Source: Oligoflexales bacterium
GTDB taxonomy: Bacteria; Bdellovibrionota_B; Oligoflexia; Oligoflexales; Bog-1112
Assembly (NCBI GenBank): GCA_013215275.1
Contig: JABSRF010000009.1
Coordinates: forward strand, 1 to 37,579
Length of the DNA stretch: 37,579 bases
Direction of reading: 5' to 3'
Positions within the stretch are counted from its first letter, which is position 1; each line of letters opens with the position of its first letter. A program made the translations under genes and the position numbers. Below are positions 1 to 37,579 of the stretch, piece by piece. A model generated the notes under the pieces. The model was not told where the DNA came from. It searched no databases and was given only the letters and a program-made list of their open reading frames with translations.

Positions 1-202
1 TAAAGTAAGTAAAGAGCTATATGAAGTCAAAAGCCTTTAAATAAAGGTATTTTATATTTCGCTACAGCGACTAATTACTCACCTTTACTTTCAATACTGG
101 AATCCAATAAAGCATTTTTCTTACCAGGAGCCTAGCAGTAAATGTTGGGGAAACATAGGTGTTTGGGGAATCCAAACCCAAAGCTTATGCTGACAATGCT
201 AC

Positions 203-1864
203 CTAAAAGAATAATACATCTTTCGGTCCTGCTTTTTCCACTGGATCCTCTTCATTTGCGACCGGCTCACTTGGCACAGGGCTCGGAGGTGCCGATTGAG
301 GCTCAGCAGGAGCAAGGGGTGGCTCTTTAACATGCTCTGCAGGCTTGCTAGCCTTGGGAGGGGGGCTTAGGGTTTCACCTGCTTCTATCACGGGTGCAAT
401 ATGGGCAACATTTTCGGAGCTTTGAGCTGTTTTGGTGACAATGTTATTGAGCTTACTGACCATTTCATTGGTTAGGTTCTCAATCTGTGTGAGAGGAACA
501 CTTGCTGCTTCAATCTCCTGCCGGGTAATGTCCTGAAACTGTAAGCTCAAAATGATTTGATCGATATTGTGAGCGACCGATTCAGAGCTTAAAACAGAGC
601 TTTCAACCAGCTGAGAGAACACCTCTGTAGAATCCTTTGCGGTGCTTAGTAAGAGATCAACTGCTTCGTCAACTGACTCCTTCTTACTTTTGGTCTTCTT
701 CAAGTTGTCTGTCAAAGATAGAGAGATATCCTGGACAGAATCGTTCACCTTGCCAACAATTTGGGTAATATCGTTAGATGCTTGGTTTGTTCTATCAGAT
801 AGTTTTCGAACTTCTTCGGCAACCACGCTAAAGCCTCGTCCATGCTCCCCTGCTCGAGCAGCCTCGATGGCTGCATTCAGAGCCAAGAGATTGGTTTGGT
901 CGGAAATGTACTGAATGTCCTCGGTGATCTTGTTGATTGTTGCTGTGTTTTCCAAGATAGCCTCTATGGATGTTGAGTACTCAACGTTTAAGCGACTATT
1001 CTCGTCCAGCATCTCAGTCATTTCCTTCAACAAAGTTAAGGCGTTTTCAAGAACGGAGGATAAAGAAGCGTGATCCTTACTGCTCTCTTGTCCCATGGAC
1101 ACCTTACCTGAAAACTGCTTGTTAATTTCATTGGATTCCGCTAAGTGTTCTTGAGCTTTTTCGTAAATAAAGCGAACCTTATCACCAATTTCAATCGCCG
1201 AACTTTCTGTATGGTCTATGACTGACTTTAACTGTGATTCAATATTGGGAACTAAATCTAATATTCTTCTAAGCAAAGTCTCTTGAGTTGCTAGTTGTTC
1301 ATCCCGTTCAGAAAGTTTTCCTTCCAGTTCTTTGATTCTAATTTCAAGTAAATTGATCGTACTGCGAGGTGCATTATTCAATGTTTGGTTTTCAGCTTTT
1401 AAGCCAGACAGTTCCTCACCGAGTTTATCGCTGTTGCTCTTGATGGCTTCTAGCTCAAACTGAGCTTTGGAGTGACTGTTTTCGGTCTCTTTTAGCTTAG
1501 CTGTGAGCTCCTCAAGCTTAGACTCAAGGTCTGCTTTTTCGGTGGCAAAGTCTTTTTCAGCTATTTTTCTTACCAGGCTCAAATTAACTGGGCTATTCTC
1601 TTGGTCCTTTGCTTCTAGAGCTAGGATCTTGCGCTTAAGCTCTTCAATGTGCCTTTCTTTGCCTTCTAGGCTGCTGGTCTCATCTTGTCTCTGGTGAGAC
1701 ATACGTAAGCATAGGCTACTTAGGTAAGCCCAGGTTGCAAGAGCTAGCAAGCTTGCCATCCACGTTGGTAAGTTCATCTCAGAGATGGGGTCGATGAGTA
1801 CAGGAATTAAGGGTATTAATCCTGCAAGCACTAGTAGCTGAGTGGTTTTATTATCGTCTGACAT
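203..1864 (-). CDS. Methyl-accepting chemotaxis protein without a periplasmic sensor domain
   Basis: This is an inner-membrane chemoreceptor of 553 residues that would signal to CheA/CheW. Two hydrophobic segments (about 9-24 and 33-53) are separated by only about eight residues, so there is no room for a periplasmic ligand domain. A long predicted coiled coil (about 58-215) follows. The conserved MCP signalling hairpin lies around residues 300-380 and includes [20 protein letters not shown] and [11 protein letters not shown] see no HAMP domain. The last 60 residues are rich in proline, alanine and glutamate and end in DVLFF. The start ATG has an AGGA ribosome site seven bases upstream. The gene sits downstream of flbD-motAB on the same strand, but 142 bp separate it from the TPR gene, so it may have its own promoter. 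The signal it senses is unknown; the coiled coil or a partner protein may do the sensing. The family call is firm and the specificity is open. Confidence 0.93.
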
Positions 1865-2006
1865 GGCTATCCTAAAAATATTAACATGAATGTTCCTACA
1901 GAGATTCGGTGTTTGGTCGCGGGGTCTTAAATTCTAAGTTCGGAGGGGGGAGTTAATAGCCTAATAAATGGAGACTAATTATTGATTGACACGCCCCAGC
2001 TTGTTG

Positions 2007-4352
2007 TTACTGCCAAAGTAGCTCGGTCTGAGTTCTCGATTTATCGAGCCTGGTTTTAGCGTAGTTAACCTCGGGGAATAAGCTCGGATCCAGTTCTGCG
2101 AGGTGAGACCAAAGCTGTTTGCTAATTGACGAGCTAGGTTCTATTTTGCGGATTGCCTCTGAAACCTGCCATATTAATGGCACTGTTATACTTTTCTGTG
2201 GCCAATCAAATCGGTCGAGCCACAATCTTCCATAGGTTTTACTTAAGCTTGGGTGAATCCCGACTTCTGCTTCGAGCTCCAGTAAAGCTTTGGAGCATGA
2301 GAGACTCTTACTAAACAGTAATGGAAAGCGGCTTTGTACCAGTGATGTGGTTTTTTGCCAGATCTTCGCAATGGGTGTTTTAGTCTGTTTATGGGTATGA
2401 AACCATTTTGAAAGGATTGGATAGCTTATTTCGCAGAGATCCTTTGCATCTTCGTGATTCCAGCTAAAAGTTGCTTGGTAAAGCCAAGAAAGGTGGAGAT
2501 AGTATAATTTAGACTTGAGTAAACGATTTACGAACCCACGTATTCGGGTTGATTCCGAGAGTTTATAAGATTCCTTTCGTTTAGAGATTAAGTTGCTTAG
2601 CTCACGTTTGTTGGCTGCGCTTATGCCTCTAAAATCTTGGATTTCTGTGAGGTAAAGACTGCTTAATAAGAATTTTTCTAGGCTTTGCTTTTCAATGTTT
2701 TTGAATGCACCCCAGAACTCAGCAGCTTTACTTGCGAGGCCAATTTCCATATAGGCTTTAAAAAGCTGTGCTTTTCTTTTGGATGAGATTTTGGTGAATA
2801 GGTCTTTTCGGTTGTTTTCAAAGAATAAGATGGCTCTATGATAATCTTTTTCCAGAAGGTAGGCCTCCAAATAGGAAGATTTGACCTCGATTAGGGATGG
2901 AATGTACTGTGCAAGGTATCGTGAATTAGGAAACCTTTTATAAAACTCCTTTACTTTCTCGACAAATTCTTTACCTCTTTCTCTTTCCCCATAGGACATC
3001 ACTTCGCAGCTCCAAGCCAATTCGACCACCTGCAACGGGGCATGGGAGTCTCGGGTTTCGTTTAGAGTGCTGCGAGCATGTCTGACATTATTCCCTAGGT
3101 ATTGTGGAAGGCTTAAGCATGCTCTCCTAACTTTTGCAACAAATGCTGCATCTGAGTTTGGAAACTCATGCTCAACGCGAAAGTATGCCAATTTTGACTG
3201 CTTTAACCATTCGGTATTCGTTTTCTTTAAACTGAATTGAGCAAGGTAAGCATCTGCTATTCTCAAAGAAGCCCAGGAGCGAAATTCTATTGATAAACTC
3301 TCTTTAGCATGCTTATGGGATATGCTTTTTATTCCATAATGCAACGCTTTCTGAGATTCTTCAAATTTTCCCATCCAGAAAAGAGCTTCTCCTCTGAGTA
3401 TAAAGCTAAGCGGTAGTATGGATCCAATTTCATGATTGATGACTTGGCTTAAATGGTAGGCCTCTTCTGCCAATTCATACTTATTTAGATCAAAATAGAT
3501 ATCTCCAATGCGGGTAAAAGCATAAGCTGCTTGCTCTGGATTGTTCTCCTGCCTGATGATGGTGTCGATCTCTCTAGCAGCCTTTAGATACTGTCGGTCT
3601 TTGATCCACCCCTCTGCAATTAGCCTTCGAAAGTGGGGTCTATAATCCTTACGAGCTGTTTTCCTCAGGAAGCTCAACCCCTCTTGTGCTGCCATATGTG
3701 CAGCAGAGTATCGGTCAAATTCATGATAGATTGCCGCTAGGTTATAAATAGCAGCTGGTGCAATCAGATCAAGCTGTGGGTCAGGAATATCTTTCTTCTT
3801 GATAAAAGCCCAATTTAGAAAGGTTGCTGTATTTGAATAAGTCAGGCGAACTTCTGAGCGAAAAATGTCTCCGTTGAACATTTTTCGGATACCTTTCGAA
3901 ATTTTTAGATACGCAAGTCCAATGAAATAATCGTTTCTACGATGGTATTCAAAATTTTTACCATACCTAGCTCGTGCTGATAGCCAGATCTTCCTAGCCT
4001 CCTCCCAATTTTTTTGTTTGAAAAGAATCCTTCCGTAGTTCATATGCTGAATAGGCTTGTCTCGTCCCGGTGTGGAAGGCATATCCTCAGGCTTATCACC
4101 CAAAAGATGGTTCACAGGAAAGACTGCCTTTGGGAGTGGAAAAGGGTATCTCCAAAAAAACTCATTGGAGATCTGCCTTTCTGCCGGCTCTATCGAAAAG
4201 TCGCCGATGATTTGGTAATTCTTTACAATTTCGGAAAAATTCGCATACGCAGGAGGCATCGGTTTAGCTGTGCCAAACTCATTGAAGGCAAATGAGAAAG
4301 CAACAACCCAAAGGTATCGAGGGCAATTCAACCATTTGGTCAAAACCAACAT
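2007..4352 (-). CDS. Exported TPR-like helical repeat protein, possible flagellar motor accessory
   Basis: This 781-residue protein has an N-terminal hydrophobic stretch (about 12-28) after a Lys/Arg region, consistent with a signal peptide, so it is probably periplasmic. The rest is helical with TPR-like units, clearest around residues 270-345 (for example AYAFTRIGDIYFDLNKYELA and RGEALFWMGKFEESQKAL). No catalytic motif was recognised. It starts 34 bp after the motB stop on the same strand, so it is likely cotranscribed with flbD-motA-motB. Known biology: Campylobacter PflA is a periplasmic TPR protein of similar length needed for stator placement. Whether this is a homologue or only an analogue cannot be told by eye. 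An alternative is a generic cell-envelope TPR scaffold. The gene itself is certain; the motor role is inference from size, export and position. Confidence 0.85.
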   Translation of the reverse strand: MLVLTKWLNCPRYLWVVAFSFAFNEFGTAKPMPPAYANFSEIVKNYQIIGDFSIEPAERQISNEFFWRYPFPLPKAVFPVNHLLGDKPEDMPSTPGRDKPIQHMNYGRILFKQKNWEEARKIWLSARARYGKNFEYHRRNDYFIGLAYLKISKGIRKMFNGDIFRSEVRLTYSNTATFLNWAFIKKKDIPDPQLDLIAPAAIYNLAAIYHEFDRYSAAHMAAQEGLSFLRKTARKDYRPHFRRLIAEGWIKDRQYLKAAREIDTIIRQENNPEQAAYAFTRIGDIYFDLNKYELAEEAYHLSQVINHEIGSILPLSFILRGEALFWMGKFEESQKALHYGIKSISHKHAKESLSIEFRSWASLRIADAYLAQFSLKKTNTEWLKQSKLAYFRVEHEFPNSDAAFVAKVRRACLSLPQYLGNNVRHARSTLNETRDSHAPLQVVELAWSCEVMSYGERERGKEFVEKVKEFYKRFPNSRYLAQYIPSLIEVKSSYLEAYLLEKDYHRAILFFENNRKDLFTKISSKRKAQLFKAYMEIGLASKAAEFWGAFKNIEKQSLEKFLLSSLYLTEIQDFRGISAANKRELSNLISKRKESYKLSESTRIRGFVNRLLKSKLYYLHLSWLYQATFSWNHEDAKDLCEISYPILSKWFHTHKQTKTPIAKIWQKTTSLVQSRFPLLFSKSLSCSKALLELEAEVGIHPSLSKTYGRLWLDRFDWPQKSITVPLIWQVSEAIRKIEPSSSISKQLWSHLAELDPSLFPEVNYAKTRLDKSRTQTELLWQ

Positions 4353-4386
4353 TGCAGCGATATCCCAAAAAATTCAAATTCTTAAG

Positions 4387-5196
4387 TCAGAGCGACCCTG
4401 CTGAGTCAGAGTCGTAGTGAACATGAAACTCTATTCGGCGATTTAGCTTTCTTCCTGCAGCTGTGCCATTGTGGGCAATTGGCTTAACGTCGGCATAGCC
4501 AGCAGCGCTGAGTCGAGTTTGAGGAAAGTAGTGTTGTCTTATCATGTATTTGATGACATGAGTGGCACGTAATGCGGAAAGGTCCCAGTTGCTGTAATCT
4601 CCTTTAGGAGGGATAGAGTCGGTGTGGCCCTCCACGGTAACATCTCTGCCGAGCGACTTTAAAATATTGACGACTTTATCAAGGTCCTTGCGAGCAGCCC
4701 GTCTAACCCTGATGTCTCCTGGTTTGAAAAAATGCCTGGCAAGAAGCTGAAGTTTAAAGCCTTTTTCAGTAGGGTACACTTGTACAATCCGCTCATGGCC
4801 CGTTGTTTTTTTATCAGGGTATTTTTTGGGTCCGTATAAGCGTTCTTCGAGTTCAACTTTGACCCGATCCATATCTTCATCGATAATTTTTACCTGTTTT
4901 TTTGTGGAAGGATATTTTTGGACAACGGGAGGTGAGACTTCCTCTCCACGAAAATGTTCGAAAATTCCGAACCCATGCTCCGTTGGCCCCTTCTTACGAT
5001 CCAGAGGGATGTCATCCAAAGGGGTGTTGAAGCTTTCTTGCATGGATCCAGCAGTTCTCTGAACTTGCGGCTCACCCCCCTCTTTAAGCGCAAAAAGTAC
5101 CACAAAGACGGCAAATAGTAGAGTTACCATATCTGCGAAACTCACAAGCCAGCGCTCATGGTTTTCAAATTCAGGGCATTTCTGTTTCTTGCCCAT
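4387..5196 (-). CDS. motB: Flagellar motor stator protein MotB
   Basis: MotB is the peptidoglycan-anchored stator subunit that couples ion flow to flagellar rotation. The 269-residue protein has one N-terminal membrane helix (about 19-38) containing the expected ion-binding aspartate, D22, in SFADMVTLLFAVF. A linker follows, then a C-terminal OmpA-like peptidoglycan-binding domain with VEGHTDSIPP and the LSALRA helix. It starts 17 bp after motA with a GAGG ribosome site. The short N-terminus and helix resemble the MotD/PomB-like branch. I cannot assign proton or sodium specificity from sequence alone. Confidence 0.95.
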   Translation of the reverse strand: MGKKQKCPEFENHERWLVSFADMVTLLFAVFVVLFALKEGGEPQVQRTAGSMQESFNTPLDDIPLDRKKGPTEHGFGIFEHFRGEEVSPPVVQKYPSTKKQVKIIDEDMDRVKVELEERLYGPKKYPDKKTTGHERIVQVYPTEKGFKLQLLARHFFKPGDIRVRRAARKDLDKVVNILKSLGRDVTVEGHTDSIPPKGDYSNWDLSALRATHVIKYMIRQHYFPQTRLSAAGYADVKPIAHNGTAAGRKLNRRIEFHVHYDSDSAGSL

Positions 5197-5213
5197 ACAG
5201 AGCCTCGGTGGTT

Positions 5214-5972
5214 TTAGTCTTCAGAGCCTTTTTGGCTTACAAAAATACCTAATTTTTCTTGAATTACCTTAGGGTTTAGACCTGAAAGGATGCCTTCTAC
5301 TCCAATGACGACCATTTCCCTAGCCATATAGTCTAATTTTGCTTTGCGTTTGATCTTTTTTCCAATAGGGATAAAGAAGATATTGGAGAAACCTACTCCA
5401 TATAGGGTTGCTACGAACGCAATCGCAATACCTGGTCCAATCATTTCTGGCTTGTCTAGATTTTCCATAACGTGAATGAGACCAAGTACCGCTCCCAAGA
5501 TTCCGATGGTCGGAGCAATTGCACCGCAGTCTTCCCAGAAGTGGGCATAGACTTCTTCTTCTTCCATGGTCACGTGCTGAGCAGTTTCGAGGGTATCACG
5601 GATAATATTAGGGTCTGTTCCGTCGACCGCCAGTCTGACTGCCGTCTTTAAGGGTTCATAGCTAAGCCCCTCTCTTTTTTTCTCGAGTGCCAGTATGGAC
5701 TCTTTACGAGCTGTTTGAGCCAGATCGATAATATCAGTAAGAATCTGATCGGGGTTTGCACTTGGGTTTTTCACCCAGGTGCCTACGGCTTTCATAGCAC
5801 CAATAATATCTGGTAGGGTATAGGCCACCATCATTGAACCCGCCATTCCGCCAATAACGATGAAAAAGGCGGTAATCTGGAGGATCGAGGAAACGTGACC
5901 TCCCTCCAATATTAAGCCGACAATAATACAAGTTAATGCGAAAACTGGGCCGACGAGGCTCGTAATATCCAT
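5214..5972 (-). CDS. motA: Flagellar motor stator protein MotA (PomA/MotC-like)
   Basis: This is the membrane subunit of the stator, which forms the ion channel with MotB and pushes on the rotor protein FliG. The 252-residue protein shows four hydrophobic segments (about 5-20, 29-50, 150-172 and 182-203). The conserved proline lies in the third one (GAIAPTIGILGAVLGL). A charged cytoplasmic loop of about 100 residues lies between segments 2 and 3, as in the family. Length and sequence fit the shorter PomA/MotC type rather than E. coli MotA (295 residues). It sits between flbD and motB on the same strand, a standard flagellar arrangement. Confidence 0.95.
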   Translation of the reverse strand: MDITSLVGPVFALTCIIVGLILEGGHVSSILQITAFFIVIGGMAGSMMVAYTLPDIIGAMKAVGTWVKNPSANPDQILTDIIDLAQTARKESILALEKKREGLSYEPLKTAVRLAVDGTDPNIIRDTLETAQHVTMEEEEVYAHFWEDCGAIAPTIGILGAVLGLIHVMENLDKPEMIGPGIAIAFVATLYGVGFSNIFFIPIGKKIKRKAKLDYMAREMVVIGVEGILSGLNPKVIQEKLGIFVSQKGSED

Positions 5973-6025
5973 AGTGTGGGCCTTGCTACTTGATTATATG
6001 CTTTTATCGATTTCGGCGAAGTGCC

Positions 6026-6232
6026 TTACAATTCATCGCTATTGTTTAAGCTTTCTAGTACTTTTGCCTTTGAATTTAGCCATTTTTCCTCTATTTCATC
6101 GAGCGACTCTTTTACGATGACCGAGTCTCCATTGAGAAACAAAATGAGGGTATCTGGCATCGACTCAACATACTTGATCGCTTCCAAATTCACTAAGATT
6201 GATGACTGATCTAGTTTGGTTAACTCAATCAA
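6026..6232 (-). CDS. flbD: FlbD family flagellar protein
   Basis: This 68-residue protein matches the small FlbD family, which is found beside motAB or flgE in many flagellar loci and whose biochemical role is not settled. The N-terminus (MIELTKLDQSSILVNLEAIK) and the segment GDSVIVKESLDEI are the family hallmarks. It is distinct from the Caulobacter sigma-54 activator that shares the name. It lies 53 bp upstream of motA and heads the minus-strand motility group. The 201 bp between it and prfB on the other strand must hold promoters for both directions, but I found no convincing -35/-10 pair there. Confidence 0.88.
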   Translation of the reverse strand: MIELTKLDQSSILVNLEAIKYVESMPDTLILFLNGDSVIVKESLDEIEEKWLNSKAKVLESLNNSDEL

Positions 6233-6433
6233 TTCTATTTCTCTGGGACAAAATCGTTTACAAATTGGGCATTTTATTGAGGAGACTGCTTATGAGCTTG
6301 AGGGAAGGGTTATTTTGCCCAAGCTAATAGTGCCGAATACCCTCAACTATGATAACTTGCAGCTAGGTTTAGAGTCAATGGACTTGCTTGCATACTAAAT
6401 ACCGCATTACACCGAGAAAATGAGGAGTAAACA

Positions 6434-7535
6434 TTGGATATAGGGACACTACAAAACTTGTCCAAAGAAGTTAAAGAGAGATTTAAGCATGTTTGGGGGT
6501 ATCTTTGACCTAGCTCACAAAGAGCAAAGGTTAAGGGACCTTGAAGATCAGATGGATGCAAACCCAGACTTTTGGAACAATCCCAAGGAGTCAGCAGCTG
6601 TATTAAAAGAAAAAAAGAGCTTAGAAGGATGGCTAGAACGGTCGGAAAAGCTTAAAGGCAAGGTCGATGACCTTCAAGCTGCATTGGAGTTGGCTCCAGA
6701 AGGTGAGGAGTTTGTAACAGAGGCTGAGCAAATTTTGCTTACCTTACAAACTGAGCTTGATGAGCTCGAGGTGCAGAGCCTATTGGGGGGAGAGCTTGAT
6801 CAGTGCTCAGCATTACTGACGATCAATGCAGGAGCTGGTGGAACAGAATCTTGTGACTGGGCATCGATGCTTATGAGAATGTACTTGAGGCATGCTGAGC
6901 AAAAAACATGGGATGTTGCCATTCACGATATCCAGGAGGGGGACGAAGCCGGGGTAAAAAGTGCAACGTTTGAGATATCTGGTGAGTTTGTCTTTGGACT
7001 TCTAAAAGCAGAATCTGGGGTACACCGGCTAGTTAGAATAAGCCCCTTCGACTCGAATGCGAGGAGGCACACGAGTTTTGCATCGATCTTTGTAAGTCCT
7101 GTTATCGATGACAACATCGAAATTGATATCAATCCGGCAGACCTTCGTATCGATACATATCGTGCAAGTGGGGCAGGAGGTCAGCATGTCAACAGAACTG
7201 ACTCTGCGGTAAGAATTACTCACGGTCCAAGTGGAATTGTGGTGCAGTGCCAAAGTCAGCGCTCACAGCACCAGAATAAAGATACTGCTATGAAAATGCT
7301 ACGCAGTAAGCTGTATGAGCAAGAGCTTGAGGAGCGTAGGAAGAAGCAGCAGGACATAGAAGAATCAAAATCCGAAATTGGTTTTGGAAGTCAGATTCGC
7401 AGCTATGTACTGCATCCCTACAAGATGGTGAAGGACCATCGTACCAACCAGGAAAGTCATGCCCCTACCGAAGTCTTGGATGGAGATATTGCACCCTTCA
7501 TTAATGCCTACTTACAGCATAGCCTGAGGAAGTAG
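6434..7535 (+). CDS. prfB: Peptide chain release factor 2, expressed by programmed +1 frameshift
   Basis: RF2 ends translation at UGA and UAA codons. The true gene starts at TTG 6434, with GAGGAG six bases upstream and an in-frame stop two codons before it. Frame zero encodes 24 codons (MDIGTLQNLSKEVKERFKHV then WGYL) and meets TGA at 6506. A +1 shift on CTT continues into GAC and reads to 7535, giving 366 residues, very close to E. coli RF2 (365). The track ORF starting at 6489 is an artefact of the shift. Visible motifs are the stop-recognition tripeptide SPF (in VRISPFDSN) and the catalytic GGQ (in SGAGGQHVNR). Expression is autoregulated: low RF2 stalls at the UGA and favours the shift. 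Confidence 0.97.
6494..6509 (+). promoter_or_regulatory. prfB programmed frameshift site
   Basis: The sequence TGGGGG TAT CTT TGA C carries every known element of the prfB recoding signal: an SD-like G run three bases before the slippery CTT, the CTT codon, and a TGA followed by C, a weak termination context. It differs from the E. coli signal only at the first base of the SD-like element (T for A). The ribosome slips from CUU to UUU and resumes at GAC. Confidence 0.95.
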
Positions 7536-7676
7536 CACCTTCGGCCAAAAAGGCCCTCAAAAGCTCAATTCTCAATGCCAACCTCCCTCTTCTCTCTTTG
7601 ACAGCTTGCCTCGAAAGCCCTATTCTTTAAATAGGAGTATTTTTTAAAAGTTGTAACTATGTTTCATTAATTGCCG

Positions 7677-7702
7677 GCCTGGATGAATTCTTGATTCCAG
7701 GC
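7677..7702 (+). promoter_or_regulatory. Dyad upstream of prkA
   Basis: A perfect 7-bp inverted repeat (GCCTGGA / TCCAGGC) with a 12-base spacer lies 39 bp before the prkA start. It could be an operator or a leader hairpin. A sigma-54-like TGG-N8-TTG pattern overlaps it, but the essential -12 GC reads GA, so I do not call a sigma-54 promoter. The rest of the 206-bp gap shows only an AT-rich stretch and the AAAGG ribosome site of prkA. Confidence 0.35.
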
Positions 7703-7741
7703 AACAGTTTCCTTCCGGACCTATATCATTAAAGGTATGTA

Positions 7742-9805
7742 ATGAACGCTGAAAAACTAATTGATATTGTGACAAAAGAAGGCCTTCGGGAAAAGCATGA
7801 AGAACTCCATTGGACTGGCAGTTTTAGTGAATACTTAGACATGGTCGTTGAAAAGCCAGAAATTGCTCGTACCGCTTTTCAAAGGTTGTATGACATGATT
7901 TCTAGCTACGGCTATGAAACATACGTGGAGTATAAGAAGAAAATTACTCATTGGAAATTTTTTGATGATCCAATGGAAAATGGTCGAGATGCTGTCTTTG
8001 GCCTTGATGTTCACTTGCAGAAGCTTGTCAATGTGATCAAAGCGGGTGCGTACCAGTATGGGCCAGAGAAAAGGGTCATTCTCCTCCATGGACCTGTTGG
8101 CTCCGCTAAGTCGACGATTGCCAGACTACTGAAAAAAGGTTTGGAGTTATACTCCCAAAGCCCTCAAGGTGCCTTATATAGCTATGACTGGACCAATTTA
8201 AAAGAGATCCTCGACATGGATGACACCCTTCCGTGCCCCATGCATGAAGATCCTCTTCACCTGATACCTGAGTCGAGGCGCAATGCGGTTCTAGAATCGC
8301 TGAATAAGAATCGCGAACGTTCAAGGCAGGTGCGTATTGAAGGTGGGTTGTGTCCGCCGAGTCGATACATTTTTAATGCGCTTTTAGAGCATTACCGAGG
8401 TGATTGGGCTAGTATTGTTGCCAATCACGTAAAGGTCAAGCGTATCGTCTTGTCGGAGAAGGATCGTATTGGAATCGGTACGTTCCAACCGAAGGACGAA
8501 AAGAATCAAGATTCAACTGAGTTAACGGGAGACATCAACTACCGAAAAATAGCCATTTATGGCTCAGACTCAGACCCTCGGGCATTTAACTTTGACGGTG
8601 AATTCAACATTGCAAATAGAGGCATGATTGAGTTTGTGGAGGTCTTAAAACTTGATGTTGCCTTCCTCTATGACCTTTTAACGGCAAGCCAAGAGCATAA
8701 AATAAAGCCCAAAAAGTTCGCTCAAACCGATATCGACTTGGTTATCATAGGGCATACGAATGAGCCTGAGTATCGGAAGCTACAAAACAACGAGTTTATG
8801 GAAGCTCTTAGGGATAGAACCGTTAAGATTGATATTCCTTATATCACTAAGCTTAAACAAGAAACTCGTATTTATCAGAAAGATTTTAACCCGAGAACAG
8901 TTCCTAATATCCATATCGCGCCTCACACCCTTGAAATGGCATCAATGTGGGCGGTCCTAACCAGGCTTGAAGAGCCCAAAAAAGCTAACTTAACTCTATT
9001 ACAGAAGCTAAAGCTCTATAACGGAAAAACTTTTCAACACTTTACCGAAGATAATATCAAAGAGCTAAGAAAAGAGGCTGTAAAAGAAGGCTTAGATGGA
9101 ATCAGCCCTCGGTATATCCAAGATAAAATCTCAAACTCATTGATCATTGACAAAGGCAATGGCTGCATTAATCCTTTTATCGTACTCAATGAGTTGGGAA
9201 GCGGATTAAAAGGCCATTCGCTACTCAATAACGAAGAGGTTCGAAAACACTATCTAGAGTTGCTGTCTGAAGTTAAGAGAGAGTATGAAGATATTGTTAA
9301 GCATGAAGTGCAAAGGGCAATTTCCGCTGATGAAAGCGCTATCGAGAAATTGTGCGGTAACTATATTGACAATGTGAAAGCTTACATTCAGAAAGAGAAA
9401 ATTAAAAACCAATACACTGGAGCGGATGATGAGCCAGACGAAAGACTCATGCGCTCAATCGAAGAAAAAATTGAGATTTCTGAAAGCCGTAAAGACGACT
9501 TCCGTCGTGAAATAATGAACTATATCGGAGCGTTAGCTTTAGACGGGAAGTCGTTTGACTTTAGAACGAATGAACGCCTACACAAAGCGCTGGAACTTAA
9601 GCTGTTTGAAGACCAAAAGGATACGATCAAGTTAACAACGCTTGTATCAACTGTCGTTGATAAAGAAACTCAAGCAAAGATTGATGTTGTTAAAAATAGA
9701 CTGATCAAAAACTATGGTTACTGCGAAATTTGCGCAAACGACGCTTTAAGTTTTGTCGCCAGCATTTTTGCTCGGGGTGACAGCGGCACCCAAGAGAAAA
9801 AATAG
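7742..9805 (+). CDS. prkA: PrkA family AAA+ serine protein kinase (YeaG-like)
   Basis: PrkA/YeaG proteins are AAA+ ATPases described as serine protein kinases, linked to starvation and stress in enterics and to sporulation in Bacillus. The 687-residue protein has an AAA domain with Walker [10 protein letters not shown] at 117-125 and the PrkA-type segment [12 protein letters not shown] near residue 300. A C-terminal PrkA domain follows after about residue 390. It is slightly longer than E. coli YeaG (644). The start ATG follows AAAGG with good spacing. Downstream lie yeaH and spoVR with gaps of 15 and 1 bp, so the three are almost certainly one transcript and act together. This trio is widespread in bacteria that do not sporulate. 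The substrate cannot be inferred from sequence. Confidence 0.96.
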
Positions 9806-9820
9806 GAAAGGCATATTTGT

Positions 9821-10924
9821 ATGAAGATGGAATCGGATCTTAATAGATTCCGTAAGATCGTTAGAGGGAAGATAAAGCAGGAACTAAAGAAATATATTGC
9901 TAGCGGGGATTTGATTGGCCGGCAGGGTAAAAAGGCAATTACAATACCCTTGCCTCGGATCGATATCCCCAAATTCTCATTTGGATCTTCCGAAAAATCG
10001 GGGGTTGGTCAAGGTGATGGGCAGGTTGGGGACGAAGTTGGCCAAGGGTCTCCTCAGCCTGGTCAAGGGGAAGCTGGTGAGGGAGAAGGCCAGCATTCTC
10101 TAGAAGTCGATGTCACCCTAGAAGATCTAGCTCAAATGTTAAGCGAAGAGCTAGAGCTACCAAATATCGAGAACAAGGGGCAAAAGAACGTTGAAGAAGA
10201 AGAAGTAAGATACAGCGGCATCCTGAAGCAGGGCCCCGATTCTCTTCATCATTTCAAGCGTACATACAAAGAGGCCCTAAAACGCTCGATTTCTTCAGGT
10301 GAGTACGACCCTGACGATCCTGTTGTCATCCCTATTAAAGATGACAAAAGGTATCGATCATTTACGGTGATTCAAAAGCCTGTAGCAAACGCATTGATCA
10401 TTTACATGATGGATGTTTCAGGTTCAATGGGAGATGAGCAAAAAGAAATCGTAAGGCTAACAAGCTTTTGGCTTGATACATGGCTTTCCAATCAATATAA
10501 GGGCTTAGAACGACGTTATATCATTCACGATGCCACAGCAAGAGAAGTGGATCACGACACCTTCTACCGAACTAAAGAGTCAGGTGGAACCCTCATTAGC
10601 TCAGCCTATAAGCTAGCCGTAAAACTTATTGAAGAGCAGTTTTCACCCAATGAGTGGAATATATACTTATTTCACTTTTCCGATGGTGACAATTGGTCGG
10701 GAAATGATACTGCTGAATGTATGAAGCTAATGGAGAAAAATTTGCTGCCTGTATCCAACCTTTTTTGCTACGGGCAAGTTGAGTCCCGCTATGGTTCTGG
10801 CCAATTCCTCCGAGATTTAACTAAACAATTTGGTGAGGCTCATGACCAAGTGACGGTTGCACAAATCAAAGACCGAGATGCAATCATGGCAGCTTTGAAG
10901 ACCTTTTTAGGAAAAGGTAAATAG
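9821..10924 (+). CDS. yeaH: YeaH/YhbH family protein with von Willebrand A domain (DUF444)
   Basis: This DUF444 protein is the standard partner of PrkA; its exact activity is unknown. The 367-residue sequence has a basic N-terminus, then a glycine/glutamine-rich linker (about 59-92), then a vWA-like domain. The metal-site motif DVSGSMG starts at residue 198, with a supporting SGGT and HFSDGD further on. The whole length matches the family. AAAGG lies nine bases before the ATG. A MIDAS-type vWA domain next to an AAA+ ATPase recalls the MoxR/CoxE pairing, which suggests a chaperone-like or remodelling complex with PrkA. That comparison is inference. Confidence 0.94.
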
Positions 10925-10925
10925 G

Positions 10926-12419
10926 ATGATAAACAACACAAACCTAAGCCCCCAACTCCAGGATATAGCAGATAGCCTTGCCGAAACGGCAAAGGATGCA
11001 GGGCTCGATTGCTTCACCACGATCTTCGAGATGGTTGACTACAAGCAGTTGAATGAAGTTGCAGCTTATGCAGGATTTCCTACTCGGTATCCTCATTGGC
11101 GTTGGGGTATGGAGTACGAACGACTATCAAAAACCTATACTTATGGCCTATCGGTTATTTACGAAATGGTCATCAACAATGACCCATGTTACGCGTACCT
11201 CCTTAGATCTAATAGTTTGGTTTTCCAAAAGACCGTGATCGCTCATGTCTATGGTCATTGCGATTTTTTTAAAAACAACTACTGGTTTAGCAAGACCAAT
11301 CGCAAGATGCTCGATAAAATGGCGAACCATGCCACCATAGTGCGCAAACTTATCGATGAGGTGGGCCACGATGAGGTTGAGAACTTTATCGATATTTGCC
11401 TGTCCTTGGAAAACCTCATCGATGTTCACTCACCATTCCAAGCAACTCACACTAAACTGAGTCAAGAAGAAAAAGAACGTTTAGGTAATAAGCCGGTTTC
11501 AAAAATTTCATCAAAGTCCTACATGGACACGTATGTTAATCCAGATGAGTATCTGGAAGCGCAACGAGAAAAAATCAAGGCAGATGCCCAAAAGCAAGCT
11601 AAGTTCCCAGAGCATCCTCGGCTGGATGTCTTAAAGTTCCTTATGGAGTTTGCTCCCATCAGCACTTGGCAAAGAAAGATCCTCAACATCATTCGTGATG
11701 AGGCTTATTACTTTGCGCCTCAAGGGCAAACGAAGGTTATCAACGAAGGCTGGGCTACCTACTGGCATAGCAAGATGATGACCAAATTGGCTCCACTTGA
11801 GGTGAGTGAGATCGTAGACTACTGTGATCACTATGCTGGAGTTGTGGCTAGTCACGGAGGGCAATTAAATCCTTACCGCTTAGGAGTAGAGCTTCTCCGT
11901 CATGTGGAGGACCGTTGGAACAAGGGGCGTTTTGGAATTGACTACCTTCATTGCGAGGACCCTAGGGATCGAGAGAACTGGGATACCCAGGCTGGACTGG
12001 GTTTAGAAAAAATATTCGAGGTGCGTAGGATTCACAACGACTTAACCTTTATCGATGAATTTCTTGATGAAGACTTTTGTCATAAAACCAAGATGTTTAT
12101 CTACGACTTTGACCCCCGAACTGGCAAGTATGTGATCGCTAGTAGGGACTTCAATCAGATTAAGCAACAGCTCCTCCAGCAATTGACTAACTTTGGGAAC
12201 CCCCGCATTCGTGTTGAAGATGGAAATTTTCGAAATCGTGGAGAGCTGCTTATGAAACATCTTCATGAGAATACGGACCTCAAGCATGAGTTCACACTTG
12301 AAACGTTGAAAAACCTTTACTCAATTTGGAAAAGACCCGTTCACCTTAAGACGGTCGTAGAAAACGTGAAAAGGCGCATATGCTTTGATGGTCATAATCA
12401 CTCGATCGAGAAAATATAG
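10926..12419 (+). CDS. spoVR: SpoVR family protein (YcgB-like)
   Basis: This protein belongs to the SpoVR/YcgB family, first named for a Bacillus spore-cortex gene but common in non-sporulating proteobacteria beside prkA and yeaH. The 497-residue sequence carries family hallmarks such as YPHWRWGMEYERL near the N-terminus, the HVYGHCDFFKNN segment with conserved histidines and cysteine, and NEGWATYWHSKMM. The His-rich motifs suggest a metal site, which is my reading and is not established. It starts one base after the yeaH stop, implying translational coupling. The biochemical role is unknown; association with PrkA/YeaH is supported by conserved gene order. Confidence 0.95.
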   Translation: MINNTNLSPQLQDIADSLAETAKDAGLDCFTTIFEMVDYKQLNEVAAYAGFPTRYPHWRWGMEYERLSKTYTYGLSVIYEMVINNDPCYAYLLRSNSLVFQKTVIAHVYGHCDFFKNNYWFSKTNRKMLDKMANHATIVRKLIDEVGHDEVENFIDICLSLENLIDVHSPFQATHTKLSQEEKERLGNKPVSKISSKSYMDTYVNPDEYLEAQREKIKADAQKQAKFPEHPRLDVLKFLMEFAPISTWQRKILNIIRDEAYYFAPQGQTKVINEGWATYWHSKMMTKLAPLEVSEIVDYCDHYAGVVASHGGQLNPYRLGVELLRHVEDRWNKGRFGIDYLHCEDPRDRENWDTQAGLGLEKIFEVRRIHNDLTFIDEFLDEDFCHKTKMFIYDFDPRTGKYVIASRDFNQIKQQLLQQLTNFGNPRIRVEDGNFRNRGELLMKHLHENTDLKHEFTLETLKNLYSIWKRPVHLKTVVENVKRRICFDGHNHSIEKI

Positions 12420-14121
12420 GCGGTATACTTGCTTTCATTGGCCTTATATTCTCCTCTTTAGCCTAATTTTTTTGACCTTTCCTCGAACTTTATTTGGGGT
12501 GGTGCGCTTAGGTGATAAGCTGCCGGTTTTGCAAAATATAGGCGTGGTTCCCCTAAGTCTCTCTTCCAGTTTTTCAGATGATGGTGACTTGAGTCGCAAG
12601 ACAGAGCACTTAAGAACCGCATTTTCTGAGTCTATTCGCAACTCCTTTCGGTTTCACATCCTACATGATGAGCTCATTGAGGAGTTATGGCAAAGCTATG
12701 CTGGAAGGAAGGAACTTATCGAGGAGTATGCTCTTTCCGCATTTGCTCACCTCAACATAACCCTAAATGATGACGTTTTGGTTTTTACAGTGAGGTTTTT
12801 GAGTCCCGAGCTAAAGCCTATGCTACAAGAGAGCGAGAAGTGGCTTAGAAAAGATTTTATTTTAGCAAATTATGAAGAAATCTCTCAGTGGGTGAGCAGT
12901 CTAGTTTATCGATTGATCAACAGAATCCCAATCGATGTGAGTATTACCTCAGTCCAAGGAAAATACTTAACCCTTTCAGGTGGCTTTAATCAGGGCTTAC
13001 AGGTTGGCGATGACCTGGATTTGATCAGAGTAAAAATTAAAGCCTTGCATCCAGCGCTGCATACCTGGAGGTCTTTTTCTACAAGAAGACTTGGGAAAGC
13101 GCGGATTGTCGAATCTAAAGAGAATGTTTCCATAGCAAAACTTGTCCACCTCGTTAGAGAAAATTCAGTAGAAATCGGGGATGGGGCCAAGTCCCAGGAT
13201 CTGTTGACACGCCTAAGGTTTGCACGCAAGGAGCAAAAACCCAGCCCTCGGCGCTCTGGAGAGAAGATTGTGATGCCTCCGATTTATAGTGAGGCAGAAG
13301 GCGATAAGGCATCCCCAGCTAAAGATCAATTAGAGATACCCTTACCCCCTGGCTTTTCTTCGCCAGCAGAATGGCTAGCATCTGATCAGCATGTGAAAAA
13401 AGATCCCCAAGGTCAGGTGGTCGATGGTAAAGACAAAGACTTAGACTATTACTTAACTACTTTTGCCGATGACCTTTCCGTTTACGTTGGCCAGTGGGGG
13501 TGGAGTTATAGTGGCCCAGGAAGCACTGGCTCAAAGCTCACCTGGTACCACATCATGAATACCGTTGGGGCAAGGATAACCCGCCGCATTATGCCCTACA
13601 TTAAGTACGGATTTGGTGGTGGTTTGGGCTTGGGTAAAACCCAGAAAAACCGTGGGGCCTATGTGGGCTATGATGGCCATGCTAGGCTTTATTGGGAAGA
13701 TGAGCACTATCTGCTTGATGGCTTAGTGCAAAAACTAATGGCTGGTGGCCATGCTGCATTTACTGGAATCGGGGTCAGCCATGAAGGCTTTGGTGGTTTT
13801 GATGCGATTTTTGGTGGTATCTTCCTAGGGCTTAAAGGTCAGTTTGCAATGGAGGAAAGTGGTTCCCCTTACGACTGGTTTTTGGAATTTAATTTAACCC
13901 CTTTGTCACTCGGCCGTGTTGGTTATGGAAATGAAACTCATCTTATTCGATCATCTCTTGGCTGGAAACTTATCTGGGGGGCTTATCAAAAGCATGGTGC
14001 CCGTCAGTTGGAATGGGGGGCAGGCTGGTCTTACGGAAAACATAGTTTCTTTGATGACTCTTCCAAGTTGACCAGTATGAGTCAGTATTCGCTTTACCTA
14101 TTAGGGCGTTGGAGGTTTTAG
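12388..14121 (+). CDS. Exported protein with N-terminal helical/FlgT-like region and C-terminal outer-membrane beta-barrel
   Basis: I do not recognise a named family. The track start at 12385 is a TTG; ATG 12388 follows directly and is preferred. Both overlap the end of spoVR by about 32 bases, with AAAGG near 12370. The protein (about 577 residues) opens with basic residues and a hydrophobic segment ending near TLFG, a signal peptide. Residues about 45-220 include TLSGGFNQGLQVGDDLDL, a motif like those in FlgT/TolB-type periplasmic modules. A low-complexity linker (about 270-345) follows. The last 230 residues are glycine- and aromatic-rich alternating strands ending in GRWRF, typical of a BAM-targeted barrel with a C-terminal Phe. 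It is probably part of the prkA-yeaH-spoVR transcript, which is not a usual partner. Confidence 0.85.
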   Translation: MVIITRSRKYRRYTCFHWPYILLFSLIFLTFPRTLFGVVRLGDKLPVLQNIGVVPLSLSSSFSDDGDLSRKTEHLRTAFSESIRNSFRFHILHDELIEELWQSYAGRKELIEEYALSAFAHLNITLNDDVLVFTVRFLSPELKPMLQESEKWLRKDFILANYEEISQWVSSLVYRLINRIPIDVSITSVQGKYLTLSGGFNQGLQVGDDLDLIRVKIKALHPALHTWRSFSTRRLGKARIVESKENVSIAKLVHLVRENSVEIGDGAKSQDLLTRLRFARKEQKPSPRRSGEKIVMPPIYSEAEGDKASPAKDQLEIPLPPGFSSPAEWLASDQHVKKDPQGQVVDGKDKDLDYYLTTFADDLSVYVGQWGWSYSGPGSTGSKLTWYHIMNTVGARITRRIMPYIKYGFGGGLGLGKTQKNRGAYVGYDGHARLYWEDEHYLLDGLVQKLMAGGHAAFTGIGVSHEGFGGFDAIFGGIFLGLKGQFAMEESGSPYDWFLEFNLTPLSLGRVGYGNETHLIRSSLGWKLIWGAYQKHGARQLEWGAGWSYGKHSFFDDSSKLTSMSQYSLYLLGRWRF

Positions 14122-14147
14122 CTCCAGCTCCATTACTATCGGGCTTT

Positions 14148-14177
14148 CATCTGCCTACGGAGAAAGATGGTTTTTTT
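14148..14177 (+). terminator. Probable intrinsic terminator after the prkA operon
   Basis: A CATCT/AGATG stem with one flanking wobble pair and a 12-base loop is followed by a run of seven T. It lies 27 bp after the barrel gene stop. The stem is short, so termination may be partial. Between here and lptC there is also a small GCAGC/GCTGC hairpin at 14292-14306, just before the lptC ribosome site. Confidence 0.5.
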
Positions 14178-14316
14178 GAAGGTATTAACCTAAGCTGCAA
14201 TCGATAAGAACATTATTCGTTCTTTAATTAGGTCCCGCGTTATCCGGCTAGAGTGGCCTGGAAATAAATGGGGCTTGAGTGTAAATTAAGTGCAGCAAGA
14301 GGCTGCGTAGGCGACA

Positions 14317-14901
14317 ATGGTAAAATCTTTAATTATCGTATTATTTTTATCGTGCTTTGGCTTCTCGATCTGGATTTTTTTAGAAAGAGATACCCGTTCC
14401 TTGAGAGAGAATATTGAAAAAGCTCCCTCGCACTTGAAGCCGCGAGTGATCATGGAGGACTTTCACTTAAGAAGGTATGAAAAGCATACCCAGTATCACT
14501 CTATGACAGCGGCCCATGGAGCTTTTCTTGCTCCCAATCAGGTTGAGCTTTCTGGCAGCGTAGAAGGCTGGAGGCTCAGCAATGGAAAGAAGCAGACAGT
14601 AAGAACGCACAAAGCTGTTGCATTTTTCAATTCTGATAGCCTAGCAGAACTCATGAAGCGGGCTGAGTTAGAGCGAACTAGGTTGACAGGTTTTGTTGAA
14701 ATTGATTACAGCGATCACCTACTGCAAACTGAAGAAGCAGAGTATACCGCTAGAGATGAAAAAATTGCAGGCACTCAGTTTGTCCGTGTTGACGGGCCTA
14801 ATCGCTGGTTTACTGGCAAGGAGGGCTTTCGGCTGTTTGTAAAAGAGGAAATATTAGATGTTTTTGGTAAAGTTCGGGGAATGCTTAAACCAGATGATTA
14901 A
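14317..14901 (+). CDS. lptC: LPS export ABC transporter periplasmic protein LptC
   Basis: LptC is the bitopic inner-membrane protein that passes LPS from LptB2FG to LptA. The 194-residue protein has one N-terminal membrane helix (about 4-23), then a periplasmic beta-jellyroll region. Segments such as AAHGAFLAPNQVELSGSVEG and YSDHLLQTEEAEYTARDEKI fit the LptC fold. Sequence identity in this family is low, so much of the assignment rests on the topology, the length and the lptA-lptB neighbours. An AGG ribosome site lies about six bases upstream. The gene overlaps lptA by eight bases. Confidence 0.92.
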   Translation: MVKSLIIVLFLSCFGFSIWIFLERDTRSLRENIEKAPSHLKPRVIMEDFHLRRYEKHTQYHSMTAAHGAFLAPNQVELSGSVEGWRLSNGKKQTVRTHKAVAFFNSDSLAELMKRAELERTRLTGFVEIDYSDHLLQTEEAEYTARDEKIAGTQFVRVDGPNRWFTGKEGFRLFVKEEILDVFGKVRGMLKPDD

Positions 14902-15652
14902 ATGCCTACAAATCCCTCTCTTGTTCGGAATCATTCTGCTGTCTCACCAGTCAGCCTATGCTGACCTAACTGATGACTTGGAGGATTTGGATCCCAAGAG
15001 CTCTAAGGAAAGTCCAGGAGGTGAGTCCAATGGTCCACCTACCTCTAAACCGGGCACAAGTAAAAAGAATCGGGCTCCACAGGCCCAGGAGCAAGGCACT
15101 ATCGAGCTTGAAAAAGGGCGAGAGCAAGCAGAAGATAACAAGGCTCCTCAGCCAGACCTTGAGGAGCCTAAAAAGCGTAAGAGGAAAGCAAAGCCCGGTG
15201 GAACACCGCAAACCCAAGGAGATGAAAAAAAACTTCCAGTCATTTTTGAAGGAGATCAACTCTCAGGCATTAAACGATTGGGCACGATTGAACTGCATCA
15301 AAACGTTAAAGTGAATCAGGGAGACTTCAACTTGGAGGCAGAAAATGCGAAGGTCTTTTTCGACACCAACAGCGACGAAGTGGATAAAGTGATTGCTAAA
15401 GGCTCAGTCAAGATGTCTAAGGTAGACCCTCAAACAGGTGAGTTAATCAGGGCCTACAGCCAGATTGCCGAATTTGATGCAATCAATCAGAAAGTAGAGT
15501 TAATTGATAAAGCTAAGCTTATTCGGGGAGAAGACGTCATAAGGGGGGAGGTCATTGTCTATGACCTGAAAACAGGAAGGTTAAAGGCCAGCAAAGTCAA
15601 AGGAGTGGTCAAACCCCAGGAGACTCAAGAAGCTGAACCCGAAAAAGATTAA
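14894..15652 (+). CDS. lptA: LPS transport periplasmic protein LptA with long charged linker
   Basis: LptA forms the periplasmic bridge that carries LPS to the outer-membrane LptDE complex. I place the start at ATG 14894, inside the last codons of lptC, because it gives a clean signal peptide (1-23, ending SAYA). The track start at 14858 would add 12 non-signal residues. The OstA/LptA domain spans about residues 114-245, with repeats such as GTIELHQNVKVNQGDFNLEA. Between signal and domain lies an unusual segment of about 90 residues rich in Pro, Lys, Glu and Gln, including KKRKRKAK. E. coli LptA (185 residues) has no such linker. Coupling to lptC and lptB supports the call. Confidence 0.92.
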   Translation: MIKCLQIPLLFGIILLSHQSAYADLTDDLEDLDPKSSKESPGGESNGPPTSKPGTSKKNRAPQAQEQGTIELEKGREQAEDNKAPQPDLEEPKKRKRKAKPGGTPQTQGDEKKLPVIFEGDQLSGIKRLGTIELHQNVKVNQGDFNLEAENAKVFFDTNSDEVDKVIAKGSVKMSKVDPQTGELIRAYSQIAEFDAINQKVELIDKAKLIRGEDVIRGEVIVYDLKTGRLKASKVKGVVKPQETQEAEPEKD

Positions 15653-15674
15653 AAAAGGTGAAAGAGGGTTAAAT

Positions 15675-16400
15675 TTGGTTCAGACATTACGTGCAGAAAA
15701 GATTTGCAAAGCTTTCAAAGGGAGGGAAGTTGTCAAATCAGTGTCCTTTAGTGTGAAAACGGGTGAGGTGGTTGGCCTTCTTGGCCCTAATGGAGCTGGG
15801 AAAACAACAAGTTTCTATATGGTGGTCGGCCTGCTTTTTCCTGGTTCTGGCGAAGTCTATTTGGAACAAAATCGCATCACTGGAATGCCCATGCACTTGC
15901 GTGCGAAGCAGGGTATTAGCTACCTACCGCAAAATATGTCTATCTTTAGAAAGCTCAGTGTCGAGGAGAACTTGCTTGCGATCATGGAGGTCACCAAGGT
16001 TCCCAGAAGCGACCGCAAGAAGTTGCTTAAAGACCTTTTAGACAAGTTTCAAATTGGGCATATCGCAAAATCTCTAGGAGCAGCGCTTTCTGGCGGAGAA
16101 CGCCGTAGAGTGGAGATTGCACGCTCACTGATTATTAAGCCTAAGTTTCTGCTGCTGGATGAACCTTTTGCAGGTGTTGATCCAGTTACGGTGCAAGAGA
16201 TACAGGGAATTATCGAGTCACTCAGACACGAAGGCTTAGGTGTTTTAATCACGGATCATAATGTACGGGAAACTTTAGGTAGTTGTGGAAGGGCTTATGT
16301 GTTGTCCGCTGGACAAATTATTGCTCATGGAAACCCAGATGAAATTGCAAAAAATCAGGTTGTCAGGGAGACCTACCTCGGTGAAAAGTTTAAGCTATAG
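15675..16400 (+). CDS. lptB: LPS export ABC transporter ATP-binding protein LptB
   Basis: LptB is the ATPase that powers LPS extraction from the inner membrane, working as a dimer with LptF and LptG. The 241-residue protein has every nucleotide-binding motif: Walker A GPNGAGKT (37-44), Q-loop in SYLPQNMSIF, signature LSGGE (138-142), Walker B FLLLDEP (158-164), the LptB-typical FAGVDP and the H-loop ITDHN. The start is TTG 15675 with GAGGG six bases upstream; no nearby ATG is available. lptF and lptG are not in the window, as is usual. The gene lies 22 bp after lptA. Confidence 0.97.
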   Translation: MVQTLRAEKICKAFKGREVVKSVSFSVKTGEVVGLLGPNGAGKTTSFYMVVGLLFPGSGEVYLEQNRITGMPMHLRAKQGISYLPQNMSIFRKLSVEENLLAIMEVTKVPRSDRKKLLKDLLDKFQIGHIAKSLGAALSGGERRRVEIARSLIIKPKFLLLDEPFAGVDPVTVQEIQGIIESLRHEGLGVLITDHNVRETLGSCGRAYVLSAGQIIAHGNPDEIAKNQVVRETYLGEKFKL

Positions 16401-16487
16401 TTTTAATAAATAATTCTAAAGCCTACTTTCGGTTCCTATTTCTTACCTGTATATTAAAGCTGTTCAGATCAACCATCGGAGAGATTT

Positions 16488-17945
16488 ATGGCTCTGGATT
16501 TACGGCAAAGCTTAAAACTATCTCAACAACTGCTGATGACTCCACAGTTGCAGCAGGCTATAAAACTTCTACAGTTGTCGAGGATTGAGCTAGAGCAATT
16601 TGTTTCTCAGCAGCTTGCAGAAAACCCTATTCTTGAAGAGGCTTCCGAAAGCCAAGACAATGCAGAAAAAGATTCCGTCGAGCGAACTTCTGATGACGTG
16701 ATGCAAGACCAGCTCAGCTCAGTATCGAGTATTGTTGATGATGTAGCAGAGGGTGAAAAAAAAGAAATTGATTGGGAGGCTTTGTCCCGGGTACAAGAAG
16801 CTTCGAGTCAGCCTGCATCTGCAAATAAAAAGAGCCATGATGATGAACATCCGAACTATGAGAATTTATCGAGCAATCGAAAAAGCTTGACTGAGCACCT
16901 CATGACTCAGATCGGAGAATCTGAGCTTGATCAGGATGAAAAAAATTTGGCAGCAATCCTCATAGGCAACCTCTCAGAAAAAGGTTACTTAGACCTTGAT
17001 TGGGATGAGTTCTGTAAAGAACAGGATATTGATGTGGATTATGCCGAGGGAGTTTTAGATACGCTACAAAGGCTTCACCCCCCAGGAATCGCAGCTCGCA
17101 GCTTACAAGAATGTCTGTTGATTCAAATCAGAGAGCATCATTTAAAAAACGGGGTTGTGGAGAAGGTTGTCAGTCAGCATATGAAAGAGCTAGAAATAAG
17201 AAACTATGCTGTGATTGCAAAATCTATGAAGATTAGCTTGGATGAGGTGGTCAAAAATGCTGCAACCATCGCAGAGCTTGACCCGATTCCTGCTAGAGAG
17301 TTTGGGGGGGACCCAACCTATCACGTTATCCCAGACGTTTATGTTTTCAAAATGTCTGGAAAGTGGGTGGTCAGCTTGAATGATGAGGGCTTACCAAATT
17401 TGAGGATTAATAGCTTTTACAAAGAGATTGCTCAAGATCGCGCAAATGGAAAAGACAAAGAGTATGTTCAAGAAAAGCTAAAATCTGCTCAGTGGTTGAT
17501 TAAGAGTATCCAACAAAGGCAAAAAACGATTTTTAAAGTGACTGAGTGTATTGTTGAGAAGCAAAAAGACTTCTTCGAAAAAGGGGTGCAGTTTTTAAAG
17601 CCGATGGTCTTACGAGATATTGCTGAAGACATAGGCATGCATGAGTCGACCATTAGCCGGGTAACCACTAGTAAATATGTGCATACTCCAAGAGGGATTT
17701 TCGAACTAAAATATTTTTTCAACAGTTCTGTGGCAAGAGCTGGCGGAGGCGATGTTGCCAGTGAGTCGGTAAAGGTGATGATTAAAGGAATTGTTGATAG
17801 TGAAAGCCCCCAGAAGCCTTACTCGGATCAAAAGATTGTTGCTATCTTAGAGGAGAAAGGGGTGAGGCTTGCTCGCCGCACAGTTGCAAAGTACAGAGAG
17901 CAGCTAGGAATCCTTCCTTCAAGCAAACGAAAAAAATATTTTTAG
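16488..17945 (+). CDS. rpoN: RNA polymerase sigma-54 factor RpoN
   Basis: RpoN directs RNA polymerase to -24/-12 promoters that need AAA+ activators. The 485-residue protein has the Gln/Leu-rich region I (LKLSQQLLMTPQLQQAIKLL), an acidic region II, the core-binding domain, the HTH segment (MVLRDIAEDIGMHESTISRV) and the RpoN box ARRTVAKYRE (462-471). A GGAGA ribosome site precedes the ATG. The 87-bp gap after lptB contains a TATATT that could be a -10 element with a poor -35 partner, so rpoN may have its own promoter besides readthrough. In flagellated relatives sigma-54 often drives flagellar genes, but I saw no clear -24/-12 site here. Confidence 0.98.
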   Translation: MALDLRQSLKLSQQLLMTPQLQQAIKLLQLSRIELEQFVSQQLAENPILEEASESQDNAEKDSVERTSDDVMQDQLSSVSSIVDDVAEGEKKEIDWEALSRVQEASSQPASANKKSHDDEHPNYENLSSNRKSLTEHLMTQIGESELDQDEKNLAAILIGNLSEKGYLDLDWDEFCKEQDIDVDYAEGVLDTLQRLHPPGIAARSLQECLLIQIREHHLKNGVVEKVVSQHMKELEIRNYAVIAKSMKISLDEVVKNAATIAELDPIPAREFGGDPTYHVIPDVYVFKMSGKWVVSLNDEGLPNLRINSFYKEIAQDRANGKDKEYVQEKLKSAQWLIKSIQQRQKTIFKVTECIVEKQKDFFEKGVQFLKPMVLRDIAEDIGMHESTISRVTTSKYVHTPRGIFELKYFFNSSVARAGGGDVASESVKVMIKGIVDSESPQKPYSDQKIVAILEEKGVRLARRTVAKYREQLGILPSSKRKKYF

Positions 17946-17955
17946 AGGTCGCAAG

Positions 17956-18852
17956 ATGAATGCAACTCATCAAGACAAACCCTTAATCATATTTGTAACA
18001 GGTATTTCTGGGGCTGGCTTGAAAACCGGGATCAATGCCTTGGAAGACTCAGGGGTCTATTGCATTGATAACCTACCTCTTGAGATGATTCAGCCGACCT
18101 TAGAGTTGATTGAGAAGGAGACGATTGTCTTAGAAGGTGGGGTTGCCTTTGGCATTCATGTGAGAACGGCAGAGGATATCCCCGCCTTCCTTCAGCTACA
18201 CTCACAGTTGTCTGCAAAATATCGCCTAGATATTCTTTTTCTTACTGCCGAGGATTCAGTGCTGGAATTACGTTACTCGGCAAATCGTCGTCGTCACTAC
18301 TTTTTGCAAGAGGGTAGAAGGCTCCAAGAGGCGTTTAACTTTGAAAAAAGTCTAAAGGCTTCTTTAGAAGAAAAAGCTGATATTGTCATAGACACCAGCC
18401 AGTTATCGCCCCATCAATTGACCCGGATGATCGAGCATCGCTACAAGGATGATGTGGTGCAGAGGAATCTGTATGTCATGTTAACTAGCTTTGGCTTTAA
18501 ATACGGCCAATGCCGGCCGGCAGATAGCTTGTTTGATGTGCGGTTTCTAAAAAACCCTTACTTTGTCCCTGACTTAAAAGATAAAACGGGGCTTACTCAA
18601 GAAGTGCAAGACTATGTATTGATGGATGAAAATGCTGAACACCTGCTCCAGAAGCTTATAGACTGGCACCGGTGGATTCTTCCTCAATACCTAAATGAAG
18701 GGAAGCATTACTTTCGGGTGGGAATAGGTTGTACCGGAGGACGTCATCGAAGTGTCAGTATTGTTGAAGAGCTGTATCGAGCATTGAATACTGAGCCAAT
18801 GGAGCATATCGTCGTCAGTAAAAACCACCGTGATATAAAAATCCAGGGATAA
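17956..18852 (+). CDS. rapZ: RapZ family protein (YvcJ) with degenerate Walker A
   Basis: RapZ in E. coli binds GlcN6P and guides RNase E to the small RNA GlmZ. The 298-residue protein aligns over its full length: ALEDSG.YCIDNLP near the N-terminus, VRFLKNP, and the C-terminal GIGCTGGRHRSV that forms part of the ligand/RNA domain. The usual GxSGSGKS loop reads GISGAGLKT (residues 16-24) in an ungapped alignment, so the invariant Lys is Leu and the next Ser is Lys. The codons (GGC TTG AAA ACC) are clear. ATP binding may therefore be lost or altered while the C-terminal domain stays intact. It follows rpoN by 10 bp; hpf and ptsN, often found between them, are absent. Confidence 0.92.
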   Translation: MNATHQDKPLIIFVTGISGAGLKTGINALEDSGVYCIDNLPLEMIQPTLELIEKETIVLEGGVAFGIHVRTAEDIPAFLQLHSQLSAKYRLDILFLTAEDSVLELRYSANRRRHYFLQEGRRLQEAFNFEKSLKASLEEKADIVIDTSQLSPHQLTRMIEHRYKDDVVQRNLYVMLTSFGFKYGQCRPADSLFDVRFLKNPYFVPDLKDKTGLTQEVQDYVLMDENAEHLLQKLIDWHRWILPQYLNEGKHYFRVGIGCTGGRHRSVSIVEELYRALNTEPMEHIVVSKNHRDIKIQG

Positions 18853-18872
18853 TACTAAGATTCAGAGAACAT

Positions 18873-18901
18873 CTGACATTCATACCTTTTTTTGCTATGA
18901 T
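18873..18901 (+). promoter_or_regulatory. Predicted sigma-70-type promoter of gcvP
   Basis: CTGACA (18873-18878), a 17-base spacer and TATGAT (18896-18901) each match the consensus at five of six positions. Transcription would begin near 18908, giving a leader of about 58 bases before gcvP. No glycine riboswitch fits in so short a leader. Confidence 0.6.
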
Positions 18902-18965
18902 CTTGCCATAAATATATCAAAAGCGCACTATATATGGTTCTAGTCTGTTTTTCTCAGAGGTTTTT

Positions 18966-21842
18966 ATGACACTTTTAATGAACGGAACATGGAAAGAGCA
19001 GTTTGCGAGTCGACACATCGGCCCTGATGTGGGAGAGCAAAAACGAATGCTAGACGCTCTAGGGGTGGGCTCATTAGATGAATTAACAGAGAGTGCAGTT
19101 CCAGAGCCTATCAAGCTCAATCAAGCACTAGCCTTAGATCCTGAAATGAGTGAGGTAGAAGCCTTAAAAGAACTCCGGCAGCTTGCTCAGAAAAATAAGA
19201 TGTATAAAAACTGGATCGGAATGGGTTATGGGAATGCCGTGACACCAGCTGTTATTCAAAGAAATATTCTTGAAAATCCAGGATGGTACACCCAGTATAC
19301 GCCGTATCAACCAGAAATATCTCAAGGTAGGCTTGAGTCTCTCCTTAATTTTCAAACAATGGTCGCAGATTTAACCGGTTTGCCAGTGGCGAATGCGTCT
19401 TTGCTAGACGAGGCAACAGCTGCTGCAGAAGCTATGTCTATGAGTCATAGCCTCAACAATACTGACGGTTCAAAGGGGTATTTTATTTCGTCAAAGTGCC
19501 ACCCACAGGTCATAGAGGTGGTAAAGGGTCGGGCTGAAGCTCTGGGCTTGGATGTTATCGTAGGGGATCATCAAGTCTTTCAGTTTGATTCAGCTTTTTT
19601 TGGGGTGTTGTTGAGCTACCCTAATACCGAAGGGTCCATTGAGGACTACCAAGAATTCATAAAAAGAGCTCATGAGCAGGACGCGTTAGTTTGCATGTGC
19701 TGTGATATCTTTGCTCTGGCTCTATTAACTCCTCCAGGAGAACTGGGGGCTGACATAGCAGTAGGAAATACCCAAAAATTTGGGGTGCCTTTAGGGTATG
19801 GTGGGCCGCATGCAGCTTTTTTTGCGACTCGTGATGAGTTTAAGCGCAAAGTCCCAGGGCGGATCGTTGGAGTTTCGAAAGATGCGTCGGGAAAGCTTGC
19901 TTACCGGCTTGCGTTACAAACTAGAGAGCAGCATATTCGAAGGGAAAAGGCCACCAGCAACATATGTACGGCGCAAGCGCTATTGGCCAATATGGCTAGT
20001 ATGTATGCTGTCTACCATGGCAAGGAGGGCATCACTTCTATTGCGAATCGTATCCATGCCCTTAGCAGCTTGCTTGCGGCAGGGCTCACTGAAATGGGGT
20101 ACCGGCTTAAGCATTCAGCATTTTTTGATACGGTTTTTCTTAGCTTAGATGCTCAAGATAGCAAGGACCTCTATCAGAAAGCCTTAAGCCAAGGTATTAA
20201 TCTTAGGAACATCGAAGGTGGGGGGATTTCCGTTTCCTTTGATGAAAGCACAGATCTAGCAGCTGTCGAAGAGCTGCTCTCAATCTTCAAAAAATCCGAA
20301 AGCAAAGCGATCGACCTTAAGCAACTAGCAAAGACCTCCCCGCAGCACATCCCGGAGTTTGCAGTTCGCACCAGCAGCTTTCTTGAGCACCCAGTTTTTA
20401 AAAGCTATCGCTCCGAAACGGAGCTGATGCGCTATATTAAAAGGCTAGAGCAAAGGGACTTATCGCTGACCACTGCAATGATTCCTTTAGGCTCATGCAC
20501 CATGAAGCTCAACGCTGCATGTGAATTGGCTCCCATTAGTTGGCCAGAGTTTAGCCAGCTTCATCCTTTTGCTCCGAAAGATCAAACTTTAGGCTACCAA
20601 GAGCTTTGTTCAGATCTCGAAAAAATGCTGGCTGAGGTAACGGGCTTCGATGCTGTTTCGCTTCAGCCAAACTCAGGTGCTCAGGGAGAGTATGCTGGAC
20701 TACTGGTGATCAAAGCTCACCTCAAGGAAAGCGGTCAAGGTCACCGAAACATCTGCTTGATTCCAAAGTCTGCCCACGGGACCAACCCAGCAAGTGCTCA
20801 ACTTGCTGGCTTTAAAGTGGTCGGTGTGAAGTGTGATGATTCTGGAAATATTGATTTAGCAGATCTCAAACAAAAGGCCGGTCACTACAAAGAAAACCTT
20901 GGTGCGATCATGGTTACCTACCCCTCCACCCATGGGGTTTTTGAGGAGAGCATTAAGGATGTCTGTAAGGTTATTCATGACCATGGGGGGCAGGTCTACC
21001 TTGATGGGGCAAATTTGAATGCTCAATTATGCTTATGTGCTCCCGGACAATTTGGAGCAGACGTTTGTCACCTCAACCTTCACAAGACATTTGCAATCCC
21101 CCATGGTGGCGGTGGACCAGGTATGGGTCCTATTGCTGTTAAAAGCCACTTATCTCAGTATTTGCCTTCTCATCCAGTCCATAAAACGGGGGGCGCCAAA
21201 GGAATCAGCCCAGTGTCTTCAGCTCCTTATGGGAGTGCGGGCATTCTCCCCATCTCTTGGATGTATCTCAAGCTTTTAGGTCCCAAGGGCCTAAAGCAAG
21301 CAAGCCAAGTTGCGATCTTGAGTGCAAACTATATTGCGAAAAAGCTAGAACAAGCTTACCCAATTCTTTACCGGGCTGAGAATGGCTTAGTTGCCCACGA
21401 GTGCATCATTGATATTAGACCCTTTAAGGCGAGTGCAGGGATTGAAGTGGTCGATATTGCAAAACGCTTGATGGATTACAATTTCCATGCCCCAACTATG
21501 GCCTTTCCTGTGGCAGGTACGTTGATGATCGAGCCAACAGAGAGCGAAGGGCTTGCTGAAATTGATCGCTTCTGTGAGGCGATGCTAAAGATTAGAGATG
21601 AAATCAAGCAAATAGAGTCAGGTGCTTGGACCAAGCAGGACAATCCCTTGAAGAATGCTCCTCACACGGTCCAAAGCCTTTGCCAAGAGTGGGATAAACC
21701 ATACTCGCGAACCGAAGCCTGCTTCCCAACAGCGTCTCAAAGCCAGCAAAAATTTTGGCCATTTGTATCTAGAGTTGATGAAGCTTTTGGTGACAGAAAC
21801 TTTATGTGTACTTGTGGAAGTGTTGATCACAATGAGGGCTGA
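18966..21842 (+). CDS. gcvP: Glycine dehydrogenase (decarboxylating), single-chain P protein
   Basis: GcvP is the PLP enzyme that decarboxylates glycine and loads the aminomethyl group onto the lipoyl arm of GcvH. At 958 residues it is the fused, full-length form (E. coli 957), not the split GcvPA/GcvPB form. The N-terminal SRHIGP motif and the PLP-lysine region (HLNLHKTFAIPHGGGGPGMG, about residue 700) are present. AGAGG lies five bases before the ATG. gcvT and gcvH are not in the window, so the system is split on the chromosome. The 3' end overlaps the convergent ribE by 16 bp. Confidence 0.98.
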   Translation: MTLLMNGTWKEQFASRHIGPDVGEQKRMLDALGVGSLDELTESAVPEPIKLNQALALDPEMSEVEALKELRQLAQKNKMYKNWIGMGYGNAVTPAVIQRNILENPGWYTQYTPYQPEISQGRLESLLNFQTMVADLTGLPVANASLLDEATAAAEAMSMSHSLNNTDGSKGYFISSKCHPQVIEVVKGRAEALGLDVIVGDHQVFQFDSAFFGVLLSYPNTEGSIEDYQEFIKRAHEQDALVCMCCDIFALALLTPPGELGADIAVGNTQKFGVPLGYGGPHAAFFATRDEFKRKVPGRIVGVSKDASGKLAYRLALQTREQHIRREKATSNICTAQALLANMASMYAVYHGKEGITSIANRIHALSSLLAAGLTEMGYRLKHSAFFDTVFLSLDAQDSKDLYQKALSQGINLRNIEGGGISVSFDESTDLAAVEELLSIFKKSESKAIDLKQLAKTSPQHIPEFAVRTSSFLEHPVFKSYRSETELMRYIKRLEQRDLSLTTAMIPLGSCTMKLNAACELAPISWPEFSQLHPFAPKDQTLGYQELCSDLEKMLAEVTGFDAVSLQPNSGAQGEYAGLLVIKAHLKESGQGHRNICLIPKSAHGTNPASAQLAGFKVVGVKCDDSGNIDLADLKQKAGHYKENLGAIMVTYPSTHGVFEESIKDVCKVIHDHGGQVYLDGANLNAQLCLCAPGQFGADVCHLNLHKTFAIPHGGGGPGMGPIAVKSHLSQYLPSHPVHKTGGAKGISPVSSAPYGSAGILPISWMYLKLLGPKGLKQASQVAILSANYIAKKLEQAYPILYRAENGLVAHECIIDIRPFKASAGIEVVDIAKRLMDYNFHAPTMAFPVAGTLMIEPTESEGLAEIDRFCEAMLKIRDEIKQIESGAWTKQDNPLKNAPHTVQSLCQEWDKPYSRTEACFPTASQSQQKFWPFVSRVDEAFGDRNFMCTCGSVDHNEG

Positions 21843-22462
21843 TGGTTCTTAAGGCTAAGCTGGGCTTGCCTTTGAATGTATTTTCCCACGAGGTCATACT
21901 CAACATTCACCACTGCGTTCAGCTCTAACTGAGATAGGTTCGTTTTTGCTATGGTGGTTGGGATGAGCATCAACTCAATAACACTACGGTCTTGGTGGTC
22001 GCTTATTTTGTTGATGGTCAGGCTAACCCCATTGATACAGATGGAGCCTTTGTCAATGATGCAACCAGCTTCAGACGAGGGGATATCAATTCCCACCAAC
22101 CAATACTCGTTGTGTTTTTCCAAGAGGCAAACGCTTGCAATTCCGTCAACATGGCCACTCACCATATGCCCGTCTAACCTGGAATTTAGGGACATGGCCC
22201 GCTCCATATTGACCTGGTCACCATTGGTCAGTTTTCCAAGCTGTGTACAGCGGAGGGTTTCGTGGCTAACGTCGAAGCTTAAGGTGCTATCCGTTAGTTC
22301 GCTAACAGTTAGGCAACAGCCGTTGATTGCAATGCTGTCTCCATGCTTGGCATCTGGGTAGTCATGATTTGCAATGATAAGTTTTGCGGAAACTTGCTCT
22401 GCATCCGAACTCATCTGCATCGATGCAATGGTGCCTGTGCATTCAATAAGTCCTGTAAACAT
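21827..22462 (-). CDS. ribE: Riboflavin synthase alpha chain
   Basis: Riboflavin synthase dismutates two 6,7-dimethyl-8-ribityllumazine molecules into riboflavin and the pyrimidine precursor. The 211-residue protein starts with the diagnostic MFTGLIECTG and contains two lumazine-binding repeats (about 1-90 and 98-190), the second opening with GHMVSGHVDG. It starts six bases after nrdR, so it is cotranscribed. No FMN riboswitch is visible upstream. ribD, ribBA and ribH, often next to this gene, are missing here. The gene is also called ribC in E. coli. Confidence 0.96.
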   Translation of the reverse strand: MFTGLIECTGTIASMQMSSDAEQVSAKLIIANHDYPDAKHGDSIAINGCCLTVSELTDSTLSFDVSHETLRCTQLGKLTNGDQVNMERAMSLNSRLDGHMVSGHVDGIASVCLLEKHNEYWLVGIDIPSSEAGCIIDKGSICINGVSLTINKISDHQDRSVIELMLIPTTIAKTNLSQLELNAVVNVEYDLVGKYIQRQAQLSLKNHQPSL

Positions 22463-22468
22463 AGTCTC

Positions 22469-22945
22469 TCACTTGTGTTGGAAGTTTGATGATTCCGGGT
22501 GGTTGATCGATTTTAAGATCGAATAAAACTCGTTTGGATCCGTAAAGTCTTTGTAAACTGAGGCGAATCGTACGTAGGCAACGAGGTCAAGCTTATAGAG
22601 GCCTTCCATAATCAACTCACCAAGTTGCCTGCTTGGGACGATTCTTTCACCGATTTCTTGAAGTTTTGCTTCAACCCGCCTAAGCATAAACTCAATTTCT
22701 TCAATCTTTATCTTGCGTTTTTGGCAGGCAATCTGGATGGACCGCAATGCTTTTTCTCGCTGGTAAGGCTGCACGTGACCATCTTTTTTCTTGATATAAA
22801 TTTCTAAAACTTCTTCTTTTTCATAGGTGGTGAAACGGTTTTCGCAGTTTCGACAGATTCTTCTGCGCCGAACACTCCTACCGTCGTTGGTGAGCCGGCT
22901 TTCTAAAACTTTGGTCTCATCACATCCACAGCGAGTGCATTTCAT
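22469..22945 (-). CDS. nrdR: Transcriptional repressor NrdR
   Basis: NrdR is an ATP/dATP-sensing repressor of ribonucleotide reductase genes. I choose ATG 22945, giving 158 residues that begin MKCTRCG as in the family. The track start at 22957 is a GTG that adds four residues. The chosen ATG overlaps the glyA stop as ATGA, a typical coupled junction. The N-terminal zinc ribbon has CxxC pairs (CTRC and CRNC) flanking RSVRRRR; an ATP-cone domain follows at about 49-139. Placement between glyA and ribE matches the common proteobacterial order, minus ribD. Confidence 0.96.
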
Positions 22946-24213
22946 GATGATAACCACTCTGGATAAAGAGGAAATGCGGAGGCAAGTTTCATGACTCTTG
23001 TTTTAATACCTTCTAGTTTTTCTTCCTGGCTCTGATCAATGGCTGAAAAAACCTCTTTAATCAGGCTTGCTATTTGCTTCATTTCCGATTCTTTCATACC
23101 TCTGCTAGTAACGGCAGGGGTTCCGATTCTTACTCCACTAGTCACGAAGGGGCTACGAGGCTCGTTTGGTACGGTGTTTTTGTTAAGCGTAATCTCAACT
23201 TTTTCCAAGCCTTCTTCCAGTTGCTTACCACTAATGTCTGTATCTGATAAATCGATTAAGACGAGGTGGTTGTCACTGCCGTTTGATACAAGCTTGAACC
23301 CAGAGCCTAAAAGTGACTCAGCTAAAGATTTGGTGTTACTAATCACTTGTTTCTGATAATTGACAAACTCTTCAGCCATTGCCTCTTTAAAGCAAACAGC
23401 TTTTGCTGCAATGACGTGCTCAAGAGGCCCACCCTGGGTGCCAGGGAACACGCCTTTATTGAGTGCTGCAGAAAGAGACTCATCATTCCATAAAATGATG
23501 CCTCCTCGCGGTCCTCTCAGGGTCTTATGGGTTGTGGACGTCACCACGTGCGCATGAGGGATTGGACTAGGATGACAATTTGCAGCAACCAAACCAGCAA
23601 TATGTGCCATATCGACAAGTAGGTATGCTCCAACCTCATCAGCGATCTCACGAAACTTTTTGAAGTCGATTGTTCTAGCGTACGCACTTGCACCTGCGAT
23701 TAGGACCTTTGGCTTTACCTCTTTTGCTTTTGCCAAAACCTGGTCCATATCGAGCATACCAGTTTCTGGGTTTAAGCCATAGAAATGAGACTCATACAGG
23801 CGTCCGGAAAAATTGACCTTTGAGCCATGGGTAAGGTGGCCACCATGAGATAAGTCCATCCCAAGGATGCGATCACCTTTTTCTGCCAAAGCTAAGAGCA
23901 CAGCAGCGTTCGCTTGAGCTCCAGAGTGAGGCTGAACGTTTGCGAAGTTGGCGCTAAACAGCTTGCAAACTCGTTCTATAGCTAGGTTTTCGAGCTTGTC
24001 GACTTCACTGCAGCCTCCATAGTAGCGCTTTCCAGGGCGTCCTTCTGCATACTTATTGGTCATGATGTTACCCATGCAAGCAATAAGCTGGGGGGAAGCA
24101 AAGTTTTCTGAAGCGATTAACTCAATGCCTTCTGACTGACGTTTCAATTCAGCTTCAATTAACTCGTAAACTTCACCATCGTAAGAACTGAGGATTTCCC
24201 AGGGTTTAGTCAA
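22942..24213 (-). CDS. glyA: Serine hydroxymethyltransferase
   Basis: GlyA is a PLP enzyme that interconverts serine and glycine while moving a one-carbon unit to tetrahydrofolate. The 423-residue protein shows the PLP-lysine motif [12 protein letters not shown] near residue 230 and the N-terminal IELIASENF motif. Family length is about 417. It lies 13 bp after rpiB and is coupled to nrdR by an ATGA overlap. Together with gcvP across the convergent junction it controls glycine-serine-folate flux, which feeds the purine genes further right. Confidence 0.98.
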
Positions 24214-24226
24214 AGCGCTGCTCCTT

Positions 24227-24697
24227 CTAGTTCGTCTTAAAATTCTTTTGTTCGATGCTTGTAACTTTGTCTAGTCGCGACCTGTGGCGATCGCCTCCAA
24301 ATGGAGTTTCAACCCATATTTTAACAATATCTAAAGCTCGGTAATGATTAAGAGTCCGAGAACCTAGGCAGAGGCAGTTACTGTCATTGTGCTCCCGGCT
24401 CATGCGGCTGCTGTACTCATCCCAGACTGAGCATGCTCTCACGCTGGGATATTTGTTTGCAGTAATGCACATACCAATGCCGGTTCCACAAATAGCAATA
24501 GCGCCGTCAATTTTTTGATTGGAGACTGCCTCAGCAAGCTTAGCTGCATAATCAGGGTAATCAACTGACTCAGTGGAGTTGCAGTCAACTCCAAAGTCAA
24601 TGACCTCAAGGCCCTGCTCGCTCAGAAATTCCAGGATCGTTTTCTTTAAATCTTTACCGGCATGATCAGAGGCGATACCAAGCTTTTTAAAAACCAA
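24227..24697 (-). CDS. rpiB: Ribose-5-phosphate isomerase B
   Basis: RpiB interconverts ribose-5-phosphate and ribulose-5-phosphate in the pentose phosphate pathway. The 156-residue protein has the family motifs SDHAGKDLK at the N-terminus, the catalytic Cys region [14 protein letters not shown], and [16 protein letters not shown] near the C-terminus. A GGAGG-type ribosome site precedes the start. The 58-bp gap after acpP holds a 12-bp palindrome (AAAAGGCCTTTT) but no clear terminator, so acpP and rpiB are probably cotranscribed. Confidence 0.96.
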
Positions 24698-24755
24698 TTT
24701 ATCCTCCAGCCGATTGAGAAAAGGCCTTTTGGGCTCTTAAGGAAGGGGTGTGGGG

Positions 24756-24998
24756 CTAAACTTCTTCAACTTTTTTGACGAAGTTTACCGCATCGTCCAC
24801 AGTACGAATGTTCTCAGCTTCTTCGTCAGGAATATCAATTCCAAAAGCTTCTTCCATAGCCATAACTAACTCAACAATGTCCAAGGAATCAGCTCCGAGG
24901 TCTTCTATGAATTTAGCCTTTGCAACTACAGAGCTTTCTTCTACACCTAGTTGATTGACTATTATTTGTTTCACCTTATCTTCTACTGATTCGGACAT
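24756..24998 (-). CDS. acpP: Acyl carrier protein
   Basis: ACP carries growing acyl chains on a phosphopantetheine arm during fatty-acid and lipid A synthesis. The start is ATG 24998 ([10 protein letters not shown]), giving 80 residues, with GGAG eight bases upstream. The track start at 25040 adds 14 residues that do not belong to the family. The attachment serine is S38 in GADSLD. The protein is acidic and has the expected length. fabF, usually the next gene, is absent; rpiB follows instead. A promoter and a dyad are seen upstream. Confidence 0.97.
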
Positions 24999-25081
24999 TA
25001 TCTTTTCTCCACAAAACAATGATGCCAGTGCAAAAGGCATGGCAGCTTATAAAAATATCTATACCAACGTTGCCTGTTATA

Positions 25082-25106
25082 AATGCTATACAATCTGCAT
25101 AGCATT
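25082..25106. promoter_or_regulatory. Perfect inverted repeat in the acpP leader
   Basis: AATGCTAT and ATAGCATT form perfect 8-bp arms around a 9-base spacer. The dyad lies about 84 bp upstream of the acpP start and downstream of the predicted promoter, so it may be an operator or an mRNA hairpin. It lacks a following T-run on the minus strand, so it is not an obvious terminator. No known regulator can be named from the sequence. Confidence 0.45.
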
Positions 25107-25186
25107 CCTACAATCACAAAAACCCATCCTTTTTGCGTCGTTTTCCTTTAATAGGCAATAAAAACGCATACGCAATAAGACACGTC

Positions 25187-25215
25187 ATGCTAAAAGCCTT
25201 TTTTACAAAAGTCAA
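25187..25215 (-). promoter_or_regulatory. Predicted sigma-70-type promoter of acpP operon
   Basis: On the minus strand TTGACT (25210-25215), a 17-base spacer and TAGCAT (25187-25192) form a plausible promoter; the -35 matches five of six positions and the -10 four of six. It lies between rph and acpP and would give a leader of roughly 180 bases. Confidence 0.5.
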
Positions 25216-25255
25216 GATAGGGAGTATGATGGCCGGAATTACCTAGGGAGGCTCT

Positions 25256-25987
25256 TTAGGACTCTACCGTTTGCCCGTCTGCAGCTAAATTCTGAAGTTC
25301 AAAAGAACTTTTTAGGGCTTCTTCCGCTGAACTTAGGATTTCAGTGACTTGTTCTTTGCTAAAACTAGCTTTCTCAGCAGTCCCTTGGACCTCCAAAAAC
25401 TTACCGCTATGAGTCATGACGACATTCATATCGGTATCAGCGTTACTATCCTCTTTATAGTCGAGGTCAACATAAACTTCGTCTTTAATGAGGCCAACAG
25501 AAACGGCTCCAACTCCATCAATAAGTGGGTTCTTTTTCAGTTTGCCGCTTCTAATAAGTTTATCGACAGCAATCTTTAAAGCTACGTAAGCACCAGTTAT
25601 TGCTGCTGTTCTTGTTCCGCCGTCTGCTTGCAAAACGTCGCAGTCAACCATGAAGGTCATATCTGGACACTTGTTGAAATCCATGACGCCTCTTAGGCTT
25701 CTGCCAATTAAGCGTTGAATTTCTTGGGTGCGCCCACCGATATGGTTCCGCTCCCGTTTCGTCCTTGAGTGGGTTGCACTCGGTAGCATGGAGTACTCAG
25801 CGGTAAGCCAACCCTGAGGAGGCCTGACATTGCGCATCCAATTAGGAACGGAGTCTTCAACGTTTACGGTACAAAGTACCCTAGTTTCCCCCGTTTCAAT
25901 CAGTACACTTCCATTAGGATTTTTCGTGAAGTTAGGAGTAATTCTAATTGGTCTTAATTGGCTGGTAGCGCGCCCATCATGTCTCAT
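25256..25987 (-). CDS. rph: Ribonuclease PH
   Basis: RNase PH is a phosphate-dependent 3'-5' exonuclease that trims tRNA 3' ends. The 243-residue protein is full length (family about 238) and starts with the typical MRHDGRATSQLRPI. It includes RTKRERNHIGGRTQEIQRLI for phosphate and RNA binding and the CDVLQADGGTRTAAITGA core. A GGGAA sequence lies close before the ATG. It stands alone on the minus strand between the ArsC-like gene (91 bp away) and acpP (257 bp away). The usual neighbour rdgB is not present. Confidence 0.97.
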   Translation of the reverse strand: MRHDGRATSQLRPIRITPNFTKNPNGSVLIETGETRVLCTVNVEDSVPNWMRNVRPPQGWLTAEYSMLPSATHSRTKRERNHIGGRTQEIQRLIGRSLRGVMDFNKCPDMTFMVDCDVLQADGGTRTAAITGAYVALKIAVDKLIRSGKLKKNPLIDGVGAVSVGLIKDEVYVDLDYKEDSNADTDMNVVMTHSGKFLEVQGTAEKASFSKEQVTEILSSAEEALKSSFELQNLAADGQTVES

Positions 25988-26078
25988 AATCTATTCCCAG
26001 GGTACCGTGTAAGTGATTCTAATCCATAAGTTTCCGGCCAATGACCTTACCTCATGGTTGAAAATCTGTCTAGAACTC

Positions 26079-26441
26079 CTATTTTATCAGAGTTCTCCAA
26101 ACATCTTCCTTAAAACCTACCGCAGTTTGCTGAGCGTTTATACAAAGAAATGGGCGCTTGACCAACATGCCGTTCTCTTGGAGAAGCTCTAGGGCCTCAC
26201 TTTCCTCCATGTCCGCGAGCTTCTTAGATAAACCCATTTCTCGGTATAACTGACCAGAGGTATTGAAAAGCTTCTTGAGCTGTCCATCATTTTGCTCCAA
26301 GGCTAATTTTAGCTCTTTTTTTGAAGGGGGCTTAAGCTCGATGGCATACAACTCATACTCGAAGCTTTCACCATCTAAAAACTTAATCGCTTTCTTACAT
26401 GTCTGACAATTTTTGTAAGCGTATAGCTTAGACTTTTTCAA
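26079..26441 (-). CDS. ArsC/Spx/YffB family thioredoxin-fold protein
   Basis: The protein belongs to the ArsC-like thioredoxin-fold family. The likely start is TTG 26441, with AAAGG seven bases upstream, giving 120 residues; the track start at 26504 lies inside purF and adds 21 unrelated residues. The N-terminal strand YAYKNCQTCKKA carries a C12-x-x-C15 pair, as in Spx and MgsR, where it acts as a redox switch. True arsenate reductases use a single Cys in HNPxC. The later NGMLVKRPFL segment with its cis-proline region fits the fold. It follows purF by 17 bp, so it may be cotranscribed. Arsenate reduction is not supported; a redox or regulatory role is possible. Confidence 0.85.
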   Translation of the reverse strand: MKKSKLYAYKNCQTCKKAIKFLDGESFEYELYAIELKPPSKKELKLALEQNDGQLKKLFNTSGQLYREMGLSKKLADMEESEALELLQENGMLVKRPFLCINAQQTAVGFKEDVWRTLIK

Positions 26442-26458
26442 TTTGGAACCTTTATTTT

Positions 26459-27889
26459 CTACGCAAATTTTACAGAATCTGTAGGCTGTTCGGGAATTTC
26501 GCAAAAGATTTTTTCTGGATACCTACCGGTAAAACAGGCATAACAGTAACCTTCTGACCCAGCTGGCTGCAGAGCTTCCTTGAGGCCATCGACACTTAAG
26601 TATGCCATGGTATCTGCCCCCAGCATTGAGCATATTTCTTTTAGGGTTTTTTGAGCTGCTAAGAGTTTTTTCCGGTCAGGAGTGGAGACCCCATAATAAC
26701 AGGAGTGTGTTATGGGGGGAGATCCAACGCGGAAATGTATTTCGCTTGCTCCCGCGTTTCTGAGCATTTGGACAATCTTTACACAGGTGGTTCCCCGCAC
26801 GACAGAATCATCAATAACGACAATCCGCTTACCTTTTAGGACTGACTTGACTGGGTTGAGCTTAAGTTTTACCCCAAAATCTCGTTTCGATTGGTAAGGA
26901 TCTATGAAAGTCCTTCCCACGTAATGGTTTCGTACCAAGCCAAGTTCGAGTGGGATGCCAGAACTTTGGGAGTATCCTATAGCCATTGGCACTCCTGAAT
27001 CAGGAACGGCTAGAACCAAATCAGCTTCCACCGGAGACTCTTTGGCAAGAACTTCTCCCATTCTTTTGCGCAGCTCATAAATGGATTCGTTTGCTATGCG
27101 GCTATCTGGCCTGGAAAAATAAATGGGCTCGAAAGCGCAGGCAGCTTTTCTTTCAGGCTTGGGTATGGGGAAAAAGGATTCAATCCCTGAACGAGACAAG
27201 CGCACCACTTCACCAGGCTCCACCTCTCGTACAAACTCTGCTCCGACTAAGTCTAGGGCGCAGGTTTCGCTTGCAAGCATCCAGGCTGAGTCTTTCTTAC
27301 CTAAAACTAAGGGACGAAACCCGTAGGGGTCTCTAATTCCGTAAAGCCTATCTTTAGCAATGATGGTGAGGGCATAAGCACCTCTCACCTGCTCCATCAC
27401 CTGGGAAATTCGTTCCCTCAAACGGGACTTACGACTTTTCGCTAACAGATGAATAAACACTTCCGAATCGGTGGTGGTCGTAAAGATGCTCCCGCTTTCT
27501 TCTAAAGATTTTCTCAGGATTGATGCATTAGTGAGGTTACCATTATGGGCAATAGCTACGGGGCCATGGTGAGGGGTGCGAAAGATAAATGGCTGGATGT
27601 TTTGTACTAGTTGACCGCCTTGGGTCGAGTACCGTACGTGCCCAATCCCAAGATCGCCTTTTAGTTTTTGAAGGGCTTCTTCCTGGACACTATCAGAAAC
27701 GGTGCCTAAAGCTTTATGATCTCTGGGCTCTAAGTAGGTCTCTTTGTCTTCAAAGGTCGTGATGCCAAAGGCCTCTTGGCCTCGATGCTGAAGAGCATAG
27801 AGACCCAGGTACAATGCCTGAGCTGCATCATTGCTACCAATGATTCCTACGACTCCACATTCTTCGTTCCATGTCTCTTCATCTAGCAT
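26459..27889 (-). CDS. purF: Amidophosphoribosyltransferase, iron-sulfur type
   Basis: PurF makes phosphoribosylamine from PRPP and glutamine, the first committed step of purine synthesis. The 476-residue protein has a ten-residue propeptide before C11 (NEECGVVGIIG), the Ntn-type nucleophile exposed by self-processing. The PRPP loop VVIDDSVVRGTT is clear. Four cysteines match the 4Fe-4S ligands of the Bacillus-type enzyme: KAACAFEPIYF, THSCYYGV and the CYAC pair near the C-terminus. E. coli-type PurF lacks propeptide and cluster. It lies 59 bp after purL in the purSQLF order and has an AGGGA ribosome site. Confidence 0.97.
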   Translation of the reverse strand: MLDEETWNEECGVVGIIGSNDAAQALYLGLYALQHRGQEAFGITTFEDKETYLEPRDHKALGTVSDSVQEEALQKLKGDLGIGHVRYSTQGGQLVQNIQPFIFRTPHHGPVAIAHNGNLTNASILRKSLEESGSIFTTTTDSEVFIHLLAKSRKSRLRERISQVMEQVRGAYALTIIAKDRLYGIRDPYGFRPLVLGKKDSAWMLASETCALDLVGAEFVREVEPGEVVRLSRSGIESFFPIPKPERKAACAFEPIYFSRPDSRIANESIYELRKRMGEVLAKESPVEADLVLAVPDSGVPMAIGYSQSSGIPLELGLVRNHYVGRTFIDPYQSKRDFGVKLKLNPVKSVLKGKRIVVIDDSVVRGTTCVKIVQMLRNAGASEIHFRVGSPPITHSCYYGVSTPDRKKLLAAQKTLKEICSMLGADTMAYLSVDGLKEALQPAGSEGYCYACFTGRYPEKIFCEIPEQPTDSVKFA

Positions 27890-27948
27890 GAGATCTTCCC
27901 TAAGTTCATGAATTGGTTGTGACGAGCTAGCCTTTTTTTGTAAGACTC

Positions 27949-30240
27949 TTAAAAGGACTGCTGCTTATAAAGTGACTGTAGTTCTTTTTTGTCCAAGCAA
28001 GTGTCCGCAATCAAAATACTCTCTTCTTTTGAAATGGCACCTATTTTTTCAAGTTTGCAGTAGTTTGAGTTTAAAGAAGCAAGCTCATCCTCTGTCAGCT
28101 CTGTCTTACAAACGAGCAGATAGCTGGCTGCTTCCTCACAAAAATCTGCTATGGTAAGTGGAGCGTCCCATCGCAAGCCAAAATCAGAGTGAAGGGCCAT
28201 TTTCAAGCTCGTCGCAAAAGCACCTCCACTGCCTAGGTCACGTGCAGCAATGAGCAAACCTTTGGATATTAGCTTGTGGATTATCGAACGGGATGCTTCT
28301 TCGCAATCCCATGAAATTGGTGTGAGCTCACCATTTCGGGTTGGGACCTTAAGAATTTTTGAGATTGTGGATGCTGAAAAGTTTCCTGACTTATTTGCTG
28401 GCCCTAAAAGGTACAGCTTACCTTCTCGGTTGGGTAAAGCAGGGATGGCGTTTCTAACATCTTCGATCTTTCCAACCATTCCGATCATTGGCGTTGGAGC
28501 AATGCTGGCGCCATCGGTCTCATTGTAGAGGCTAACATTACCGCTTACGACTGGGATATTAAGCTGCTCACAAGCTGCCTTGATACCGTCTACACCTTGA
28601 GAAAAGCTTTCCATAACCTCTGGGTCACAAGGATTTCCGTAATTCAAGCAATCTGTTATGGCTAAGGGCTTCGAGCCGGTTGCAATAATCGAGCGTGCAG
28701 CTTTCATCACACTGTGAGAGGCTCCAAGCATAGGGTCTACTTGGCAATAAGTCTCAAGGCAGGCAGTGCTCGCTGCGATTCCTAAGTAGGGAGGCAAGTC
28801 TGTAATCTCACCTAAGTCATGGTTTTGAGGGTCTATCCATAACACTGCAGCGCCTTGCTCAGAGGGGCCAAGGATGGTTTTATTGCCAATATGATGATCA
28901 TACTGACTGTAAACCCATGAGCTATCATGCATTTGAGCAACGGTGAGCCTCACCAGGCTCTCTTGGGTGTGCTTGGAAAATTCCTCAGCTAGACTGGCTG
29001 AAATATGATCCTTGCTGGTCTTGTTGCTTGTTGTAAGCTGTTGCCGAGGTCGGTCATAACAGGGAGCGCTAGCAGCTAGTAGACTAACGGGGACGTCTAA
29101 ATCCCTAATACCTTTGTAAATGGCTTCAACCCTTCCAGTGTTGGTAACCTTGCCAATGATGGCGTGTGAAAGCTGCCATTTGTCAAAAATACGCTTCAAT
29201 TGCGGCCATTTATGCTCTTCCACCACCATTGCCATTCGCTCCTGAGACTCTGAAAGCAATAGCTCGTAGGCACTCATGCTCGTGGTTCTAACAGGAACTT
29301 TTTCTAGGTCAATCAGCAGGCCGCTATTACCTCTGTCTGCCATTTCAAATAGGGATGAAGTTAAGCCTGCAGCCCCCATGTCTTGTATGCCAACGACGAG
29401 GTTTTCTCGTAAAGCTTCTAAGGTTGCTTCCAACAGAAGCTTTTCACAGAAGGGGTCTCCCACCTGGATTGCTGATCGCTCAGCAGCATCGCCTGAGTCG
29501 AAGCTATCTGATGCCATGGTAGCCCCATGAATACCATCTCTACCCGTGGCAGATCCTAGATAAACAACAAGATTGCCTTCGCCTGATGCATGCCCTTTGA
29601 AAATGGCATCTTCGTGGATCACCCCTACCGTCATAGCATTGACGAGGATATTGCCATTATATGAGCTGTCAAAAGTAACACTACCACCAACGGTCGGAAC
29701 TCCAATGCAGTTGCCGTAATCTCCGATTCCCTTTACGACTCCGGTCGCTAGCCAAGGGGTTTTCTTATGGCTTTTTTCCCCAAATCGCAGGGAGTTCAAG
29801 TTCGCAATGGGGCGAGCTCCCATGCAAAAAACGTCACGTAAAATGCCACCCACTCCGGTGGCTGCGCCTTGGTATGGATCGATGAAGCTTGGATGGTTGT
29901 GACTTTCCATTTTGAAAGCGACACAAAGTTGATTCCATACCCTCACGACTCCGGCGTTTTCTCCGGGGCCTACCACAACATCTTCTCCCTTGCTGGGCAG
30001 GCGTCTTAAATGTACTCGCGAGGACTTATAGCTGCAGTGCTCACTCCACATAGCAGAGAAGACACCTAACTCAGCCAGGCTTGGATTCCTTCCTAGTATT
30101 TCGATAATTTTTGAAAACTCAGCTTCGGAAAGTTTGTGCTGTTCAAGCATTCTTTGGGTGTAGTGCTCGTCTCCAGAAGGGTTAAAGTTCTCAGCATGTT
30201 TTAAATTTTGTGATAAATGAGGAAATTGCGAACCAGTCAT
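27949..30240 (-). CDS. purL: Phosphoribosylformylglycinamidine synthase subunit PurL
   Basis: PurL is the ATP-dependent synthetase subunit that converts FGAR to FGAM with ammonia delivered by PurQ. At 763 residues it is the small form that works with separate PurS and PurQ, unlike the 1,295-residue enzyme of E. coli. Typical motifs are [44 protein letters not shown] and [12 protein letters not shown]-like [12 protein letters not shown]. The N-terminus has a short extension before the first conserved block. It lies 73 bp after purQ, and an AAGGA site precedes the ATG. Confidence 0.97.
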
Positions 30241-30313
30241 AGAAACATCCTTGGTAAAGATGGTGTTTGAATTGGGGCCTGTGAATTTTCTTTCAAAATC
30301 CGAAGGAAGCTGC

Positions 30314-31006
30314 CTAAAGGAAATTTGCTAAAAAAGCCTCAAAAACCCTGATTCCATCTGCTCCTTTGAGAAGCGGGTCGCAGGCGCGTTCTGGGTGTGG
30401 CATTAGGCCGAGGACTTTTCCATTTTCCGAGCAAATTCCAGCAATGTCGTCAACAGAGCCATTTGGGTTGTCGCAATACTTAAAAACAATCTGCCCTTGA
30501 TCTCGTATCTGCCGCAGCCCTACATCATCTATGTAGTAGCGGCCTTCACCATGGGCTATGGGTAGGCTCAAGGTTGACTCTTTGCCCAATAATGACTGAT
30601 AAATATTTGAGCCATCAGAGCTAACTCTAAGGTCTACAGGTTTACATACAAAGCGCTTGCTTAGGTTTGGAAGCAAGATTCCAGGTAACAGCTTTGATTC
30701 GGTTAAAATCTGAAAACCATTGCAGATCCCGAGTATTGGACCGCCTTTGTTTGCAAATTCTCTAACTGCTTCCATGCATGGAGACACACTAGCCAAGTGT
30801 CCACCTCGCAGGTAATCACCGAACGAAAAACCTCCTGGAATGATAAGTGCTTGGAGGTTTGAAAAGGATCGTTCATGGTGCCAGATTGGGGTGATGTCGA
30901 TGTTGAAGTACTTTTTAAAAACCCACTCGCAATCTGGTTCGCAGTTAGAGCCAGGGAAAGTAAGTATGCCGATTTTAGCTTTGGGCAGGGAAGCGTGAGT
31001 GGTCAT
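30314..31006 (-). CDS. purQ: Phosphoribosylformylglycinamidine synthase glutaminase subunit PurQ
   Basis: PurQ is the class I glutamine amidotransferase subunit that supplies ammonia to PurL. The 230-residue protein starts its fold with [13 protein letters not shown] and includes [15 protein letters not shown]. The nucleophile C95 sits in GICNGFQ, and the catalytic His/Glu pair in MPHPER. Its ATG overlaps the purS stop as ATGA, so the two are translationally coupled. PurS, PurQ and PurL are expected to form the three-part complex. Confidence 0.97.
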
Positions 31007-31248
31007 GATTCCACCCTATGAACTTCATAAGTTTCTGCAACAGGGTTGCTAAGATGGGCGGAGGCTATGACGCGTGCTTCTTTTTCAGCTTCAGCAAGAT
31101 CCGAATGCTCCAATGAAATCACATAGCGTTTTGACACCTCAACCTTTTCTAAGTTGGAGAACCCTATGCGCTGAAGTGTTTCCGTGATCGTACGACCTTC
31201 GGGGTCTAAGACTTCTTTTTTCGGCTGGACAATAATTTCAAAATCCAT
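31003..31248 (-). CDS. purS: Phosphoribosylformylglycinamidine synthase subunit PurS
   Basis: PurS is the small structural subunit that bridges PurL and PurQ in the three-part FGAM synthase. The 81-residue protein has the family features: VQPKKEVLDPEGRTITETLQ near the N-terminus and a C-terminal NPVAETYEV. It opens the purSQLF series 36 bp after sdhB, so purine genes may ride on the sdh transcript unless a promoter lies within or just after sdhB. It is coupled to purQ by a four-base overlap. Confidence 0.95.
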   Translation of the reverse strand: MDFEIIVQPKKEVLDPEGRTITETLQRIGFSNLEKVEVSKRYVISLEHSDLAEAEKEARVIASAHLSNPVAETYEVHRVES

Positions 31249-31284
31249 GATTCATCCTAAGTCATGAAAAAAGGTTTATATGCG

Positions 31285-32040
31285 TTAAGACTCTTCATCT
31301 GAGGCTAAGGTAGCAGCAATGTACTCACGATTTAGGCGGGCTATGTTGCTCACACTAATCTCTTTAGGACAGACTGCTTCACACTCAAAAGTATTGGTGC
31401 AGTTACCAAAACCTTCGCTGTCCATTTGTGATACCATCTTAATGACCCGCCTTCCTTTTTCTACCTGGCCTTGAGGTAGAAGGCTCAATTGAGAAACTTT
31501 TGCACCCACGAATAGCATAGCTGAAGAGTTTTTGCACGCTGCAACACAGGCACCGCAGCCAATGCAAGTTGCTGCATCCATAGCAAGGTCAGCAATTGGT
31601 TTGGGCACAGGGGTAGCATTAGCGTCGGGGACTCCTCCCGTCGACACTGAAACGTACCCTCCAGCTTGAATGACTCTATCAAACGCGCTGCGATCGGTTA
31701 CCAGGTCTTTTACAATAGGAAAAGCGGTAGCTCGCCAAGGTTCGATGTAAATATCATCCCCATCTTTAAATGACTGCATGTGAAGCTGGCAGGTAGTGGT
31801 ACCTCCCTGGGGGCCATGTGCTACGCCGTTGATGACCATTGAACAGGTTCCACAGATTCCCTCTCTGCAGTCATGGTCAAAGGCTACTGGCTCTTTGTCT
31901 TCGGAAATCAACTTTTCATTTAAGATATCAAGCATTTCCAAAAAGGACATGTCAGGGCTAACTTGGTCGAGTTGATAGCTTTCAAATTTACCTTCGGAGT
32001 TGCTATCTTTTTGTCTCCAAATGTGTAGGGCTAGTTTCAC
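31285..32040 (-). CDS. sdhB: Succinate dehydrogenase/fumarate reductase iron-sulfur subunit
   Basis: This subunit carries electrons between the flavin and the membrane quinone site in complex II. The 251-residue protein shows all three cluster motifs: 2Fe-2S ([20 protein letters not shown] and a later Cys), 4Fe-4S ([13 protein letters not shown]) and 3Fe-4S ([14 protein letters not shown]). The start codon is GTG at 32040, overlapping the sdhA stop as GTGA. Sequence type agrees with the b558-linked enzymes of Bacteroidetes, epsilon- and former deltaproteobacteria. The direction in vivo, succinate oxidation or fumarate reduction, cannot be read from sequence. Confidence 0.96.
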
Positions 32041-33950
32041 TTGTAACTCCTGGTAGCGAGCTTAACGTTTTCGAAAATTAATTGTTCCTCATGGCGTTTT
32101 GGGTCGGATGACTCTCCCTGATACTCCCAAACTGCAGCATGAGCATAGTCTTCATCATTACGTTTTGCTTCCCCCTCTTCCGTTTGGTGCTCTTCTCTGA
32201 AATGACCACCACAGGATTCTTCTCTCACGAGGGCGTCCCGGCACATGAGTTCACCAAACTCTAAAAAGTCTGCGACTCTTCCAGCTCTTTCCAGCTGTTG
32301 GTTAAACTGTTCTCCGGAACCTGTTACCTTTACGTTTTGCCAAAATTCTTCTCGAAGCTCAGGGATTTTTTTGAGAGCTTCTTCGAGGCCAGCTTTGTTT
32401 CTAGCCATACCACATTTGTCCCACATAATGTGTCCTAGCTCTTTGTGAAACTGTGCCGGGCTTTTTTTACCGTTAATATTCAAAAGCTTAGTTACACGCT
32501 CTTTTACTTTGTTTTCTGTCTCTTCAAAGGCTTTGTGCTCTGGATTTACCTCTCCAGCCTTAATCGAAGCCAGGTAATTTGCAATGGTATATGGCAAGAC
32601 AAAGTACCCGTCTGCAAGCCCCTGCATCAAAGCACTGGCACCTAGTCGGTTGGCTCCATGATCTGAAAAATTAGCCTCTCCGATAACGTGTAGGCCAGGG
32701 ATGTTGCTTTGGAGGTTGTAATCGACCCATAGCCCTCCCATCGTATAGTGCACAGCTGGGTATATCCTCATGGGCACTTCGTATGGGTTTTCATCAGTGA
32801 TTTTGTGATACATGTGGAATAAATTTCCGTAACGTTCAGAAACGGCTTTCTTGCCCAATCTCTTGATCGCATCGGCAAAATCTAAGTAGACACCTAAACC
32901 AGTTTCACCGACCCCCCTGCCGTCGTCACAAGCTTCTTTTGCACTTCTGGAAGCGATGTCTCTCGGTGCTAGGTTACCAAAGCTAGGGTACTTGCGCTCA
33001 AGGTAGTAGTCCCGCTCTGAGTCGGGAATTTCACCTGGTCTACGTTTGTCCCCTTTTTTGAGAGGGACCCATACCCTCCCATCATTTCTGAGAGACTCTG
33101 ACATTAAGGTAAGCTTTGATTGGTGATCACCACTTACTGGAATACAAGTCGGGTGAATCTGTGTATAGCACGGATTAGCAAACCCCGCTCCACGCTTATA
33201 TGCCCGGTACGTAGCCGTCACGTTGCATCCGGTTGCGTTCGTGGAGAGGAAGAAAGTATTGCCATAGCCCCCTGTTCCTAGCACAACTGCATCCGCATAG
33301 TGCCGGGTAATTTTTCCGGTGACCATATTCCTTACGATAATGCCTTTTGCGGCACCATCTATAAGAACCAAGTCAAGCATCTCGGATCTCGTATGCATCT
33401 TGACGGTGCCAAGGCCTATCTGCCTCGAAAGTGCAGAGTAAGCTCCTAACAGAAGCTGCTGTCCAGTTTGTCCCCTAGCGTAGAAGGTTCTGGAAACCTG
33501 GGCTCCACCAAAAGAACGGTTATCTAATAATCCGCCGTAATCTCGGGCAAATGGGACACCTTGAGCAACAGCTTGGTCAATGATGTTTCCTGAAACCTCA
33601 GCCAGTCTATAGACATTTGCTTCACGTGAGCGAAAGTCACCACCTTTGATGGTGTCGTAAAAGAGTCTGAAGACACTATCCCCGTCGCTTGGGTAGTTTT
33701 TGGAGGCGTTAATGCCACCCTGGGCTGCAATGCTGTGAGCCCTACGAGGGCTATCCTGGTAGCAAAAACACTCGACTTGGTAGCCAAGTTCTGCTAGGGA
33801 TGCTGCGCCAGCGGCTCCAGCTAGGCCACTACCAACAACGATAACTTTGTATTTGCGTTTGTTTGCTGGAGAAACAAGCTTCATTTCAAATTTGTGACGG
33901 GTCCACTTTTGTTCTAAGGGTCCCGTTGGAATGTTAGCGTCAAGCTTCAT
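32037..33950 (-). CDS. sdhA: Succinate dehydrogenase/fumarate reductase flavoprotein subunit
   Basis: This is the catalytic subunit with covalent FAD. I place the start at ATG 33950 ([10 protein letters not shown]), which has a strong AAAGGAAG site; the track start at 33971 adds seven residues. The protein has about 637 residues. The dinucleotide-binding [20 protein letters not shown] is near residue 35, and the FAD-linking histidine lies in [26 protein letters not shown] and [20 protein letters not shown] are family hallmarks. It lies 25 bp after sdhC and is coupled to sdhB. The protein is of the larger, b558-associated type. Confidence 0.97.
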
Positions 33951-33975
33951 GGTCACTTCCTTTATGAACACCTTG

Positions 33976-34641
33976 TTATTTTATAAAACCAAGCAAAATT
34001 GATAGCGGTATAGAAAGATAGCCTATCGCCAATAGTGTGCTAAGAGCTGGACCTATGGAGCGAATGAGGCCGTTATACTTCTTATGGTTGATTCCAAGAG
34101 TTTGGAAGAGGCTACTGACTCCGTGACTCAAGTGAACCATGAGCAGTATGACGCAGATGCAATATCCGATCGCTAAGACAGGATTTGAAAAGCTAAGCAT
34201 GAGCATTTTGTATACATCATAATCACCCAGACTTTGAAACGCAGGATGGGTAAACCTGAACGTAAGGTGCGCGAGGTGGTAGGCAATAAAAGCTAACACC
34301 ACAAGGCCCGTCAAGCCCATGTAGCGTGAGGCAAAGCTGGCCTTAACGCTTTGTTTTACCTTGTACTTTACTGGCTTTGCCTTGCTGTTCATCCGTGTGA
34401 GTTTAACTCCTGAAAAAATGTGAAGAACCGCCATCACTATAAGTCCTATACGCAGCAGCCAGAGAATTGGTAAGTAGTCCCTCAAAGTTTTTGCATACAA
34501 ATTTATTGCTTCTTCACCTGCAAATACAAGTAAGTTGCCGGAAAGATGGGCCAAAAGAAACCCCACCAGAAGCAATCCTGTGACAGACATGATCACCTTA
34601 CAACCAATAGATGAATTAAGCGGTCGGCTTACCCAGCTCAT
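33976..34641 (-). CDS. sdhC: Succinate dehydrogenase cytochrome b558 subunit
   Basis: This is the membrane anchor of a type B succinate:quinone oxidoreductase, which carries two haems in one polypeptide. The 221-residue protein has five hydrophobic helices (about 13-37, 57-77, 105-130, 150-172 and 190-215). Conserved histidines for haem ligation are visible in [26 protein letters not shown] and [15 protein letters not shown]. No separate sdhD is needed or seen. The AAGGA ribosome site is well placed. It is the first gene of the sdhCAB-purSQLF run, with a predicted promoter upstream. Confidence 0.95.
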
Positions 34642-34704
34642 TGTTATCCTTAACGTTTGAATGATTGAAGTAGATTAGTTTACCTGCCCTATCTTACCTT
34701 AAAG

Positions 34705-34734
34705 ATAATAATGTCATATCCTAGTGGGCATCAA
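34705..34734 (-). promoter_or_regulatory. Predicted sigma-70-type promoter of sdhCAB
   Basis: On the minus strand TTGATG (34729-34734), an 18-base spacer and TATTAT (34705-34710) form a plausible promoter about 64 bp before sdhC. A nearby TTGGAA-N17-TATGAC is an alternative. The rest of the gap to 34908 shows no gene, tRNA or clear terminator. Confidence 0.4.
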
Positions 34735-34908
34735 ATTCCAATCTTAAAAAAGTCTAAGGGCGGTTAAACTTTCTCTACTTTAGGAATAGCATAGCGTGAA
34801 GGTCGGGGGGTCAAATGTTGACGTTGTGAATGGTTTTTGTTCTCAGGTAGTGAGGGTCAGAGTCACCCATTCAAGAAAGCGAGCTTTGCCCATACCAGGA
34901 GTGCTAAA

Positions 34909-35931
34909 TCAAATAGCCACTTGCATAGAAATATTGACAGCCTGATGAGTTAAGGGATCTGAGGTATATGGTTGGCTGACCATATACGACAATGAAAAGC
35001 TTTGGTTGACGAGGGCTATGCCTCCCCCAATTAGCCTGCGACCACTGCCAGATAAATCTTGGCCCGTTGCGAGTAGTAATCTAAGTAAGTCTTGTATTCT
35101 AATGGCAGCTGAGCCGGTTAACAGTTGCTCAGGCTTCTCTACTTTATCTTGGCTCAGCTCAAGAGCATCAATCTCTATTGATAGCGCCTTTTTCTCATGG
35201 AACACCCTCTCCCTTTGCAGGTAGTCGAGGTGCAAGGTTACGTTGCCTCCGAGAAGTGTGTAAGCCAGGCCAGCACGTAATGTCTTTGGAGCAAGATCCT
35301 TAACTTTTTTATTCGTAAGGTTTTCCCCTGAAACTCCAAACCTTAAGCTTTCGGTTAGTAAACCCGCCACCCCGAAGCCAACGGTTGCACTTTTCACAAA
35401 GCTTTTCTTGTTTTGAACATTGAAGGTGCCGTCTGTTGGTAAATAGCCTTCGATGTATTGCCCACTAATGCCTAGAGAGAGTTTGTTAAATGATTGAGCC
35501 ACTCCGCCAGCCACTCGAAATTTTATTGGGGTATCGTAAAAGGAGTTGAACTGGTCATTGTTTGCAGCCAGTGCGTCCAGCCCTTTATAGTCGCTTTGAG
35601 ATGAGGTGTAGACGACTCCGGCTGCGACATTTGAGGTTTTGCCATCTACCGCGCCAGCTTGGTAAAACTCCCTACCAACCGATGGCCAATGGTAACCAGC
35701 AGAAACAGAGTATTGTTTTTCCAAGGCTAGCATAGCAGGGTTGCTGCGGACTGAGCCCAGGCCTGACGTGGCAGCTGTGCCACCATTGGCAAAACCGAGA
35801 GCGTGCCCTCCGATGCTTTCATACTCATCTGGTATCCTTTGCGCTTGCGGTTTGGCTGAGGCGACAAAAGGCACCATTTGTAGAATAGCAACATTAACTG
35901 TAATGATCTTAATGTATGAAAGGCATCTCAT
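34909..35931 (-). CDS. Outer-membrane beta-barrel protein, PorV/FadL-like
   Basis: The 340-residue protein has a signal peptide ending near VASA (about residue 26). It then shows alternating polar/hydrophobic strands and many glycines, as in a beta-barrel. The segment GFANGGTAATSGLGSVRSNP (after the N-terminal IGGHALG) resembles the opening of PorV/PorQ and FadL/TraF-like barrels, which share a G..G.AA......NPA pattern. Later strands such as RVAGGVAQSFNKLSLGISGQ and LTGSAAIRIQDLLRL support this. It ends in AI rather than the common aromatic residue. It starts 55 bp after yajC on the same strand. Function is unknown. Confidence 0.75.
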   Translation of the reverse strand: MRCLSYIKIITVNVAILQMVPFVASAKPQAQRIPDEYESIGGHALGFANGGTAATSGLGSVRSNPAMLALEKQYSVSAGYHWPSVGREFYQAGAVDGKTSNVAAGVVYTSSQSDYKGLDALAANNDQFNSFYDTPIKFRVAGGVAQSFNKLSLGISGQYIEGYLPTDGTFNVQNKKSFVKSATVGFGVAGLLTESLRFGVSGENLTNKKVKDLAPKTLRAGLAYTLLGGNVTLHLDYLQRERVFHEKKALSIEIDALELSQDKVEKPEQLLTGSAAIRIQDLLRLLLATGQDLSGSGRRLIGGGIALVNQSFSLSYMVSQPYTSDPLTHQAVNISMQVAI

Positions 35932-35986
35932 GGCTGCATCCAGTGCTTGTTAAGTCAAAGATACGTATGGTCTCGGAAAAGTTAGA

Positions 35987-36364
35987 TTAGCGCTTCGCTC
36001 CAGCTGGCACCTTTGCCTGCTTTGACGCTCTATCACCTTGTGGCTTGGTTAAGCGAGTGACATGTTCCTTAAGGACCTTCAACTGAGCGCTACTTATGTC
36101 TATTGTAACAAACTCATCAGCGACACTTCTAATCCTACCAATGATACCGCCACTTGTGACAATCTCATCGCCGGCTTTCAAGTTCTTTAGAAGCTCAGCC
36201 TGCTCCTTTGCCTTCTTCGCTTGAGGACGAATCATAACGAAATACATCATGACGAAGATCAATAGTAGAGGGAACATGTTCTCAATCATGCTCATGAAAG
36301 CAGGTGGTTGTTGTGCTGCAGCAGATTCGCTGGATTGTGCTAATGCGCTTCCTATAAAACTCAT
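35987..36364 (-). CDS. yajC: Preprotein translocase accessory subunit YajC
   Basis: YajC associates with SecDF and the SecYEG translocon in the inner membrane. The start is ATG 36364 with a strong AAGGAG site; the track start at 36385 adds seven residues. The protein is 125 residues with one membrane helix (about 29-46), followed by the hallmark MIRPQAKKAKEQAELLKNLK and GDEIVTSGGIIGRI. secD, secF and tgt, the normal neighbours, are absent: downstream is an outer-membrane barrel gene. Confidence 0.95.
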   Translation of the reverse strand: MSFIGSALAQSSESAAAQQPPAFMSMIENMFPLLLIFVMMYFVMIRPQAKKAKEQAELLKNLKAGDEIVTSGGIIGRIRSVADEFVTIDISSAQLKVLKEHVTRLTKPQGDRASKQAKVPAGAKR

Positions 36365-36409
36365 AAATTCTCCTTGTTTATCCAATTGCCGTGAAGCAAT
36401 GGTAGTGTA

Positions 36410-36595
36410 TCAAGCGATGTCTAAGTAATTCGTCTGCTCGCCGGGGTTGTTACCTGCGCAGATCATATAGAGTGAATCGCGGGTTAAAGACTCCTGAGAG
36501 TTATAGCTTATATCTGTTCCTGCATTAAAGAGTCTTTTAGAGTATCCGATGGATCCTTGAAATCCTAACACAAGCATAGGCTGGAACTTACCCAC
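36410..36595 (-). CDS. Small open reading frame upstream of yajC, uncertain
   Basis: This 61-residue ORF (GTG start, or ATG at 36577) fills the gap upstream of yajC on the same strand. I recognise no family. It has no obvious signal peptide or membrane helix and contains one cysteine (MICAGNNPGEQ). Codon use is not unlike its neighbours and it is not a shadow of another gene, but no strong ribosome site was seen. It may be a remnant of a longer gene or chance. Confidence 0.25.
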   Translation of the reverse strand: MGKFQPMLVLGFQGSIGYSKRLFNAGTDISYNSQESLTRDSLYMICAGNNPGEQTNYLDIA

Positions 36596-36618
36596 TTTTC
36601 ACCATTGGGAGCTAGTAT

Positions 36619-36990
36619 ATGATTTCCTTGTCTAAAAATTCTAAAGCTTCAATATTTTTGATCTTTCTAATCTCTTCGTCTCTTGGGTTCCTTGCGTCCT
36701 GCGGTAGTGACGATGATGATGATGACACAGCGACAGCCACAGTCTTGGCTTTTAGCGATGTTTCTTCGATTATCGAAACAAGCTGCGGCACAAGCTCATG
36801 CCATGGGTCGGGTGCACCCTACACCAACTATGTGGGTAGTGAATCTCTGGTCAACTCTAATGCTGCGACGATTAAAACCCGTATCGAAGCAACTGACAGT
36901 ACCGTGATGCCTCCTACGACAGCTTCTGCGGACCAAGCACTTAGTGCAGCAGATAAAACAACTCTCCTTAATTACTTAAACCAACAGTAG
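36619..36990 (+). CDS. Small lipoprotein with CX4CH haem-type motif
   Basis: This 123-residue protein has a lipoprotein signal peptide with lipobox LASC (lipidated C28), followed by a run of six aspartates at 31-36 and a threonine/alanine-rich spacer. The core contains C56-GTSS-C61-H62, a CX4CH motif, and a candidate axial methionine M97 in STVMPPT, the usual order for a class I-like cytochrome c. Standard haem sites are CX2CH; CX4CH is rarer. The pattern ETSCGTSSCHGSG...MPP recurs in planctomycete-type and myxobacterial cytochrome domains. A GGGAG site lies seven bases before the ATG. It sits alone on the plus strand just before the rRNA operon. It may be an envelope electron carrier; haem attachment is unproven. 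Confidence 0.8.
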   Translation: MISLSKNSKASIFLIFLISSSLGFLASCGSDDDDDDTATATVLAFSDVSSIIETSCGTSSCHGSGAPYTNYVGSESLVNSNAATIKTRIEATDSTVMPPTTASADQALSAADKTTLLNYLNQQ

Positions 36991-37018
36991 GCCCGCCAAG
37001 CTGATAATAGACTTGCGT

Positions 37019-37041
37019 GACTTTTGAGGCGAAGTCTTTTT
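37019..37041 (+). terminator. Probable intrinsic terminator before the rRNA operon
   Basis: GACTTT and GAAGTC pair with one G-U wobble around a six-base loop and are followed by five T. It ends the transcript of the CX4CH lipoprotein 33 bp upstream of the rRNA promoter. Confidence 0.55.
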
Positions 37042-37073
37042 ATCGTCCTTGTGAAATTTTCTGAAAAAAAAGT

Positions 37074-37102
37074 TTGACACCAGGGGTGTTATCCCGTAAA
37101 AA
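37074..37102 (+). promoter_or_regulatory. Predicted rRNA operon promoter
   Basis: A perfect -35 TTGACA (37074-37079), a 17-base spacer and TAAAAA (37097-37102) are followed by a GC-rich discriminator region. An A-rich tract (37051-37072) directly upstream could serve as an UP element. Transcription would start near 37109, giving a leader of about 250 bases. Confidence 0.65.
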
Positions 37103-37138
37103 CCACCCTCGTCGCTACAACGACACAAGTTACTGAAA

Positions 37139-37150
37139 GCTCTTTGAAAA
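37139..37150 (+). promoter_or_regulatory. boxA-like antitermination site in the rRNA leader
   Basis: GCTCTTTGAAAA resembles the boxA element (consensus TGCTCTTTAACA) that loads Nus factors on rRNA transcripts. It lies about 30 bases after the predicted start, as expected. A weaker similar sequence (AGTCTTTGACA) occurs near 37232. Confidence 0.55.
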
Positions 37151-37204
37151 CTGAATAGCACTAAGAAGAATTAAGAAAAACCCTGTCAAAAACGGAGAGT
37201 TGAA

Positions 37205-37222
37205 TAAGGTCGTGAGGCCTTA
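37205..37222 (+). other. Leader hairpin with GNRA tetraloop
   Basis: TAAGGTC and GGCCTTA pair over seven positions, one of them G-U, and close on GTGA, a GNRA tetraloop. Such loops favour stable or docking RNA structures. It lies in the rRNA leader between boxA and the palindromic repeat. Confidence 0.45.
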
Positions 37223-37273
37223 GCAACATAAAGTCTTTGACATTCTTAAAGTAAATTAAGTCGCTTAGCAAAA

Positions 37274-37333
37274 GTCATCTCGACCGAAGCGGAGAGATCT
37301 CTCAGGAGACCCTTCGACTAGGCTCAGGGTGAC
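37274..37333 (+). repeat. 60-bp palindromic repeat-type element in the rRNA leader
   Basis: The element is bounded by GTCA and TGAC. Its left half folds as TCTC-GA-CCG-AAG-CGG-A-GAGA, its middle contains GAGATCTC, and its right half pairs CCCT with AGGG. The composition (GACCGAAGCGGAGAGATCT on one side, CCCTTCGACTAGGCTCAGGG on the other) resembles dispersed intergenic repeats I recall from Bacteroidetes, cyanobacteria and other genomes. Only this copy is in the window, so its repetitive nature cannot be shown here. Confidence 0.5.
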
Positions 37334-37353
37334 TAATCGACAAGCGATTAGTC
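37331..37353 (+). other. Perfect hairpin just before 16S rRNA
   Basis: GACTAATCG and CGATTAGTC form a perfect nine-base stem with the loop ACAAG. It ends about seven bases before the predicted 16S 5' end and shares its first three bases with the repeat. It may be a local processing structure for the 16S precursor. Confidence 0.5.
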
Positions 37354-37359
37354 AGTTTT

Positions 37360-37579
37360 AAACGTTAGAGTTTGATCCTGGCTCAGAACGAACGCTGGCG
37401 GCGTGCTTAACACATGCAAGTCGAACGAGAAAGTTCCTTCGGGGACGATTAGAGTGGCGCACGGGTGAGTAACACATAGGAACGTACCGATTAGTGGGGA
37501 ATAACCACGGGAAACTGTGGCTAATACCGCATAATATCGAAAGATTAAAGGGGGCCTCTGCATATGCTCTCGCTAATTG
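37360..37579 (+). rRNA. rrs: 16S ribosomal RNA, 5' part (cut by window end)
   Basis: The universal 5' segment AGAGTTTGATCCTGGCTCAG lies at 37367-37386, which corresponds to E. coli position 8, so the mature 5' end is near 37360. GAACGCTGGCGGCGTGCTTAA, ACACATGCAAGTCGAACG and GGCGCACGGGTGAGTAACAC follow in order. Only about 220 bases are present. A database comparison of this segment would place the organism. Confidence 0.98.

Follow-up and report, generated by a model that had tools for sequence, protein, structure and literature searches.

The stator operon and its TPR gene

The DNA analysed here (the window) is a stretch of 37,579 nucleotides from an Oligoflexales bacterium (assembly GCA_013215275.1, contig JABSRF010000009.1, positions 1 to 37,579, forward strand). 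On its minus strand, motA- and motB-type stator genes are followed by an open reading frame at 2007-4352 (-), which begins with ATG and encodes 781 amino acids. The gap between the end of motB (4387) and the start of this gene (4352) is 34 bp. A Pfam search of the protein returned TPR_1 (5.5e-8) and TPR_2 (2.9e-7), both better than the curated cut-offs. The initial annotation had described an exported, helical TPR-like protein of 781 residues, encoded 34 bp behind motB, and the open reading frame, the Pfam matches, a signal-like N-terminus and an AlphaFold2 (AF2) model all agree with this description. The features of the locus are as follows.

203..1864 (-): gene for an MCP-type chemoreceptor-like protein, found after the TPR gene in many relatives (MCPsignal 9e-32)
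2007..4352 (-): putatively secreted TPR-superhelix protein, 781 aa, proposed second flagellar motor scaffold (ORF, Pfam TPRs, relatives in 32 genomes, AF2)
2010..2030 (-): conserved C-terminal tail with Trp780 (E-x-L-W), low pLDDT (alignment, AF2)
2046..4058 (-): TPR/alpha-solenoid, residues 99-769 (AF2 helix pairs, Pfam TPRs)
2295..2297 (-): codon of invariant Cys686 (alignment)
2433..2435 (-): codon of invariant Cys640, candidate pair with Cys686 (alignment)
3006..3008 (-): codon of invariant Cys449 (alignment; position matched in homologues of sister family f12)
3117..3119 (-): codon of invariant Cys412, candidate pair with Cys449 (26/26 sequences; equivalent Cys in f12 homologues)
4059..4238 (-): conserved, mostly non-helical N-terminal segment, residues 39-98, IGDFS...ER.IS..FFWRYPF (alignment, AF2)
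4260..4352 (-): signal segment, about residues 1-31, with a hydrophobic helix at 13-25 that is low-confidence in AF2 (hydrophobicity)
4387..5196 (-): motB-type stator gene with MotB plug and OmpA/peptidoglycan-binding domain (Pfam/NCBIfam)
5214..5972 (-): motA-type stator gene (NF006583 equivalog over cut-off; Pfam MotA_ExbB)

The sequence features of the protein are those expected of a protein exported through a signal-like N-terminus. A hydrophobic segment lies near residues 13-30, with the hydrophobicity maximum at residue 13, and the AF2 model contains no other membrane-like helix beyond it. Stronger signal segments and SPase-like sites are seen in relatives, and cleavage of the window protein likely occurs after ...FGTA. 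The mature protein would contain only four cysteines (412, 449, 640 and 686), all of them invariant; their even number fits an oxidising periplasm, and Cys412 with Cys449 and Cys640 with Cys686 are candidate disulfide pairs.

Distribution of the family and its link to flagella

Homologues were searched for in 56 related whole genomes, 43 of which belong to the same order (Oligoflexales). The TPR gene was found in 32 of these 43 and is therefore not a chance reading frame; the full-length copies are 31-41% identical, a few copies are cut by contig ends, and the best E value outside the source genome is 8e-177. With genomes counted as flagellated when they have a strong FliG_C match (E below 1e-15), the gene is present in 32 of the 35 order members with a flagellar FliG and in none of the 8 without it. 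The corresponding Fisher p of 1e-6 carries no phylogenetic correction and, since the genomes are related, overstates their independence, so that it is indicative only. Gaps in the assembly or low completeness seem to account for the three flagellated genomes without it: G030 lacks motA as well, motA of G033 lies at the end of a contig, and the completeness of G032 is 72%.

The direct upstream neighbour of the TPR gene is motB in 19 of the 30 genomes in which this could be decided (the window and 18 relatives). The other 11 form coherent lineages (f6, genus g20 of f9, and f2), in which motAB, where found, sits away from the TPR gene. In 8 of these 11 the TPR gene lies ~7-45 kb from the flgB-flgC-fliE-fliF-...-fliI-fliJ-flgY cluster. 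Nearness to flagellar genes, on which the initial annotation had partly based its proposal, extends to many relatives. Lineages in which motAB and the TPR gene lie apart have, behind motB or near motA, a small ORF that is lipoprotein-like and contains a C-E-W-Y motif (L122:6146-6463, L125:2461-2805, L121:3548-3961).

The sister family f12 (probably Silvanigrellales) encodes a divergent homologue of ~924-1044 residues. Single-sequence searches detected it weakly (best E 5e-12); alignment of the f12 and Oligoflexales profiles with hhalign covered 671 columns at 99.8% and E 2e-28, with the N-terminal FIADF motif among them, and shows homology over the greater part of the f12 protein. Both branches share a conserved C-terminal Trp followed by at most 3 residues, which is invariant in the 26 Oligoflexales sequences and stands at the C-terminal end of all 10 f12 homologues. 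Invariant cysteines number four in Oligoflexales and six in f12, with the first pair at matching places. The f12 homologue is encoded within one or a few genes downstream of a small gene whose product resembles FlbD.

A separate group of ORFs with FliG_C (590-790 aa, mostly over the cut-off) adjoins MotA/ExbB-like ORFs at G009:C46, G012:C80, G012:C145, G017:C95, G023:C149 and G036:C338; G009 is without a flagellar FliG. A FliG-like and MotA-like pair acting outside the flagellum is possible.

Predicted structure and comparison with PflA

The AF2 model of the window protein, built with 26 sequences, is a confident all-helical superhelix (mean pLDDT 88). It consists of a signal helix, the segment 39-98, a superhelix of helix pairs ending at residue 769, and a tail of low confidence that carries the conserved Trp; no beta strand of at least three residues is present in the model. 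Segment 39-98 contains the invariant residues D51, F52, W67 and Y69, is mostly extended but without strands, and is predicted with a pLDDT of ~90.

In a fold search of the PDB with this model, the best bacterial match was the C. jejuni scaffold chain 9hmf_K (rank 3, E 4e-7, TM 0.29), and 9hmf_L was found at rank 36. From their lengths, we take 9hmf_K (773 residues, residues 16-788) to be PflA and 9hmf_L to be PflB. The matches, at TM 0.29 or below, are mixed with eukaryotic solenoids that score equally (Ctr9, OGT, Ski3, IFT-A). Given the low TM and the rank of 9hmf_K among generic eukaryotic TPR solenoids, the fold alone is no proof of homology. A PDB sequence search with the window protein gave zero hits, and PDB searches with family profiles returned designed or generic TPRs only, with no solved motor protein and none of the C. 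jejuni scaffold chains among the matches. Homology of this kind can rarely be detected by sequence among TPR proteins.

PflA has a published layout of an AMIN-like beta-sandwich, a linker that wraps PflB and 16-17 TPRs (PMC12222027, PMC11870540). In the window protein, segment 39-98 occupies the place of the beta-sandwich, which is itself absent: the AF2 model has no such strands and Pfam returned no AMIN hit. The disordered linker is absent too, as residues 41-98 have a pLDDT of ~90 and no long low-confidence stretch precedes the TPRs. PflA's layout is found instead in a second TPR protein of the same genome, which has 799 aa and is encoded ahead of flgB on contig C257 (G000:C257:7960-10356; L126:7960-10356 +). 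In its model, a signal helix is followed by a beta domain of seven strands (35-125), which a disordered linker (~131-256) connects to a TPR superhelix, and a relative's copy gives a sub-threshold AMIN match (E 0.007). The C257-type protein occurs in 34 of the 35 flagellated order members and in 0 of the other 8. From its modelled architecture, it is a strong candidate for a PflA outside Campylobacterota.

The initial annotation had likened the window protein to PflA, and much of that likeness stands: it is a PflA-sized, secreted-looking TPR superhelix that is encoded in a stator operon and restricted to flagellated relatives, and the proposed structural comparison did return the PflA-sized 9hmf chain as the best bacterial match. 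It is very unlikely, however, that the protein is itself the PflA orthologue, that is, the spoke. The TM of that match is 0.29, and the beta-sandwich and the linker are both missing here and present in the C257 protein, whose gene heads the flgBC-fliE cluster in Oligoflexales and f12. The profiles of the two families are weakly alike (62%, E 8e-5). The fold search does not separate the families, since the C257 protein gave the same picture in it as the window protein. We rejected PflA orthology once the C257 gene with the PflA layout had been found. With PflA's architecture absent from one protein and present in the other, the window gene represents a second, distinct family of putative scaffold proteins.

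Other motor parts are encoded in the same genome. The cluster order in Oligoflexales and f12 is C257-type gene, sigma54-type regulator, flgB, flgC, fliE and fliF, the names from flgB to fliJ being assigned from sequences and gene order. Directly behind fliJ is a candidate for an E-ring protein of the FlgY/MotE type (G000:C257:17532-18287; L044:7533-8291 +), with MgtE_N over the cut-off and an N-terminal membrane-like helix. Its gene closes the Oligoflexales cluster and is present in 35 of 35 flagellated order members, as a fragment only in two. FliL is encoded in the genome as well. The initial annotation had also proposed a check for FlgP; an LPP20 search of the genome, a weak test with this single Pfam family as proxy for FlgP and no positive control among the control genomes, found no FlgP-type protein. 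Elsewhere in the window, genes for LptC-like and LptA-like proteins, an ABC ATPase, sigma-54 (rpoN) and RapZ lie in a row at 14317-18849 (+); the window contains the sigma-54 gene, and the flagellar cluster on C257 includes a gene for a regulator of the sigma-54 type.

Possible roles in the flagellar motor

We consider it probable that the window protein forms a soluble TPR superhelix in the periplasm and is a structural part of the Oligoflexia flagellar motor, where it most likely helps to hold stator units in place. It would be produced along with MotA and MotB, and its most likely binding partners are the periplasmic part of MotB, the spoke protein or both; in this way the stators would be held around the rotor. 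The motor may then contain three scaffold layers: the FlgY/MotE-like protein as E-ring, the C257 PflA-type protein as spokes, and the second TPR protein near the stators. With an E-ring protein of the FlgY type, a PflA-type protein and FliL all encoded beside a TPR protein of the stator operon, the simplest reading is a second periplasmic scaffold at the stators. Several observations speak against it: the fold matches are of a kind common to TPR solenoids, no solved motor protein was matched by sequence, motB does not adjoin the gene in 11 genomes, and the conserved chemoreceptor-like gene next to it may indicate another role.

Other explanations of the locus appear less convincing. TPR proteins are frequently chaperones or adaptors, and the window protein shares an operon with motAB, so it could be an assembly factor or chaperone for MotB/MotA and not a lasting motor part, comparable to the role once proposed for MotE towards MotC. 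We regard this as unlikely. Conservation along the length of ~750 residues, the invariant cysteines and the conserved tail suit a structural part better, and known comparable TPR proteins near stator genes are motor parts or stator binders (PMC12222027, PMC10954123). Still less probable is a polar organiser that connects the motor to the cell pole or to the chemoreceptor-like protein of 203-1864. MCP-like homologues are encoded near the TPR gene in 14 relatives, and at loci with motAB in another place (L009, L014, L016, L017, L022) the MCP-like gene still comes after the TPR gene. However, co-regulation may alone explain this gene order, and the 203-1864 protein, with two close hydrophobic N-terminal segments, a cytoplasmic-type signalling region, a long coiled coil and no evident sensor domain, has no periplasmic domain large enough for a periplasmic partner. 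We give the least credence to a TPR protein of general envelope function, either YbgF/CpoB-like or unrelated, which is simply co-transcribed with motAB. A TIGR02795 (YbgF) match of 15.5 bits points in this direction but is far under the cut-off of 90.1 bits, and YbgF/CpoB (Tol-Pal) identity was rejected on this score; moreover, none of the 8 order members that lack a flagellar FliG has the gene, although each of them has an envelope.

A periplasmic scaffold at the stators has parallels in known systems. In Sinorhizobium meliloti, MotC is a periplasmic TPR-type protein, and rotation needs MotC and MotB (PMC10954123, PMC13023049). MotC is encoded downstream of motB and is needed for rotation (PMC10954123); the window gene, too, is directly downstream of motB (in the window and 18 relatives), and a FlgY/MotE-type protein is encoded in its genome as well. 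The genome analysed here differs in also having a PflA-type protein with an N-terminal beta-sandwich, a comparison drawn from descriptions. In C. jejuni, PflA and PflB serve as stator anchors (PMC12222027). The window protein resembles PflA, which forms the spokes, in its signal segment, TPR superhelix, size (~780 residues) and best bacterial fold match. By analogy with PflB, at the proximal disk rim, it is a large TPR protein with a PflA-type partner in the same genome and would be expected near MotB. PflB is defined by a transmembrane segment with a cytoplasmic N-terminus and by an antiparallel beta-pair (PMC11870540). Neither was seen in the window protein: its N-terminus is signal-like, as in relatives, and the AF2 model lacks the strands for a beta-pair in the stretch from mid-protein to the C-terminus. 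We therefore do not claim PflB membership. Bdellovibrio bacteriovorus WP_011165745.1, a PflA-like, flagellum-linked TPR protein noted in 2018, likewise has a signal segment followed by TPRs and is encoded in a flagellar operon (PMC5758724). It differs in having ~1000 residues of TPR and in its lineage, and is set beside the window family by description.

We infer that the window protein is located at the motor, contacts MotB and the spoke and anchors the stators. It would serve as Sinorhizobium MotC or Campylobacter PflB does, with no claim of orthology by sequence. In role, PflB is the closest precedent, and the window protein may fill its place. A more specific and tentative proposal, which we hold to be less likely than not, is that Oligoflexia have a spoke-and-rim scaffold like that of PflA and PflB, in which a PflA-type spoke is combined with a non-orthologous secreted TPR family at the PflB position, its members having probable disulfides and a tail for docking at the C-terminus.

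In a domain-wide survey, flagellum-linked TPR proteins were mostly PflA-like and one per genome (PMC11870540). In the present genomes, two separate families of flagellar TPR proteins are found together throughout flagellated Oligoflexales and in f12. By the literature examined, a second, distinct TPR family that belongs to the stator operon, has a signature of invariant cysteines and a conserved tail at the C-terminus, and accompanies a PflA-type protein across Oligoflexia is new. If this family holds stators, a two-layer stator scaffold exists outside Campylobacterota, which would help to decide how high-torque motors evolved, and its genes become candidates for unassigned ring densities, one of them the inner-membrane ring of Bdellovibrio motors (PMC5758724). 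If the spoke-and-rim proposal is true, a stator-holding rim either evolved repeatedly or has an earlier origin than so far assumed.
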